64,000 bases of DNA from Gracilimonas mengyeensis (GTDB lineage: Bacteria > Bacteroidota > Rhodothermia > Balneolales > Balneolaceae). The DNA lies in the NCBI RefSeq assembly GCF_900182705.1, contig NZ_FXTP01000005.1:124001-188000 (forward strand), read 5' to 3'. Below, in pieces: positions 1 through 64,000 of the stretch; within the stretch, counting starts at the first letter, position 1; every line of letters starts with the position of its first letter. The notes below the pieces were generated by a model that saw only the letters and a program-made list of their open reading frames with translations, was not told the origin of the DNA and made no database searches. The position numbers were made by a program, and so were the translations under genes.

Positions 1-2916
1 TTTTGCTCTTTCCGCCTCCTCAATCAACAGTAACGGACTTTGTTTACAAATAACCGTAATTTTCTTCTCTTTATATGAAGACAGGAGCTCTTTCATTGCA
101 ATGGCATCTTCTTTGGATATCTCTTCAAATGAGGCTGGAAAGTTAGATACCCGTATTTCCCTTATCTTTTCATCTTCATCTGATTTGGGATTTCCTGCAT
201 AACTACTCCACTCCACTTGTTTTACTTCTGTAGAACTTACATCGTTAGAAAACGCCTCTCCTGTCACATCTACTAAAAAGAGCCTTAAAGGGGCATCTGT
301 TACTTTTTCCATCTTGCACTCCCAATCCCAATCCTCCATTTTCTGGATCTGAACTTTGAACAACCTTTTTTTAACTCTTCTAAAAATTTTTATGGCTCCC
401 AAAAGTAGTACCAAAAGTGCCAGCAGCGTAAAAACCATACCTCCAAAGTTTTTATTTAGCCATGTTCCAACGCTGGCAAAGTTAAGCCTTGTTAATTCCG
501 GATTATGAGTTACCCTGTTTTTAACGGTCCTTGTTACTTCCTGCATACCCATAAAAAGGGTTCTTTCCTTATATGCCCGAAAGGCATTATCCATTTCGTG
601 ATCAAACTCACTAAAGGAATAGAATACAGGCTGACCTGCCATAGAGTATTCCGGCAATATCTTCTTTTTGAACATGTAATTGCCCTTTCCTTCGCCCATA
701 TTCATCCTTTTGCTGTGGATGTTTGCTAGGGTTTGGAATTTATTGGCACAGAGCTCCTCACCAAGCCATGCTATATATTCTTTGTTGGCAATCTCCTTTT
801 TATTCAACAACTCCGCAGTCTTTATTTCTTTTAACTTGTTTAGAGTAAAGGTTTCCCGGTTATACGAATAATTGAAGATCAGAAGTGGGATCAGCACACA
901 AAGAAAGAAAACAACTCCCCAACCCTGCTCATATTTCAGCTGTTTTTGCATTGAAATAGGACGTAACCAACTATCGTAAGATGGCGGCTTATGTTTTAAA
1001 TATGCTTTCAGATACACCACTCCCATAAATAACAAAATCAATAAAATAATGATGGATATAGTAATCCGGATGACTCTTGAAAACACTCCGAGTTGTGTAC
1101 TTTTATCCCCTATTAGTACCAAGTAAAAAGGCAACTCCTCGTGGAGACGAGAAAAAGAGGCCGCCGATTGACTTCCATGGTATGAGATAGAAGTGTAACC
1201 CAGGTTATTATTATGGATACGCTGGCGAACTGCTTCTGTATCTTTTACTTCTTCAAAAAAGTTCTCATTTAGGTTCTTATCTGAATCTGAATGAAAGTGT
1301 ACCAGTCCGCTTTTATCAATTACACTAAACTGATAGCCATATGGAAGCACTGTATCATACAGCGAATACAATTTGCTGGTAATACCAAATATTCTATTGC
1401 TACATTTTTGCTTTCGGGTGATAACCGCCAGTTGTTGCCCCGTATTGTAAGACACAATAGATTCCAGAAACATCTGTGCTGAAGGGCAACCACCTGTTTT
1501 ATACCCCGTTTCCTGAAACAACCTGTCTACATAGCCCCGGTTTTTTACGTTAAATTTTGGAGTACGATGCTTTCTAACTGTCCATTTTTTTTCTTGTGCA
1601 CCACTTGAATCAATCACAAAATAATCTTCCAGGAATGGGTAGGTCCAAAAAAAGTGCTCGTGATTGTTGGCTTCATCAAATGGCGAATGTGCCTCATTAC
1701 TATCACTCATGTTCTCAGCTCCGGCTGCTTCCATCCTCACCAAAAAATCAGCGATATCATAATACTCTTCAGCAAAGGTTCCTTTTATTTCTGCTTCTAA
1801 GTATTCAAGAGATTCCTTGTTCTGTACCTCAGACATATTGAATACATACAAAAAATAAATAACGATCGTAAGCAAAGAGGTCAGGCTGATGATCGAAAAA
1901 TATGCCAATACTATATCCCTGGTATTTACTTTTTCCTGATCATTAATAGTATTCAATTTTATAAGAGGCAAGGCCAGCAATACCAATACTGAAACTACCA
2001 ACAATATCAGGCTCCATTTCCTGGAAATCTTCCAGCTTTCGCTCCTAAACTCATCAGCCCGGATAAAACCAACAAGATTCCAATGCTGGCTTTTGGATAT
2101 ATGGATAGGACGCACAAACGCTTTGTACTCTACTCCATTTACAGCGACTGTGCGCACTCTTGCGTTTCTCGTTTGTGCGGTACCAGCCAAACTATCTGAA
2201 AATTCTTCGTAAAACATCGTCCCCTGGGGATTAGACTCATATATAAGCCAGTCTTTGGTTGTCAAAATAAAGCTCTCAAAGAAATCGAAATGCAACAAAT
2301 CACCCACCAGGTTCGGAGTAGCTATCTCAATTTTATACGATAAATGGGTTTTACTCTCATTACTTAGCACCGAATCAGTATGAGTTGAATCAGGAACTCC
2401 ACTCTCTGTTTTTTCACAAAAGATCCGGGTATTTCCGGATATTTCATTAAGTCCAATACGATCAGAGTAAAGAACCGAAGTATAGTCTGGCGTATTTATA
2501 TGCAGTTCAATTTTGTTTTCACTGAAGCTTTCATCATTGTGAGCTTTAATCCTTTCAACACTCAGCTCTCGAAATGAGATATCGCTGTTAAACCGGTTTA
2601 TTTCATTGTTCAGATGGCTTTCAACATTTAAAAAAACTTTACTTGTATCCCCTTTTTCCAATTTTGAAAGACCACAAAAAATATAGTTACCAACACTTTT
2701 TTCCTTTACCACATTACGAGCATTTTTTATTAAACTTTTTGCCCGTGTTCTCAGGTTATCACTTACCCGGTTTAACTCTCGAAAATTTCTTTCTGTAATT
2801 CTTTCTTCGTTTTCCGGAACGTATATTAGAAAAAAGCCCGCAACCAGCGAGGCAATGATCGTGGATATAATAATGATCAACCAATAGTTCCCGGCGGCTT
2901 TACTTTTTGTAGCCAT
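1..2916 (-). CDS. Large multi-pass membrane protein with Cache-like sensor regions (3' end cut by window)
   Basis: Reading the minus strand from the ATG at 2916 gives an open frame that I spot-checked without finding a stop and that runs off position 1, so at least 972 residues are present and the C-terminus is missing. An N-terminal membrane segment (about residues 10-32) is followed by about 260 extracytoplasmic residues, two membrane segments (about 310-360), a second extracytoplasmic region that reads like a PDC/double-Cache ligand sensor (about 370-600, with a VIDKSGLVHFHSD stretch), two more segments (about 610-660), a further short outside region, a last membrane segment near 840 and a cytoplasmic tail. 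I recognise no kinase, GGDEF, HAMP or methyl-accepting domain before the cut. It lies at the head of a block of histidine kinases on the same strand, so a sensory role is likely but not shown. No gene name can be given. Confidence 0.75.
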   Translation of the reverse strand, partial: MATKSKAAGNYWLIIIISTIIASLVAGFFLIYVPENEERITERNFRELNRVSDNLRTRAKSLIKNARNVVKEKSVGNYIFCGLSKLEKGDTSKVFLNVESHLNNEINRFNSDISFRELSVERIKAHNDESFSENKIELHINTPDYTSVLYSDRIGLNEISGNTRIFCEKTESGVPDSTHTDSVLSNESKTHLSYKIEIATPNLVGDLLHFDFFESFILTTKDWLIYESNPQGTMFYEEFSDSLAGTAQTRNARVRTVAVNGVEYKAFVRPIHISKSQHWNLVGFIRADEFRSESWKISRKWSLILLVVSVLVLLALPLIKLNTINDQEKVNTRDIVLAYFSIISLTSLLTIVIYFLYVFNMSEVQNKESLEYLEAEIKGTFAEEYYDIADFLVRMEAAGAENMSDSNEAHSPFDEANNHEHFFWTYPFLEDYFVIDSSGAQEKKWTVRKHRTPKFNVKNRGYVDRLFQETGYKTGGCPSAQMFLESIVSYNTGQQLAVITRKQKCSNRIFGITSKLYSLYDTVLPYGYQFSVIDKSGLVHFHSDSDKNLNENFFEEVKDTEAVRQRIHNNNLGYTSISYHGSQSAASFSRLHEELPFYLVLIGDKSTQLGVFSRVIRITISIIILLILLFMGVVYLKAYLKHKPPSYDSWLRPISMQKQLKYEQGWGVVFFLCVLIPLLIFNYSYNRETFTLNKLKEIKTAELLNKKEIANKEYIAWLGEELCANKFQTLANIHSKRMNMGEGKGNYMFKKKILPEYSMAGQPVFYSFSEFDHEMDNAFRAYKERTLFMGMQEVTRTVKNRVTHNPELTRLNFASVGTWLNKNFGGMVFTLLALLVLLLGAIKIFRRVKKRLFKVQIQKMEDWDWECKMEKVTDAPLRLFLVDVTGEAFSNDVSSTEVKQVEWSSYAGNPKSDEDEKIREIRVSNFPASFEEISKEDAIAMKELLSSYKEKKITVICKQSPLLLIEEAERAK

Positions 2917-3208
2917 ATTAACCCCATAGTTTATGTTATTGTAAGTAAGAGCTATCAGATTGCCATTCCTTACAAAAAAAATTTTCCGCCCGGATACCCC
3001 ATTTATCTTCCTGAGCTCATATTAATGTAATAAAAAAATATATATATCATGTTTTAAAAACTACTATTGGGCATAGCTAACTATCATTTATATATACCTT
3101 CAAATGATCATGTATTGTACTCTAAAGAAAAGATTTACACCGTGTTACACCAGCAGATACTATCCACATATAAATGAACCCGACAGACGGAGCCAACATA
3201 AGGCCCCC
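2917..3208. other. AT-rich intergenic region
   Basis: This gap separates the Cache-like membrane gene from the kinase gene whose stop is at 3209. It holds the probable promoter of the membrane gene. I see no hairpin followed by a T-run and no small gene. Confidence 0.5.
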
Positions 3209-4984
3209 TCACTCCTCTGCCACAAACTGCATCTTAAACTCTGTGCCCTGCTCCTTATTATGCAAGCTATATTCAGCATTTAGTTTCTCAGCCATCATTT
3301 GGATAACGGTCATTCCCATGGAATCACCTTGTCCGCTTTTATAATCTTGGGGCAAGCCAACTCCGTCATCCCGAATACTGAGTTGTACCAGGTTTTCGTC
3401 TTCGTCTTGAATAAGCTGTAAGGTAATGGTGCCTTCTGCCCTGTTCTCGAAAGCATGTTTATGGATATTGGTAAGCACTTCGTTAGTAATGAGGGAACAA
3501 GGAAGCGCCTGGTCGAGACTTAATTTAACCGTCTCCAGCTGAAAATCGTGGGAAATATCTGTTCGAAGCTTATACGTCTTCCCAATATTCAGCGCCAGCA
3601 ATTTAATACGCTTACTTAAATCAACCTGTGCATAATCATTGCTTTGGTACAACTGCTCGTGGATGCTTGCCATCGTGTGTATACGGGCAATACTGTCAAA
3701 CAGGCGCTCCAGCACTTCCTCGTTATTTTCTTTGTAAGCCTGCAACTGCAACATGCCTATCAAGCCGGTCAGGTTATTTTTTATGCGGTGATGAATCTCG
3801 GCCAGCAAGGTTTCTTTCTCCTTCAGCGAGTCCAGTATCTTCCCTTGTTTTATTTGCCGTGCGGTGATATCGCGGGCATTTGATATGTAGCCTCTCACCG
3901 CGGGGTCATCCGTCAAATTTGTAATGGTAGCTTCCAGCCACCGCCAGTTTTCCGCCGAATCCTTAAAACGAAAAGGAGAAAGCTGTATCGACTTACCCGG
4001 TGCCAGTCCTTTAAACTGTTTGTAAATGCAACTTTTATCATCAGGGTGAATAAAATCAAAAGCATTGCGTCCTATAAAATAACCGGGGTCAATCGATAAT
4101 ACATTATATGCTGCCGGGCTCACATAATGATAATTGGCTTCCTCGTCCAGGATTGCCATCATATCGGTGCCGTTTTGCACCATGGCTTTAAATCTGCGCT
4201 CGTTATACTCCAGGTCTTCTTTGGCTTTACGGCGTTCGGTTACATTTTGGCTAATGCCATAGAAACGAACACAACGCCCATTTTTATATTCCGGCTCACC
4301 CGTTGCACGTATCCATCGTTCATCTCCCTGACCGCTAATAATTTTGAGTTCAACATCGAAAGGCTTTTCTCTCTCGATTGCATCCATGGCGGCTTTCTCA
4401 AATAAATCCCTGTGATAGCCTTCTTTAAATAGCTGGATAGTACTTCCTACATCCGGCTCGTAATCTTTACCAAAACCGTGCACTTCTTTGGTGATATCGG
4501 ACCAATGCAATTCTTCCTCAATCATATCGTACTCCCAGGTGCCTATATCTGCAAGTTTGTATGCCTGGTCCAGTTTCGCTTTTTCTTCTTCTATTTGAGT
4601 AGCAAAAACACAGTGATTCAGCTTTTGGAGACACAGATGAAACACCATCGATACCGATTCTTGCTCTTCTTCACCAAAAGAGTCGGATTCTTTCTGCTTG
4701 TACATCCATAATTCAACCTCTGCTCCGTTTTTCAATTCTCCCGTCTGACCCAGATAATTCTTCGATTCCCTAAAATTCTCAGAGCGAAACGACTCATCCT
4801 TAATGAATATTTCCACAGAAAGCAGTGAAGGGTACGCCCAGTGGTCCATTATCTTTTCGATAACTTCAGCAGCCATTTCATTTGTGTTCATCGCCTCGTC
4901 GTCCAGCAGACAAATGCTGTTAAAAAGTACAGCTTGCTCCTTAAGTAATCGCTCTGTGCCAATTTGGGAGAAAGAACCCATCAC
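3209..4984 (-). CDS. Soluble PAS-PAS sensor histidine kinase, HisKA_2 type
   Basis: 591 residues without a membrane segment. Residues 1-135 match nothing I know. Two PAS domains follow (about 140-255 and 265-385), each ending in the usual 'ditxrk' type linker. The dimerisation/phosphoacceptor helix reads EIHHRIKNNL with His398/399, the HisKA_2/HWE-like signature. The ATP-binding domain is intact: N box TNEVLTNIHKHA, a DDGVGLP G1 box and a SMGMTVIQMM G2 stretch. It should sense a cytoplasmic signal through PAS and phosphorylate a separate receiver. No receiver is fused or adjacent; the nearest regulators are at 10.0-11.3 kb. The ATG at 4984 is used; codon 2 is also ATG. Confidence 0.9.
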   Translation of the reverse strand: MMGSFSQIGTERLLKEQAVLFNSICLLDDEAMNTNEMAAEVIEKIMDHWAYPSLLSVEIFIKDESFRSENFRESKNYLGQTGELKNGAEVELWMYKQKESDSFGEEEQESVSMVFHLCLQKLNHCVFATQIEEEKAKLDQAYKLADIGTWEYDMIEEELHWSDITKEVHGFGKDYEPDVGSTIQLFKEGYHRDLFEKAAMDAIEREKPFDVELKIISGQGDERWIRATGEPEYKNGRCVRFYGISQNVTERRKAKEDLEYNERRFKAMVQNGTDMMAILDEEANYHYVSPAAYNVLSIDPGYFIGRNAFDFIHPDDKSCIYKQFKGLAPGKSIQLSPFRFKDSAENWRWLEATITNLTDDPAVRGYISNARDITARQIKQGKILDSLKEKETLLAEIHHRIKNNLTGLIGMLQLQAYKENNEEVLERLFDSIARIHTMASIHEQLYQSNDYAQVDLSKRIKLLALNIGKTYKLRTDISHDFQLETVKLSLDQALPCSLITNEVLTNIHKHAFENRAEGTITLQLIQDEDENLVQLSIRDDGVGLPQDYKSGQGDSMGMTVIQMMAEKLNAEYSLHNKEQGTEFKMQFVAEE

Positions 4985-5098
4985 ATATTTTTTCCTGGGG
5001 ATTTTTTTGCCTTAAATATGCGGCAAGTTTACTAATCCATAGCTAAAAAGGCCAATTAAAGGGCAGCTCATTATAAAATTAATTCAATATATGTCGAA

Positions 5099-5118
5099 GA
5101 TTCCTGCCTGCGCGGGTA
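5099..5118 (+). repeat. Degenerate copy of the GATCCCTGCCTGCGCAGGGATGACC palindrome
   Basis: Reads ATTCCTGCCTGCGCGGGTATGACC, a damaged version of the palindrome found cleanly at 20051 and 26547 and, inverted, at 44864. Confidence 0.5.
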
Positions 5119-5243
5119 TGACCTCCTGAAGCTTTCGATATTTTATTTAACCTTTTTTTGAAAGCAGTTTGTAGATAACATAAGGTTGAGATATAAATAA
5201 CTTAGAGATAGGCTTATTATTTCGAGGCCGGCACTCGTTTAAA

Positions 5244-5523
5244 TTAACGTCAGTTCAAAAGAAGAAATCAATTGCTCCGGCCTTCAGGCCGGTGATAGCA
5301 TATCTTTTCTATAAAGAACCCGAATTTTGATGGCATTAAAGTCCAAACGTTTGTCGAGGGTGGACGACAAGAAACATATAAGGCAATACGATCAAAGCTT
5401 TGAAAAACGTGTCACCAGGTAGCTCTATTAGGGCAAAGCTTTGTTTATCTTGTCTTTCTTCACCGGCCTGAAGGCCGGAGCAATTCTGTAAAAGTTGAGA
5501 TATTATCTCGAATTCACGTTAAA
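5244..5523. repeat. 280-bp element with long inverted ends and internal CCGGCCTTCAGGCCGG palindromes
   Basis: The left end begins TTAACGTCAGTTC and continues to AATTGCTCCGGCCTTCAGG and then CCGGTGA. The right end is the reverse complement: TCACCGGCCTGAAGGCCGG followed by AGCAATT and, further out, GAATTCACGTTAA. The outer 13 bp and inner roughly 26 bp match; the piece between them differs in length. The interior (about 5295-5455) holds no gene. The form is that of a MITE or a REP-type element left by a tyrosine transposase, but no transposase gene is in the window. The end word TAACGTGA-TTCGATAT recurs at 22822, 26404 and 48060. Confidence 0.65.
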
Positions 5524-5534
5524 TAGCAATTGCC

Positions 5535-5574
5535 AAAAAAAAGAGCCGCTCCGTATCAGGGTAGCGACTCTTTT
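5535..5574 (-). terminator. Rho-independent terminator after the GAF kinase
   Basis: Arms AAAAGAGCCGCT (5539-5550) and AGCGACTCTTTT (5563-5574) pair with one mismatch. On the minus strand the hairpin is followed by an eight-T run. It lies 25 bp past the stop of the kinase gene at 5600. Confidence 0.85.
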
Positions 5575-5599
5575 GGGTTTTGGGGTATAAATGAAGTTC

Positions 5600-6859
5600 T
5601 TAAGCCTCTTCTGTTTCCGACAACGTTTGTTCAGGGATTTCAATTTGGAAGGTACTTCCTTCGCCTTCTTCAGTTTCTATGGCGATGGTTCCGTCATGGA
5701 TATCTACCATTTGTTTAATCATAGGCAGTCCCAGCCCAGTACTTATTTCGCCTTGTGTTCCTTTCCGGCATTTTTCTTTATTCCGGGTAAATAAGTTGGA
5801 TAATATATCTTCAGGAATACCAATCCCTTCATCAGTAACACGTCCCTTTAATATTCGTGGCGAACCATCCTCCACTTTAAATTCGAGAGTAACCTTATCT
5901 CCGTTTTCGCTAAACTTGAGCGCATTTGAAAGAAGGTTACTTACAATGAGCTTAAACTTCTCTTCATCCAGCTTAAATTCCATTCCGGACCCAAGATTTA
6001 GTACAATTTCAACTTCCTTGGTTTTGGCCATGGGTGTGTACATCTCAACAATATCACGTATAGTTTCTTCAACATGTACATTTTCAACATTCAACTTTGT
6101 GGTTCCTGAAAGTAAGGAATGACTGATGAGCTCGCTGGTGTAACTAATAAGCTTTCGGCCACTTCCTTCAATCATATCGAGGATACGGGATATTTCTACC
6201 TCTTCACCTTCCCAAAAATTCTTCAGATATCCGGCCGCCCCAATAATGCCATTCAAGGGGCTTTTGATATCATGATTGATAGCTTGTATAAGCTGCTCTT
6301 TTTCTTTGTTGAGATTTTCAAGGTGATGCTTTTGCTTTCTCAGTTCCAGCCGGGCCATTATCTCGTCAGCTATAGTGGCAAGTGCTTGCTTTTGATCATC
6401 ACTGAGTTTTTTGGGCTTGGTATCCATCACACAAATAGCACCAATATTAGCCCCATTTGCACTTTTAAGCGGATAGCCACAGTAGGATCTTAAATCAGGA
6501 TCCCCCTTCACATAGTCTTTGTTCTTAAAACGCTCGTCTTTGGAAAGATCTTCTATCTCAAAGTTACCTTCTTGCTTAATGGTATATTGGCATACCGTGT
6601 CAGAACGTTTGGTATAGCTTGCTGTGGGCATCCCCTTGGCGGCTTTGGTCCATTGCCAGTTATATCCCATTATATTCATCAATGACACCGGCGTGCCGGT
6701 TACGAGGGCCGCAAGCTCCACCAGTGAATCGAATTCTTTTTCAGGCATCGTCTCATAAATATCGTACTCTTCAAGCTGTGCCAGGCGCTCTTTTTCTTCT
6801 TCAGAGGGAACTGAATCTTGGGGTACTTTCTCAGGTAAATGATCTGTCAATAATTTCAT
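5600..6859 (-). CDS. GAF-domain sensor histidine kinase (HisKA type)
   Basis: 419 residues, soluble. A GAF domain covers about 35-175 (reads SYCGYPL and GAICVMDTKPKKLS, the usual core of GAF kinases). The HisKA helix has His196 in INHDIKSPLNG. The ATPase domain is complete: N box NLLSNALKFSENG, G1 DEGIGIP, a phenylalanine-box region, and G2 TGLGLPMIKQMV. It starts 16 nt after the stop of the six-PAS protein upstream, so the two are almost certainly one transcript, ended by the terminator at 5535-5574. Because the upstream partner has a poor ATP-binding domain, this protein may supply the catalytic activity for the pair; that is inference. Confidence 0.9.
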   Translation of the reverse strand: MKLLTDHLPEKVPQDSVPSEEEKERLAQLEEYDIYETMPEKEFDSLVELAALVTGTPVSLMNIMGYNWQWTKAAKGMPTASYTKRSDTVCQYTIKQEGNFEIEDLSKDERFKNKDYVKGDPDLRSYCGYPLKSANGANIGAICVMDTKPKKLSDDQKQALATIADEIMARLELRKQKHHLENLNKEKEQLIQAINHDIKSPLNGIIGAAGYLKNFWEGEEVEISRILDMIEGSGRKLISYTSELISHSLLSGTTKLNVENVHVEETIRDIVEMYTPMAKTKEVEIVLNLGSGMEFKLDEEKFKLIVSNLLSNALKFSENGDKVTLEFKVEDGSPRILKGRVTDEGIGIPEDILSNLFTRNKEKCRKGTQGEISTGLGLPMIKQMVDIHDGTIAIETEEGEGSTFQIEIPEQTLSETEEA

Positions 6860-6875
6860 ATCTGCGGGGTTAGGC

Positions 6876-9857
6876 TTAGTTTAAACCGCTGTGAGGACCT
6901 TTTATTTCCCTCTTCGCGAAACTCACGGTAAGGGTCGGTTTTTCCTTATCATCAATGGTGAGTTCTCCGTCTATCTGCTTCAACAAAACATGAATCAATT
7001 CCATTCTTAGTTGTTTCTCCATCAGGTTTGTATCAGCAAATGAACGAAACAAATTCCCTCCAAAGTGGTCCGTTATGTTTATCTGAATACAGCTACCCAG
7101 GTCTTTCATGACCAATGACAATCTGTTTTCGTGTTTTGTTATATCCCCCTCCAACTCATCTTCTATACATGAGAGCAATTCATTTAACAACATACCGGCC
7201 GGTACGGCCTGGTTTACATTTAATACAACGTCATCAATCTTAATTTCTGATATAATTTCATGCGCTTTATACCCCGGCAGTTTGCTTTGATCAATCATCA
7301 CACTTTCAATAAACTTTTTGAAGTTTACATGCGAGAGGCTGGCATTTTGATACAGCAGCTCATGCACTTTTGCGATGGTGGAGATGCGCGATTGAGAAGA
7401 CTGTAAATGCTGAGATACTTTTTCATCGGTACTTCCAAACATTTCGAGTTCAAGTAAGCCCGATACAATAGCCAGGTTATTTTTTACCCGATGATGAACT
7501 TCATTCAGCAAAGTCTCCTTTTCCGCCAGCGATTCTTCAATAATCTTGCGGGCCTCAACCTGCTCGCTTACATCAATAGCCTCAATAATTACGCCGTAGA
7601 TATTTTGAAGTTCATCGTGCAATGGCTTCACTACAAAATTGAGGTAATGCACGGTTTTTTCGCCGGTCTCTTCATTGTTAAAGTAGATTTTCTTTTCAGT
7701 GAAATGGAACGGCTTACCTTCCCGGTAACAGATATCAAGAAGCTCAAGAAAGCCCTGATCACTGAATTCCGGAATCACTTCAGCAATAGAATTACCTATT
7801 AGCTCGTCGCGACCAACCAGCTCTTTGTACCGGTCGTTTGCAAAAGTGTAGGTATGGTTTTTTCCTTCCAACGTTGCTATGGCTGAGGGTGCCTCCTCAA
7901 ACATATCCTGCATGTGCAAGCGGGCTTTTTTCTCAGTCTCAAGGAGTTCTACGATTTGGTTCTCCAGCCGCTTCCGCTCGGATATATCCACATACATTCC
8001 AAAAATTGCGATCACCTCGCCATCGAGTTCTACAGGTACCCCGCCCACCAGCACAGGTATTTCTTTACCTTCTTTTGTTCTTCGAATCGTTTCGGTTTGA
8101 AAGGCATCACCTGTAAAACTCAGTTCGGAAAGTGTTTTAGCCTGCATACTCATAGAACTTGGCACTATGGTCTCGTCCAGCTCTACACCTACCAATTCAT
8201 CATTGGTATAACCAAATAATTGTTCAAAACTTTCATTGAGCTCTTTCACCTTGCCCTTGGCGTCAATCAACACAATACCTATGGGAGAATTATCAAAAAG
8301 CTGGGTTAGCAATTGAGCGTTGCGGTTTCGCTCGTTTTCAATTTCTTTGAAATCATTTTGATTCAGGCCACTGCCTACAATAAAATGCTCACCATTCTGG
8401 AAAAAGCTTGTACCTGAAATTAAATAATGAAGCACTCTTCCTTCTTTGCTGACGCACCTGGTTTCAAGATTCACTCTTTCACCAGTAAACCCGCGGTTCA
8501 GGAAAAACTTAATACTCTCCCGATCTTCAGGATGCACAAGTTCCAGGATATTCAAATTTTCGAGCTCATCTGCGTTATAGCCAAAATCGTTTTCCAGCAT
8601 CGTATTCCAGCGTATCAGCTCTCCGGTACTCTTGAATACAAAAAAGGAACTTGGAAGGCTTGAAATCGCTGATTCAGTAAACTCTTTTTCCTGCATCAGT
8701 TGTTGTTCAATGGCTTTCCTTTCGGATATATCCTTAATACTTACAATGGTCTTCTCGGTGCCGTCTTCCGCTTCAAAAATAACCGAGCTCACTTCAACAG
8801 GAATGGTGTATCCTTCTTTATGAGTAAAAAACACTTCACCTGTAAACTCACCGTTTTTACGGCGCTGCTTCAGGGCTTCACAATTTTCAGGATGCTTTAC
8901 ATCAAAAATGATGTCTCTTTCTTTATTTACAAGCTCCTCTTCGGTATAGCCTAATAAATCACAAGCAGCCGGATTGACCGCCAAAATGCGGCCATTCGGT
9001 CTGCCTATGATTGTTCCTTCCAGGGTATTGTTGAACTGCAGTTTGTACTGCTGTTCTGATTCTTTTAACGCCTGTTCTGTAATTTTTTTATTGGTGATAT
9101 CCTTAAACACCCAGCTTGTAACAGGCTTTCCTGTTTCATTCCGAAACAGGATCACGCTCAATTCTATAGGCACTTCTGTGCCATTAGCCGTTTTAAGTAC
9201 GTGCTCTCCTATGTAATTGCCTTCCCGGTTAATCTTCTTTTGGATCTCACCGGCATCCACTTCTACATCCAGGTAACTGGATATATTGGAATAGGTAATG
9301 TCATGAAGGCTAATCTCCAACAGCTTGCAAGCTTCGTCGTTGGCTTCGATAATAACTTCGTTATCATCGGCCACTAAAATACCGTACAAGTTATTCTGAA
9401 AGTATTTGGCAAGCTTTTCGCGCGTTTCCCTCAGATATTGCCGGCTGATAGTTTGGTTACTAATGTCTTCATATACTAAAACTGCACCGCTATCCAACCC
9501 TGTAGTGTTTATGGTTACACTAAACCAATGCTGTTGATTTTCCTGGCTGAGATTTATTTTTGCAGTAAAGCTTTCACTTTCACCATTCAATACTTCTTTT
9601 AAACCTAATAAAAGGCGAAGGGCAGAGTCACTGCCGCTCGCCAAAGGAGCTTGTAAACACGTTAATATGTTTTCATCCAAATAGGGATGGCTCCAGCTCT
9701 CTTGCAGTTCATCACTAAAGGCCTTCCATTTTTTATTAAATGCTACTACTAATCCTTCCGTATCAATTATTGCAACATGAGCATTCAAAGAATTTAAAAT
9801 CACCCTACTCAACGGGTCGAGCTCAATAACCGTATATATATCATCTTGTCTTACCAT
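6876..9857 (-). CDS. Six-PAS histidine-kinase-like protein with a degenerate ATPase domain
   Basis: 993 residues, no membrane segment. Six PAS units follow one another (about 15-135, 145-255, 265-380, 385-500, 510-630, 645-775). A HisKA_2 phosphoacceptor helix is present, with His788/789 in EVHHRVKNNLAIVSG. The ATP-binding half is weak: the N box reads LLNELLSCIEDE, without the Asn...Lys-His pair; the G1 box reads ITDHFGGN instead of DxGxG; the G2 glycines are absent (MEKQLRMELIHVLLKQIDGEL). The related kinase at 3209-4984 keeps all three boxes. So the protein can probably be phosphorylated or dimerise but may not bind ATP normally. It is the first gene of a two-gene unit with the GAF kinase. 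Confidence 0.85.
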   Translation of the reverse strand: MVRQDDIYTVIELDPLSRVILNSLNAHVAIIDTEGLVVAFNKKWKAFSDELQESWSHPYLDENILTCLQAPLASGSDSALRLLLGLKEVLNGESESFTAKINLSQENQQHWFSVTINTTGLDSGAVLVYEDISNQTISRQYLRETREKLAKYFQNNLYGILVADDNEVIIEANDEACKLLEISLHDITYSNISSYLDVEVDAGEIQKKINREGNYIGEHVLKTANGTEVPIELSVILFRNETGKPVTSWVFKDITNKKITEQALKESEQQYKLQFNNTLEGTIIGRPNGRILAVNPAACDLLGYTEEELVNKERDIIFDVKHPENCEALKQRRKNGEFTGEVFFTHKEGYTIPVEVSSVIFEAEDGTEKTIVSIKDISERKAIEQQLMQEKEFTESAISSLPSSFFVFKSTGELIRWNTMLENDFGYNADELENLNILELVHPEDRESIKFFLNRGFTGERVNLETRCVSKEGRVLHYLISGTSFFQNGEHFIVGSGLNQNDFKEIENERNRNAQLLTQLFDNSPIGIVLIDAKGKVKELNESFEQLFGYTNDELVGVELDETIVPSSMSMQAKTLSELSFTGDAFQTETIRRTKEGKEIPVLVGGVPVELDGEVIAIFGMYVDISERKRLENQIVELLETEKKARLHMQDMFEEAPSAIATLEGKNHTYTFANDRYKELVGRDELIGNSIAEVIPEFSDQGFLELLDICYREGKPFHFTEKKIYFNNEETGEKTVHYLNFVVKPLHDELQNIYGVIIEAIDVSEQVEARKIIEESLAEKETLLNEVHHRVKNNLAIVSGLLELEMFGSTDEKVSQHLQSSQSRISTIAKVHELLYQNASLSHVNFKKFIESVMIDQSKLPGYKAHEIISEIKIDDVVLNVNQAVPAGMLLNELLSCIEDELEGDITKHENRLSLVMKDLGSCIQINITDHFGGNLFRSFADTNLMEKQLRMELIHVLLKQIDGELTIDDKEKPTLTVSFAKREIKGPHSGLN

Positions 9858-9865
9858 ATATTAAA

Positions 9866-9874
9866 TTTTACCTA
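9866..9874 (-). promoter_or_regulatory. TAGGTAAAA half-site just upstream of the six-PAS gene
   Basis: TTTTACCTA on the plus strand, 9 bp before the start codon at 9857. The same word is one arm of the palindrome at 10023-10040 and occurs again at 10557-10565. Possible regulator site, or simply the AGTAGG-like ribosome-binding region. Confidence 0.3.
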
Positions 9875-10022
9875 CTCTCACTTTTGTAGTGTAATGCCAA
9901 AACCTTTATCAGCTATTTGCTGCTTGCTTTGTGACTCTTTATCAACTTAAGAAGCTTTTCATCCCGACAAATGACGTGAAAAACCTAATTTCAAAAATAG
10001 GCGATTTAACGTAGTTGTGATT

Positions 10023-10040
10023 TTTTTACCTAGGTAAAAA
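10023..10040. promoter_or_regulatory. Perfect 18-bp palindrome TTTTTACCTAGGTAAAAA
   Basis: It lies between the receiver-like gene (stop at 10051) and the six-PAS gene (start 9857). With CTAG as the loop the stem is only seven A/T-rich pairs, too weak for a good terminator, so an operator is more likely. TTTTACCTA also occurs at 9866 and 10557. Confidence 0.4.
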
Positions 10041-10050
10041 CACGCATTCC

Positions 10051-10449
10051 TTATTCTGTGAAGCCATCGTATGTATTACCGTCCATCACCTGAGTTACTG
10101 CTTCTCGCAGCTTCTCCTCACTGGGGGTAATAGATAAAATTCCATTCGCACCAGCCTTGACGAGTGATTCTGTAAAGCGGGCGTGCGTGTAGCCATGCAT
10201 TACCACTATTGGAGTGTTAGGGAATATTTTTTTTAGCCTGGCTACTTTTTGTGGGGCGTTACCCAAGCCCGTAGATGTATTGATATCTACAAAAACCAAA
10301 TCTTTATCGCCCATAGTTTTATTATGCGACCTGGAAAAAAACTCAGATGGAGAAATAAATTCTATCTCTGAGTCAAAGTGGATGTTTAGCATTTCACTAA
10401 CAATGCTATTGGTTTGATTCAGAGTACCTATGAACGCTATCTGCAGCAT
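10051..10449 (-). CDS. Stand-alone receiver-like protein with degenerate acidic pocket
   Basis: 132 residues with the length and strand order of a CheY-like receiver: FVDIN with Asp55 where the phosphoacceptor sits, then IVVMHGYT and AGANGILSI. The paired acidic residues normally found at the end of strand 1 are missing (the start reads LQIAFIGTLNQTN), and the invariant lysine after strand 5 is absent (ILSITPSEEKL where LLK is expected). No output domain follows. It may be a pseudo-receiver that binds partners without normal phosphorylation. It sits between the NarL-type pair and the six-PAS/GAF pair on the same strand. Confidence 0.75.
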   Translation of the reverse strand: MLQIAFIGTLNQTNSIVSEMLNIHFDSEIEFISPSEFFSRSHNKTMGDKDLVFVDINTSTGLGNAPQKVARLKKIFPNTPIVVMHGYTHARFTESLVKAGANGILSITPSEEKLREAVTQVMDGNTYDGFTE

Positions 10450-10549
10450 CAGACTCTTACTTTTACGGCGATGATTGACTTATTTCAAATCTAGCTGAAA
10501 ATTCCAGCTCATCAATCAGTGATAAGGCCTATTTTTTAAAATTTTTATC

Positions 10550-10565
10550 TAGGTGTTTTTACCTA
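10550..10565. promoter_or_regulatory. TAGGT-N6-ACCTA inverted repeat upstream of the receiver-like gene
   Basis: About 100 bp before the start at 10449. It shares the TTTTACCTA word with 9866-9874 and 10024-10032, suggesting a common binding protein, perhaps the NarL-type regulator encoded next door. Confidence 0.35.
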
Positions 10566-10618
10566 CGCATTTTACTTATACCTATATACCTCAGGCCTGT
10601 TTTATAAATAGAGAAATG

Positions 10619-11269
10619 CTAATCCAACAGGTTATTCTTTAGCGCATATTTTACCAAACCAGCTGTATTTTTTGATCCTGTTTTTTGCAGCAGATTTCGG
10701 CGATGAGCATCTACTGTACGCACACTTACAAATAATTCGTCGGCTATTTCCTGATTGGTATATTCGTTTACAATTAGCTTTAATACTTCTTGTTCACGCT
10801 CAGTGATGTGTACATCTTCGGGTTGGTTTTTCTTAGATAAGTCCGGATTCACCAATTCCATTAAAATTGACTGGGTGGCGCCATCGCTAAAATAATGTTG
10901 TCCTTCCATTATTTGATTAACAGCTTTGATCAACTCATCCCGGCCCGCACTTTTTAAAATATAGCCTGATGCACCGGCTTTAATCATTTTTCGAATATGC
11001 TGGTCTTCGCTAAGCATCGTTAAAGCCAACACCTTAATGTCCGGGTATTCTTTTTTGATTTTCTTAGTGGCCTCAATACCGTCCATTTTGGGCATGGTAA
11101 TATCCATAATTACCAAGTCCGGATTATACTTACCGCATGCTTCACAAGCTTCTTTCCCATTTTCAGCTTCACTTATGATTTCGAATCCCGGTTCATCTTC
11201 CAGTAATAATCTAATACCATCTCTTACAATCTCATGATCATCCGCTATGGTTATTCGAACATTAGCCAT
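10619..11269 (-). CDS. NarL/FixJ-family response regulator
   Basis: 216 residues. The receiver (1-120) has the acidic pair in IADDHE, phosphoacceptor Asp56 in IMDITMPKMDG, the Thr in ALTML and the Lys in YILKS, so it looks fully active. A LuxR-type helix-turn-helix (about 150-212) carries ITEREQEVLKL, SVRTVDAHRRNLLQK. The gene lies 2 nt downstream of the large HisKA_3 kinase at 11272-14382, which is the expected partner of a NarL-family regulator. Its targets may include the TTTTACCTA sites near 9.9-10.6 kb; that is a guess. Confidence 0.95.
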   Translation of the reverse strand: MANVRITIADDHEIVRDGIRLLLEDEPGFEIISEAENGKEACEACGKYNPDLVIMDITMPKMDGIEATKKIKKEYPDIKVLALTMLSEDQHIRKMIKAGASGYILKSAGRDELIKAVNQIMEGQHYFSDGATQSILMELVNPDLSKKNQPEDVHITEREQEVLKLIVNEYTNQEIADELFVSVRTVDAHRRNLLQKTGSKNTAGLVKYALKNNLLD

Positions 11270-11271
11270 GT

Positions 11272-14200
11272 TTATTCACTTTTTATTGCATTCTGTTCAG
11301 GTATGGTTACACTAATAAATGTTCCTTCACCTGGTCGGCTCTCGATCTGTATTTCTCCCCCAAGAGCCCCTGCTCGTGTTTTTATTGTTTGTAATCCTAA
11401 ACCAGGCTCAAAACCGGAAGATTCTATATCGAACCCCTTGCCATTATCATCAATAGTCAGCATCAAGTCAAGGTCATCTTTCACCAGCTGTATATTAATT
11501 TTATCCGCTTCGGCATATTTCATCACATTTGAGAGAGCCTCTTGCGTAATACGATACAAATTAAATTCCACTTCCCGCTTCAACTCCAGTTCATCCACAT
11601 TATTATAAAAACTGATCTTAGCACCTGTAGAGCCCCGGTAATTATCCAGTAAAGACTCAATTGCCATCACCAATCCATAATCATCCACTACCCTTGGCAA
11701 TAAGTTTCGGGAAATCTCAGACGTCTCGTTAACCGCATTCTTTAGCAGGTTCAGGCCTTTCTTGAATTGCTCTTTTTTGCGTTCCGTTAGTTGATCCGTT
11801 GCTGTTTCTACAGCCTCGAAATTCATCCGTGCAGCTGCAAGATATTGTCCAAGGCCGTCATGCAGCTCTCGGGCTATGCGAGCTCGTTCTTTATTTTCTC
11901 CCTCAACCAGAGAGGCCAGCACCATCTCTTCGGCTTTCTTTTGCTCAGTAATATCATTCACCAATATCAGCCGATAGTTTTGACCAAAGTAATTAATAGC
12001 AGAGCCGGTAATTTTCACATATATAATCTCACCCGATTTCGTTACATGTCTCCATTCTTCGGGGGGTGCAAATTTTTCTAAATGGCCACTGATTTCTTTA
12101 TTAAATAATTCCAGATCTTCTTTAGGACGTATATCTCTAAGTGTCATCTCATAGAATTCTTTACGGCTGTATCCATAATGACTTATTGCCGCATTATTTA
12201 CCTCAACAAATCGTAAAGTCTTGGGGTCGTATATCCACATGGGCAATGGACTTTTAAGAAATAGCAATCGATAGTTGTGCTCCGACTCCGCCAGCCTTCG
12301 TTCAGCCTTTACCTGCCTGGTTACATCTACCACGGTAGAAATCATCAGGTTTTGTTTTTCTACCGGTATCACTTTAGCGTTTACAATCCGCTCTTCCCCG
12401 CTCTGGGTTTGAATTTCGAGGCGCTCCCAGTGCATCCTTTCCGGGTTAGAAGAATTGATATCGGCTTCAATCATATCGTACATTTTCCTGCGGTACTCAG
12501 GCTCAGGGAATATACTTTTATAAAACGACTCCTCGTCATTCAGCACCTTTTGTGGCCAGCCATATATATCCGAGTACTTGTCGTTTGCCAGGGTGGATGC
12601 GCCTGTATCCATCATATTTACGGCCACACCAATGGGCAAATTTTGCAATGTGGTTTCAATGAATTCATTTCTCTCCTTTAGCCTTCGCTGAAATTCTTCC
12701 CGCTCGGTGATGTCTTGTATCGTTCCACTCATGGCTACCGGCGTGCCCTCTGTATCATAAATAGTTTTACCCAATTCCTGTAAGTGTACAATATCCCCCG
12801 TCCCCGGTTTTATGAGCCGGTAACGCACATTCATCGTGCCATTTTCCAATCCATCCTTAAAAACACGTTCGTATTCTGTTTTGTCATCGGGATGAATCAT
12901 TGCCATCATTCCTTCAAAACTAGTATCGGCGGTTCCTTTTTTTATATCAACCAGGTTGTAAAATCCATCCGACCATATGGCTTCATCCAGCTTAAGGTCC
13001 CGGTACCAGTGTCCTAGGCCGGCAATTTCCTCTGCCTTTTGATAACGTTGAGTTACCTGTTCCAGTTTTTTCTGCTGCTGCACCGTATCCGTTACATCCT
13101 GTATGGTGCCCCTTATAACTTGCGGCTCGCCACCCTCCCCAAAATCTACCGTTCCAAGCTCTCTGATATAGGCTATTTCTCCACTTTTGGCTTTTTTAAT
13201 TCGGTAATCTATTTCTAAGCGACCGGTTTGCTGGGCTTTCTCCACTTCTTCTGCAAAATAAGGCCAATCCTTTTCGTGAATTATTTCCTTCAATTTCTCA
13301 AAGCTTATGCCCTCTTCATTATCAAGTTCTGTCACTTCGTAGAAGCCATCAGAAACGGTACTTTCGTTCGTTTTTAAATTTCTTTTCCAGTGACCAATAT
13401 TGGTGAGTTTTTCTGCATCGCGATAACGCTGGGTAAGTTCTTGCAGCGCGCGTTCTTTCTCTTTCAGGTTAGTAGTATCCAGGCCAATGCCAATAGTTAA
13501 GTCTTCTGTTACCTGAATATTTGTCCATGTGGATTCAATTTCTTTACCATCTTTCGTGTGCATCTTGAAATCCTTCCACTCGCCATTGGCTACCGCCATA
13601 TGCTCTTCGGCTTTTTCCCGCCTGTCTTTATCCGGAAACATTTCTTCAATTAAATTAAAAGACTGCAAAGATCTATTTTCATACCCGGTCTTCTCCTCAA
13701 AGTATCTGTTTACCCGGTACACTTTGCCTTTGTTATCGTGAAGATTGATGAAAACAGGAATATTGTCGTAAATCTTTTTTAGTTCCAGCCGCTCCCGTTC
13801 AAGTTTTTCCTCCAATCTTTTTTGATCTGTCACATCCAAGCCAATCCCAACCAGGGTATTATCTGAAAGACGGATATTGCACCAGCGCTGGCTGCGTACT
13901 TCCCCGGATCTGTGCTGTACCTCAAATTCATACCACTCACCGTCTGCCTCCAGCATAACCTGAGCAGCTTTCCTCCGCATATTCGAATCCGGATAGCATT
14001 TCTCCATGAGATCAACTTCCTGCACGTCTTTGTTACTCCAACCCAGTTGTTTCTCAAAAGCTTTGTTTACCTTGATTTTATTTATCTCCGGATCAAACAC
14101 ACTTATCAAAATGGGGATATGCTCGAAAATACCTTCAAATAATTCCTTCTCAGAAGCCAGACGCTCATTGTTTATTCTCATCAGCACATAAAGAAACACA

Positions 14201-14382
14201 CTAGTTCCCAATACATAAAAAATACCCTTATAGGTCTGTAGTTTGGAAATTAGCTGGGGATCTTGGGTTAACCAGATGAGAACTTTGTCAGAAACTAAAA
14301 TCCATAGAAGAGCAAACACCAAATAAGCAAAGGTGATAGAAAATGCATTAAGTTCAAAAATCTTCAGAATGCGTCTCATCAT
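11272..14382 (-). CDS. Membrane-bound six-PAS sensor kinase, HisKA_3 (NarX/DesK-like core)
   Basis: 1036 residues. Two membrane helices (about 13-38 and 50-68) enclose almost no outside loop, so sensing is probably in the membrane or cytoplasm. Six PAS units occupy about 79-815. They are internally duplicated in pairs: units 1 and 2 share the 'GIGLD' ending, and units 3 and 4 share an 'IGHW' start and a GTIQDVT/GTIQDIT ending. The HisKA_3 helix has His841 in ARELHDGLGQYLAAARM, and the ATPase domain is intact (ITQEALSNVMKYA, DDNGKGFD, GLGLQTIKTRA). It is translationally close (2 nt) to the NarL-type regulator downstream. Confidence 0.93.
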   Translation of the reverse strand: MMRRILKIFELNAFSITFAYLVFALLWILVSDKVLIWLTQDPQLISKLQTYKGIFYVLGTSVFLYVLMRINNERLASEKELFEGIFEHIPILISVFDPEINKIKVNKAFEKQLGWSNKDVQEVDLMEKCYPDSNMRRKAAQVMLEADGEWYEFEVQHRSGEVRSQRWCNIRLSDNTLVGIGLDVTDQKRLEEKLERERLELKKIYDNIPVFINLHDNKGKVYRVNRYFEEKTGYENRSLQSFNLIEEMFPDKDRREKAEEHMAVANGEWKDFKMHTKDGKEIESTWTNIQVTEDLTIGIGLDTTNLKEKERALQELTQRYRDAEKLTNIGHWKRNLKTNESTVSDGFYEVTELDNEEGISFEKLKEIIHEKDWPYFAEEVEKAQQTGRLEIDYRIKKAKSGEIAYIRELGTVDFGEGGEPQVIRGTIQDVTDTVQQQKKLEQVTQRYQKAEEIAGLGHWYRDLKLDEAIWSDGFYNLVDIKKGTADTSFEGMMAMIHPDDKTEYERVFKDGLENGTMNVRYRLIKPGTGDIVHLQELGKTIYDTEGTPVAMSGTIQDITEREEFQRRLKERNEFIETTLQNLPIGVAVNMMDTGASTLANDKYSDIYGWPQKVLNDEESFYKSIFPEPEYRRKMYDMIEADINSSNPERMHWERLEIQTQSGEERIVNAKVIPVEKQNLMISTVVDVTRQVKAERRLAESEHNYRLLFLKSPLPMWIYDPKTLRFVEVNNAAISHYGYSRKEFYEMTLRDIRPKEDLELFNKEISGHLEKFAPPEEWRHVTKSGEIIYVKITGSAINYFGQNYRLILVNDITEQKKAEEMVLASLVEGENKERARIARELHDGLGQYLAAARMNFEAVETATDQLTERKKEQFKKGLNLLKNAVNETSEISRNLLPRVVDDYGLVMAIESLLDNYRGSTGAKISFYNNVDELELKREVEFNLYRITQEALSNVMKYAEADKINIQLVKDDLDLMLTIDDNGKGFDIESSGFEPGLGLQTIKTRAGALGGEIQIESRPGEGTFISVTIPEQNAIKSE

Positions 14383-14558
14383 GCAAATAATTATTGGCCT
14401 ACAGATAGCTATTGGTTATTGTAGAACATCTGTTGCTTTAAAACAACCTTTTTTAAAAGCGCTTCCAGTCAATTCGCCTTGGTATACTTGCTCAACTCAA
14501 TAAAAGAATGGATTAGTTTTTTAAACCCTTTGTTCCCGAAAACGTTCTTTAAAATAGA

Positions 14559-14593
14559 AATCCCTCACGCAAACAGAATTCACGTGAGGGATT
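14559..14593 (-). terminator. Hairpin terminator after malate dehydrogenase
   Basis: AATCCCTCACG and CGTGAGGGATT pair perfectly over 11 bp with a 13-nt loop. On the minus strand it is followed by a broken T-rich stretch (TTCTATTTT). It lies 38 bp past the mdh stop. Confidence 0.75.
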
Positions 14594-14631
14594 AATGCAA
14601 GTAGTGAGGACCTTGTCCTCGCTAGTTTAGT

Positions 14632-15588
14632 TTACTTGTTCATTAGTTCTCTGAATTCATCCAAAGTACTTCTTACTGCTTTGGCTGATTCATTTAGAAG
14701 ATCTTGTTCTTCTTCGTTTAATGCAACCTCAATTACTTCTTTTACACCACCGGTGCCTAATTTAACGGGAACACCGATGTAGAGGTCGTCAATTCCGTAC
14801 TCACCGTCGATATGGGCACATACCGGGAAGATACGGTTTTGATCCAGCAGGATGGCTTCAACCATTTGGGCTGCAGCCGCACCCGGTGCGTACCAGGCAG
14901 ATGTGCCCATGAGGCCTACAATTTCGCCTCCGCCTTTTTTGGCACGATCTACAATTTCCTGCAGACGATCTTCATCAATAAAATGTGTAATCGGCATTCC
15001 AGCAAGGGTTGTGAATCGAGGCAGTGGTACCATGGTATCGCCGTGTCCACCCATCAGCAGAGCCTGAATATCTTTTGGAGATACATCCAGTTCGCTGGCA
15101 ATAAAGGCACGGAAACGTGCGGTATCAAGGATACCAGCCATCCCCATCACTCGCTCGTATGGCAAGCCGCTTGATTCTTTCGCTACCTGCACCATTACAT
15201 CCAGCGGATTGGAAACCACAATAATAATGGTCTCAGGAGAGTGCTCAGCCAGTTTTTTACTTACATCCCCTACAATATTGGCATTAATTTCTAACAGGTC
15301 ATCACGACTCATGCCAGGCCGACGAGGCACACCGGCTGTAATTACACAAACGTCAGATCCAGCAGTATCGGCATAATCCACAGTACCGTTTATACGGGTA
15401 TCAAAAAGATTAACGGGTGCAGATTCCCATTGATCCAGGCCCCGGCCTTTGGAAGGATAAAATGTTTTATCGCCATCTTTTTTTTCGATGTCAACAGCTA
15501 CAATCTCTTTGCAAATGTCGCGCTGTGCGAGGACGTCTACTACGGTTGAGCCAACGTTACCTCCAGCTCCAACTACGGTTACTTTCAT
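14632..15588 (-). CDS. mdh: Malate dehydrogenase (LDH-like fold)
   Basis: 318 residues from the ATG at 15588. A longer frame to 15642 adds 18 residues without resemblance to the family, and MKVTVVGAGGNVG is the classic N-terminus. The Rossmann glycine motif is at 7-13 and Asp33 ends strand 2, indicating NAD. VPRRPGMSRDDLL carries the substrate-specificity arginines that distinguish malate from lactate dehydrogenase. The catalytic His is in GGHGDTMVPL. The enzyme interconverts malate and oxaloacetate in the TCA cycle. The gene is monocistronic with its own terminator. Confidence 0.96.
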   Translation of the reverse strand: MKVTVVGAGGNVGSTVVDVLAQRDICKEIVAVDIEKKDGDKTFYPSKGRGLDQWESAPVNLFDTRINGTVDYADTAGSDVCVITAGVPRRPGMSRDDLLEINANIVGDVSKKLAEHSPETIIIVVSNPLDVMVQVAKESSGLPYERVMGMAGILDTARFRAFIASELDVSPKDIQALLMGGHGDTMVPLPRFTTLAGMPITHFIDEDRLQEIVDRAKKGGGEIVGLMGTSAWYAPGAAAAQMVEAILLDQNRIFPVCAHIDGEYGIDDLYIGVPVKLGTGGVKEVIEVALNEEEQDLLNESAKAVRSTLDEFRELMNK

Positions 15589-15956
15589 GTTATTGTATTT
15601 TTTTGTTCGGATTCTGATTTGAAAACGTACGTCAAAAGTCAATTTTCAGGAGGCGGGCTGTCAACGTTACCGCCTCCTCAACACTGCCTATATAATTACG
15701 CTATAAATTATGAATTTTAGATGTTGATGTATAGAAATCGATTAGAGGTAATGTACCAATTTAAGGGCTTAAAAGAGAGCCTAAGCACTAACCTTACAAT
15801 CATTTTGCCTTTTATTTATACTTCTCAAATTAAGCGGGCGTTTTAGTCTGGTTTGCAGTAATGATTGAAGTTTTACTAACCTCTGGGATCGTTCGATATT
15901 CTGTCTTTTTAATGCGTATTTTGATTATTCATAATGCTATCATCTAACTATTATTT
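15589..15956. other. Divergent promoter region between mdh and the ABC-F gene, with a hairpin
   Basis: The only structure seen is an inverted repeat GGAGGCGG (15649-15656) / CCGCCTCC (15670-15677) with a 13-nt loop, about 60-90 bp ahead of the mdh start. It could lie in the mdh leader or act as a protein site. The rest shows no gene. Confidence 0.5.
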
Positions 15957-17861
15957 ATGACCTACCTCTCTACCGAGAATTTATCCAAGCATTTTGGCAT
16001 TAAGCCGTTGTTTGAAAACCTCACATTTGGCCTTTCCAAAGGGGATAAAACCGCTCTGGTGGCCCCCAATGGCACCGGAAAATCTACCCTTCTTAAAATC
16101 GTAGCCGGCGAGATGGAACCCGATTCCGGAAAGGTAATGGTACGAAATGGCATACAGGTAAGCTTTTTGGCGCAGGAGCCGGAGATGGACGAATCTATGA
16201 CCATCAGCGAATTCATTGCCCATGGCAAATCCGATAAGATCAAAGTGGTTCAACGATATGAAAAGGCCGTGCGTGATCAAGCGGAGGACTTCAACCCGCA
16301 AACCCAAAAAGAGTTTGAACAGGCTACCGCGGCCATGGACGCCAACGAAGCCTGGGACGTAGAACAACAGATGGAGCAAATTCTGGGTGTGCTTGATATT
16401 CACAACCTGGAGCAGTCAATCGCCTCACTATCCGGCGGGGAGCGTAAGCGTGTGGCCCTGGCTTTTGCCCTTCTTGATGATCCCGATGTACTGATTCTTG
16501 ATGAGCCCACCAACCACCTGGATGTGGAAATGATTGAGTGGCTGGAACAGTATCTGGCCAAAAGTAATCTCACCTTGCTAATGGTCACTCATGACCGCTA
16601 CTTCCTGGACCGGGTGTGTAATCATATTCTGGAGCTGGATGCCGGCAAGCTCTATCATCACAAAGGTAATTACGAGTATTATCTGGAAAAGAAAGCCGAA
16701 CGGGAAGAGATTGAAGCAACCGAGATTGCCAAAGCCGGCAAGCTGATGAAAAAGGAACTGGAGTGGATGCGTCGCCGCCCCAAAGCCCGCACCACCAAGT
16801 CCAAATCACGCATAAAGCAGTTTCATAAAACCAAGGAAAAGGCAAACTCCCAAACTGAGGATGCCGAGCTGAAGCTGGAAATGAATATGAGCCGGATGGG
16901 CGGCAAAATCCTTGAGCTGAAGCATATCGATAAAAGCTTTGAGGATGGCGACCTCGTGATCCTGGATGACTTTAGCTATTCCTTTAAGCGGGGCGAGCGA
17001 ATTGGCATCCTGGGTAAAAACGGAGCCGGCAAAAGTACTTTCCTAAAGATTATAACCGGAGAAGAAGAACCTGATAATGGCGAAGTGGAAACCGGCCAAA
17101 CCATGGTAATCGGTCATTACCGGCAACAAGGCCTGCAGCTGGATGAAAGCAAGCGCGTGATTGAAATCATCAAGGAAGTGGCTGAAGTCATTGAATTGGC
17201 CAACGGCGATACCATCTCAGCCACGCAATTCCTGGAGCACTTCATGTTTCCCAAAAAGATGCAGTACACACCCGTTGAGAAACTGAGCGGCGGGGAAAAA
17301 CGCCGGCTTGGACTGATGATGGTGCTCATGGAAAACCCCAACTTCCTGATCCTGGACGAGCCTACCAACGACCTCGACCTTATCACCCTGAATAAACTGG
17401 AGGAATTCCTGTTAAACTTTGGGGGTTGCCTCATCATCGTTTCTCACGATCGCTTTTTCATGGATAAACTGGTAGATCACTATTTTGTATTTAAAGGAGG
17501 TGGAGAGATTGAAGACTTCCACGGCACCTATGATGAATACCGGGAGCAAACTTTATTGGAAGCGGCTGAATCTTCTTCGGCCAGCAACAAATCCAAATCT
17601 TCTTCCTCATCAACCTCTGGCAACCAAAGCTCCGACTCCGATCAACCCAAAAAACTAAGCCATAACGAGCGGCGTCAATATCACAAGTTGGAAAAAGAAA
17701 TCGCCAAGATGGAGGAACAAAAAGAATCCATGGAGGCCAAATTGAGCAGCGGCGAACTGGACTACGAAGAGTTGAGTGAACTCTCCAAAGAGTACGAGCA
17801 ACTAAAAGGGGAGATTGATGAAAAAACAGCTGTGTGGTTTGAACTAGCAGAACGGGCTTAA
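15957..17861 (+). CDS. uup: ABC-F family ATPase (Uup/EttA-like)
   Basis: 634 residues with two ABC ATPase domains and no membrane segment. Domain 1 has Walker [10 protein letters not shown], signature [10 protein letters not shown] and Walker [11 protein letters not shown]. Domain 2 has [19 protein letters not shown] and [10 protein letters not shown]. They are joined by the basic P-site tRNA-interaction motif linker (about 245-315, rich in Arg/Lys). A Ser-rich stretch (about 540-570) leads to a C-terminal coiled coil (about 575-634), the arrangement of Uup. ABC-F proteins act on ribosomes. Which subfamily it belongs to is my best guess from the C-terminal coiled coil. Confidence 0.9.
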
Positions 17862-17980
17862 TCTACATTTCCGTACTGCACCTCTACTCTGTGCTCTATT
17901 TCAATTTCCATAAAATCCGGTTCCCCAAAAATTCCGCAATATGTTATATTAAATGAGATGTTTAACCATAAGCTTTTGCT

Positions 17981-19252
17981 ATGCCATACAGATTGTCGCT
18001 CTTCCTTCCCTTTCTTCTGCTAACTATCTCTTCCTGTTCTCCGGCCGAAGAGTCGAAACTGAGTGAACCTGACATCACCTCTCATGACATTGAAACCCAT
18101 ATCAGTTTTTTAGCCAGTGATGACATGCGGGGCCGCGAAACCGGCACCCCGGAAGAAGCGGCAGCAGCCAACTATATTGCTGATTTGTTTAGAAGTTATG
18201 GCCTGGACCCTGCCGGGGATGAGGGAAGCTACATTCAGCCATTTACGGTAAACATGGCTATGGCCTCCAATCCACACGCCAGTCCGGATGACTCTGCCGG
18301 AGAAAAGCGATTGGCTAAAAATGTGGCCGGTTTGTTACAGGGTACCGGCAATACAAACAATGTTATTGTAATCGGAGCACATTACGATCATTTGGGTATG
18401 GGCGCATTTGGTTCTCTAAGCAACGGGAATGAGCGCATCCACAATGGCGCAGACGACAATGCATCCGGAACTGCAGGCCTACTGGAACTGGCCCAATACT
18501 TTGCTGAAAACCGTCCCGAAAGTAACCTGCTCTTTTTGGCTTTTTCAGGTGAAGAAATTGGCCTGCTTGGCTCCCAGCATTATGTGGCTAACCCTACTGT
18601 GGAGCTTGATGAGGTAATCGCCATGATTAACATGGATATGATCGGACGGCTTAACGAGGATAGGCTTATGATTTTTGGAGTAGGCACCGCTGATAATTGG
18701 GAATCTATTTTAACCTCTGCCAATGCAGACTCACTGGACCTGGAGCTTGTGGAAGACGGCACCGGCTCCAGCGACCATACCAGTTTTTATTACAAAGATA
18801 TTCCCGTACTCCATTATTTCACCGATACCCATGCGGACTACCACCGTCCGTCTGATGATACCGAATGGATCAATTTTGACGGACAAGAAAAAGTGGTTGA
18901 ACATGTCGCGCGCGTTGTTCAGACGCTGGACACCCTTAGCCGCAATGAACTTGCTTTTACCAAAGCGCCCGGCCAACAGCGCCAAACCATGCGCATGGAC
19001 GGCCCCACCCTGGGCGTACTTCCCGATTACGGTTTTGAAGGGGAAGGTTTCCGCATTAACGGGGTAAACGAAGATGGTCCTGCCGCCGGTGCCGGGTTAC
19101 AGCCGGGTGATGTTATCATCCAGATTGGCGATATATCCATCAAAGATATTTATGAATACATGGGTGCCCTTAACGAGTTCTCAAAAGGCGACCAAACCAC
19201 CGTTACGGTAAGCCGGAATGATGAAACCCTCACTTTAAATCTGCAATTTTAG
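17981..19252 (+). CDS. M28 metallopeptidase lipoprotein with C-terminal PDZ domain
   Basis: 423 residues. The N-terminus is a lipoprotein signal with lipobox Cys19 (TISSC). The M28 domain shows all zinc and catalytic residues: GAHYDHLG, NGADDNASG, FSGEEIGLLGS, NMDMIGRL and ADYHRPSDD. A PDZ domain (about 345-420, with GPAAGAGLQPGDVI) follows. It is probably an aminopeptidase anchored in the outer or inner membrane and acting on peptides in the periplasm. The next gene starts 5 nt after its stop, so the two are cotranscribed, although no functional link is obvious. Confidence 0.93.
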   Translation: MPYRLSLFLPFLLLTISSCSPAEESKLSEPDITSHDIETHISFLASDDMRGRETGTPEEAAAANYIADLFRSYGLDPAGDEGSYIQPFTVNMAMASNPHASPDDSAGEKRLAKNVAGLLQGTGNTNNVIVIGAHYDHLGMGAFGSLSNGNERIHNGADDNASGTAGLLELAQYFAENRPESNLLFLAFSGEEIGLLGSQHYVANPTVELDEVIAMINMDMIGRLNEDRLMIFGVGTADNWESILTSANADSLDLELVEDGTGSSDHTSFYYKDIPVLHYFTDTHADYHRPSDDTEWINFDGQEKVVEHVARVVQTLDTLSRNELAFTKAPGQQRQTMRMDGPTLGVLPDYGFEGEGFRINGVNEDGPAAGAGLQPGDVIIQIGDISIKDIYEYMGALNEFSKGDQTTVTVSRNDETLTLNLQF

Positions 19253-19257
19253 GCAGG

Positions 19258-20016
19258 ATGGTTCTCACCCAAAAACGCATATCCGATCACATCCTCTGGG
19301 CTAATATCAATCGCCCAAAAGCACTCAATGCCATAGATTTTGAGGTACTGGATGAACTGGAAAAGCTGGTCCAAAAGGTTGAAGAAGACGAAGACATTCG
19401 CGTTCTCATTTTGAGCGGAAGCGGGGATAATACCTTTGTCTCGGGCGGTGACCTCAAAAAATTTCATACCATCAAAGAAAAAGATAAGATGGTGGGACAG
19501 GCACAGCGCATTCAAGATCTTTTGTTCCGTATTGAAGAACTTCCCTGCTGGACGGTCGCTCATATCAATGGGGATGCTTATGGCGGGGGAATTGAACTCA
19601 TGCTGGCCTTCGACTTCCGGCTTTCGGTACCTGATGCCAAATTCGGTTTCACCCAGGGACGCTTTTACCTGGTGCCTGGCTGGGGCGGCATGACTCGCCT
19701 GGTGGAAAAAGTGGGCCGAACCAAAGCACTGGAATGGCAGGGAAAATCAGAAGTTTTAGAAGCCCATAAAGTGCTGGCACATGGTATGATTGAACACATA
19801 CTGCTGGGAGATCACCCCGAAAAAGAAACCCTGGCTTGGGTAGAAGCACTTACTCAAAACGACCGGAAATATATCCGAACTCTTAAAGAAAATGCCTTCC
19901 GAATTTCTGCCGCCCGGCGGGAAGCCCTTGAAGCCGAAACCGAGCCTTTTGCTGAGCTTTGGGTCGATGAACAGCATCTTTCCCGTGTGGAAGATTTTAT
20001 GAATAAGGGGAAATAA
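19258..20016 (+). CDS. Enoyl-CoA hydratase/isomerase (crotonase) family protein
   Basis: 252 residues with the crotonase core: oxyanion-hole segment FVSGGDLKKF, then HINGDAYGGGIELMLAFDFRL and LVPGWGGMTRLVEKVG. The first catalytic glutamate of hydratases is kept (GGIELML), but the second, normally in a QPE motif, is replaced by FTQGRF. So true hydratase activity is doubtful; an isomerase, thioesterase or decarboxylase role is possible. It starts 5 nt after the M28 peptidase gene. Confidence 0.85.
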   Translation: MVLTQKRISDHILWANINRPKALNAIDFEVLDELEKLVQKVEEDEDIRVLILSGSGDNTFVSGGDLKKFHTIKEKDKMVGQAQRIQDLLFRIEELPCWTVAHINGDAYGGGIELMLAFDFRLSVPDAKFGFTQGRFYLVPGWGGMTRLVEKVGRTKALEWQGKSEVLEAHKVLAHGMIEHILLGDHPEKETLAWVEALTQNDRKYIRTLKENAFRISAARREALEAETEPFAELWVDEQHLSRVEDFMNKGK

Positions 20017-20050
20017 GTTGAATTCTTAACCGGGACCCTGGTATCACTAA

Positions 20051-20074
20051 GATCCCTGCCTACGCAGGGATGAC
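20051..20074 (+). repeat. GATCCCTGCCTACGCAGGGATGACC palindromic repeat
   Basis: TCCCTGC-CTAC-GCAGGGA hairpin followed by TGACC and a short T-run. It lies 35 bp past the crotonase stop and may also serve as its terminator. Other copies are at 26547 (+), 5099 (damaged) and 44864 (inverted). Confidence 0.6.
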
Positions 20075-20115
20075 CCTTTTTAAGTAGATAAAAAAGCGAC
20101 CCTGTTTATCCCTCC

Positions 20116-20146
20116 CTTTAGCTTAACCCACGGATGAATCCGTGGG
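20116..20146. repeat. Hairpin CCCACGGAT-GA-ATCCGTGGG
   Basis: Nine-bp perfect arms, a short-loop palindrome between the crotonase gene and the DUF2784 gene. Similar in style to CGCGGG-TCCAG-CCCGCG near 48150 and GCTCGAAACC-type stems at 30250. Confidence 0.5.
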
Positions 20147-20173
20147 CGATGGATTCTTTCAGAAACTTATTTA

Positions 20174-20569
20174 ATGACTTTGATTGGTGGTTTTATGTAT
20201 CAATTCCTGGATTACTTTTTCGTGGTGTTCCACTTTTCGTTGATCCTGTTTAACCTCACCGGATGGATTTTCCACAAAACGCGCCGGCTGCATCTGTACG
20301 TTATTACCGCAACGATCTTCTCGTGGGTAGGCCTGGGTATTTTTTATGGATGGGGTTACTGTCCCTGCACCGACTGGCACTGGCAAATAAAATATCAACT
20401 CGGAGAAACCGGCCTCCCGGCGTCATACATTAAATATTACCTGGATGCGGTTACCGGTATTTCCTGGGATGCGTTTACGGTTGATGTTCTTACCGCCAGT
20501 TTGGGCATTGCGGCTTTTTTGTTGTCGGTTTGGATAAACCTGAAAGATTACGTTTCACAAAATAATTAA
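20174..20569 (+). CDS. DUF2784-family small membrane protein
   Basis: 131 residues with four hydrophobic segments. The family signature GWGYCPCTDWHWQIKY and the following LPASYIKYYLDAVTG are clear. The start may be the ATG at 20195 (MYQFLDYF), which fits the family better. Function is unknown; members are small inner-membrane proteins. The gene ends 25 bp before a strong bidirectional terminator. Confidence 0.85.
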   Translation: MTLIGGFMYQFLDYFFVVFHFSLILFNLTGWIFHKTRRLHLYVITATIFSWVGLGIFYGWGYCPCTDWHWQIKYQLGETGLPASYIKYYLDAVTGISWDAFTVDVLTASLGIAAFLLSVWINLKDYVSQNN

Positions 20570-20594
20570 CAGTTACAATTCTTCAGCTAATAAA

Positions 20595-20628
20595 AAACCT
20601 CCAAGGTTTTAAGAAACCTTGGAGGTTT
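20595..20628. terminator. Bidirectional terminator between DUF2784 and the DUF2911 lipoprotein
   Basis: Perfect 15-bp arms AAACCTCCAAGGTTT and AAACCTTGGAGGTTT with loop TAAG, A-rich before and T-rich after on either strand. It serves two convergent genes. Confidence 0.9.
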
Positions 20629-20651
20629 GATTTGAAATGAAAAATCAAAGA

Positions 20652-21815
20652 TTACTCAATGGTAAAAGGGGCACTAAACACGGTTTCGCCCCATATCAGC
20701 TGGAGCTCACCGCCATTATCCGTTTCAACTACAGTTATAGTGAAAGCTTCCGTACTTTCTTCCTTCGTAGAGATTTCCATCGGTACGCGACCTAAATCCA
20801 TGCTCTCATCGTAGGCCGTTCCATTCTGTCCGGTTTCCTCGTTAATGATTAACGTGCCTCCATCCTCTTCTGGAATAGTGAAGAGTGTATAATCACCAGC
20901 TGGTACTTCGAGATCGCCAAATTGCAGATCAGAAGTGGTAGAAAAGTGTGTTGCCCGGTTGGCTCCGGTTCTCCAGACTTCGCCCCAAGGCACGATGCCT
21001 CCAAATAGTTCACGGTCGCGTTTTTGGGGAGAACCGTATTCAAGTTGAAAATTGGTATCGCCGATGTCATACTCTACTTCTACAAAACCGGAAAGAGATC
21101 CGAAAGAATTTCCAGCCCGGTCTTGTTCGGCAAACCTCATACCGATATCGTCAATTGGCAATGATTCATGTCTATACACTTTCAGCTTTCGGGTAGTTAA
21201 ACCTGCATCCAGATATTCCAAGTTACCGCTGTCATCCACATTCACACCCATCACACCGCGGAATGGATGGCGGATAGTCATGGAATCGCCTTCCAGATCA
21301 GCTATAGTGAAATCAGATAACCGGTTGCCCGTTAACAATGGTTGGATTACGGTATCCTGACCTGTTTCTACCGCGTTGTTAAAGGCTACCTCAAAAGGCC
21401 AGTGTACCATGTCGATGAATGGCAATACGCCCGGTTCGTAAGGCGCCGTGTACGTGCCTGGATTATTTTCTTCCATCACTTCCACATACAGGCTGTCGCC
21501 CACGCGATTAACGGTTCGGGTGACCGCTCCTGATCCGGTAAAACCTTCCACCGGCGGATATACGGTTTTAACCATCTCCTCTATACCGCCAGTCTCATCC
21601 AGCGTTAATTTATAAGCAGAAAATGAAGTTTCCGGCACTCGTAAAACCACTTGTGCGGTTATACTGGAGTCGGTTTTCACAAATTGCTCCACCGCCAGCG
21701 TATCGTTTCCAAGCATGGTCACGAATGATGCCTCGTCCTCAACTCCATCTTGGGAACCAGAAGTGCAGGCCCCTAATGTTAATGCAACAAATAGTATCCA
21801 TACAAAATGTCTCAT
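20652..21815 (-). CDS. DUF2911-containing lipoprotein
   Basis: 387 residues from the ATG at 21815; the frame is open to 21866 but MRHFVWILF...GAC gives a proper lipoprotein signal with Cys17. The C-terminal half carries DUF2911 (about 235-385: YGSPQKRDRELFGG, VWRTGANRATHFST, VPAGDYTLFTIP). The N-terminal half (about 30-225) is an extra beta-rich region that I cannot name. The protein should face the periplasm or cell surface. It is monocistronic. Confidence 0.85.
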   Translation of the reverse strand: MRHFVWILFVALTLGACTSGSQDGVEDEASFVTMLGNDTLAVEQFVKTDSSITAQVVLRVPETSFSAYKLTLDETGGIEEMVKTVYPPVEGFTGSGAVTRTVNRVGDSLYVEVMEENNPGTYTAPYEPGVLPFIDMVHWPFEVAFNNAVETGQDTVIQPLLTGNRLSDFTIADLEGDSMTIRHPFRGVMGVNVDDSGNLEYLDAGLTTRKLKVYRHESLPIDDIGMRFAEQDRAGNSFGSLSGFVEVEYDIGDTNFQLEYGSPQKRDRELFGGIVPWGEVWRTGANRATHFSTTSDLQFGDLEVPAGDYTLFTIPEEDGGTLIINEETGQNGTAYDESMDLGRVPMEISTKEESTEAFTITVVETDNGGELQLIWGETVFSAPFTIE

Positions 21816-21996
21816 AGCAAATAATTTGGTTTTAGATTGATAAAAATCTATTTCTAAATGATTCAATGAACAAATATGTATTGGTTAAAAATTGAAACGT
21901 CCTCTATTTATGCTACTATCACAACAAAATTATCGGCTAAATAGTTGGACGTTAACCGCTTTACGGATTTCAAATTATTAGCCTCGGCTTAACGCC

Positions 21997-22644
21997 TTAC
22001 TGTTCTGTCGCCACATTGCCGCTTTCAATCTGTTGGAATGCATCCTTAAAGACTTTTACGGGCTGAGCTCCAGACAATCCGTATTTTTCGTTGATGTAGA
22101 AAAAAGGCACGCCCTGAATCCCAATTTGTCTGGCCACATGCTCATCTTGCCGAACTGCACTTTTATAGGTTTCCTCTTCCAGTACAGAAGCAGCCTCCCT
22201 GGCATCAAGACCTACACCTTCAGCTATTTTCACTAAAGTATCGGAATCACTGATTAGCTTACCTTCAGTAAAATATGCGGCCAACAGGGCTTCCTTCATT
22301 TCATCCTGCAATCCGTTTTCTTTGGCAAGATGGAGTAATTGGTGCGCTTTAAAGGAATTGGCCGGTTGTATATCGTCCATGTTGTAATCCAGCCCTACAT
22401 CTTCGGCATTTTTGACCATGTTGGCATTCATCTGTTTTGCCCAGTCAAGATCTTTACCATACTTCTTCGCCAACACTTCGTTGATGTTGGCATCAGTATG
22501 CTCCGGAGCCTCTGTGTCCAGTTCAAAACTACGCCATATAATTTCTGCATCAATTTCGGGAAGTTGCTCCAATGCCTGTTCCATATGTCGCTTTCCGATG
22601 TAACAAAACGGACAGACTACATCTGACCATATCTCAATTTTCAT
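21997..22644 (-). CDS. DsbA-family oxidoreductase, FrnE-like
   Basis: 215 residues, no signal peptide. The N-terminus MKIEIWSDVVCPFCYIGKR has the redox pair Cys11-x-x-Cys14 and the F-C-Y-I-G-K that marks FrnE-type proteins. The helical insert and the cis-Pro loop GVQGVPFF-like segment (reads IGIQGVPFFYINE, about 172-184) are present. It is a cytoplasmic thiol oxidoreductase or isomerase, often tied to oxidative stress. The neighbours give no further clue. Confidence 0.93.
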   Translation of the reverse strand: MKIEIWSDVVCPFCYIGKRHMEQALEQLPEIDAEIIWRSFELDTEAPEHTDANINEVLAKKYGKDLDWAKQMNANMVKNAEDVGLDYNMDDIQPANSFKAHQLLHLAKENGLQDEMKEALLAAYFTEGKLISDSDTLVKIAEGVGLDAREAASVLEEETYKSAVRQDEHVARQIGIQGVPFFYINEKYGLSGAQPVKVFKDAFQQIESGNVATEQ

Positions 22645-22821
22645 ATCTTAATTCTATAATGTGTTTAGGTTGGTTGCTCTTAGTTCTGAATAACGAAAAT
22701 ATGAGCCTTTTTGTTCAGCTGCAGGTCCAAGGCTATGACGTACAAACCAGTCGGCCACGAACATTGGGATGAGGTTTCAGGATGGACTTTAGCTGATCAT
22801 CCCGTTGGGAGTCGTATTTAA

Positions 22822-22945
22822 AATAACGTCAGTTCGATATAAAAAACGTCATTGCTGCAGATGTTAGATAATTTGGTTAGAAACCCCCGAATGGGGACGG
22901 CTAGAAAACAGTCATTGAATTATCTAACATCTACAGTGATGAACA
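22822..22945. repeat. TAACGTCAGTTCGATAT head followed by a large imperfect hairpin
   Basis: The word at 22822-22840 matches the ends of the element at 5244-5523. It is followed by an inverted pair: CATTGCTGCAGATGTTAGAT and its partner ATCTAACATCTACAGTGATG, extended by AATT, giving arms of about 24 bp with three mismatches at 22850-22943. An inner CCCC-GAAT-GGGG hairpin lies in the loop. No gene fits here. The rest of the gap 22645-23023 shows nothing else. Confidence 0.6.
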
Positions 22946-23023
22946 CGGGGAGAGGAAACAGGGACCTTCAGTCTCAAGCCAAACCCTGTACTTCCAGTAC
23001 AAGGTGTTTTATTTTCAAAAAAA

Positions 23024-24253
23024 TCAGGCTGTTTCTGTGTCCGCATTGCGTAATCCCAGGAATGCTAAGAAAGCTCCGGCCACGACTGTTAGAAAAGCAG
23101 AAAACAGAATCGACTCGATGGCAACCCCGTTATCCAGCATCCATCCCATAAGAAACGGGCTCAGAGCGGTACTGAATACCATCAGCGAAGCAAACAGGGA
23201 ACGCACGGTTCCAATCATGTCTTCTCCGTACAATTCAGCCCACAGCGCAGATTTTGTAGCATTCCCAAAACCCATAGTCACCCCGATCAGGGCCATGTAC
23301 ACAAAAGCGGACCAAATGCCGGGATGAAAAACTCCCATCAGCACACCGGCACCCAATGGCAGAATATAAAAGGGAAATATCTGTCGGGCACTGAAGCGGT
23401 CTATAACCGGACCAATGCCTAAGGAGCTAACAATTCGCGCACCGGCAAAAAAGATGAAAGCGGAAGCAATGATGGCGGCCGTCCAGCCCAACTGTTCAGC
23501 AATGGATACCTGGTACAGGAACAATCCCGTAGCCCAAAATGGAGGTAGTAATACGGCTGGCAGGATCAACCAGAACCGTCGATCACCAAACATCATAGAA
23601 TACGAACCCTTTTTGTCTTCGGACTCCTCACCGGTATCCTCCGTTTTCTTCACCACCTGATTCTTTTCTTCGATGGCCGTTTTCTTCAACAAGTAGAGGA
23701 TGTAGGGAATAAAAACCAGCGCAATAACGGCAGCTATAATGCCCCAGGTTACGCGCCAGCTAAACACGGCCAGAATGGCTGCCATTGCTACCGGCAATAG
23801 ACCTTCTCCCAAAGGATATCCCAGGCTCGATACACTCAATGCTTTCCCACGTTGGAGGTTAAAATACCGGGCCATAGCTGTTTCGGCAGTATGGCCGCTC
23901 AGTCCCTGTCCCGAAAGACGGAGCATCAGTATAGCCGCAAACAAAAATCCGATATGCCAGGAAAACGCCATAGTCAAAGAGGCGATCAGCAGACCGCAAG
24001 CCACATACAAACTGTATCGGCCGATTGGTAACACGTCAATCCATTTTCCCAGGTAGGGCAGGATGGCTGCACTGGCTAAAGTAGCGCCAGAATAGATGGA
24101 GCCAAATGCTGCGTTGGTGAGATTGAAGTCTTCTAAAAAGAAAGGTACAAACAGTGAAATCAGAAATGTTTGGCCAAAGCTTGAAAAGAAGGTAAACGAA
24201 AGACCAAAGCTCAGTACTTTTCTCTCTTGAAGAACAAATGCCAGGTAACTCAA
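23024..24253 (-). CDS. Major facilitator superfamily transporter
   Basis: 409 residues with about 12 hydrophobic segments and a charged central cytoplasmic loop (about 195-220, KKTEDTGEESEDKK). The first half has the loop PYLGKWIDVLPIGRY, corresponding to the MFS loop 2-3. No substrate can be read from the sequence; the general pattern is like monocarboxylate or drug carriers of the family. Monocistronic. Confidence 0.9.
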   Translation of the reverse strand: MSYLAFVLQERKVLSFGLSFTFFSSFGQTFLISLFVPFFLEDFNLTNAAFGSIYSGATLASAAILPYLGKWIDVLPIGRYSLYVACGLLIASLTMAFSWHIGFLFAAILMLRLSGQGLSGHTAETAMARYFNLQRGKALSVSSLGYPLGEGLLPVAMAAILAVFSWRVTWGIIAAVIALVFIPYILYLLKKTAIEEKNQVVKKTEDTGEESEDKKGSYSMMFGDRRFWLILPAVLLPPFWATGLFLYQVSIAEQLGWTAAIIASAFIFFAGARIVSSLGIGPVIDRFSARQIFPFYILPLGAGVLMGVFHPGIWSAFVYMALIGVTMGFGNATKSALWAELYGEDMIGTVRSLFASLMVFSTALSPFLMGWMLDNGVAIESILFSAFLTVVAGAFLAFLGLRNADTETA

Positions 24254-24701
24254 AAGAATAATAGTTTAAATGTTAGCAAACAGTTTGAGTACAAAAAGAT
24301 ACGGGTTTGTGCTTCTAAGAAAAACTTGTGTTGATTGCATTTAGCGATGCTTCAGATAGCCGTGTTTTATGATAGCAGTTCCAGTTTGATTGCGCTTTGA
24401 TGAAGCCTCTTTTTGGTTTGATTTTTTTGTTCTATTTACTCCCTTATCCCCCGTTTCCACCTTTACTTCCAAAAAAACCTTTTACCTGTTAACCCAAGAT
24501 TTGTGCGAGATAACAGCCCCAGGAACCCTTCACTGTACCTATTTCAGCTTAATTGAAAACCCTTAAGCCAGGTGCAATTTCAACCGGTTAAAATATCAGA
24601 CCTGAGCTTGCCCGCATTTTTTTATATATTGTAAGGTCTTTATTGAAAGACGTGATCTTTGAAAATTGAACTATAAAGCCAAAATGTAAGAGGTGTAACC
24701 A
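24254..24701. other. Intergenic region between the MFS and DEAD-box-like genes
   Basis: It holds two divergent promoters by position. I see no repeat, hairpin or small gene of note. AAGAGG at 24688-24693 precedes the TTG start at 24702 by 8 nt and supports that start. Confidence 0.5.
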
Positions 24702-26321
24702 TTGAGTTTTGAACAATTTGGCCTGAGCCCCGAACTGTTGAGCGGGCTGGCCGACGTACGAATTGAAGAACCTACACCTCTCCAGAATGAAGTTATTCCA
24801 CTGGCGCTGCAAGGCAAACATATCCTTGCAAAATATGAAGCCGGTGAAGATGATGGAGTATTTTTGATACCAGCATTGCAAAAACTGACGACCAACGGAG
24901 AGGTTAAAGGCACACGAGTTTTAATATTAACACCATCTGTAGAACGGGCAAAAGCGATTGATGAACAGGTTTGGGCTATGGGTTACCATGCTCAAGTTGG
25001 CAGCAGCTTGCTGTCTATGAAAGGAAATCGCGGAGAGCAAGAACAAGCCCTGAAGGATGAAGCCCCGGTTGTGGTAGCCAATCCCGGCCGGATTATTGAA
25101 TTACTGGAAAAGAATAAGCAGAAGCTTTCTCACGTGGAGCTCGTCATTATTGACGAAGCCCATGGCATGGAGAACTATAACCTGGTGAGCCGGGTAAAAG
25201 ACATCATGCAATATGTGGAAGGAGAGCCTCAGCCTTTAATCTTTTCTGAAAAGAACAACCAAGCTACGCAAGAGCTTTCCGATATGCTGCTTCAGAATCC
25301 TTCTGTTATAGGATTTGATAAAGCAGGCACACATTCTTCCTCATCTGAGAAAAACACATCCGAGGACAAGAAAACCCAGGAAAACAAACCTGAATCATCT
25401 TCCAAAGAAAATAAGGAAGAGGATGAGCAGGAAGAGTTTGTACTGGATCAGGAAGAGGTAAACCGCAAACTGCGCGAAGCCAGCGTGAGCGTGGTATTGA
25501 ATCCTGAAGAGAAAAAAGAGGAAAAGCAGGAGCAAACTTCAGATAGTGAACAGGATGATGATCCGGGACCTATTAACGAAGACCTGAGCCAGGGCTACAT
25601 TTATGTTCCTCCACGGGCTAAGATTTCTACACTGCTGGCACACCTGGAAAAGAACCTTACGGACAAAGTTGTGGTATTTGCTGCTTCCAAGCGTACTACC
25701 GATCGACTTTTCCGCATTATTCGTAAGAAAGGATGGGGCGTAGTAAGTATTAACCCCGGACTGAAGGAAGAATATTATAACGAACGCTTTGGAAAGTTTA
25801 CTTCCGGCGAAATGAAGATTTTACTGGTTGGCGGACTTTCTGCTACTGAAGTGGATCTGAATGAAGCCAAGCAGGTCATCAACTATGATGTGCCTAACGA
25901 AGTGGAAGAGTATAAGTACCGCGCGGAATTAGTAGGCAAAGGCAAAGCAACTCGTATGATCTCTCTCGTATCCAAAATGGATAAAGATGATATCGATGAG
26001 ATTGTGAAGCAGGTAGGATATGCGCCAAAGGAAATTCCGCTTCCTGAAGAAGTGAAAGAGAAAAAAGGACGTGGCAAGAAATCACGCCGTAAGAAAAACA
26101 GTAAGCGCAAAGGCCGAAACAATAAAAGCAGTAATAGCAACAACAAGGATCGCAAGCGCAGAAAAGATCCTAAAAAAGAGAATAAAACAAACGGCCTGCC
26201 CCGCCCCACTTACGATGGTTTATCTGGTGGAAAGGAGGGCAAAAAGAAAGGAAAAGGTAAGCGCCCAAGTCCGGGTAAAAGTGATGGCGCATTTGGCTGG
26301 ATTAAAAAACTGTTTAATTAA
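24702..26321 (+). CDS. DEAD-box helicase-derived protein with lost catalytic motifs
   Basis: 539 residues from a TTG start; an in-frame stop lies two codons upstream and AAGAGG is well spaced. The Q motif (EEPTPLQNEVIP, 22-33) and the Rec A-like order of a DEAD-box protein are clear. Motif I should read AxTGxGKT but reads AKYEAGEDD (43-51), so the invariant Lys and Thr are Glu49 and Asp50. Motif II is DEAH (151-154). Motif III SAT reads SEK. Motif V lost its Arg (GGLSATEVDL) and motif VI HRIGRTGR reads YRAELVGK. An acidic insert (about 210-300) separates the two halves and a very basic tail (about 450-525) ends in GAFGWIKKLFN. It is probably an RNA-binding, ATPase-inactive relative. Confidence 0.88.
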   Translation: MSFEQFGLSPELLSGLADVRIEEPTPLQNEVIPLALQGKHILAKYEAGEDDGVFLIPALQKLTTNGEVKGTRVLILTPSVERAKAIDEQVWAMGYHAQVGSSLLSMKGNRGEQEQALKDEAPVVVANPGRIIELLEKNKQKLSHVELVIIDEAHGMENYNLVSRVKDIMQYVEGEPQPLIFSEKNNQATQELSDMLLQNPSVIGFDKAGTHSSSSEKNTSEDKKTQENKPESSSKENKEEDEQEEFVLDQEEVNRKLREASVSVVLNPEEKKEEKQEQTSDSEQDDDPGPINEDLSQGYIYVPPRAKISTLLAHLEKNLTDKVVVFAASKRTTDRLFRIIRKKGWGVVSINPGLKEEYYNERFGKFTSGEMKILLVGGLSATEVDLNEAKQVINYDVPNEVEEYKYRAELVGKGKATRMISLVSKMDKDDIDEIVKQVGYAPKEIPLPEEVKEKKGRGKKSRRKKNSKRKGRNNKSSNSNNKDRKRRKDPKKENKTNGLPRPTYDGLSGGKEGKKKGKGKRPSPGKSDGAFGWIKKLFN

Positions 26322-26360
26322 AGCCGCCTGATTTCATAACGATTTATACCTGGCAAACGA

Positions 26361-26396
26361 AAAAGGCCTGTCATCTTATGGTGACGGGCCTTTTTT
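26361..26396 (+). terminator. Terminator after the DEAD-box-like gene
   Basis: AAAAGGCCTGTCA pairs with TGACGGGCCTTTT around a short loop and is followed by T6. It lies 40 bp past the stop. Confidence 0.9.
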
Positions 26397-26403
26397 ATGG
26401 TTC

Positions 26404-26422
26404 TTAATGTGAATTCGATATA
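26404..26422 (+). repeat. TTAATGTGAATTCGATAT copy of the dispersed head word
   Basis: Differs by one base from TAACGTGAATTCGATAT-type copies at 5244-5523, 22822 and 48060. It is followed by AT-rich sequence and then the palindromes at 26474 and 26549. Confidence 0.5.
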
Positions 26423-26473
26423 AGAATTGATATAGAAATATGTTTAATGCTCATTCCGCAGCTTACCTGTCCC

Positions 26474-26566
26474 GACAAACTTGTCGGTGAGGCCCGGAAT
26501 CTTATTGTTTGCCAGCTATCAATAGTTGGATTCAACAAAAAAATTAGATCCCTGCCTGCGCAGGGA
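26474..26566 (+). repeat. Two palindromes: CCGACAAACTTGTCGG and GATCCCTGCCTGCGCAGGGATGA
   Basis: The first hairpin is at 26474-26489; the second (TCCCTGC-CTGC-GCAGGGA) at 26549-26566 is a clean copy of the family also seen at 20051 and 44864. Both lie in the convergent gap between the DEAD-box-like gene and yidC. Confidence 0.6.
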
Positions 26567-26634
26567 TGAACATAAAACCTCCTTTTAACCGGTTTTACCT
26601 ATTCTTATCTCAGGATTTCTGTACTGACAGAAAC

Positions 26635-26687
26635 AAAAACGGCCCAGACTAACCATGCACGTTTTGCATGGCTTGCCTGAGCCGTTA
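26635..26687 (-). terminator. Terminator of the rpmH-rnpA-yidC operon
   Basis: On the minus strand AACGGCTCAGG...CCATGCA pairs with TGCATGG...CTGGGCCGTT, with a small internal loop, and is followed by T5. It lies 29 bp past the yidC stop. Confidence 0.85.
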
Positions 26688-26715
26688 ACATTGTAAATAA
26701 GTTGGTTTGACTGTT

Positions 26716-28509
26716 TTAAGCCTTGGCCGTCTCTTTATCGGCATGCAGACTTCGCTTAATGAAGAACTGCTGTACAATAGACAATACATTAAATACGAGA
26801 TAATAGAGACTCAGTCCGGCAGCAAAATTGTTGAATATGAACAGTAACATAACCGGGAAGATGTACTGCAAGATCTTCATCTGGCCGGCCATAGGACTGC
26901 TGCCGCCACCGCCACTCATTCCGCCGGTTAACTTACTTTGAACCATCATTGCCGCTGTCATCAACAGTACAAAACCGGCAATTTGGTCACCCAAAAATGG
27001 AATTTCGAAAGGCAGGTTAATGATGTAATCCGGGGCGGATAAATCTCCGGCCCACAAGAATTCTTCCTGACGGATTAAAATAGAGTTTTGGAAATACCGC
27101 CAAAGGGTAATCAGGATGGGGAACTGCAGCAAGTTAGGCAAACATCCACCAAGGGGATTTACCTTGTTCTTGCGATACAAGTCCATCGTAGCTTTCTGCT
27201 GCTTCTGCGGATTATCTTTATACTTCTCTTGTATCTCCTTCATTTGAGGCTGCAGCTCGCCCATCGCCGCCATACTCTTGTAACTCTTGTAAGTGAGCGG
27301 TGACAGCACCAGTTTCACCAAACTGGCAAATACAATAATGATGACCCCAAAATTATTGATGAATCCAGACATGAATTCAAAAAATGGTATCACCATCCAG
27401 CGTACAAAAGGTTCAGAGAACCAGCGCAGCCAGCTCCACCCGATATCTACCATATCATAGGCTCGATCATCAATCTTGGTGATCGCCCGGTACTTTAAAG
27501 GTCCCAAATACATGCGGAAGGAAGCGACTCCCTGATCATCCAGATCAGAGCGGATGATGGAGGTATACCGGTGTTCGGTATTTTGATTGTCGATCGCGCC
27601 GGTTACTTCTCCGGTTACGATAGCAGCATCGGTGGGAGAAATGGGTTTGATTAACTGGGTAAAGAATTTCGTTTTGGTAGCTGCCCAGTCGATATTGCCG
27701 TTGATGGTTAACTCGTCGCGTCCGGCTTCATCCAGCTTAAACTGTTCGAGCTCGCCGCCTGCATATACATAAGCAGAGGTTGGCAAAGCGTCTTGGGTAT
27801 GATCTTTCTCTGTAAAACGTAAAGGTGAAGTCCAGCCAAAATCGATGGAATGGCCTACTACATATTCCCTTAAGCCAACAAATTCTATATCGGCGTCAAC
27901 TTCATAGTTATCTCCATTCAACAGGTAGGTAATAACTACTCGCCGGCCATCACCGAGATCCAGCTCATACTGAACTTCCCGTTGTTCACCCGGTGCAATA
28001 GTAAGAGAAGAGCCTCTGGTCACCTGACGAAACATCAGGTTCTGGGTTTCTACATTATAATTCTCTGTGGATAGGAAACCAATATTATAAGCAGAGTGTG
28101 TAGTATCAGCTATAAGCTGTACCGGGCGTCCGTCCCAGGTGTCATAATCATTCAGTATAAAAGAAGCAGGTCCGCCACCACGATTGGTAAATGTCACATC
28201 ATAAAGCGGAGTACTTACTTGTAGGCGGCTCTCTTCGGTTACTGTACTGTTACCAAAAAGGCCCCTTGTTTCAGGAACTTCGTCGGTCTCTTCACTTATG
28301 GAAGGCTCCTGACGATCTGCTTCTTGACTGGTTACTTGTTCACTTTCTGCTATCGAGTCCTGACGGGCTTCTATTAAAGCCAGGCTGTCACTTTCTGCTT
28401 GCTCTCTGCGCTGTTGGGCCAGTTCTTCTTCGGAAGGCATGGTAAAATAGAACCACCCCAGCATTAGCAAGAATATCAGGACAAATCCGGTTACTGTATT
28501 TTTATCCAA
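26716..28509 (-). CDS. yidC: Membrane protein insertase YidC
   Basis: 597 residues. One N-terminal membrane helix (about 7-24), an acidic stretch, the large periplasmic beta domain (about 75-350), then the conserved five-helix insertase core (about 360-585) with VKLVLSPLTYKSYKSM, the cytoplasmic hairpin and QFPILITLWRYF. It inserts membrane proteins alone or with SecYEG. It is the last gene of the rpmH-rnpA-yidC cluster, 12 nt after rnpA; the yidD gene usually found between them is absent. Confidence 0.97.
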   Translation of the reverse strand: MDKNTVTGFVLIFLLMLGWFYFTMPSEEELAQQRREQAESDSLALIEARQDSIAESEQVTSQEADRQEPSISEETDEVPETRGLFGNSTVTEESRLQVSTPLYDVTFTNRGGGPASFILNDYDTWDGRPVQLIADTTHSAYNIGFLSTENYNVETQNLMFRQVTRGSSLTIAPGEQREVQYELDLGDGRRVVITYLLNGDNYEVDADIEFVGLREYVVGHSIDFGWTSPLRFTEKDHTQDALPTSAYVYAGGELEQFKLDEAGRDELTINGNIDWAATKTKFFTQLIKPISPTDAAIVTGEVTGAIDNQNTEHRYTSIIRSDLDDQGVASFRMYLGPLKYRAITKIDDRAYDMVDIGWSWLRWFSEPFVRWMVIPFFEFMSGFINNFGVIIIVFASLVKLVLSPLTYKSYKSMAAMGELQPQMKEIQEKYKDNPQKQQKATMDLYRKNKVNPLGGCLPNLLQFPILITLWRYFQNSILIRQEEFLWAGDLSAPDYIINLPFEIPFLGDQIAGFVLLMTAAMMVQSKLTGGMSGGGGSSPMAGQMKILQYIFPVMLLFIFNNFAAGLSLYYLVFNVLSIVQQFFIKRSLHADKETAKA

Positions 28510-28521
28510 GAGTGTAGTTAT

Positions 28522-28962
28522 TTATTGGGCTGAAGTTTTGGAAATCACATGTTCCCGTAATTTGCGAAGCAAGTAACTAACATCTTTTTGTGCGGCCTTA
28601 AAATCAATATCAGAATGACGCGCGACAAACGCATAATGTACAGCAAAGGTACATGAAGGAGAAAGGTCAGTAATAAGATGTTGATTCAAACGGTAAGCTT
28701 CGCGCAAGAGCCGCTTAACGCGAACCCTTTCTACGGCGTTACCAATTCTTTTAGGAGCTATGAAGCCCGCCAAAAACTTACGCGAGGCTTCAGAATGAAT
28801 AACAAAACGCAGGGTAATTTTTGATGTTGCAAAAAAAGAGGAACTATTGAAAAGTTCCTCAAAATTCTTCTTACCACTTAATCGGTGCGATTTAGGTAAG
28901 TTAAACCTACGCTCTGTTGAATCAGTAATACTTAAATTACTTCTTTGCTCCTTTCTTCTCAT
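28522..28962 (-). CDS. rnpA: Ribonuclease P protein component
   Basis: 146 residues; core [17 protein letters not shown] then [26 protein letters not shown]. The usual RNR motif reads RVR, so the central Asn is replaced by Val. The only start codon in frame is the ATG at 28962, which overlaps the end of rpmH by 26 nt and gives a 24-residue extension before the family core. It forms RNase P with the catalytic RNA (not in this window). Confidence 0.93.
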
Positions 28963-29098
28963 CGCTTACCGTTAGCTTATGACGGCCTTTAGCTCGGCGC
29001 CGTGCTAATACTTTGCGTCCTTTCTTGGTGGACATTCTTTCGCGAAAACCATGTTTGTTCTTTCGCTTCTTGTTACTTGGTTGATACGTGCGTTTCAT
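28937..29098 (-). CDS. rpmH: Ribosomal protein L34
   Basis: 53 codons: starts [20 protein letters not shown], then [19 protein letters not shown], and ends KKGAKK. The normal L34 is about 45 residues, so a short Lys-rich C-terminal tail is added. The tail is read in a different frame through the beginning of rnpA, which couples the two genes. It is too short to appear in many gene calls but is unmistakable. Confidence 0.97.
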
Positions 29099-29309
29099 GA
29101 ATATGGATATTTTATTCGTTCAATTTCTTATCCGAAAAAGGCTTTAAATATAAAGAGAATCTCAGAAAAAACAGAACTATTATTCAACCTGCAATTAATT
29201 CCCTTAATTAACCTCGTTTCACTAACCATTTTAGCAATTTAGCTTTAGAATTTTACCCTCATTCTGCTATTTTCCCACAAATCGTTAGCAATTTTTTTAC
29301 TCCAATCCC

Positions 29310-30140
29310 GTGACTTTAGACCTCTTTGAACCTGCGGCCGTCACCCAAAAAGAACGGGTGAACCATGCCATGAGCGAGCTACCGCCGCATCAACCCGGGG
29401 TGTATACCATGTACGACCGTCATGACCAGGTTCTGTACGTAGGCAAAGCCAAAGACTTGCAGCAGCGGATAACGTCCTACCGGTATTCCAAATCAAAGAA
29501 AGTACAGCGGATGGTAGCCCACCTTCACCGCATCGGCTATGAAGTTTGCAATACCGAAACCGATGCCATACTACTTGAAAACCTGCTCATTCGTTCGCTG
29601 CGCCCGCCTTTCAATCAAGCCAACAAAAAACCGGAAACCTATTATTACATATCGACAACACGCAGAGGCAACAAACGAGAGTTTCGGCTATCGATGAGCG
29701 TGCCGGATGAATATCCTAATGTATATGGTTGTTTTAAAGGGCACTTGAAAACCCGTAAAGGCCTGGGGGCTTTACTCAAACTTTTGTACCTGATGGGGCG
29801 GCCCATCCGCAGCGCCCACTACCTACCAAGCCAGCTATTAAGCCGCATCACCCCTCAGAAATTCACTCTCACTATGGATCCGCAAACCGGGGTACTGGTG
29901 AATCAATTTCTAAAAGGTGCCTCCTCCCTTTTAGCCGATGAACTGGAGGAGTTTGTGCTGGGCATGAAGTTCAAAGACAAGTTCACCGAGAATTATTTTG
30001 ATAATGAACTGGAATTACTGCGCACGTTTTTCACCCTTGGCCCCCAGCGCAATTTCCGCATGAAAGAGGAGTTAAATCTCCAAAGTGAGCTGATCGATCA
30101 GGACAAAATTGATGATTTGATGGCGTTGATGAAGGGGTGA
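29310..30140 (+). CDS. Stand-alone GIY-YIG endonuclease domain protein (Cho/UvrC-N-like)
   Basis: 276 residues from a GTG start. The GIY-YIG domain is at about 25-115: PGVYTMYDRHDQVLYVGKAKDLQQRITSY, followed by Glu in DAILLENLLIRSLRPPFN. The remaining 160 residues resemble the region after GIY-YIG in UvrC-like/Cho proteins but no UvrC C-terminal nuclease or HhH is present. It may cut 3' of DNA lesions together with UvrA/UvrB; uvrA is 6 kb away. Monocistronic. Confidence 0.85.
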   Translation: MTLDLFEPAAVTQKERVNHAMSELPPHQPGVYTMYDRHDQVLYVGKAKDLQQRITSYRYSKSKKVQRMVAHLHRIGYEVCNTETDAILLENLLIRSLRPPFNQANKKPETYYYISTTRRGNKREFRLSMSVPDEYPNVYGCFKGHLKTRKGLGALLKLLYLMGRPIRSAHYLPSQLLSRITPQKFTLTMDPQTGVLVNQFLKGASSLLADELEEFVLGMKFKDKFTENYFDNELELLRTFFTLGPQRNFRMKEELNLQSELIDQDKIDDLMALMKG

Positions 30141-30237
30141 TTAAGCTAAGATTCCAAAAGTTGTTTTTTGGATAGAGAATAAGGTGATAAGGAAATAAGT
30201 TTTTGCTGTTGAAAGCGAATCGGGCGTAAGTCACCAT

Positions 30238-30424
30238 CGCACATCCCTCTGGTTTCGAGCTAAAGCTCTAAACCGGTCTCCCTTCAAAGGGAGAATTACC
30301 TTGTTTAGCATTCTAAATTTATCGACCTAAAAAAACTTAAAAATGCATCGATTTTTTAAAAGAGAAATTCCCACTTTGAAGAGGGACCGAAAATGAGCTC
30401 GCTCATTTTCAGGGGGATGTGAGA
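30238..30424. repeat. Two inverted copies of a conserved-frame, variable-stem repeat
   Basis: Copy 1 lies on the minus strand (30242-30293): CTCCCTTTGAAGGGAGACCG, a stem GTTTaGAGCT-tt-AGCTCgAAAC, then CAGAGGGATGT. Copy 2 lies on the plus strand (30368-30420): CCCACTTTGAAGAGGGACCG, stem AAAATGAGC-TC-GCTCATTTT, then CAGGGGGATGT. The outside words agree while the stem sequences differ and still pair. A third copy is at 44767-44828. Together they fill most of the 338-bp gap 30141-30478. Confidence 0.65.
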
Positions 30425-30478
30425 TGCTGATATTAACCCCGAAAATTGACTCGCCGCTCAGTGCTAAATATTACTTCC

Positions 30479-30712
30479 CTATCTCCCCGAATTTCTATGC
30501 ATTCTGATAATTGGCTTTAAAATATCATCCAGTCCGTTAATCTTGATCTCGTGCATGGTGGCCAGTTGTTGCCCCAATTGGCCTGAAGGAAATCCCTGCC
30601 GGGCAAACCATTCTAAATAATGGACTGGCAGGCTGGTTAAATATCGTCCTTCATATTGCCCAAACGGCATTTTGGCTTTAACCAACCTGATAAGAAAAGT
30701 TCGGTCGTACAT
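30479..30712 (-). CDS. DUF3820-family small protein
   Basis: 77 residues. KMPFGQYEGRYLTSLPVHYLEWFARQGFPSGQLGQQLATMHEIKINGL is the family signature, complete in length. Members are small soluble proteins described as putative quorum-sensing-regulated virulence factor-like; some resemble parts of DNA polymerase III epsilon-associated proteins. Role here unknown. Confidence 0.85.
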   Translation of the reverse strand: MYDRTFLIRLVKAKMPFGQYEGRYLTSLPVHYLEWFARQGFPSGQLGQQLATMHEIKINGLDDILKPIIRMHRNSGR

Positions 30713-30979
30713 TCGTCTGGGAGCTTGTTTTGATGATTTATCACTTCAAAGGTAAACTGATTTCAATCATCAACCCAACAAAAAAGTTTTTGTCTTTTGG
30801 GTGCAATCATAGGTTAACTACGTATCATACTCTATCGCAAGTGTTTCGCTTATGCACTGTTATAATAAAATGAATTGGATAGAAGCATATACTGGTCCAA
30901 TCGGGACGCTTGAACCAGTTGGGCATGATAGCTTCGAACAAGACTGAAAAATCCTTTTCCCTTGTCTTGCATATGGTGA

Positions 30980-33406
30980 TTAGCGTCCTCTGCCGCCGCG
31001 GTCGTTATCTCCTCCTCCGAAGTTGTAGCGGAAGTTGACCCGGAAGGAACGGCTGGACCAGCTGAATTCGCTGTTGGTGTATGAATTGGGCTCGATAATC
31101 TCGCGGTCACTGTTTCGGGTGTTAAACAGATCCCGGACGTTGAGTGAGATATTTGCTTTTCCATCCAATAGCTCTTTAGAAATGGCGCTGCCCACAAAAG
31201 AGCGTGCGGCCCGGGTTCCCTGGGTGGTTTCCTGCGCTCCACGGTAAAAGAGGTACGACTGAAAATTCCAGCCCTCCATAAATTGCCAGCGTACGCGCAG
31301 ACGTGAGGTAAATGATCCCGTTTCGCTAGAATAATTTACACCCTGGTAGAATCCATCCTGGGAAGATTCAAAGAAATTCAGGCTTCCAGAAAGCTGCAAA
31401 CCATCAAATAAATCCTGATCGGCAGAAAACTCAATTCCGTAAGCATCTTCCGTGGCCAGGTTGATGGGGGTTCGGGTGGTAATTCCGTTATTGTCGATGA
31501 TGGAAACGCGGTCTATCACCTGGGTACGGTGGCGGTAATACACGCTGGTGAGTACCGACCCGCTTTCCCAATAGCGCAGATAACCCAGCTCGTAAGAATC
31601 GCCCATTTCGGGTTTCAGGTTTGGGTTACCGGTGCTACGGTTCCGGCTGTCGGTGATTTCGGTAAAAGGCAACAAGTACCAGGAACGGGGACGTGAAATA
31701 CGACGGCTGTAACTGGCCTGAATGGAATTAGCCTCGTTGATAGTGTATGAAAGAAACACGCTGGGGAATAAATCTACATAATTTTGATCACTCCCTGCAC
31801 CAGTCTCATCCAGCTCGGTTTGGATGCGGGTATTTTCCAGTCGCAACCCCAGCTGATAAGTAAACGGCTTGAGTTCTCCGGAATAGATGGCATATGCCGC
31901 ATTTACATTTTCGAGGTATTCAAAATTATCACTGATGCCCAGTTCCTCATCCGATCGCTCCCAGTTTCCGTTCTGAAATTCTTCAACCAGGTAATCGCTG
32001 TCTTCGGTTTCGTATTCGATACGGGTCCCCGCTTCCAAGCGACCGTTCTCACCAATGGGGCGCTCATAATCCATATCAAAACGCAGTTCACGGTAAATCT
32101 CTCCGCCAAAAGTGCGCTCCCTTAAATCATCTTGCTGACCCGTTGTTATCGCCTGGTTCAGCCGTGTCTCTGCATCTTCTTGGCCAAATTCAAAATCCAG
32201 GTCGGCGGTAAACTGGTGATTTTCTTCGGGGAAAGTTTTTTCGTAGGTAGCACGCACATCAAAATCACTTTCCCGCTGCTGGTCTTCCACCTCTCGGGTG
32301 ATTTCCTGCAAGATATCCCAGGAAGGATCTACCGACCGATAGACCTGGTTATTTGCGGGATCGTAATCGGTGTAGTTGATATTGCGGTCTTCGCGTTCTT
32401 CTTCAAGGCTCACGCGTCCTTCAATGGTTAAAACCTGCTGGTTTCTGAAAAATATATCCGCTCCTAAGTTGATGTCGCCTTCCATTTCGCGTTCGTCCCA
32501 GTCGCTGGCTTCTTGATAGGCATAGGTACTGTCGCGACTAAAGCTTTGGAAGGTACGGCTGGAACGCGGGTCTTTTTCAAATTCAAACTCTGAGTTCAGG
32601 AACCAGTTAATTTTACTGGTTTGATAATTCAGGTTGGTCCCTATGGAATGATCTTGCGGCCAGCCAGTATTGGCGCGAATGCTTCCGTTGAAGCCCAACT
32701 CAGCATCATCCACCAAAATAATATCAATAATACCGCCGGTTCCATCGGCTGAATAGCGTGCGGATGGATTGGTAATAATCTTCACCTCTTCAATCATCCC
32801 GGCCGGAATACTGCTGAGCCCGTCGGTTCCATTGCGCACCAGGTTGGTTGGGCGCCCATTAATCAGAATCTGCACGCCCTGATTACCACGCAAACTCACA
32901 TTGCCTTCAAAATCGGTGGTAATGGAGGGTACATTGTCCAGCACATCCAGCGCCGAGCCGCCCATACTGGTGATGTCTTCGTTCACGTTAAAACTGCGGC
33001 TGTCAAAATTCATCTCCATATAAGAACGCTGCCCTTCTACTTCTATATCCTCCATCTGGGCAGGATCGGGTTGAAGGCGAATTTCCCCCAGATTTAATTC
33101 TTCACCTGCGCTCAGGTCCAGCTCTGTTTCATAGGGTTGATAGGAGAGATACGTAATCCGGAGCAGGTAGTCATCCACCTCGGTACGCAGACTAAAAGTC
33201 CCATCTACTTTGGAAGCCGCCCCGGTTAACAGCTCACTTCGTTCTTCGTCATCCTCATCATACAATGCAATAGTAGCATTCGTAAGCGGCGATCCGTTTT
33301 CATCCAGCACCGTACCCGTTATCACCGCAGATTCAGATTGTGCCTGCACTGCAGAGGGGAAAGCTCCCAAAAGGCCAAAAAATAGTAGTACACTCAAGTA
33401 TTTCAT
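30980..33406 (-). CDS. TonB-dependent outer-membrane receptor (CarboxypepD_reg plus plug plus barrel)
   Basis: 808 residues from the ATG at 33406 (MKYLSVLLFFGLLGAF...AQ signal peptide); the frame extends to 33484 without family likeness. A carboxypeptidase-regulatory-like domain (about 30-110, ITGTVLDENGSPL) precedes a plug domain (about 125-230, LDVLDNVPSITTDFEGNVSLRG) and a beta barrel of the PF14905 type (ISRPRSWYLLPF, GNPNLKPEMGDSYELGY). The C-terminus is a Gly/Arg/Asp-rich tail (GGGDNDRGGRGR) after the last strand. Substrate unknown. It lies 133 bp downstream of the RR-HK pair on the same strand, so its expression may depend on them. Confidence 0.92.
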   Translation of the reverse strand: MKYLSVLLFFGLLGAFPSAVQAQSESAVITGTVLDENGSPLTNATIALYDEDDEERSELLTGAASKVDGTFSLRTEVDDYLLRITYLSYQPYETELDLSAGEELNLGEIRLQPDPAQMEDIEVEGQRSYMEMNFDSRSFNVNEDITSMGGSALDVLDNVPSITTDFEGNVSLRGNQGVQILINGRPTNLVRNGTDGLSSIPAGMIEEVKIITNPSARYSADGTGGIIDIILVDDAELGFNGSIRANTGWPQDHSIGTNLNYQTSKINWFLNSEFEFEKDPRSSRTFQSFSRDSTYAYQEASDWDEREMEGDINLGADIFFRNQQVLTIEGRVSLEEEREDRNINYTDYDPANNQVYRSVDPSWDILQEITREVEDQQRESDFDVRATYEKTFPEENHQFTADLDFEFGQEDAETRLNQAITTGQQDDLRERTFGGEIYRELRFDMDYERPIGENGRLEAGTRIEYETEDSDYLVEEFQNGNWERSDEELGISDNFEYLENVNAAYAIYSGELKPFTYQLGLRLENTRIQTELDETGAGSDQNYVDLFPSVFLSYTINEANSIQASYSRRISRPRSWYLLPFTEITDSRNRSTGNPNLKPEMGDSYELGYLRYWESGSVLTSVYYRHRTQVIDRVSIIDNNGITTRTPINLATEDAYGIEFSADQDLFDGLQLSGSLNFFESSQDGFYQGVNYSSETGSFTSRLRVRWQFMEGWNFQSYLFYRGAQETTQGTRAARSFVGSAISKELLDGKANISLNVRDLFNTRNSDREIIEPNSYTNSEFSWSSRSFRVNFRYNFGGGDNDRGGRGR

Positions 33407-33539
33407 TGTTGGTAATGTCTCTGATTTAAATAGCATGATTTTTTCTATGGGTGATCGTGACGGTATTTTTAGACTCCGCTTCAAAGTTACGACCCGACTC
33501 TGCTTTAACTCTGTACAGAATCTGAAGCAATTTTGAAGC

Positions 33540-34817
33540 TTAGCCCCGTTTTACACCCTTTAATGTAATTTCAATGTGGTGCCACGCATTTTTATGCTCA
33601 TAGCTGACACTTAAATCATTTTGGTCGGCAATTCGTTTGATAATGGCCAAACCAAGGCCTATTGACTCAGAATTGGGGTTTCCTTTGCGAAACCGCTGGA
33701 ATAATTCATCGGGAGGGGAATCCAGCTCTTCTCCGGTATTGGATATGCGAAGCTTCTCTTCGGTTAATTCTACTTTTATTTTTCCCTGATCTATATTGTG
33801 GCGAATGGCATTTTGGAACAGGTTGGTCCAAAAGATGTCAGCCAGCACCGGATGCATGTTTATGATTACTCCATCCTGAATATCGGTTTCCACTTCCAGC
33901 TGATTTAGCTCAATAAATTCACGGAAAGCGTCTATACCCTCTTTCACCAATTCGCTTAGATTCACTTCCTGGTCGTTATCAAACTCGTGATTTTCAATTT
34001 TTGTAAGCAGCGCCAGCGACTCACTTAGTCGTGACAGCTTCTTAACGGTTTTTTCCAGTTTGATGACGTGCCGGTATTGTTCTTCACTTAAATCCGTTTC
34101 TGCCAGCAGCTCCAGATTTCCTTTAGCAATGGCAAGGGGCGTTTGTATTTCGTGCGAGGCATTTTCCGCGAACTCTTTAAGATTTTTATAATCCCTGACC
34201 GCTTTTTGAGTCATCTCTTCCACAAACTGGTTCAGGTCTGCAAACTCCTTCACATTTGTTTTTTCTGCGGGGAGATATTCTTTCTCATTCAGTTTAAAAT
34301 TGCGGATGCGGTCCAGCGTATTCCGGAAGGGTTTAAACAATGGGCCTGACACCAGAAAGCCAATGCCCACGGCGCCGATCACCTGTAAACCCAATATCCA
34401 CAACAAAATCTGTACTACGGCTTCCCGAATATCATCCGATTCAATCATATTGCCGTAGGTTGAAATGTAGTAGGAAGAATCGCCAATGGTCCGGTAAGCA
34501 GATACGCGCACGTTAAGCTCCTCTTGCTCAAGCCGTTCATCCCAAATCAGCGTATCGCTTACTTCCACCCGTGGTTCTGCAAAGTAATCCAATTTTTGGA
34601 TAGTCAGATTTTCATCCCCATCTACGGTACGGTGATGCCGGAATCTTTTTCCCTGTTCCAGCAGGTAGGTCGCACGATCGATACGCTCCAGGAATTCCCA
34701 TTTCATTTCCTTGTCGATCTCGTCTTTTATCACGTAGTACGATATCACGCCACCGATGCCCAGCACCACCGCACTTACCATCAGGTAAATCAGTATAAAT
34801 TTGGTAATCAGCTTCAT
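33540..34817 (-). CDS. Sensor histidine kinase of a two-component pair
   Basis: 425 residues. Two membrane helices (about 5-27 and 135-158) flank a periplasmic domain. The HisKA helix has His222 in ASHEIQTPLAIA. The ATPase domain has N box NLFQNAIRHN, the SNTGEEL G1 form common in Bacteroidetes kinases, an F box (LFQRFRKG) and IGLGLAIIKRI. Its start overlaps the stop of the OmpR-type regulator by 4 nt (ATGA). Confidence 0.93.
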   Translation of the reverse strand: MKLITKFILIYLMVSAVVLGIGGVISYYVIKDEIDKEMKWEFLERIDRATYLLEQGKRFRHHRTVDGDENLTIQKLDYFAEPRVEVSDTLIWDERLEQEELNVRVSAYRTIGDSSYYISTYGNMIESDDIREAVVQILLWILGLQVIGAVGIGFLVSGPLFKPFRNTLDRIRNFKLNEKEYLPAEKTNVKEFADLNQFVEEMTQKAVRDYKNLKEFAENASHEIQTPLAIAKGNLELLAETDLSEEQYRHVIKLEKTVKKLSRLSESLALLTKIENHEFDNDQEVNLSELVKEGIDAFREFIELNQLEVETDIQDGVIINMHPVLADIFWTNLFQNAIRHNIDQGKIKVELTEEKLRISNTGEELDSPPDELFQRFRKGNPNSESIGLGLAIIKRIADQNDLSVSYEHKNAWHHIEITLKGVKRG

Positions 34818-35503
34818 GATACTTTTTTCGAGGTATTCAACTTATAGCCAATACTGTATACGCTTTCGATATAGTCGTTAGCACCGGCATTCACCAGTTT
34901 TTTGCGCAGGTTTTTGATGTGCTGGTACACAAAATCGAGGTTATCCAGCTGGTCAGCATAATCGCCCCACAAATGCTCGGCAATGGTTTGCTTGGAGAGT
35001 ACATGGTTTTTGTTGGAGGCAAAATAAAGCATCAGGTCGTATTCCTTGGGCGTCAAATCAACCACTTTTCCATCCACCTTTACTTCCCGCGCTTTGGTAT
35101 GAATGGCAATTTCCTGAACGCGGACAATCTCGCTGCCACCCAGATTGTTGCGCCGGTTCACGGCTTTAATACGGGCATGCAATTCAGCTAGTTGAAAAGG
35201 TTTAGTGAGGTAATCATCGGCTCCCAGCTCCAGTCCGGTTACTTTATCATCCAGGGAGTTTTTGGCGGATATGATGATAGTGCCGGTTTCAGGGTTCACC
35301 GACTTCTGCTCTCGCAACACCTGTAAGCCATCGCCTCCGGGCAACATCAGGTCAATTAAAACCACGTCGTAGGTAAACGACATGATTTTATGAAAAGCGG
35401 TGTCGTAGTCTTCAGCCGTCTCACAGATGTAGCCTTCCCGCTCCAGGTAGGTCACGATGTTATCCAGTAAATCGGCGTTATCTTCTACAATCAATAATTT
35501 CAT
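34814..35503 (-). CDS. OmpR/CusR-type response regulator
   Basis: 229 residues. Receiver (1-115) with acidic VEDN, phosphoacceptor Asp51 in LIDLMLPGGDG, and Lys in YLTKPF. A winged-helix DNA-binding domain (about 130-225) has DLTPKEYDLMLYF and VYQHIKNLRKKL. First gene of the RR-HK pair; the TonB receptor follows the kinase. Confidence 0.95.
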   Translation of the reverse strand: MKLLIVEDNADLLDNIVTYLEREGYICETAEDYDTAFHKIMSFTYDVVLIDLMLPGGDGLQVLREQKSVNPETGTIIISAKNSLDDKVTGLELGADDYLTKPFQLAELHARIKAVNRRNNLGGSEIVRVQEIAIHTKAREVKVDGKVVDLTPKEYDLMLYFASNKNHVLSKQTIAEHLWGDYADQLDNLDFVYQHIKNLRKKLVNAGANDYIESVYSIGYKLNTSKKVS

Positions 35504-36131
35504 AGCGTTTTAATATACAACCCAAATTTGAAGCAAAACTGAAGCAGGGTGAGATTGGAAATTACAGATTACATATTGCAAATTTTCTGTTCCAACGCAG
35601 AGCGTGTTGAAAGAGGGATAAAGGGTGAAATCTAAACAAACTAAATCAGCGTAATCCCTGAATCCGCCAAATCCGTGATTCAAAATCCCTTCCAACGTTC
35701 TAAGCCCCACTCCACCATTTCGACCTCTTCTGTCTTCTCCTTCAAAAAGGAGAATGACTCCTAGAATGAGCCTCAAATTTGGAAACAAACCATCAACAAA
35801 TTAAGGTCCCGGCACTTCCTCTCCTTGTAAGGAGAGGATTGAGGTGAGGTCGAAGTTTAAGAATCTGAGGAATCCTTAACCTACAATCACAGCTATGCTT
35901 TATATACAAATGCGTTCCAACGCAGAGCGTGTGGAACGAGGAGTAAAGGAGAAATCTGAACTAATTAAATATGCGTAATCCCTAAATCCATTAAATCCGT
36001 ACTTCACCCCTCAAAATTAATTCAATAAGCCGGAGAGCTGCCGCCAATTATTTTGTTGTGAGCCTATGTCGGTTTGCCGGCGTTAAATTGTTATATTCAG
36101 GGTTCGTAAAAATTCAGGATTGATCATAACC
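35504..36131. repeat. 628-bp gap with a duplicated 100-bp repeat and stem-tail repeats
   Basis: Two direct copies share GTTCCAACGCAGAGCGTG, then AAATCTRAAC and 'GCGTAATCCCTRAATCC..AAATCCGT': 35583-35690 and 35912-36010. The GTTCCAACGCAGAGCGT word is also at 46499 and 48491. Between them, CTCTCCTTGTAAGGAGAGG with tail ATTGAGGTGAGGTC (35818-35853) is a member of the stem-tail family also seen near 43245 and 43360. Promoters of the RR gene and uvrA must lie at the two ends. Confidence 0.6.
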
Positions 36132-38945
36132 ATGGCCAAGACACAGACGGCTTCTCAACAAGCAAAAAAGCAGGAAGAAGAACGCCCCATTATTATCAAG
36201 GGCGCACGTACGCACAATTTAAAAGACATCGATGTTGAAATTCCACGCGGCAAACTCACCGTAGTTACGGGGGTTTCCGGTTCCGGGAAATCAAGTCTGG
36301 CTTTTGATACCATCTACGCCGAAGGACAGCGCCGTTACGTGGAAAGTCTCTCCAGTTACGCCCGGCAATTTTTGGAGCGCATGGATAAGCCCGATGTGGA
36401 TTTCATGCAGGGCATCTCACCGGCCATGGCTATTCAGCAAAAAACGACGTCCAACAATCCGCGATCCACGGTTGGAACCACCACCGAAATTTACGATTAC
36501 GTTCGCCTTCTCTTTGCCCGCATAGGTAAAACTATTTCGCCGGTTTCTGGAGAACAGGTAAAAAAAGACTCTCCCCGAACAGCGATTGAAAAGCTCTATG
36601 ATAGCCAGGAAGAAGGCGAACGTTTTTATGTGCTCCATCCCATCCCGCAACACGACAAAAAGAAGCTGGATGAAGAACTGAAGGTTCTGAAGGAAAAAGG
36701 ACTTACCCGCTTATTGAACGTTGATGATGAAAGTATGGTGGACCTGACCACGGACGACATCAACCCAAAGAAATTTAAAGCAGACCAGCACCGCGTACTT
36801 ATTGACCGCCTAGTATTAAAAGATGATGATGAAACCCGCACCCGTATTGCAGACTCGCTGGAAACAGCTTTTCAGGAAGGAAATGGGCGCTGTGCCATTA
36901 AAATGCGGGGCGGTGAAGAGCTCAAGTTTAGTGAGCGTTTTGAGATGGACGGCATGGAATTTCATGAACCCACGCCCCAAATGTTTTCCTTCAATAACCC
37001 CTTTGGCGCCTGTGATGAGTGCGAGGGTTTTGGCAAGGTGGCTGGCATCGACGAAGATCTGGTAATTCCCGATCCTCAAAAAACTATCCGAAATGGAGTG
37101 ATTGCACCATTCACATCTCAGAAATTCAGCATGCACATGAAGGATTTGATCAAAGTGTGTGCCCGCGAAAAGATTTCTATCGACACGGCCTATGCCGACC
37201 TCCCCAAAGACGTGAAGAAAATGATTTGGGAAGGCAAGGATGAATACATTGGCATCCGCGAGTTTTTTGATATGATCAAAAGCCAGAGCTACAAAGTGCA
37301 TATGCGGGTGTTGTATTCCCGTTATCGCGGATACAGCCGCTGCCCCGAATGCGAAGGCTACCGCGTGCGTAAAGATGCGCTGTATGTAAAAGTGGGTGGA
37401 TTGCATATTGGGGAAGTCTCGGAACTTACCATCGGTCATGCCCGCGAATTTTTTGATGATCTTGAGCTTTCTGAATTTGAAGAAGATGTAGCCGGACAGA
37501 TTCTGTATGAAATCCGCAAACGACTTAAGTATCTGGATGAAGTTGGATTAGATTACCTCACGCTCGACCGCCTGGCTAACACCCTGAGTGGCGGAGAGTC
37601 GCAGCGAATCAGCCTGGCGAATGCATTGGGTAGTTCGCTCATCGGCAGTTTGTATGTGCTGGATGAGCCGACCATTGGCCTGCACCCCCGTGATAACGAC
37701 CGTCTGATTTCGATTCTGGAATCGCTGCGGGATATCGGGAACACCGTATTGGTGGTTGAGCACGATCCCGAAATGATTAAAGCGGCGGATAATGTCATTG
37801 ATATTGGTCCTTTTGCCGGAACGCACGGCGGAGAAGTCGTTTACCAGGGACCCACTGACACACTCCTTAAAGCTGATACACTGACCGGCAAATACCTCAG
37901 CGGGCGCAAAGAAATTCCGGTCCCCAAAAAACGCCGGAAGGGAATTGATAAGGTTTTATCCCTGAAAGGAGCTTCAGAACACAACCTCAAAAATATTGAT
38001 GTGGACTTCCCGCTGGGGATGATGACGGTAGTAACCGGCGTATCCGGCTCCGGCAAATCCACTTTGGTACATGACACACTGTACGGGGGCATTCAAAAAC
38101 ACCTTGGCTCTTACAATGACAAAGTAGGTCGACATTCTGATCTCTCCGGTATGGGGGCCATTCATTCCGTTGAGATGGTAGATCAAAGTCCTATTGGCCG
38201 CTCTACGCGTTCCAACCCAGCCACTTATACCAAAGCATTTGATGGCATCCGCGATCTTTTTGCGAATACCAAACAGGCAAAAATCATGGGCTACACGCCG
38301 GGTCACTTTTCATTCAACGTGCCGGGCGGACGATGTGAGGAATGTCAGGGTGAAGGGGTTCAGCGTATTGAGATGCAGTTCATGGCGGATATCGAGCTGA
38401 CCTGTGAAGTGTGCAACGGCACCCGCTATCGCAAAGACGTACTTAACGTAAAATACCGTGGCAAAAACATCCATAATGTACTGGAGATGCCCGTTTCTGA
38501 AGCCATCGAGTTTTTTGTGGATGAAGCGACCATCGTCAACAAGCTGCAGCCGCTTGAAGATGTGGGACTTGGTTACTTACAACTGGGACAAAGTGCCACC
38601 ACCCTCTCGGGTGGAGAAGCACAGCGCGTGAAGCTGGCTAAATTCTTATCTAAAACTTCTACCGATCACACGCTTTATTTCTTTGATGAACCTACTACCG
38701 GACTGCATTTTGAAGACGTAGCCAAGCTGCTGGACTCTTTTAACGAGCTGGTACAACAGGGCCACTCGGTGATCATCATCGAGCACAACCTCGACATCAT
38801 CAAATGTGCCGACTGGGTGATTGATCTCGGTCCCGAAGGCGGTTTCGGCGGCGGACAAGTAATTGCTGAAGGCACGCCCGAAGACCTCATGAAAACAGAA
38901 GGCAGCCATACGGGGCATTTCTTGAAGGATTATTTAAAAGGTTAG
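36132..38945 (+). CDS. uvrA: Excinuclease ABC subunit A
   Basis: 937 residues from the ATG at 36132 (an upstream in-frame TTG at 36120 would add four). Both ABC domains are present: [14 protein letters not shown] and [14 protein letters not shown] for Walker [13 protein letters not shown] and [12 protein letters not shown] signatures, and [13 protein letters not shown] and [13 protein letters not shown] for Walker B. Zinc-finger Cys pairs: CDECEGFG / CPECEGYR and CEECQGEG / CEVCNGTR. It recognises DNA lesions and loads UvrB. Length matches the canonical protein. The stop codon lies within the first units of an 8-bp repeat array. Confidence 0.97.
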
Positions 38946-39140
38946 GGTGTTATAGTGTTAAAGTGTTAGGGTGCTACAGTGTTATAGTGTTTCAGTGTTA
39001 AGGTGCTATGGTGCTACAGTGTTTTAGGTGGATATAGTTACCCATTGGAATTACCTGTAAGCCTTACAATTCTATCGATTACTCACGAAACCACTGCGGA
39101 GACCGTAACACCCAAACACTCTAATACTGTAACACCCTGC
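38942..39140. repeat. Octamer array (YTWNRGTG) starting on the uvrA stop codon, with an inverted array downstream
   Basis: From 38942 ten successive 8-mers fit YTWNRGTG: TTAGGGTG, TTATAGTG, TTAAAGTG, TTAGGGTG, CTACAGTG and so on to 39021, then TTTTAGGTG. The uvrA stop TAG is bases 2-4 of the first unit. After about 75 bp the same octamer returns inverted at about 39103-39137 (GTAA-CACCCAAA-CACTCTAA-TACTGTAA-CACCCTG). The same architecture follows dinB at 49743. Confidence 0.75.
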
Positions 39141-39217
39141 CCTTCGGAACATAACAACCGCTTCGCTGGTATGGATGAATGAGAATAACAAAACCAACTC
39201 AAAATCCATCAAACAAA

Positions 39218-39811
39218 ATGAATATGAAGAAAGCGATAAGCGGAATAGTACTCGGGCTTTTCTTGCTGGCAGGCAGCACAGCCCATGCACAAATGATGCC
39301 CCAGTTTGGAGTAAAGGGCGGGCTAAATTATTCCACCTTCAACAATACGGAAAATACTGAATACAAGGCTGGAGCGCTGGCTGGTGTATTTGCCAACTTC
39401 AAGGTTCCAAACAGTCCAATGGCGGTACAGCCTGAGGTTTTATATGCCCAATACGGAAGTAACTTTGAAGATACCGATGCCAAGCTGTCGATAGACTACA
39501 TTCAGATTCCGGTTTTGGCGAAATTTGCTTTCGGGCCATCAGAATCTACCGTAGTGCCTGAAGTATTTTTTGGCCCCTATGCAGGTTTTAAAGTGAATTC
39601 TGAAGTAGAAGGAGATGAATTTACCGTAGAAACCGATGACTTTTTCGAGAGCACCGATTTTGGCGTAGCAGTGGGGGCAGGCGTAAATATTAGCCAGGTT
39701 AGCCTGGAGTTTCGCTACACCGCAGGTTTAACCAATGTGGTTGCCAATTCAACCTTTGAAGACAACCAGAAAAACGGTGCCTTTAGCTTAACAGCTGGCA
39801 TTAGCTTCTAA
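39218..39811 (+). CDS. PorT-like outer-membrane beta-barrel protein
   Basis: 197 residues from the ATG at 39218 (39224 is an alternative). Signal peptide AISGIVLGLFLLAGSTAHAQ. The mature part has the PF13568 pattern: QFGVKGGLNYSTF, then PMAVQPEVLYAQYGS, IDYIQIPVLAKFAF and a final SLTAGISF strand. An eight-strand barrel of unknown cargo. Own terminator at 39837. Confidence 0.9.
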   Translation: MNMKKAISGIVLGLFLLAGSTAHAQMMPQFGVKGGLNYSTFNNTENTEYKAGALAGVFANFKVPNSPMAVQPEVLYAQYGSNFEDTDAKLSIDYIQIPVLAKFAFGPSESTVVPEVFFGPYAGFKVNSEVEGDEFTVETDDFFESTDFGVAVGAGVNISQVSLEFRYTAGLTNVVANSTFEDNQKNGAFSLTAGISF

Positions 39812-39836
39812 GCACTTAATACCAAGTATTTTATTT

Positions 39837-39866
39837 AAAGGCCGGGCAATCTTGTCTGGCCTTTTT
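39837..39866 (+). terminator. Terminator after the beta-barrel gene
   Basis: AAAGGCCGGGCAA and TGTCTGGCCTTT pair with one mismatch and are followed by T-rich sequence on the plus strand. Confidence 0.8.
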
Positions 39867-39872
39867 TATGTT

Positions 39873-40370
39873 TTAGCGATCCCCCATTTGTTTCTTACGC
39901 ATGGCTTCGGACAGTTTTTCTGAATCCAGGATTTGCATGAATGGCAGGAGATTTTTTTCCTTCTCAATTACATAGTCGGTCAGCTCACGAACTACAGACT
40001 CTTCCAGCTCTTCCCTGCTCCATGGCTTGGCGATGTAATGATCCAAGTCGGCCTTATTTATAGCCAGGATGGTGTCCTCATGACCCGCTTGTCCAGTTAC
40101 CAGTATTTTCTTGGTGTCTGAAGTCTCTGGGTTGTCACGCATTTCGATTAACAAATCCACTCCGTTTTTTCCAGGCAGCACGTGATCACACAAAATCAGT
40201 CCAATACTGTTTCCTTCACTGATAATATCCTCTATCACCTGTTCCGCTTCAACCGCATCATTGGCAGTCTCTAAAGGGAAAAAGGGCTCAAACTTCTCCA
40301 GGTCTTTCACCAGGGCGTCCATCACTTCCAGTTCGTCTTCTACAATCAGCAGGTAAATTTTCTTATCCAT
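39873..40370 (-). CDS. Receiver-only response regulator
   Basis: 165 residues. An intact receiver: acidic VEDE, phosphoacceptor Asp62 in LCDHVLPGKNG, LVTGQAG and Lys in YIAKPWSREEL. A C-terminal extension (about 130-165) has no known domain. It is the last gene of a porin-carrier-receiver run (10 nt after the carrier gene), so it may control or report on transport. The sensor kinase is not adjacent. Confidence 0.9.
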   Translation of the reverse strand: MDKKIYLLIVEDELEVMDALVKDLEKFEPFFPLETANDAVEAEQVIEDIISEGNSIGLILCDHVLPGKNGVDLLIEMRDNPETSDTKKILVTGQAGHEDTILAINKADLDHYIAKPWSREELEESVVRELTDYVIEKEKNLLPFMQILDSEKLSEAMRKKQMGDR

Positions 40371-40380
40371 GTTGAGGTCC

Positions 40381-41781
40381 TCAGTTAATTAGTAATGGCC
40401 AGTAAAACAAGGCATATAAAGTCACCATAAGCAATCCGAAAGCACCAATGACTAATCCTGATTTCGTCATGTGCTTGGTTTTCAAGGTACCGGTACTCAT
40501 GGCAATAGCGTTTGGCGGGGTTGATATCGGGAGTATCATCGCCATGCTGGAGCTAATACCAATCACCAGGCTGATCAATATCAGACTAAAGCCCTCTCCC
40601 GCAGCGCCGGAAGTTGCCAAACTCACGGCCAGCGGAATCAGTAAGGTAGCCGATACGGTATGCGACAGGAAGTTGGACATGATGATGGTTACCAGGCCGA
40701 ATACCACAATGAGCATCAGTGCCGAAAACAGATTCCAGTTGATGGTGGCAATAATCCATTCGGCCAGCCCGGTACTTTCCATGGAAATCCCCAGTGAAAG
40801 TCCGCCGGCAACCAGCCAAAGCACCTCCCAGGGCAAACCACGGATTTCGTCTTTATCCAGGATTCCCGTCAACGAAAGTATTGCTACCGGCAACAAAGCA
40901 ATGATGCTACTACCGATGCCGTGCAGCGATTCAGTAATCCAAAGGCCGATAGTCAGGCCAAAGACAAGATACACCTGAATAGCATCTTTATTTTTCTGAA
41001 AAGCTCCTTTTACATCCAGCTTGATGCTATCGGTTTTGGGTTTGAACATCCAAAGCAAAACAACCCAACTTGCGATTAACATCACAATTACCAGCGGAGT
41101 GGCAAGGCCCATCCACTCGGTAAAGGCAATATCTATTCCCTGGTTTGATAAGGCGCCAATTACCACCGCATTGGGCGGCGTACCAATGGGCGTGGCTATT
41201 CCGCCGATATTAGCTGCAAAGGGAATACAAAGCGCCAGTCCGATACGTACCGGATCATCCATTTCCGTTTTGGCAAGGATGGGTAAAATTACCGTCATCA
41301 TCATAGCGGTAGTGGCCGTGTTGCTCATAAAACCCGAGAGCAGCGCCGTCACCACCATCAACCCAAGAATGATGAATTTTGGTCGGGAACCAAAAGGTTT
41401 CAGCAGCACTCTTGTGATATTCTTATCCAAGTCAAACTTAACGGCCGCAGCAGCAAGCACAAATCCCCCTAAAAACAAAATGATAATGGGATTGGCCAGC
41501 GTGCCTATAAATTCAGTGTAGCTGTTGGGTGTATATTGAGCCGTGGCTTTCGGAAATAATACCCCTTGCTTACTCAGGAAAAACACCTGCAGCAAAATAA
41601 CCAGCATAGAGGTAGCATAAATGGGAACCGGCTCCAGCATCCAAAAGACAGCTGCAATGATGAAAATGCTAAGCGCTACGTGCCCGGCTTCCGACAACCC
41701 CGGGATGCTCACAAAAAATGGAATCGCGAAGCCGATGAGGCCAAGAAGAATAGAAACAGAATCTTTAGTGAAGTATTTCAT
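40381..41781 (-). CDS. DASS/SLC13-family sodium-coupled anion transporter
   Basis: 466 residues with about 11 hydrophobic segments. The two SNT-type motifs that bind carboxylate and Na are present: GFMSNTATTAMM and MSNFLSHTVSAT, together with NAIGTPPNAVV-like hairpins (IATPIGTPPNAVVIG and LPISTPPNAIAMS). Substrate may be dicarboxylate, sulfate or phosphate. It is 11 nt after the porin gene and 10 nt before the receiver gene. Confidence 0.9.
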   Translation of the reverse strand: MKYFTKDSVSILLGLIGFAIPFFVSIPGLSEAGHVALSIFIIAAVFWMLEPVPIYATSMLVILLQVFFLSKQGVLFPKATAQYTPNSYTEFIGTLANPIIILFLGGFVLAAAAVKFDLDKNITRVLLKPFGSRPKFIILGLMVVTALLSGFMSNTATTAMMMTVILPILAKTEMDDPVRIGLALCIPFAANIGGIATPIGTPPNAVVIGALSNQGIDIAFTEWMGLATPLVIVMLIASWVVLLWMFKPKTDSIKLDVKGAFQKNKDAIQVYLVFGLTIGLWITESLHGIGSSIIALLPVAILSLTGILDKDEIRGLPWEVLWLVAGGLSLGISMESTGLAEWIIATINWNLFSALMLIVVFGLVTIIMSNFLSHTVSATLLIPLAVSLATSGAAGEGFSLILISLVIGISSSMAMILPISTPPNAIAMSTGTLKTKHMTKSGLVIGAFGLLMVTLYALFYWPLLIN

Positions 41782-41792
41782 GATTTCAGTTG

Positions 41793-42989
41793 TTAAAAGC
41801 TAATGCTAAACTGTGTGAGAACTTGCAGGTACATCTTATCCTTGGCGGCTGCATATTCTTCATTCAGGAGGTTTAATTCAAACTGTAATTTCAGGTGATG
41901 TCCCCGCAGAAAATGATTGAGACCCAGCGTGTACGTATTCTGTTGCGTGAACTGTGCTTTGGCAGCCTGTAAATTGTCATGGGGATTTAACAAGCTCACA
42001 CGCAAGGTAGGTTCTGTTTTTGGACTGATGAATTTACCGCCTTGCACCGAGAATCCGCTGCCTCCAACAACAAGGCTATAACTTTGTACAAAAAAATCCC
42101 CTACCACTTGTTCTATGATTTCCTGATCCACTTTACGATCTGCATATTCAGCCAAAATGGATAAACCATTGAATTTAAAGACGCCATCGAGATATAAAGC
42201 GCTGATGTCATCCTCCTGACCTTTCCAGAGATTATTTGGCCCCTGCCCACCAATTTGCACATAAGCATCCTGATTATAATACACGGCACCTCCCAAGGAA
42301 AGCTTCGGAGTTTCCTCGTGGTACAAATCACTTTCCCTGTAATCGCCGCCTTCAGCAAAAGTGCCGAATGGCAGCCACTCCAAACGTCCGCCATAGGCCA
42401 TGCCGCCCTCAGCCGAGGGCTTATTCATACCTTCACCATGGGTAATACTCAAGTATGATTTAACGAGTGACTTTTTTCCAATTTCCAGATTGTACTGTGC
42501 AATCATGCCAATATCATAGCCCGGCCAGTAGGAACGAGAAACGGGCGAGCGGTCAATCATTTGAAAGGCTTCTGATACGGTACGGAATTGTCGTCCCCCA
42601 ACCGGCCAGAGCTGTCCAAAATTAAGCTGTAAGTTGTCCGTGGCTTTCCATCGAAACTCTGCATTAGAGAGGGTAAAGTTACCTTTGTCCATCTGGGTTT
42701 GGACGAAATAGGTAAGCTTTTTGTCATAAAAATATCCGTGAATCCTGATGCGTGCCCGACGCATTAAGAAGTTAGGTTGCACGGCATCGCTGTAATCCAT
42801 CGGGACCGTAAAGCCAAATTGCTGTTGCAACCGTGTGCTGATTTTGAATCCCATAAAACCATCGGCACTTTCTACATAGAATCCTTTCTCGGGAGATAAG
42901 GTGATTTTAGCCGATTCAGTTGCTTGGGCGGATACCATTTCCGGTACCAAAAAAACGAATAAAAGAAAGAGAATTCTGAGGATATACAC
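41793..42989 (-). CDS. Phosphate-selective porin O/P-like outer-membrane channel
   Basis: 398 residues. Signal peptide ILFLLFVFLVPEMVSAQ. The repeated beta-strand pattern and ARIRIHGYFYDKKLTYFVQTQMDKG resemble PF07396 (Porin_O_P). First gene of the porin-DASS-receiver operon: outer-membrane entry followed by inner-membrane uptake of an anion. Confidence 0.85.
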   Translation of the reverse strand: MYILRILFLLFVFLVPEMVSAQATESAKITLSPEKGFYVESADGFMGFKISTRLQQQFGFTVPMDYSDAVQPNFLMRRARIRIHGYFYDKKLTYFVQTQMDKGNFTLSNAEFRWKATDNLQLNFGQLWPVGGRQFRTVSEAFQMIDRSPVSRSYWPGYDIGMIAQYNLEIGKKSLVKSYLSITHGEGMNKPSAEGGMAYGGRLEWLPFGTFAEGGDYRESDLYHEETPKLSLGGAVYYNQDAYVQIGGQGPNNLWKGQEDDISALYLDGVFKFNGLSILAEYADRKVDQEIIEQVVGDFFVQSYSLVVGGSGFSVQGGKFISPKTEPTLRVSLLNPHDNLQAAKAQFTQQNTYTLGLNHFLRGHHLKLQFELNLLNEEYAAAKDKMYLQVLTQFSISF

Positions 42990-43628
42990 GACTTCATTTT
43001 TTGTTTGAGAACTATCTTGTTCACACCTTAATACTATCCCTATTTTACAAAGTATTTGTGAAGATTCCGTCTTTCTATCTTCTTTTTTTATTAGGATTTA
43101 GAACTGGAAGCGATTCCATGAAAATTGCAGATTACAGATTGAAAATTGAACGATTATTTTTTGGTTTGCATCACTCCATGTCGTGTGGAAAGTGGACAGA
43201 TTATCTCTTGGATAAAGTCTGTGGAACTTTGGCAACATTGACCCTCACCTTAATCCTCTCCCGGGAGAGGAAATCTTTAGGGAACGCATAATACTTATGC
43301 TTAGACTTTTGCCATTAACTTTGTTCTTGATTTCAACATCAACCACCACTAAGGAGCTTCCCCGCTTGGGCGGGGATTGAGGGGTGGGTAAATGGTGCCA
43401 GTGAATGTATACCCACAAAGTGAGATTGTGAATTATTCCTCGTTTAAGAACCAAGATTTTGCAGGATTAATGGGATTAACATGATTTATGACCCGATATA
43501 ATTCTCAGGCTTTTTCTTAATCCAGTTCACACATACAAAACTTATTTACAACATTCCCCGCTTTCATTCATTACTTTAATCCGGTACCATAAGCAGTAAT
43601 CTGCGCAATCCAATAATCCCAAAAATCT
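42990..43628. repeat. 639-bp mosaic of dispersed repeats
   Basis: In order: ATTGCAGATTACAGATTGAA-type sequence near 43122 (also near 35552); a minus-strand stem-tail copy CCTCACC...CCTCTCCCGGGAGAGG (43242-43276); a plus-strand stem-tail copy CCCCGCTTGGGCGGGGATTG followed by AGGGGTGGGT (43350-43390); and CGCAATCCAATAATCCC-AAAATCTGTGATCCTAAAAC reaching 43645, which resembles 35672 (AAATCCGTGATTCAAAATCCC). No supported gene. Confidence 0.55.
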
Positions 43629-44549
43629 GTGATCCTAAAACCCGAAATACTTTCCAAGCTCGCATCTCTCGAACTGCGTGCAAAAAAAATTGTGGAAGGC
43701 TTCATCTCCGGGCTCCATAAAAGCCCCTTTCACGGATTCAGTGTAGAGTTTGCCGAACATCGCCCCTACAATCCCGGCGACGATTTCAAGCATATCGACT
43801 GGAAAGTGTATGCCAAAAAAGAGCGTTTTTATGTGAAGCAGTACGAGGAAGAGACCAACCTCCGCGCCTACGTAATGCTGGATACCAGCTCCTCCATGCT
43901 TTTTAAACACTTTGGCGAATGGACCAAATTACGCTATGGAATTCACTTTGCGGCCTCACTGATGTACCTGATGCACCGCCAGCGCGATGCCTGTGGCCTG
44001 ATTCCCTTCCACTCTGAAATCGAAAGCTTCATCCCGGCCAAATCTACCTATAATCACCTGCGACAGATTTATACTGAGCTGGAACGGGAACTGATCAGGG
44101 AGGAAAAGGACGACGGTGTTAAACGACAAACCGCCTCAGCTCAGGCCATCCATGAAGTGGCGGAACGGCTGAATCATCGCAGCCTGGTCATAATCATCAC
44201 CGATTTATTTGAGAATGTAGATCAGCACGAGGAAATTATCTCGGCTCTGAAGCACTTGCGGCATCGTAAGCATGAGGTATTGCTGTTCAATGTGCGGGAA
44301 AAACGCAGTGAACGCGATCTCGATTTCCCTGACCGACGCTTTGTATTTGAAGACATGGAACTGGGGGATGAAGTTGAAGTACTGCCGGCGCAAGTCCGCA
44401 AGGATTACCAGAAAAAAGTAGCCGAGTACACCGAGAAATTCCGGCTTGCCTGCAGCGAGTTTGAAATCGATTTTGAGGAAATGGATACTGAGGATCAGTT
44501 TGACACGGCTCTGTTGGCTTACCTAAATAAACGCCGTCGTCTGGGGTGA
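43629..44549 (+). CDS. DUF58 (MoxR-associated, VWA-like) protein
   Basis: 306 residues from GTG. The family signature is complete: KIVEGFISGLHKSPFHGFS, VEFAEHRPYNPGDDFKHIDWK, VKQYEEETNLRAYVMLDTSSSM, and a second half with a MIDAS-like VWA fold. DUF58 proteins act with MoxR ATPases and other VWA proteins in complex assembly; no moxR is adjacent. The GTG codon itself lies in a dispersed intergenic repeat and is the only start in frame before a stop at 43614. No Shine-Dalgarno is seen. Confidence 0.9.
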   Translation: MILKPEILSKLASLELRAKKIVEGFISGLHKSPFHGFSVEFAEHRPYNPGDDFKHIDWKVYAKKERFYVKQYEEETNLRAYVMLDTSSSMLFKHFGEWTKLRYGIHFAASLMYLMHRQRDACGLIPFHSEIESFIPAKSTYNHLRQIYTELERELIREEKDDGVKRQTASAQAIHEVAERLNHRSLVIIITDLFENVDQHEEIISALKHLRHRKHEVLLFNVREKRSERDLDFPDRRFVFEDMELGDEVEVLPAQVRKDYQKKVAEYTEKFRLACSEFEIDFEEMDTEDQFDTALLAYLNKRRRLG

Positions 44550-45023
44550 TTTGAAATCGCCAATCGATCTTTCGGTCCATCGATCACTCGCATTTCTTTA
44601 GGGGTAGTAACAGTGTTTCCCTCATAATTAAAATGTTATCCCTAAGCCTCTCCCCCCGAATGCATTGTGGGGCAAGCCAAATCCTGTCTCTCTCCAAAGA
44701 GAGATATTTTCTTCCCTATTCCTGCTTGCTGAAACTACTCCACAATTTTGTTAATGCCACGAACCTGTGTCCCTTTGGAGGGACCGATTTCAGAGCAGAC
44801 AAATCCTGCTCTGAAATCAGGGAGGGCAGTTACGAAGGCTTGAAATCCTACCCTACCCCTTCCTTCCTGCGCAGGCAGGAATCTTATTGTCCCCACCTCA
44901 ACTTTTCTAAATACAGTCTACATTTTTTAAAAAACACAAAACTTTCCCTCCTCACCCGGCAGCTTTCCTTTTTTGTGATATATTCTGCGAAATTGATTAG
45001 TCAATCACGAAAACATATCTATC
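44550..45023. repeat. Gap with a third conserved-frame variable-stem repeat and an inverted TTCCTGC palindrome
   Basis: At 44767-44828: GTCCCTTTGGAGGGACCG, then a perfect 12-bp stem GATTTCAGAGCA/TGCTCTGAAATC with a 9-nt loop, then CAGGGAGGGCAG, the same frame as at 30242 and 30368. At 44864-44881: TTCCTGC-GCAG-GCAGGAA, the inverted form of the palindrome at 20051 and 26549. The serine hydrolase promoter should be at the right end. Confidence 0.6.
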
Positions 45024-46244
45024 ATGAAAAAACTGAGTCTTAAACTATTCCTTCTACTAATCATCTCCGGGCTAAGTGCTTCCGTATTTGCCCAGGATTA
45101 CTTTCCCGGAAAATGGGGCGATTGGGAGAAACGATCCCCGGAGGAATTAGGACTCAATCCTGATAAAATCCAGGAGGCCATTCAGTTTGCTCAGGAGAAT
45201 GAATCGGATAATCCCCGCAGCATGGAAGAAAATCACTACGGCACCTTTGGGCGCGAGCCTTTTGGGGATGGCATTGGCCCATTTAAAGACCGTGGACCTC
45301 AAACCGGCATTATCGTGAAAGATGGCTACATCGTGGCGGAATGGGGCGAGCCGTTTCGGGTAGATATGACCCACAGCGTAACCAAAAGTTTTCTAACAAC
45401 CACTATCGGAGTGGCTTATGACCGCGGACTGATCCGGGATGTGCACGATAAAGTAGATCCGTATATGGCGCCCATCATGCTGGTGGAGTGGGACGACAAT
45501 AATAACAAGGCTGATGACTTTGGCAAAGCCAAAGTATTTCAACCCTTCAAAGGCGAACACAACAGCAAAATTACCTGGAACCACCTGCTGCGCCAAACCA
45601 GTGACTGGGAAGGCACCTTGTGGGGCAAACCCGACTGGGCCGATCGTCCCTCAGAAGACCGCTCGGAATGGATGACCCGCGAGCGCCACGAGCCTGGCTC
45701 TGAATGGGAATACAACGATGTACGGGTGAATGTGCTTGCTCTTGCGGCCATGAATGTGCTGCGCGAGCCGCTTCCCAAAGTGCTGCGAGAAGAAGTGATG
45801 GATAAAATCGGCGCTTCACCCACTTGGCGCTGGATGGGTTATGAAAATTCCTGGGTGATCATAGACGGACAACAAATGCAGGCTGTGAGTGGTGGTGGTC
45901 ACTGGGGCGGTGGCATGTTCATCAACGCCCGCGACCAAGCTCGTTTTGGGTTACTCACCTTGCACAATGGTCGCTGGAAAGATGAGCAGATTATCTCCGA
46001 AGAATGGAACAAATTGGCTCAAACCCCCACCGAAGCCAACACCAACTATGGTTTCATGAACTGGTTTCTGAACGTGAATAAAGACCGCATCCCAAGTGCG
46101 CCCACTTCTGCTTTCTTCCATCTCGGCTCCGGCACAAACATGGTATATGTAGATCAGGAAAATGACCTGGTGATTGTCGCCCGCTGGATTAAAACCCCCG
46201 CCATGGATGGGATTGTAAAACGTGTGCTGGAAGCGATGGAGTAA
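45024..46244 (+). CDS. Secreted serine hydrolase of the beta-lactamase/PBP fold
   Basis: 406 residues. Signal peptide KLFLLLIISGLSASVFAQ. The class C beta-lactamase-type motifs are visible: SxxK as SVTK, YxN as EYNDV, and a GGGHWGG stretch for the third element. Likely a carboxypeptidase, esterase or amidase in the periplasm. Monocistronic. Confidence 0.88.
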   Translation: MKKLSLKLFLLLIISGLSASVFAQDYFPGKWGDWEKRSPEELGLNPDKIQEAIQFAQENESDNPRSMEENHYGTFGREPFGDGIGPFKDRGPQTGIIVKDGYIVAEWGEPFRVDMTHSVTKSFLTTTIGVAYDRGLIRDVHDKVDPYMAPIMLVEWDDNNNKADDFGKAKVFQPFKGEHNSKITWNHLLRQTSDWEGTLWGKPDWADRPSEDRSEWMTRERHEPGSEWEYNDVRVNVLALAAMNVLREPLPKVLREEVMDKIGASPTWRWMGYENSWVIIDGQQMQAVSGGGHWGGGMFINARDQARFGLLTLHNGRWKDEQIISEEWNKLAQTPTEANTNYGFMNWFLNVNKDRIPSAPTSAFFHLGSGTNMVYVDQENDLVIVARWIKTPAMDGIVKRVLEAME

Positions 46245-46251
46245 GGCTGTT

Positions 46252-46292
46252 GAATATCGAATATTGAATACAGAACATTGAATATCGAACGG
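46252..46292 (+). repeat. Short tandem TGAATATCGAATATTGAATA
   Basis: TTGAATATCGAATATTGAAT followed by ACAGAACATTGAATATCGAAC: repeats of a 9-10 bp word right after the serine hydrolase gene. Low-complexity, no gene. Confidence 0.5.
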
Positions 46293-46364
46293 TAGATCTC
46301 TTGCAAGTATCAACTATTTGGCTTTTTCAATCTCCCTAAAGCTTAAATAGGCTCGTTTTACACT

Positions 46365-46614
46365 TGCTCCGTTAGGAGCAACATATTGGTAAAAAAGCCC
46401 ACTGATAAGAACCAATTTTTGCCCGGATGGCATGAAGGCGCATTCGGTTTTTCCGAAAATTGAACAACCAACCCGGCACCAACCCAAACCACGCATACGT
46501 TCCAACGCAGAGCGTAGGAACGAGATGTGGGGAGCTGGAAACACAGGACATCGGAGCGAGGCGCAATCCCCTAACACCTAAAACCTTGCACCTTGCTACT
46601 GCCCTCTTGCCACT
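46365..46614 (+). repeat. Left copy of a 250-260 bp direct repeat flanking the T9SS cargo gene
   Basis: Begins TGCTCCGTTAGGAGCAACAT (a TGCTCC/GGAGCA hairpin) and runs through GTTCCAACGCAGAGCGTAGG to CTAACACCTAAAACCTTGC and CCTCTTGCCACT. The partner is 48356-48614. The middle parts diverge more than the ends. Frames across it give spurious proteins containing VPTLCVGT. Confidence 0.7.
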
Positions 46615-46709
46615 TTATCCTTATTCATATCAACAACCCCTAAACCTCTACAAATCATTTATTAATAGAAAGGTTTTGACTTTCTTTCTTCCTTTGTGTT
46701 GATTCAAGT

Positions 46710-48062
46710 ATGAAAAAATATGTCAAGATAGTTTTGTTGTTTATTGGGGTACAGTCCTTGGTATTTGCACAAACGCCACAGCGTATTCATGATCTAAAAA
46801 GTCTTACCGACAGCTCGGGGACTGACCACCTGTTTTACCGGATCGATACTGGAACTGATGATTCCGACTCCTATACCAATCATGTATACCATTATAATTC
46901 GAAAACCGGCCAAGAAAAGGTTCTGATACTGCACTACGGTAATTCCTGGACTAATAACAGAGTGCTGGATTACAAGTTTCTGGATAATGATCCGGGAAAT
47001 TATGTGTACATCCATAATTCTGAAGAGTACACCTTTATCTCAAGAAGTGATAGCACGGAAATAGCAGGTGGTTTTTATGTTACAATGGACCACTTAACCG
47101 TAGAAGGCACCAACAATGGCAGGGTATATGTAGAGGTAAATGGCGGAATGGTAATAGGCAGGAACGGAGGCCGGGACTGGCCAAAGATTGACATAGATAG
47201 CTTTGATGAAATTCCCGACAGTTCTAGGCTGGCTTTTCCACTCCGATCTCTGAGCCCTTATGATGATTCATTGATGTTTGGGATTGATTATACTTTTGGC
47301 TCAGATAATAATGGGTTTTATCGGAGTATTGATCAAGGAATAACGAAAGAATTCATAAGCGATAGCTTATATGGCTCTAACATTCAATATGACTCAAATG
47401 GAACTTTTATTTATTTGATAGACACCATTGGTGCTCCCGGTTCAGATGTGAATTGTTCTCTTGAGCAGTGTAAATACGGACTATATATAAGCTCAACTAA
47501 AGGAGAGCAAGGAAGTTGGTCTTTGGTGAAAGTATTCAAAGGGCATGTTCACATACAAACTCATTCAAAAGAATCTGGGAAATTATATGTTTGGAATTCT
47601 GATTCAGTTCTGGCTAGCAACGATTACGGAGAACATTTTGAAGTACTGATTGATCCCCAAGAAAAAATTACGGGATTCACTGCCACAGATAGCAGTATTT
47701 ACTACACCACTATTTCTACACTATATGAGCTTAAGGATGGACAATCTACAGAGCTCTTATCCATCCCAGTGTCCAACGAAACGCCCGAACATATTCCCAC
47801 CCAACACGAGCTATTGCAAAATTATCCCAATCCTTTTAACCCGGTAACTACTATCTCCTTCAAGATGAAGCAACCGGATATAGCAAAAATCGAGCTGTAT
47901 AACATTCAGGGACAAAAGATTAAAGACTTGGTCAATGAACACAAAATGGAAGGCACACATATCATAACACTGGATGGCTCTGATTTATCCAGTGGCACCT
48001 ACATCATACAAGCAAAATTAGGAGGGCAGCTACAAACCCAATTCATTTCCCTCATTAAATAA
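46710..48062 (+). CDS. Secreted protein with T9SS C-terminal sorting domain
   Basis: 450 residues. Signal peptide KIVLLFIGVQSLVFAQ. The body (about 20-365) is a repetitive beta-rich region with Asp/Tyr-rich segments reminiscent of propeller or sialidase-type proteins, not identified. The C-terminal 80 residues are the Por secretion tail: LLQNYPNPFNPVTTISF, KIELYNIQGQKIKDL, SSGTYIIQAK. It should be exported by type IX secretion. Its stop TAA is the first three bases of a TAACGTGAGTTCGATAT repeat, and direct repeats flank the gene. Confidence 0.85.
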   Translation: MKKYVKIVLLFIGVQSLVFAQTPQRIHDLKSLTDSSGTDHLFYRIDTGTDDSDSYTNHVYHYNSKTGQEKVLILHYGNSWTNNRVLDYKFLDNDPGNYVYIHNSEEYTFISRSDSTEIAGGFYVTMDHLTVEGTNNGRVYVEVNGGMVIGRNGGRDWPKIDIDSFDEIPDSSRLAFPLRSLSPYDDSLMFGIDYTFGSDNNGFYRSIDQGITKEFISDSLYGSNIQYDSNGTFIYLIDTIGAPGSDVNCSLEQCKYGLYISSTKGEQGSWSLVKVFKGHVHIQTHSKESGKLYVWNSDSVLASNDYGEHFEVLIDPQEKITGFTATDSSIYYTTISTLYELKDGQSTELLSIPVSNETPEHIPTQHELLQNYPNPFNPVTTISFKMKQPDIAKIELYNIQGQKIKDLVNEHKMEGTHIITLDGSDLSSGTYIIQAKLGGQLQTQFISLIK

Positions 48063-48175
48063 CGTGAGTTCGATATCAAACCCGTCATCTTGATACGTTG
48101 AGGTCAATCTCATTGAAGAGATGACAGTATCTGTGATGTGTAGTTATCGCGGGTCCAGCCCCGCGATCTCCTTAC
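48060..48175 (+). repeat. TAACGTGAGTTCGATAT repeat and following palindromes
   Basis: The head word begins on the stop codon of the T9SS cargo gene. It is followed by CCCGTCATCTTGATACGTTG, AGATGAC and a hairpin CGCGGG-TCCAG-CCCCGCG near 48150. Other copies of the head: 5244-5523, 22822, 26404. Confidence 0.6.
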
Positions 48176-48355
48176 TACCGGCAGAGCCAGGCAATAACGA
48201 GGTATTGGTGAGTAATACTCTATGTGCCGTAAGATCTCGGTTCTGCGATTCCGCTGCGCTCCCCGAATACTCGGGGCCGGGAGGAAAGGTCTGTTTTTGC
48301 GCCATTGTTATCTAGAACTCCCCTTAGGAAACTCTGTTCATAGAAACCACAAATA

Positions 48356-48614
48356 TGCTCCATTAGGAGCAATATATTGGTAAAAAAGAACAATAAAGGA
48401 TCCCCCAATTTTCGCCCGAATGTTATAGAGGCACATTCGTTCTTTACGAAAATTGGGCAACCAACCCGCCACCAACCCAAACCATCCATACGTTCCAACG
48501 CAGAGCGTAGGAACGAGACGTGGGGAGCTGGAAATACAGGACATCGTAGCGAGGCGCAATCCTCTAACACCTAAAACCTTGTGCCTTGCACCTTGCTACT
48601 CCCCTCTTACCACT
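48356..48614 (+). repeat. Right copy of the direct repeat flanking the T9SS cargo gene
   Basis: TGCTCCATTAGGAGCAATAT through CGTTCCAACGCAGAGCGTAG to CTAACACCTAAAACCTTG and CCTCTTACCACT, matching 46365-46614 with substitutions and small indels. Confidence 0.7.
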
Positions 48615-48662
48615 TCCTTACATTCCCCTTTCCTATAAACCTTCATATGTGTAATTTATGTT

Positions 48663-49748
48663 ATGGATTCCAACACGCCCATTCGCAAAATTATCCATAT
48701 TGACATGGATGCCTTTTATGCCTCTGTAGAGCAGCGGGATAATCCCGAACTGCGGGGTAAGCCGGTGATTGTGGGCGGATCTCCCAGCGGCCGGGGCGTA
48801 GTGGCGACGGCCAGTTACGAAGCACGTAAATATGGCGTCCATTCGGCCATGCCCGCCTCCAAAGCCGTACGACTCTGTCCCAACGGCATTTTCGTAAAAA
48901 CCCGATTTGATGCGTACAAAGAAGCCTCCCACCAAATTCGCGAAATCTTTTTTGAGTATACCGACCTGGTAGAACCCCTCTCGCTGGATGAGGCTTTTCT
49001 TGATGTCACCGAAAACCATAAGAACCTGCCTTCCGCTACTCTTATAGCCAAAGAAATTAAGGAACGCATTTACGAAGAAACCAGGCTAACAGCTTCGGCC
49101 GGGGTTGCACACAACAAATTCCTGGCAAAAGTGGCCTCTGATATCAACAAACCCAACGGCCTCACCCTTATCACTCCGGAAAAAGCAGAGGCCTTTTTGG
49201 AAGAACTGGACATCAAACAATTTTTCGGGGTGGGAAAGGCTACGCAGAAAAAAATGCACGCGGTGGGCATCAAAACCGGGGCCGATTTAAAAGAGTGGAG
49301 TGAAATCGACTTGGTGAAAGCCTTTGGTAAATCCGGGCGATTCTATTATCGGATTGTGCGGGGAATTGATCACCGGGAAGTGAAGCCTCACCGCATCCGC
49401 AAGTCCTATGGCAAAGAACGTACGTTTTCTGAAGATGTAGAAAGTCTGGAGTGGATCAACAATTTCCTGGATGAGCTGGCCCAAACTATTTCCGAGGGGA
49501 TGAAGAAAATAAATGCGGCAGGAAAAACCATCACCCTGAAAGTCCGCTACAAAAACTTCGATACCATCACCCGCAGTTATTCCCTCACCCATCACACCAA
49601 TCGGCATAGCGAAATTATGGAAGTAGTCCGCACCCTGATGGAAGAAACCGAAGTGGGTAAACGTCCGGTGCGCTTGTTGGGCATCACCCTTTCCAACCTC
49701 AATTTGAACGAGAAGGAAGTGTATAAGCAACTGGAATTGGGGTTATAG
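48663..49748 (+). CDS. dinB: DNA polymerase IV (Y family)
   Basis: 361 residues. Catalytic motifs HIDMDAFYASVEQRDNPELRGKPV and LDEAFLDVT are present, as are the SAGVAHNKFLAKVASD palm and the KKMHAVGI HhH thumb. Translesion polymerase that bypasses damaged bases. Length is standard. Its stop codon falls on the first unit of an octamer array, as at uvrA; a terminator follows at 49891. Confidence 0.96.
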   Translation: MDSNTPIRKIIHIDMDAFYASVEQRDNPELRGKPVIVGGSPSGRGVVATASYEARKYGVHSAMPASKAVRLCPNGIFVKTRFDAYKEASHQIREIFFEYTDLVEPLSLDEAFLDVTENHKNLPSATLIAKEIKERIYEETRLTASAGVAHNKFLAKVASDINKPNGLTLITPEKAEAFLEELDIKQFFGVGKATQKKMHAVGIKTGADLKEWSEIDLVKAFGKSGRFYYRIVRGIDHREVKPHRIRKSYGKERTFSEDVESLEWINNFLDELAQTISEGMKKINAAGKTITLKVRYKNFDTITRSYSLTHHTNRHSEIMEVVRTLMEETEVGKRPVRLLGITLSNLNLNEKEVYKQLELGL

Positions 49749-49840
49749 TGTTAGGGTGTTTCAGTGTTAAGGTGCTAAAGTGTTACTGTTTTCAAACGCA
49801 TACAACACCCAAACACTGTAACACCATAGCACCATAATAC
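49743..49840. repeat. Octamer array on the dinB stop codon, with inverted array
   Basis: Five forward units at 49743-49782 (TTATAGTG, TTAGGGTG, TTTCAGTG, TTAAGGTG, CTAAAGTG), the stop TAG at 49746-49748 lying inside the first. Four inverted units follow at 49806-49837 (CACCCAAA, CACTGTAA, CACCATAG, CACCATAA). Confidence 0.75.
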
Positions 49841-49890
49841 TTTCCTTGTAACCTTCCCGAAATTTTGAAGTGATAGTAGTATCCTATCCA

Positions 49891-49930
49891 AAAAGCCGTG
49901 CCGGATTTATTTCTGGTGCGGTTTTATTTT
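49891..49930 (+). terminator. Terminator after dinB
   Basis: AAAGCCGTGCCGG pairs with CTGGTGCGGTTTT over 13 bp (several G-T pairs), loop ATTTATTT, followed by TTTTATTTTTA. Transcripts of dinB should therefore carry the octamer arrays. Confidence 0.75.
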
Positions 49931-49982
49931 TATAACTGATATTATGACTCTCTCTAGCTAATTTGGCTTTATTGCTTTTTAC

Positions 49983-50348
49983 TTGCTTCCTTACGATAAT
50001 AAAATACTTCACGAGCAAATAACCAGATTGTCCGATTTTTTAGTTAAAATAAAGCAACTTGTACGTAATGAATCTGTTCGTATATCTGAACATGGTTACG
50101 ATGAACTGAGTGATGATAAACTCAGCGTTCGTGAAATTATTCTCGGGATAGATCATTCCTTAATCGTTGAAGAATATCCTGATTACCCAAAAGGTCCATG
50201 CATTTTGGTTTTACAACAAGACAAAAACGGAATGCCTGTTCATGTACTGTGGGGAATTCCTAAAGGACACAATCAACCCGCCGTACTAATAACTGCTTAC
50301 AGACCTAATCAAGACCAGTGGAGTAAAGATTTTTTAAAGAGGAAGTAA
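49983..50348 (+). CDS. DUF4258 protein, probable toxin of a toxin-antitoxin pair
   Basis: 121 residues from TTG; a later TTG or GTG start is possible and no ribosome-binding site is clear. The family core is RISEHGYDELSDDKLSVRE, then YPDYPKGPCILVLQQD, HVLWGIPKG and TAYRPNQDQWS. DUF4258 proteins resemble RelE-like toxins and are usually paired with a short partner. The next gene starts 2 nt after its stop. Confidence 0.8.
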   Translation: MLPYDNKILHEQITRLSDFLVKIKQLVRNESVRISEHGYDELSDDKLSVREIILGIDHSLIVEEYPDYPKGPCILVLQQDKNGMPVHVLWGIPKGHNQPAVLITAYRPNQDQWSKDFLKRK

Positions 50349-50350
50349 TT

Positions 50351-50557
50351 ATGAAGAAAAAAAAATATATCCATTCTGGTAATTTCGTTGCTGAAGTTGA
50401 AGTAGATTTGATTTCATCCGAAGATGAATGGGCTCCTTACCTGACACTTGATGACGCCCAAAAACTGGATCAGGCCCGAGAAGCTCTTCAGGATAAAGAT
50501 CTGAAGAAAGCCTCTCAATTTGGAAAAGTGTACAGGATGGAACCGATTCAACCTTGA
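50351..50557 (+). CDS. Small partner protein, probable antitoxin
   Basis: 68 residues: MKKKKYIHSGNFVAEVEVDL, then WAPYLTLDDAQKLDQAREAL and a helical C-terminus ending VYRMEPIQP. I have seen such proteins following DUF4258 genes. The beta-start and long helix fit an antitoxin that covers a RelE-like toxin. It is tied to the upstream gene by a 2-nt gap. No DNA-binding domain is visible. Confidence 0.75.
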   Translation: MKKKKYIHSGNFVAEVEVDLISSEDEWAPYLTLDDAQKLDQAREALQDKDLKKASQFGKVYRMEPIQP

Positions 50558-50608
50558 TTTAAATTTTTACCAATCAATTCAAGTCCACTCATCCTTTCGT
50601 TGCTACTC

Positions 50609-51037
50609 TTATTCCGCCAACCGCTCCAGAGCCTCAACCCCCAGCACATAACTGTATTTACCAAAGCCGGTAATAATGCCGTCCATTACGGCGCCAGTTA
50701 CTGATTTTTCCCGAAAATCCTCGCGGGAATGAATGTTGGAAATGTGCACTTCCACCTTGGGAAACTCCACCGGATCCAGTGCATCCCGCAGAGCTACCGA
50801 AGTATGGGAATAGCCGCCGGGATTAATCATCAATCCCTCCGTGCCCATTTCCATCGCTTTGTGGATTTCATTGATTAGCTCTCCCTCCAGGTTGCTTTGA
50901 AAAAACAGGAAGGTATGCTCCGGAAATTCATCCCGGATAAAATCCTCCAGTTCTTTCAGGCTGCCTGAGCCATAGGTTCCAGGATCTCTTTTGCCGAGCA
51001 AGTTTAAATTCGGCCCGTTCAGTACCAAAATTTTCAT
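50609..51037 (-). CDS. aroQ: 3-dehydroquinate dehydratase, type II
   Basis: 142 residues, full length for the family. MKILVLNGPNLNLLGKRDP, catalytic Tyr in TYGSGSL, His in EVHISNIHSREDFR, and the NPGGYSHTSVALRDAL loop. Shikimate-pathway enzyme. Start overlaps the HIT gene stop by 4 nt. Confidence 0.96.
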   Translation of the reverse strand: MKILVLNGPNLNLLGKRDPGTYGSGSLKELEDFIRDEFPEHTFLFFQSNLEGELINEIHKAMEMGTEGLMINPGGYSHTSVALRDALDPVEFPKVEVHISNIHSREDFREKSVTGAVMDGIITGFGKYSYVLGVEALERLAE

Positions 51038-51432
51038 AGTGCTACCTTCCCGCTAATTTGATTCGCCAGTTCCTGCATGCGTTCTTCATTTGGATCAACT
51101 TTCTTACCCAGGCTAAAAGCTTGCGTTTTTTCGTAGATAGGAATGAGATGCACATGGGCATGCGGCACTTCCATCCCTTCCACAATAATACCGGTTCGTA
51201 TAGGTTCAAGAGCCTCATCAATCCCTTTGGCCACTTTTTGTGAAAACTCCATCAACGCACTCAATTCCTCCGCCGGTAAATCAAAAATATAATCCACCTC
51301 TTTTTTGGGGATACAAAGTACGTGTCCTTCAGCAGCTGGGTTAATATCTAAAAAAGCATAATGCTTGTCGTCTTCAGCTATTTTATAACTGGGGATGTCG
51401 CCTTGTATGATCTTCGTAAAAATACTTGCCAT
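51034..51432 (-). CDS. HIT-family nucleotide-binding hydrolase
   Basis: 132 residues. The HxHxHxx triad is HAHVHLIPI; the N-terminus SIFTKIIQGDIPSYKIAED is typical of HinT-like proteins. Likely hydrolyses adenosine 5'-phosphoramidates. Cotranscribed with aroQ (4-nt overlap). Confidence 0.94.
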   Translation of the reverse strand: MASIFTKIIQGDIPSYKIAEDDKHYAFLDINPAAEGHVLCIPKKEVDYIFDLPAEELSALMEFSQKVAKGIDEALEPIRTGIIVEGMEVPHAHVHLIPIYEKTQAFSLGKKVDPNEERMQELANQISGKVAL

Positions 51433-51497
51433 AATTATCTATTCAAGCTGTTATTTTCTATTCGCTTTAAGATACTATCCAAAAAACAGAAATCCTT

Positions 51498-51992
51498 ATG
51501 AAGTCTTCAAGCCTGTTTATCTGTCTGTTTGTTTTTTTCGGGTTGATGAGCTCTTCGTTGGCAGCCCAATCTTCTGCTCAGCTAATTGGAGAAGTCACCA
51601 AAGAACAGATATTGAAATCTGATCGAATCTATGAAATCTATTTCAACCGCTATCAACCCGAAAACGAAGCCGTTGAATATCTACAAGCGCTGCAAGATAG
51701 TATTTCAATCTATGTGTTTTGGGGAAGCTGGTGTCCGGAAAGTAAAAAACAAGTTCCGCGCTTAATCAAAACCCTGGATCGGGCTGGCAACGAAAATATC
51801 AACGCGCACTACATTGGAACGGACGCTCAAAAAAAATTCCCAAAAGAATTTTTAAAAAAGTTTGATATCAAATATATTCCTACCGTTATGGTTTTAAAGA
51901 GCCAATTAGAAGTTGGGCGAATCGATCAAAAGCCCAACATACCAATTGAAAAAGCTCTGATTCAGGTTCTAAAAAAGGATAATTCAAATTGA
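51498..51992 (+). CDS. Thioredoxin-like periplasmic protein with a CPES active site
   Basis: 164 residues. Signal peptide SLFICLFVFFGLMSSSLAAQ. Thioredoxin fold with FWGSWCPESKKQVPRLIK near residue 75: only the first Cys of CxxC is kept, and the cis-Pro IPTVMVL is present. It may be a monothiol or peroxiredoxin-like protein rather than a disulfide oxidoreductase. Upstream of tRNA-Lys on the same strand. Confidence 0.85.
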   Translation: MKSSSLFICLFVFFGLMSSSLAAQSSAQLIGEVTKEQILKSDRIYEIYFNRYQPENEAVEYLQALQDSISIYVFWGSWCPESKKQVPRLIKTLDRAGNENINAHYIGTDAQKKFPKEFLKKFDIKYIPTVMVLKSQLEVGRIDQKPNIPIEKALIQVLKKDNSN

Positions 51993-52014
51993 GTCAAGAA
52001 AATTTAAATTTTCA

Positions 52015-52046
52015 TTGTACTCTAAATAATAAATCCCTTATCTTTG
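52015..52046 (+). promoter_or_regulatory. Bacteroidetes-type promoter of tRNA-Lys
   Basis: TTG (52015-52017), 21-nt spacer, TATCTTTG (52039-52046), which fits the -33 TTG and -7 TAnnTTTG consensus. The tRNA begins 12 nt after the -7 box. Confidence 0.6.
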
Positions 52047-52057
52047 GAATCTCTTGA

Positions 52058-52130
52058 GAATCGGTAGCTCAGTTGGTAGAGCAACGGCCTTTTAAGCCGT
52101 GGGTCGAGGGTTCGAGCCCCTCCCGATTCA
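52058..52130 (+). tRNA. tRNA-Lys (anticodon TTT)
   Basis: 73 nt; acceptor GAATCGG/CCGATTC, D arm GCTC/GAGC, anticodon stem ACGGC/GCCGT with loop CTTTTAA (anticodon 52091-52093), T arm GAGGG/CCCTC with loop TTCGAGC. CCA is not encoded. Confidence 0.97.
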
Positions 52131-52254
52131 CTACCTTTTTTTGATTTTTTGTGTTACATTGTGATGAACGATATCATTAAAGCATTTTAAACAAATCGTT
52201 CTTGATTCACAGACTTTTTGATTATTATTTTCATAATGACTCTCTCTTGACCAG

Positions 52255-52286
52255 CCCCATACGATTGACCTCGGATGGGGTTTTTT
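52255..52286 (+). terminator. Terminator downstream of tRNA-Lys
   Basis: CCCCATACGA pairs with TCGGATGGGG (one mismatch), loop TTGACC, then T6. It lies 125 bp past the tRNA. The rest of the gap to 52545 shows nothing else. Confidence 0.7.
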
Positions 52287-52545
52287 ATTGGACGCTTCTT
52301 TTTTCTGTTCTTCAAAGTATCCAAGTCTGTTTCTATAACGCTCTTCAAGTCCCGTCTATCTTATGTATATGAGCTAACACTACCCATCTACCATTATCAT
52401 AAGTTTGCGTAGAGATTAAGCTTTTATGAACTATTGATGCCCCACGCCAGATCCGGATAATGACTAAATACATTCTTCCAGTCCCGCACAGCATCCTATT
52501 TTGAAAAAAAGAAGCTCAGTCAAACCCATTTTATATTCGAAGCAA

Positions 52546-54483
52546 TTAATCCACCGTGGTGATAGGCCGCAATTTTTCCAGCGTTTTAGGACCAATCCCT
52601 TTGATTAGGGTAAGCTCACTTACATCTTTAAAGCTTCCGTTCTGTAAACGATATTCCACAATGCGCTTTGAATAGGCCGGACCAATTCCCGGTAACAACT
52701 GCAGGGTAGCTTCATCAGCTGTATTGATATTAATGGGATACATGACATTTGTTGGACTACCGGTATCCACCTCTTTTACCCGCAATACTTTGCGGCCCCT
52801 TTTCTCAGGATACCTCCAGAGGCCGGCTGCTTGTTTACGTGCCTGATCTTCATACACCGCAAAAGCTGCCACCGAATCGGGATGCTGCCTATAATATTCT
52901 AATGTCGTCCCATAGCCTTTTTCAAGAATCAGCTTATTTAAACTTACCGGCTCGCCATCATAATCAATTTCAACATAGGCTTGGAAAGCATTATAACGTG
53001 CCTCAGGTTTGTTGTTATCAAAACCTTTCAGGCGCACACGGCGGCCTTCCAATAAATTTTGCATGTATTCTGCCGCAGCACCCGCATAGTAATACGCCGA
53101 ATCTTCCCCGGCATACAATGACGGCACATTCACCCCAAGCAGACGCACGGAATAGCCAAAGCCCGGAAGCACCTCAATATCAAAGCGGCTGCCGTCTGAA
53201 ACTGAATAAATTTCATACCACTTATCGGTATAAATGGGAGGCGCAGGCGGATAGCTTTCTTCTTTAGCACGACTCATCACCCCCATAAAATCCTGGTAAA
53301 ACTGGTTGGTGATTTTATCGGAAAAGATAATCAGTGTGTTTTCGTCGTTATTCAGTTCGGCATTCATCGAAAAATTATAGGAACCTGCGACAGTAACTGC
53401 TACATCGTTTGAATCCGGATGCTGAGCATCAATCAGTATCAATTTGTGATGCAGGGTGCGTAATTCGTTGGCCGCCCGGATATTTCGGTTTCCCAGCCGC
53501 GCCTCAGGTGCAGCCCAAATCTCTCCGGCACTTTCGTAACGACTGTAAAACCGCCGGTCAATTACGCCATTAAGCAGAATCCTTCCATCGGCAGTCTGGT
53601 TCCACATTTGTTCACTAATCGGGATGTTTGGAGTGATAGCAAAAGCCTGGAAATTGATATCGTACTGGGCTTCATCATGTAACAATTTCACCAATCGCTC
53701 GCTCACACTTGGCTTGGTACGATCCCGGTTTACCGGGGCAAAATATACTTCCAGGCGTGTGCCGCCCACATCAAAAACGTTCTGGCTCACATTGCTTTTA
53801 TCCTTGTGATACACAGCCTTTTCTTCATCCGGAAGTTCTCCTGATCCTCCCCACATTTGCTCAAACTCCTCGGTATACGCTCCGGCCACCTCGCTGTCTT
53901 TTACAACAATCGTGTGATTGGTGTTGTAGGCACCGGTATAAGTCAGGTTTGTGGATCCGGTCCACACATAATCATCCTCAGGTGAATCACTCAAATAATC
54001 AATCACCGCAAATTTGTGATGCATATCGGAGCCATCATTCACCAGATCATAATCAATAATACTTCCATCAGGATGGTAGACATCGCCGTCGTCATCAATG
54101 GAATAAATCCCACCCTTGCGCAGAATTTCCCAGATAATTTCATCGTACTGACCGGCATCGGTGCGATTGTGATTATCCGTAACCAACCGAACTCTCACGC
54201 CCCGGTCTTTAGCCCGAACCAACGCTTCCGCAATTCGGGGATGCTCTATATCATAAATACACAGATCGATGCTGGCAGTGGCGGAATCGATTCGATCTTC
54301 CAGGGTCTGCAGCAAATCCCAGTTACTGTTACTCTGGTTCCCTGGAGTAGCCACGGAGTGATCGGATGGCATATTGAAGTATACTTTAATCCACTCGCTT
54401 TGTGCTTGTACGTTGTTGCCTGTCCATATCCATCCCAGAAAAAATAACCAAACAGCCCACTTTTCAATCTTATTCATCAACAA
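52546..54483 (-). CDS. Secreted PLD-SNase-HhH fusion protein
   Basis: 645 residues. Signal peptide AVWLFFLGWIWTGNNVQA. Two PLD-type domains (about 40-215 and 240-410) carry the HxK(x4)D motifs in MHHKFAVID and LHHKLILID with their GSTN/GSYN partners. A thermonuclease-like domain (about 415-570) follows, with FGYSVRLLGVNVP and AARKQAAGLWRYP-like ending (reads EDQARKQAAGLWRYP); the third catalytic region reads ARYNAFQAYV, so the usual Arg there appears lost. A double helix-hairpin-helix (about 580-645, LQLLPGIGPAYSKRIVEYR and LTLIKGIGPKTLEKLRP) ends the protein, as in ComEA. It should bind and cleave nucleic acid outside the cytoplasm, perhaps for DNA uptake or nutrient scavenging. Confidence 0.87.
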   Translation of the reverse strand: MLMNKIEKWAVWLFFLGWIWTGNNVQAQSEWIKVYFNMPSDHSVATPGNQSNSNWDLLQTLEDRIDSATASIDLCIYDIEHPRIAEALVRAKDRGVRVRLVTDNHNRTDAGQYDEIIWEILRKGGIYSIDDDGDVYHPDGSIIDYDLVNDGSDMHHKFAVIDYLSDSPEDDYVWTGSTNLTYTGAYNTNHTIVVKDSEVAGAYTEEFEQMWGGSGELPDEEKAVYHKDKSNVSQNVFDVGGTRLEVYFAPVNRDRTKPSVSERLVKLLHDEAQYDINFQAFAITPNIPISEQMWNQTADGRILLNGVIDRRFYSRYESAGEIWAAPEARLGNRNIRAANELRTLHHKLILIDAQHPDSNDVAVTVAGSYNFSMNAELNNDENTLIIFSDKITNQFYQDFMGVMSRAKEESYPPAPPIYTDKWYEIYSVSDGSRFDIEVLPGFGYSVRLLGVNVPSLYAGEDSAYYYAGAAAEYMQNLLEGRRVRLKGFDNNKPEARYNAFQAYVEIDYDGEPVSLNKLILEKGYGTTLEYYRQHPDSVAAFAVYEDQARKQAAGLWRYPEKRGRKVLRVKEVDTGSPTNVMYPININTADEATLQLLPGIGPAYSKRIVEYRLQNGSFKDVSELTLIKGIGPKTLEKLRPITTVD

Positions 54484-54552
54484 AAACCCAAATTGTATTT
54501 GATCGCTAAATTAATGTATTTTGGCCTTTAATGTAATCTCAGCAGGCGCTTT

Positions 54553-54858
54553 ATGAACGTACAATTTTTGAATCCTCTTCGCTGGAAAAAATCTTTCCTT
54601 GCCCTATTGCTTGGTGCATTCGTATTCACCTGGTTTGTTTTCATTGATACCTACAGCCTTAAAACACGATGGGATCTTCATTCCCAGAAGAAAGAGCTGC
54701 AGGAACGCACTGCCGAGTTAAATGAACGTTCCGAAGAACTGAAAACCAAAATTTCTGAGCTGGAAAGCGATCCCGCACTGCTTGAGAAAATTGCCCGCGA
54801 AGAGTATGGGATGAAAAAGCCCGGTGAGACCGTTTATAAAGTTAAGAGAGAAGAATAA
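54553..54858 (+). CDS. Septum formation initiator (DivIC/FtsB-like)
   Basis: 101 residues. A single membrane helix (about 15-33) and a coiled coil (about 45-80) ending in EKIAREEYGMKKPGETVYKV, the family signature. Division-site protein. Followed by the ROK kinase gene at 84 bp. Confidence 0.9.
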   Translation: MNVQFLNPLRWKKSFLALLLGAFVFTWFVFIDTYSLKTRWDLHSQKKELQERTAELNERSEELKTKISELESDPALLEKIAREEYGMKKPGETVYKVKREE

Positions 54859-54941
54859 GAGAAATCGCGGATTGGTTTGGTTCGTGTGAGATTGCCCGTT
54901 ATCTTCCCCAAAATTAATTAGTAAGATTTAGTGATAACCCG

Positions 54942-55886
54942 ATGAAAGCAATTGGAGTAGATCTTGGCGGCACCAACATTAAAGCCGCCGTGGTGGATGA
55001 TAAACAAGGAATTGTAGAACAGGTTACAACCCCAACCCGGGCCAGCCTTGGCAAAGATTTTTTGTTAGACCGTATAGCTGAAACGGTGACCGGACTCGTT
55101 AAAAATCATGAGATTATTGGTATTGGCCTGGGCTTGCCGGGGATGGTCTCCAAAGATCAGACCACGGTAAAGAATCCTCCAAACCTGCCCGGATGGAAGG
55201 AAGTGAACGCTGCCGAAGAAATATCAACCCGCACCAACTTGCCCTGTAAAGTAGAGAACGATGCCAACATTGCGGCACTGGGCTCTTTGCACTTTGGCGT
55301 TGGGCAGCAGTTTGAGAGCTTCATCATGATAACGCTGGGTACCGGCGTGGGTGGTGGTATTATATATGACCGCAAATTGTTTAAAGGTACACAGGGAATG
55401 GCTGGAGAACTCGGGCATGTGATTATTGATTACCATGGACCTCTTTCAAATAGCGTAACCCGTGGTACGGTAGAAGCTTACCTGGGCCAGCGGTTTTTAA
55501 GCCGTTTTGCCAGCGACCTGATTTCCCAGAATCCTTCCAATCCCCTTTATGAACAGTTCGCTGATAATTTTGATGAACTGGAACCATTGGATCTGACCAA
55601 TGCTGCCAACGAAGGAAACGACCTGGCTATTGAGATTTTGGCCAAAAGCGGACAGCGACTGGGGTATGCCATCATCAATTATGTGCATATGATGGATATC
55701 AGGAAATTTGTTGTTGGCGGAGGCGTTGCAAAAGCTGGCGACCTGCTTTTTGAGCCTGCCCGCGAGATTATTGACAAGCACATGATGGAGCCTTTTAAAG
55801 AAGGCTTTGAACTGGTGTACGAAGATCTTGGCAATGAAAGTGCTTTGCTTGGCGCCTCAGGTCTTGCTTTTGATTCTTTTTCCTAA
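54942..55886 (+). CDS. ROK-family sugar kinase without the zinc-binding cysteines
   Basis: 314 residues. DxGxT phosphate loop GVDLGGTNIKAAVVD, VENDANIAALGS and GTGVGGGIIYDRKLFKG all present, catalytic Asp kept, and the GELGH motif is intact. The CxCGxxGCxE zinc motif that normally follows GELGH is replaced by DYHGPLSNSVTRGTVEAY. Probably a glucokinase-like enzyme whose sugar site is built without zinc. Ends 12 nt before lptD. Confidence 0.9.
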   Translation: MKAIGVDLGGTNIKAAVVDDKQGIVEQVTTPTRASLGKDFLLDRIAETVTGLVKNHEIIGIGLGLPGMVSKDQTTVKNPPNLPGWKEVNAAEEISTRTNLPCKVENDANIAALGSLHFGVGQQFESFIMITLGTGVGGGIIYDRKLFKGTQGMAGELGHVIIDYHGPLSNSVTRGTVEAYLGQRFLSRFASDLISQNPSNPLYEQFADNFDELEPLDLTNAANEGNDLAIEILAKSGQRLGYAIINYVHMMDIRKFVVGGGVAKAGDLLFEPAREIIDKHMMEPFKEGFELVYEDLGNESALLGASGLAFDSFS

Positions 55887-55898
55887 TTAACCGAACCC

Positions 55899-58574
55899 AT
55901 GCTTTCCGTCATCAAGACACATACAGGCAGATATTTTTTGTGTATGTGCTTTTTAGGGTTGATGACGGTTCCACTGCTGGCCCAACAGGTAGATACTACC
56001 GCTACAGCACCGATAGATACCAGCCGCATTCAATCGCAAGGACAAACCTCTGCCCCTCCCGGTGGACAAATCCCCGAAAATGCCGTGGAGTTTCAGTCTT
56101 CTGATTCGCTGATCATTGATTTCTCAGAAGGCAAAAAAGCTTTTCTATTTGGGTCTGCGCAGGTGGCTCACACCTCCGGCCAGCTGAATGCCGGTGAAAT
56201 CAACATGGATATTGAGAATAGCACCGTTGAGGCTAAAACCCTCACCCCGGAAGATACCCTGTCCCGACCGGTTCTGGTGCGTGAAAGTGATGAGATTAGA
56301 AGTAACCGGATTCTGTTCAATTACAAAACCAAGAAAGGGAAGTTTGAAGCGGCCGAGGTTCAAATTGCAGAAGGTCACCTTATTGGTTCCAAAATTAAGA
56401 ACGTGAGCGAAAGCGAGGTGTTTATAAAAGATGGCATTTATTCCACCTGTCCGCCGGAATATCTGTACTATTACATCCAAGCCAAGAAGATGAAAGTGGT
56501 GGACCAGGACGAGCTCTTTTTTGCCAATGCACGTCTTTACATTCTGGATATTCCTTACCCGCTCATTTTTCCTTTTGGATATGTACCCACCGACATTGAG
56601 CAAAAGCAATCGGGTTTGTTAACTCCAACTTATGCTTTCCAAAACCAGAATGATCGCGGACTGGGTTTACAAAATGTTGGTTGGTTTCAGTATTTCAATG
56701 ATTACATCACAGGGCAGGTGGATGGCGATATTTTTACTTCCGGGACTTTCCTCGTAAACGGACAGGTTCAATACCGGAATACCGACCAATACAACGGGTC
56801 GATACGCCTGAGTTATTCCAAAGATCAGGGCATGGAACCTACCGACCCGGGCTATACCGAAAGGGTGAATAAGAATCTGAATATTCAGCATAGCCAAACT
56901 ATATCACCTTATGCCAATTTGAGTGCCAGTATCAATCTGCGAACGGCTGATTACTATCGCAGAAACTCTTATAATATCGACGATCAGGCTGAAACCACCT
57001 CGCGTTCCAGCATCTCATACAACTACAGTCATCCTGAAAACCTGTACAATTTCAGCACAAATGCCCGTCTGGTTCAGGATTTTAGCGATTACTCAACTTC
57101 GATAGATGGTCCTGCCGCCAGTTTTCGTCTCAAAACTTTTTCTCCATTTAGTGGAAGAAGTGGCGGGGACCAGAATTGGTACGAGACTATTAACATCAGT
57201 TACAACAACAAGCTGCAAACCCGGTTTGATTACGATCCCATTGATGAAGACAGTGCGGAAGTCACCTTTTTTGAGGCTCTAACCGACCGGGATAAATACG
57301 AAGAAGCCACCGGAGATATCGATTACATTCAAGCAGGTTTTCAGCAGTCGGCCGGAATCCAGATCGGGCAGGTGATTCCCAGCCAGTTTCTGAATGTATC
57401 GGCCGGTATTAATTACAATGAATATTGGTACCCATCCACCATCAGGCAAGAATTTAACCCAGATTCCCTGAGAATCGAAACCCGCAAAGTAGATGGTTTC
57501 AGCACGGCCCGGGATTTTAATACCAGCATCAACTTTTCCACCACTATTTACGGCGTATCCAATCAAAGAATTGGATCTCTTCAGGGTTTTAGACACACCC
57601 TACGGCCTTCCGTGAGCTTTGGCTACCGCCCCGATTTCAGCAATGAAATTTGGGGCTATTATCGTACGGTTCAAACCGATACTTCTGGCAACACTCGTAA
57701 GTATTCTATTTTTCAGGATGAGGTTTTCGGAGGTCCGGGCCGGGGAGAGCAACGTAACATGAGCTTTTCGATTAACAATGTGTTTGAAACTAAAATTGTA
57801 AAAAGAGACAGTACCGGCGAAGTGAACGAGCGAAATATTCGGCTGATTGATAATCTTTCTCTTAGCTCCTCTTATAACTTTGCCGCCGATAGCCTGAATC
57901 TTTCTCCTCTCAGAACATCTATCAGTTCCAGTGCTATCGACGGACTTCGGTTACGGGCTTCTGCAAATTTCTCCTTTTATCAACTGGATTCATTGGGGCG
58001 GGAGTTCAATCGCTTTTTTATTGAAGATGGGAAAAAACTGGCACAGCTTCGCACCTTTTCGGTAACAGCCAGTACCTCATTTAAAGGCGGTGGGCGTGGG
58101 GTAGAAGTTTTCACACCGATTTATCGCCGACGCTACGATCCTTACAATCAGTCCCGTTTTCGTCCTATCGATTCTCGTTTTGGTCTGGAGCCTATCCCTC
58201 CTGTAAAATCACCCTGGAGTTTTACACTGGATTTTAACTACAGCTGGAATTACCGGTTTAATAATTCCCCCAATGAATCAGCCACGCTCCGCGCTTCCAA
58301 CATCTCTTTCAATCTGACGCCCAAATGGCGCTTTAGCACGGACATGGGGTATGATTTTGTGGCCATGGAATTTACTCCCTCCCGTTTTTCTCTGTCTCGA
58401 AACCTGGAGTGTTGGGATCTTTCCTTTCAGCTGAGTCCCTTTGGCGACAATCAGTACTACTTTTTCCGGCTTAGCGTGAACAGCGCTCAAATACAAAGCC
58501 TGTTCCAGAAATTACCGGTATTGAAGAATCTTGAGCGCAACTCCAGCGATACGGGCCGTGGGTATTACCGATAG
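55899..58574 (+). CDS. lptD: LPS-assembly protein LptD
   Basis: 891 residues. Signal peptide SVIKTHTGRYFLCMCFLGLM...AQ. An OstA-like N-terminal domain (about 45-180) is followed by a long beta barrel (about 240-880) with repeated Asn/Tyr-rich strands and C-terminal RDSSDTGRGYYR-like end (reads NSSDTGRGYYR). Inserts lipopolysaccharide in the outer membrane with LptE. Last gene of the run after divIC and the ROK kinase. Confidence 0.88.
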   Translation: MLSVIKTHTGRYFLCMCFLGLMTVPLLAQQVDTTATAPIDTSRIQSQGQTSAPPGGQIPENAVEFQSSDSLIIDFSEGKKAFLFGSAQVAHTSGQLNAGEINMDIENSTVEAKTLTPEDTLSRPVLVRESDEIRSNRILFNYKTKKGKFEAAEVQIAEGHLIGSKIKNVSESEVFIKDGIYSTCPPEYLYYYIQAKKMKVVDQDELFFANARLYILDIPYPLIFPFGYVPTDIEQKQSGLLTPTYAFQNQNDRGLGLQNVGWFQYFNDYITGQVDGDIFTSGTFLVNGQVQYRNTDQYNGSIRLSYSKDQGMEPTDPGYTERVNKNLNIQHSQTISPYANLSASINLRTADYYRRNSYNIDDQAETTSRSSISYNYSHPENLYNFSTNARLVQDFSDYSTSIDGPAASFRLKTFSPFSGRSGGDQNWYETINISYNNKLQTRFDYDPIDEDSAEVTFFEALTDRDKYEEATGDIDYIQAGFQQSAGIQIGQVIPSQFLNVSAGINYNEYWYPSTIRQEFNPDSLRIETRKVDGFSTARDFNTSINFSTTIYGVSNQRIGSLQGFRHTLRPSVSFGYRPDFSNEIWGYYRTVQTDTSGNTRKYSIFQDEVFGGPGRGEQRNMSFSINNVFETKIVKRDSTGEVNERNIRLIDNLSLSSSYNFAADSLNLSPLRTSISSSAIDGLRLRASANFSFYQLDSLGREFNRFFIEDGKKLAQLRTFSVTASTSFKGGGRGVEVFTPIYRRRYDPYNQSRFRPIDSRFGLEPIPPVKSPWSFTLDFNYSWNYRFNNSPNESATLRASNISFNLTPKWRFSTDMGYDFVAMEFTPSRFSLSRNLECWDLSFQLSPFGDNQYYFFRLSVNSAQIQSLFQKLPVLKNLERNSSDTGRGYYR

Positions 58575-58883
58575 GAAATCAGGATGACGCAGTGGAATCA
58601 TAGGATAATAAGATCAAAAATGCCTCGTCATTCAGAGGCTACCGCCGAAGAACCTTAGCCAGAAAATGCTTATCCGACGGCCATTAACTATACTGTACGG
58701 TTCACTGGGGATGGTTTATAAGAGATATGAGAGTGCGGCTCCGCAAAATGCAAGATCCTTCGGAGGTATCCTCAGGATGACACTATAGCATCAAATGGGC
58801 ATAAGGTATAAAAAATACCTGGTCCTACAGAATAAAGAACCCTCCGTCCCATACATTCAATATCAGCATTAATGTATCTAAGC
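58575..58883. repeat. Gap with AAGATCCTTCGG...CCTCAGGATGACA-type repeats
   Basis: Contains GGATGACGCAGTGGAATCAT, CGTCATTCAGAGGC, and CAAGATCCTTCGGAGGTATC followed by CTCAGGATGACA (near 58750-58783), words that occur widely in bacterial intergenic repeats. No gene and no terminator seen. Confidence 0.45.
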
Positions 58884-59492
58884 TCAGGAAATAAAATCCC
58901 GACCCAAACCTGCAAGATATTTCACTACGTACTTGCCAATCACATCAAACTCTAAATTGACCAAATCTCCCTCTGATTTATTCTTTAGGTTTGTATGCTC
59001 CCAGGTATAAGGGATGATAGCCACGGTAAAGGTGTTGCCTTCCTCCCGTGCTATAGTCAGGCTGATGCCTTCCATCGTAATACTGCCACGCCCTACAATC
59101 ATATTATTGAATTCATCGGGATATTGCACGGTGATAAGCCAGCCGGTTTCTTCTTTTTCAATTTCGGTGATGGTCCCTGTAGTATCTACATGGCCCTGCA
59201 CCAAATGCCCCTCAATCCCTTTTTCCAAAGTAAGGGATCGCTCCAGGTTTACTGCCTCGCCTTCCTCCAGGCTTCCAAGTGAGGTCTTCCGCAAGGTTTC
59301 CTCTACACTCTGTACGGTAAAAGTATTCTCATCAAAAGCCGTAACCGTATGGCAGGCACCGTTGATTGAAATGCTTTCATCCACATGACAAGTATCTGCA
59401 AAGGTGCAACTAATGACCGTTTCTTGTCCACCACCATTTAATGATTTGATGGATTCTACTTTTCCTGTTTCCTGTACAATTCCTGTAAACAT
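58884..59492 (-). CDS. ribE: Riboflavin synthase, alpha subunit
   Basis: 202 residues: two lumazine-binding repeats, N-terminus MFTGIVQETGKVES, SLTLEKGIEGHLVQGHVD and a second EGISLTIAREEGNTF unit. Dismutates two molecules of 6,7-dimethyl-8-ribityllumazine to riboflavin. 4 nt after ribD. Confidence 0.96.
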   Translation of the reverse strand: MFTGIVQETGKVESIKSLNGGGQETVISCTFADTCHVDESISINGACHTVTAFDENTFTVQSVEETLRKTSLGSLEEGEAVNLERSLTLEKGIEGHLVQGHVDTTGTITEIEKEETGWLITVQYPDEFNNMIVGRGSITMEGISLTIAREEGNTFTVAIIPYTWEHTNLKNKSEGDLVNLEFDVIGKYVVKYLAGLGRDFIS

Positions 59493-59496
59493 AGTG

Positions 59497-60624
59497 CTAA
59501 AAATATCCGGTTAATAACATGTCATCGCCTATCTGAGTCCAACTCACATTCTTCAGATCGGCAATTTCTTTCATCTTGAAGATTCCGATATCCATGATGG
59601 AGCGCGTTCCGCCTCCCAGAATCTTCGGTGCTATAAACAACTCCAGCTTGTCTACCAATCCCTGCCGCAGCAATGCAGAAGAAAGCTGCTGTCCGCCCTC
59701 TATCAAAATAGAAGTAATCCCTTCATTTCCCAGTATTTTAAAAGCTTGCCGCAAATCCACATGACCATCCATCTTCGGCACTTGCATGACCTGCCCGCGA
59801 AAATAGTTTTGCTGCATCATACGCAGCATGGGATCGGCATCGGTTGCCGAGGCTTCTTTATTCCAGGTTAGGATGATGGTCTTTTCTTCAAATTTATCAG
59901 AAAAAAGATTCAGCTCCCGGGGCAATTCATAAGGCCCGTCAATAACAATACGCTTGGGTTGCCGGCCGCTTACATGGCGTACGGTCAGGCTGGGATTATC
60001 TACCATAGCTGTGGTTCGCCCCACCAATACCGCATCGTATTCCCTTCGCCAGCGGTGCACTTGTTTGCGGGATGCTTTGCCGGTAATCCACTGTGATTCC
60101 CCGTCGGCTGCAGCAATGTAGCCATCGGCAGTTTGTGCTATTTTCAGGGTGATGAAAGGTCGGCCAAAGGTTTGATGGTGTACAAAAAACTCATTGAGTG
60201 CTTCCGCTTCTTCTTTCAGTACACCCGTATCAACTTCAATGCCTTTATTACGAAGATGGAGCAGCCCTTGGCCATCCACTTCCGGATTAGGATCTTTCAT
60301 AGCCACTACCACCCGCTTAATAGGCAGCTTAGCAAGCATCGGGGCGCAGGGCGGGGTCTTGCCATGATGGGAGCATGGTTCCAGCGTGACATACACCGTA
60401 GCGCCTTTCAGCTTTGAGGTATCCGCAACTGATTCTACCGCATTAACCTCCGCATGCGCTTCCCCAAATTTCTTGTGATATCCTTCGCCTATACATTCTC
60501 CATCTTCTGAAACAATCACGCATCCAACCATAGGATTGGGCGAAACGTAGCCTTTGCCTTTAGCGGCTAAATCCAGGGCTCTTCGCATCCACTGGATGTC
60601 AGAATTTTCGGAGGGTTTTGCCAT
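59497..60624 (-). CDS. ribD: Bifunctional riboflavin biosynthesis protein RibD
   Basis: 375 residues. Deaminase domain (about 1-145) with zinc ligands in HAEVNAV and PCSHHGKTPPCAPML; reductase domain (about 150-370) with ITLKIAQTADGYIA and ILIEGGQQLSSALL. Carries out the second and third steps of riboflavin synthesis. First gene of the ribD-ribE unit; no FMN riboswitch is seen upstream. Confidence 0.95.
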   Translation of the reverse strand: MAKPSENSDIQWMRRALDLAAKGKGYVSPNPMVGCVIVSEDGECIGEGYHKKFGEAHAEVNAVESVADTSKLKGATVYVTLEPCSHHGKTPPCAPMLAKLPIKRVVVAMKDPNPEVDGQGLLHLRNKGIEVDTGVLKEEAEALNEFFVHHQTFGRPFITLKIAQTADGYIAAADGESQWITGKASRKQVHRWRREYDAVLVGRTTAMVDNPSLTVRHVSGRQPKRIVIDGPYELPRELNLFSDKFEEKTIILTWNKEASATDADPMLRMMQQNYFRGQVMQVPKMDGHVDLRQAFKILGNEGITSILIEGGQQLSSALLRQGLVDKLELFIAPKILGGGTRSIMDIGIFKMKEIADLKNVSWTQIGDDMLLTGYF

Positions 60625-60684
60625 AAGCTCACTTTAACTTTTTGTTGCTACCCGAAAGGTAGTCTCTATTTTCCTGATTAAACA

Positions 60685-60713
60685 AAAAAGGGTGAGAAGA
60701 AACTTCTCACCCC
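60685..60713 (-). terminator. Terminator after ppiD
   Basis: Perfect 10-bp arms GGGTGAGAAG/CTTCTCACCC with a 3-nt loop, followed on the minus strand by T6. Confidence 0.9.
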
Positions 60714-60742
60714 AAATTCTTTACCAATTTAGTACGGCGTAC

Positions 60743-62515
60743 TTACTGGAGTAGTCGCGAACGGTTATCCACGATTTCGGCATCTTCTTTCAGCTTTTCA
60801 AGCCATACAGAGGAAAAAGCCTGGTTCTTTTCCTGTTCCAAACGTTGTCGTAGCGACTGACGTGTTTGAGGATCCAGGTTTGCAAGCTCAGCTTCTAATT
60901 TCTCTGTAACCTGAGCTACAAAGGCTGCGCTGTTTCCGGCAATAACATCAGAAGTAGCCCCTTCATCAAGAGCAAAAACAGCTCCGATAACAGCAGGCTC
61001 ACGTCCGGCTCCGGGAATAACTGTAGCACTTCCGCGGAGGTTTTCAGCAGTCCGCACTTCTTTGCCTGCAGCTTCAGCTAATGCATCTAAAGAGCTATTT
61101 GAAGCCAGCAGATCCTGTGCTTTCTCGCGGGTTAATTCTTTACGCCGTTCAATTTTCACCTGTGTTTCTACCTGAGCTTTAACTTCTTCAAATGGTCGGT
61201 AGCCTTCAGGAGTTACTTCAGTCACTTTCACAATTACAAAATCAGAATTCAGCTCAAGTACATCAGAAAGCTCGCCTTCATCAGCCGACTCCAGGAAATT
61301 CATAACCTGTCGGCTTGATCCCAAGCCAGAGATAAACTGGTTGCCTTTGGTAGCGGTGGCTTCACCTACTTCTAAACCGCGGCTTTCAGCTTCTTCTTCA
61401 AAACTGGTTTCTTCGGAAGCGAAAAATTCAAAGTCAGCTGCTCTGTCATTGGCATCATCAATAGTAGAAGGCAGTGCTTCAATGTTATAGCTCATGATCT
61501 GGAATTTAATCTCACCGTCTTGCTCATCTTCTTTTTTCAGAAGAGCTACCTGGCTGCCGGTAACAATTACTTCAGAAACTTCACCGGTATTCAATTCTGT
61601 AACCAGTTGATACTCTTCACGGATATCTTCAGGAGCTACAAAAGCAGATCGATAGTCGGTGGTTGAACCCTGGCGAATCAGGAACAGGGAATCATTTTGA
61701 GCCGCAGCAAAAGCTGAGCGTAAACCTTCAAGGTCTTCTACAATTTGAGCCGTATCTTCTGCGGTAGGCAGTTTGCTAAAGGTTACAAACTTAAGACGGT
61801 AACTTTCATCACGCTCGTAACGCTCCCGATTGGCTTCGTAGTAGTCTCGCAGATCGCTATCAGAAATATCTAATTGGTCTTCAGCAACCTCACTGTATGG
61901 GAAACGAACATAATTGAAAGTAACTGTGGTGTTTTCTCGCAAGTATGTTTGTTCTACTTCACGGTCGGTTACTTTAAGTCCGGCAGAAATGTAGTTATTC
62001 AGCTTTTGCTGGCGGCGCTGCTCGCGCAACTGCATTTCCAAAGCAACGGCTTGCTGAGAGAATTCGCTGGAGGAAAGTACCTGTTGAATAGCCTGACGGT
62101 CGATAGAGCCATCTTCACGGGTAAAATTCTGACGGATAACCGGTGCAGGATTATCTCCATAGACCATATCTAAAACTTCCTGATCGGAAACGGTAATTCC
62201 CAGTTCATCCATTTTCTGTCGCAACAGTCGGGAATTTACCAGCTCGTTCCATGCCTGGGTTTCGTAGTAGGCACGCATTTCCGGAGTCATAGAGTTTCCA
62301 GTTTGCTGGCTGTAAGCGTTGGAGTAATATTGAATTCTGCTTTGGTACTCCTCGTTGCTGATTTGGTCGCCATTCACACTTCCCAAGGAGGAAGGTCCGG
62401 CCTGCATTGCGTCAAAAAAGTTTACATCAGCCAGTACCCAAAGCAGCCCAAACGATCCAATCAGGATCCACAGGATGACTCCGGTGCTGTTTCTCATTTT
62501 TTCCATTACACCCAT
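60743..62515 (-). CDS. ppiD: SurA_N-containing peptidyl-prolyl isomerase (PpiD-like)
   Basis: 590 residues. One N-terminal membrane helix (about 13-30), a SurA_N_3 region (about 40-190), helical middle and a weakly conserved parvulin-like segment (about 340-450), then a C-terminal helical part. Periplasmic chaperone anchored in the inner membrane. Separate promoter between it and mlaD. Confidence 0.9.
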   Translation of the reverse strand: MGVMEKMRNSTGVILWILIGSFGLLWVLADVNFFDAMQAGPSSLGSVNGDQISNEEYQSRIQYYSNAYSQQTGNSMTPEMRAYYETQAWNELVNSRLLRQKMDELGITVSDQEVLDMVYGDNPAPVIRQNFTREDGSIDRQAIQQVLSSSEFSQQAVALEMQLREQRRQQKLNNYISAGLKVTDREVEQTYLRENTTVTFNYVRFPYSEVAEDQLDISDSDLRDYYEANRERYERDESYRLKFVTFSKLPTAEDTAQIVEDLEGLRSAFAAAQNDSLFLIRQGSTTDYRSAFVAPEDIREEYQLVTELNTGEVSEVIVTGSQVALLKKEDEQDGEIKFQIMSYNIEALPSTIDDANDRAADFEFFASEETSFEEEAESRGLEVGEATATKGNQFISGLGSSRQVMNFLESADEGELSDVLELNSDFVIVKVTEVTPEGYRPFEEVKAQVETQVKIERRKELTREKAQDLLASNSSLDALAEAAGKEVRTAENLRGSATVIPGAGREPAVIGAVFALDEGATSDVIAGNSAAFVAQVTEKLEAELANLDPQTRQSLRQRLEQEKNQAFSSVWLEKLKEDAEIVDNRSRLLQ

Positions 62516-62652
62516 AAAAGGTTACCTCTAAAAAAACATTATTTAAATTGCGATTTAAGCTACTGCAGCCTTCGGTTTTCAAGCTTATCAGTAAGCCTGC
62601 AAATATAAGCGAATGCCTAAGGAATTGAAAGGCGATTTAACCAAATTTTGCC

Positions 62653-63585
62653 CTAAAACACTTCAATCAACCGCATATGCTTCAGGTATCTTCCCGGATC
62701 GTCGTTTATATTTTTAATTAATTGGTTCAGATTAACTGAAAGGCTGTCCATATTATTATATAAAGACGGGTCGTTTACCATGCGTCCCAACGTTCCTTCT
62801 CCGTTATTAATTTTGCTGAGCACGTCGTTTAGTGTCTGGTTGGTTTCATTGAGTCCGTTGCTCAGTTTTTCAAGCTCTTTACTGGTAGCTTCCAGGTTCG
62901 TGATCATGGCGCTGAGATCTTCTTTGTTATCTGAGGTCAACTCGTCCATATTTTGCATGGTGCTTTTTGCGGCCACAATCATAGAATCCAAATCTTGCTG
63001 GCGCTTTTGGATCAAAGCATTCAGCGATCCGGTGGTATTCTTGACGTTCTGAACCGTTTCTGAAATTCCCTGCTTGGTTTCTTCATCCAGCGTGCTGTTC
63101 AAATTACTCAGAAATTCTTCCAGCCCCTGAATAGAAGAAGAGATATCTTCACTCAGCTTCTCCCCTTCTTTAGCAAAACTATCCATAATCCCTTGCTCGA
63201 ACACTCCCTTAATCTCCCCGCCATTGGTTACCAGCTCATTCGAATCAGACTTCTGGATTTCAATATATTTACCTCCCAGCACGCCACTTGATTTCAAAAT
63301 AGCAACTGAACCCTTGGGAATTTCATGTCCGTTTTCAATATTCAGGGTAACCCGGGTCGAGTCAGATGGCAGTAAATCCATCTTTTTTACACTCCCGATC
63401 TTGTAACCTTTCACATTAACAGGGTTTCCAGGGATCAAGCCTGGTACCTGGTTAAAGGTGGTATGAATAGTAATGGCCGTTCTGAAAAGCGGCACATCTT
63501 TCATAATACGATAGCCTACAAAAGCCACAATAGTAGCCACAATTACCGTCAATCCAATTTTTAATTCATTACTAACTTTAGCCAA
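62653..63585 (-). CDS. mlaD: MCE/MlaD-family lipid-transport protein
   Basis: 310 residues. N-terminal membrane helix (about 9-28), MCE domain (about 35-125, TTFNQVPGLIPGNPVNVKGY and GVLGGKYIEI), then a long coiled coil (about 130-290). Periplasmic component of a phospholipid ABC transporter. 17 nt after the ATPase gene. Confidence 0.92.
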   Translation of the reverse strand: MAKVSNELKIGLTVIVATIVAFVGYRIMKDVPLFRTAITIHTTFNQVPGLIPGNPVNVKGYKIGSVKKMDLLPSDSTRVTLNIENGHEIPKGSVAILKSSGVLGGKYIEIQKSDSNELVTNGGEIKGVFEQGIMDSFAKEGEKLSEDISSSIQGLEEFLSNLNSTLDEETKQGISETVQNVKNTTGSLNALIQKRQQDLDSMIVAAKSTMQNMDELTSDNKEDLSAMITNLEATSKELEKLSNGLNETNQTLNDVLSKINNGEGTLGRMVNDPSLYNNMDSLSVNLNQLIKNINDDPGRYLKHMRLIEVF

Positions 63586-63602
63586 AATTCTTCTCCTATA
63601 CC

Positions 63603-64000
63603 TTAATTTGGTTTTATCTGGTATTCGCTTGCTGTTATAAAATCCAGCAGTTGTTTGTTGTCGCTGTTTTGCATGTCATCTTTTTTACCAAACCAGCTTA
63701 ATTTCTGATCGTCCAGGAAAGCCACTGTTTCTGCTACTTCCAAAACGCTGTGCATATCGTGGGTAATCACAATGGAGGTAATATCAAGACTATCCGCCAT
63801 GGTGATAATGAGTTCGTTGATCTCGCCGGAAGTTTTGGGATCTAATCCGGATGTGGGCTCGTCATACAAAAGATAATCAGGCTTAAGGATAATAGCCCGT
63901 GCCAATCCAACGCGTTTGCGCATCCCTCCTGAGAGCTCTGCCGTAGATTTACTACCCACACTTTCTAGGTTTACCATATCCAGTGCTTCATGCACGTTGT
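63603..64000 (-). CDS. mlaF: ABC transporter ATP-binding protein, MlaF-like (5' end cut)
   Basis: At least 132 residues; the start is beyond the window. LSGGMRKRVGLARAII signature, LLYDEPTSGLDPKT Walker B and VITHDMHSVLEVAE switch His are present. Supplies energy to the MCE transporter; the permease (mlaE) should lie upstream. Confidence 0.93.
   Translation of the reverse strand, partial: NVHEALDMVNLESVGSKSTAELSGGMRKRVGLARAIILKPDYLLYDEPTSGLDPKTSGEINELIITMADSLDITSIVITHDMHSVLEVAETVAFLDDQKLSWFGKKDDMQNSDNKQLLDFITASEYQIKPN

Follow-up and report, generated by a model that had tools for sequence, protein, structure and literature searches.

A Balneolaceae DEAD-box paralogue that has lost its catalytic motifs and is kept by selection, probably without ATPase activity

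The window, a stretch of 64,000 nucleotides of Gracilimonas mengyeensis DNA, holds a gene for a DEAD-box protein with ruined catalytic motifs. Balneolaceae is a family of mostly marine, salt-loving bacteria, and orthologues that share these losses occur in most of its genomes. A preliminary description, made from the letters of the window, had proposed an intact, selected, ATPase-dead DEAD-box protein that binds RNA, perhaps as a ribosome or RNA chaperone. The comparative analysis presented here supports the proposal in part, for the intact, selected and ATPase-dead protein: with the loss of ATPase read from the motifs, we regard it as almost certain that the protein is ATPase-dead and under selection. 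We further think it likely, with appreciably less confidence, that this pseudohelicase stems from one duplication, after which it lost its ATPase and was retained as an RNA/RNP adaptor without catalysis.

Results

An intact gene with a DEAD-box fold

The gene is carried by contig C5 of a 4.67-Mb genome, and its features are collected in Table 1. The frame proved intact over the full length first reported, and the gene has its own terminator, as had been claimed. A search of positions 20000-30000 for known structured-RNA families gave none at gathering thresholds. Its matches to the Pfam families DEAD (67.8 bits) and Helicase_C (45 bits) exceed the curated cut-offs; by these matches and its Q motif, the product is a DEAD-box (superfamily 2) protein by descent. 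Compared with NCBIfam, it scored 160 bits with CshA (cut-off 646) and 134.4 bits with RhlE (cut-off 743), and the equivalog cut-off was not reached.

An AlphaFold model based on 44 sequences contained two RecA domains, mostly with pLDDT above 90, a disordered linker (about residues 207-290), a disordered tail and a helix at residues 531-538. The pTM was only 0.45; the model supports the single domains, and the mutual arrangement of RecA1 and RecA2 is therefore not given by it. Predicted RecA1 could be superimposed on the N-terminal domain of eIF4A with an rmsd of 1.5 Å over 202 residues (Z 30.7). The Pfam matches and the two confidently predicted RecA domains agree with the original view that the DEAD-box fold and the order of the domains are retained.

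Table 1. Features of the gene and its product, in positions of the window
Feature	Positions	Strand	Basis or remark
Pseudo-DEAD-box gene	24702..26321	+	539 aa, TTG start; orthologues known
Q motif region F3-Q28, retained	24708..24785	+	Gln (Q28) in window copy
RecA1 domain, residues 1-206, fast-evolving	24702..25319	+	Identity comparison, AlphaFold, eIF4A superposition
Ruined motif I, EAGEDD replacing TGTGKT	24837..24854	+	Alignment
Motif II, DEAH in window copy; degenerate in many orthologues	25152..25163	+	Alignment
Ruined motif III, SEK replacing SAT	25245..25253	+	Alignment
Acidic, disordered insert between the domains (residues 207-290; net charge -13); one branch only	25320..25571	+	
Short linker motif KLxxASVxVVLNPE	25449..25520	+	1-3 copies in 17/55 named loci
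RecA2 domain, residues 291-448, strongly conserved	25572..26045	+	Identity comparison, dN/dS, AlphaFold
Ruined motif VI, YRAELVGK replacing HRIGRTGR	25917..25940	+	Alignment
Disordered basic tail	26046..26285	+	Residues 449-539: net charge +26
Conserved tail motif LPRPxYDxLSGG	26196..26231	+	LP[RQL]P in 55/55 named loci; 23 aligned
C-terminal short helix GAFGWIKKLFN	26286..26318	+	Helix 531-538, last block pLDDT 65
Intrinsic terminator	26359..26396	+	17-pair stem, -26.9 kcal/mol, z -7.3

Distribution in the Balneolaceae

Orthologues were recognised by a gap in the scores obtained with a RecA2 profile (at least 139 bits, against at most 108 bits for other DEAD proteins). Of 92 Balneolaceae genomes, 79 encode such a protein, a few of these proteins being cut by contig ends, and 18 of 21 genera are represented; among genomes of good quality the figure was 61 of 66. 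The 13 family genomes that lack an orthologue are G012, G017, G023, G029, G030 (a broken copy), G083, G084, G094, G107, G108, G110, G111 and G114; several of these are incomplete, and in G017 the contig stops beyond the neighbour gene. None of 36 genomes from other families of the order exceeded 108 bits with the same profile. In a scan of 394 genomes sampled across the phylum, the first pass of which took at most nine candidates per genome, all 44 hits at E ≤ 1e-30 fell within the family and none outside it.

A scan of named genomes, in which 80 of 90 loci were examined, gave 55 strong matches (hereafter the named loci) and 25 weak ones. The strong matches came from Gracilimonas, Balneola, Rhodohalobacter, Fodinibius/Aliifodinibius and uncultured members, with a few listed under broader or other names. 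The weak ones (24-30% matches) came from Acetobacter, archaea, Planctomycetota, Chloroflexi and an unclassified bacterium.

Loss of the catalytic motifs

The motifs were read from an alignment of 61 orthologues (the window copy, the 55 named loci, L085-L087, L034 and L036) with two intact DEAD proteins. Relative to L001, an intact paralogue from the same genome, motif I of the window copy has changed from AQTGTGKT to YEAGE-DD, with Lys and Thr both replaced by Asp and one residue missing, and motif V from VATDVLARGID to LVGGLSATEVD. The change of motif III, described earlier, was confirmed in the alignment with L001. Motif I had been described as a Lys-Thr to Glu-Asp replacement. The loss stands; the exact pair does not, as it depends on the register (Asp-Asp in this alignment) and is not conserved in orthologues. 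The motif I Thr was absent from all 58 readable orthologues, and Lys stood at the aligned column in 10 of them, never together with Thr. The two columns read P-E in 25 sequences, D-D in 7, D-N in 6, D-E in 5, K-I and K-N in 4 each, S-L in 2, and E-E, R-I, S-Y, K-V and K-Y in one each; the whole loop varies freely among genera. Since the Lys-Thr columns vary so widely, it is the loss itself that is conserved, not the Glu-Asp pair.

Motif II was readable in 59 orthologues. Its first Asp was kept in 55; its Glu was kept in 21, the window copy included, and replaced by Gln in 24. The statement that DEAH is retained thus holds for the window protein and fails for many orthologues. The motif III Thr survived in 9 of 59 sequences and the motif V Thr in none of 61. 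As to the arginines of motif VI, all reported as gone, the first is still present (R407 in the window copy; 58 of 61 orthologues), and the second and third are indeed lost (60 and 59 of 61, respectively). The Q motif was correctly described as kept: 55 of 58 readable orthologues have its Gln. The preliminary description had itself named one finding as contrary to its proposal, namely orthologues with intact GKT and HRIGRTGR; these were looked for and were absent from the alignment.

The retained Q-motif Gln, the motif II Glu in a minority of copies that includes the window's and the occasional motif I Lys could be taken to mean that ATPase activity persists at an unusual nucleotide site. We consider this most improbable: the P-loop Thr is gone from every readable copy and the Lys from 48 of 58, the loop is free to vary, and motif V and two of the motif VI arginines are lost as well.

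The Arg of motif Ia was lost in 57 of 58 and that of motif IVa in 53 of 61 orthologues. These residues and the motif V Thr contact RNA in active DEAD-box enzymes. RNA binding through the classical groove looks lost, as far as such residues tell; with the canonical contacts gone, any RNA binding would have to use the basic tail or a new surface.

Origin and inverted constraint

The active paralogue of the window genome, L001 (515 aa), has CshA as its best NCBIfam match (423 bits, below the cut-off of 646). In the tree, the pseudohelicases formed one clade (SH-aLRT 100). The clade was placed beside the active CshA/RhlE-type paralogue of the family with a support of 89, which is below the threshold of 95. 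It branches into family subgroups similar to those of the active paralogue.

Mean identities were calculated for 18 genomes (153 pairs). The pseudohelicases gave 41.5% in RecA1 and 59.3% in RecA2, and the active paralogues 71.3% and 65.6%, respectively. RecA2 identity exceeded that of RecA1 in 140 of 153 pseudohelicase pairs as against 24 of 153 pairs of the active paralogue. Fifteen near-invariant positions of the pseudohelicase differ from the commonest residue of the active paralogue, all of them within RecA2. Constraint is inverted relative to the active paralogue and has moved to RecA2 and the tail.

Eight pairs of orthologues were used to estimate dN/dS; some regions of the wider pairs were saturated and gave no ratio. 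For L011/L012 we obtained 0.000/0.084 in RecA2; for L013/L017, 0.004/0.068 in RecA1 and 0.005/0.125 in RecA2; and for L032/L033, 0.042/0.492 in RecA1 and 0.023/0.848 in RecA2. Substitution rates in close pairs indicate that both RecA domains are under purifying selection. The insert and the tail evolve faster than the RecA domains.

These results bear on the simplest alternative, namely a decaying pseudogene or a sequencing error in the window strain. Motif losses as such would fit decay, as would the broken copy of one genome described below. The presence of orthologues in 79 of the 92 family genomes, spread over 18 genera, the same losses in 61 aligned sequences and dN well below dS speak against it; we therefore rejected strain-specific decay and give this alternative next to no weight.

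The insert, the tail and the C-terminal segment

The acidic insert pointed out in the preliminary description is present in the window copy and confined to a Gracilimonas/Balneola-type branch. Most of the remaining readable named loci have a length of 451-492 aa. Within the insert, KLxxASVxVVL occurs in one to three copies (for example in L131, L132 and L133). Among 20 readable genomes, two (G000 and G006) had a linker-like piece in the tail of their active paralogue. As both belong to the genus of the window, the linker motif was rejected as a tie between pseudohelicase and paralogue across the family. A profile of the motif gave no score on the active paralogue, and profiles of the tail and the linker motif, run against six genomes, found no other protein better than E 0.05.

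The tail of ten further examples carried a net charge of +14 to +25. Its conservation holds for the 55 named loci, each of which has a basic tail with LP[RQL]P and a short hydrophobic-basic end (mean helical moment 0.56). It does not extend to L085-L087 of genus g4, in which the motif has diverged to IPRV and APRV types, or to L036, from which it is missing. Taken singly, the C-terminal peptides showed only modest amphipathicity (eight examples, shuffle p 0.02-0.18). The segment may resemble the C-terminal helices that target proteins such as MinD to the membrane. In all 20 readable genomes a related segment, KGhxGhhK, stands at the end of the active paralogue.

The shared C-terminal segment, the Q-motif region and RecA folds common to both proteins, and the similar branching of the two trees are what one might expect of a regulatory decoy that tunes the activity of the active paralogue, either by pairing with it or by competition for its partner or RNA. 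By analogy, other pseudoenzymes regulate their active sisters. However, no partner motif is shared across the family, the linker-like motif being limited as described above. In addition, 10 of the 13 family genomes that lack the gene retain a DEAD-box match which, as judged by score alone, is on a level with the active paralogue. We regard a decoy as rather unlikely, and favour the RNA/RNP adaptor.

The locus and loss of the gene

Most orthologues lie at one conserved locus. Its neighbours were identified by inspecting their sequences rather than by a family search; those that recurred in 19 fetched family regions were SecG (18), MscS (16), SRAP (15), CPBP protease (14) and Kbl (10), and they give no pointer to RNA work. 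In 13 of the 14 fetched regions that have both, the CPBP protease gene is beside the pseudohelicase gene on the same strand. Joint transcription of the two is possible. We do not propose a functional pairing with CPBP: the window genome has its gene on a different contig, and it stays where the pseudohelicase gene is deleted.

Contig C6 of the window genome carries the CPBP and SRAP genes, away from the pseudohelicase gene; this strain is therefore rearranged at the locus. Within positions 22000-30000 of the window, the pseudohelicase gene is flanked by an MFS-like gene and a yidC-rnpA-like pair (both named by eye), an arrangement that differs from that in G004 and G006 of the same genus.

Genus g4 consists of small genomes (1.4-2.7 Mb), most of them incomplete. 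G109, G112 and G113 have intact but very divergent copies (461-501 aa, no GKT). Barring an error in the draft assembly, a frame change and stop codons disrupt the copy in G030. In G012, G110 and G111 the gene is absent between CPBP and Kbl. The intact, broken and absent states at one g4 locus (L085-L087, L257, L254, L255 and L256) amount to a small gene-loss series. From these states it follows that the gene is useful in most of the Balneolaceae and not essential; going by the g4 sequences, it is dispensable in some small genomes.

Small matches inside Kbl in L254-L256 were considered as remnants of the gene and rejected, as their sole source is the aberrant end of the G022 copy, which is antisense to Kbl. 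The G022 orthologue (L036/L083) has no LPRP, and its end runs antisense into Kbl; a frameshift within the tail, or a fault of the draft, seems the likely cause.

The locus and the losses also bear on a possible role as a ribosome-assembly factor without enzymatic activity, like Utp25 in the eukaryotic small-subunit processome. The long basic tail would suit such a role, and Utp25 provides a precedent, a DEAD-box fold with dispensable vestigial motifs (PMC9539457). Against this, there are no ribosome-linked genes among the recurring neighbours, the gene is lost in some genomes and nothing was found that ties the protein to rRNA. A ribosome-assembly factor of this type thus appears unlikely, slightly more so than a decoy.

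Discussion

How might the non-catalytic RNA/RNP adaptor that we favour have arisen, and how might it work? A resident CshA/RhlE-type helicase gene would have been duplicated once, at or near the base of the Balneolaceae. The duplicate would have lost ATP binding and hydrolysis, and its catalytic lobe would have been freed from constraint. Conserved RecA2 may dock a partner, the candidates being an RNase, a component of ribosome assembly or of the degradosome, and the active paralogue itself. The basic disordered tail would hold RNA, and the C-terminal helix, of a kind shared with the active paralogue, would co-localise both proteins at the membrane surface or on a common partner. In this way the pseudohelicase would unwind nothing itself, but would hold RNA/RNP or bring it to the active helicase. 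We put forward these details (docking by RecA2, RNA binding by the tail, co-localisation by the helix) tentatively. A wider conjecture, to which we attach the same guarded degree of belief, is that these proteins are the founding family of bacterial DEAD-box RNA pseudohelicases. RecA2, with its some 15 new invariant positions, might then be a new docking module, tethered by the helix to the site of the active sister, and the protein a non-catalytic organiser of RNA processing throughout the family.

With a predicted helicase fold, vestigial catalytic motifs and maintenance by selection, the protein fits the description of a pseudohelicase such as Utp25 or D. radiodurans PriA. Few pseudohelicases seem to have been described: in the open-licence literature the term occurs in four papers, two of which apply it to a protein in their titles, and among the matches listed there we found no study of a bacterial DEAD-box pseudohelicase or of a Balneolaceae helicase. 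Utp25/Def is a DEAD-box pseudohelicase of the eukaryotic SSU processome with vestigial, dispensable motifs (PMC9539457). It resembles the Balneolaceae protein in its DEAD-box fold, its non-functional motifs, its proposed origin by duplication and divergence and its conservation; it differs in being eukaryotic and essential, whereas the Balneolaceae protein is bacterial, limited to one family, dispensable in some genomes and endowed with a different tail. PriA of Deinococcus radiodurans is a pseudohelicase with motifs poorly conserved throughout the phylum, which has lost its ATPase and kept the binding of ligands and partners (PMC4504706). Both are bacterial helicases with degenerate motifs; the ATPase loss is known for PriA and deduced from motifs here. 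PriA, however, is described as a DNA replication restart protein (PMC4504706), whereas the present protein is a paralogue of a DEAD-box RNA helicase that coexists with its intact sister. The CshA/RhlE-type helicases (NCBIfam NF053631 and others, L001) are closest in that CshA is the best family match, the domain order is the same and the Balneolaceae paralogue has a similar C-terminal segment. Unlike them, the pseudohelicase has no catalytic motifs and stays far under the equivalog cut-off of CshA.

The family offers a natural experiment, in which one duplication, with the intact sister in the same cell, can be followed through dozens of genomes as constraint shifts away from the ATP-binding lobe and onto the second. 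One lineage shows the gene intact, broken and deleted at the same locus. The system makes an ATP-free scaffold function of a DEAD-box protein testable.

Start codon usage

A TTG start, picked by script, was found in 50 of the 52 named loci with a readable start (L125-L178 and L186), and AGGT was present at most 20 nt upstream of the start in 47 of the 52. Retention of this rare start may mean translational control. The neighbouring genes start with ATG (SecG in 12 of 12 found and Kbl in 9 of 9 found), and the starts of the active paralogue were picked as TTG in 9 of 20.
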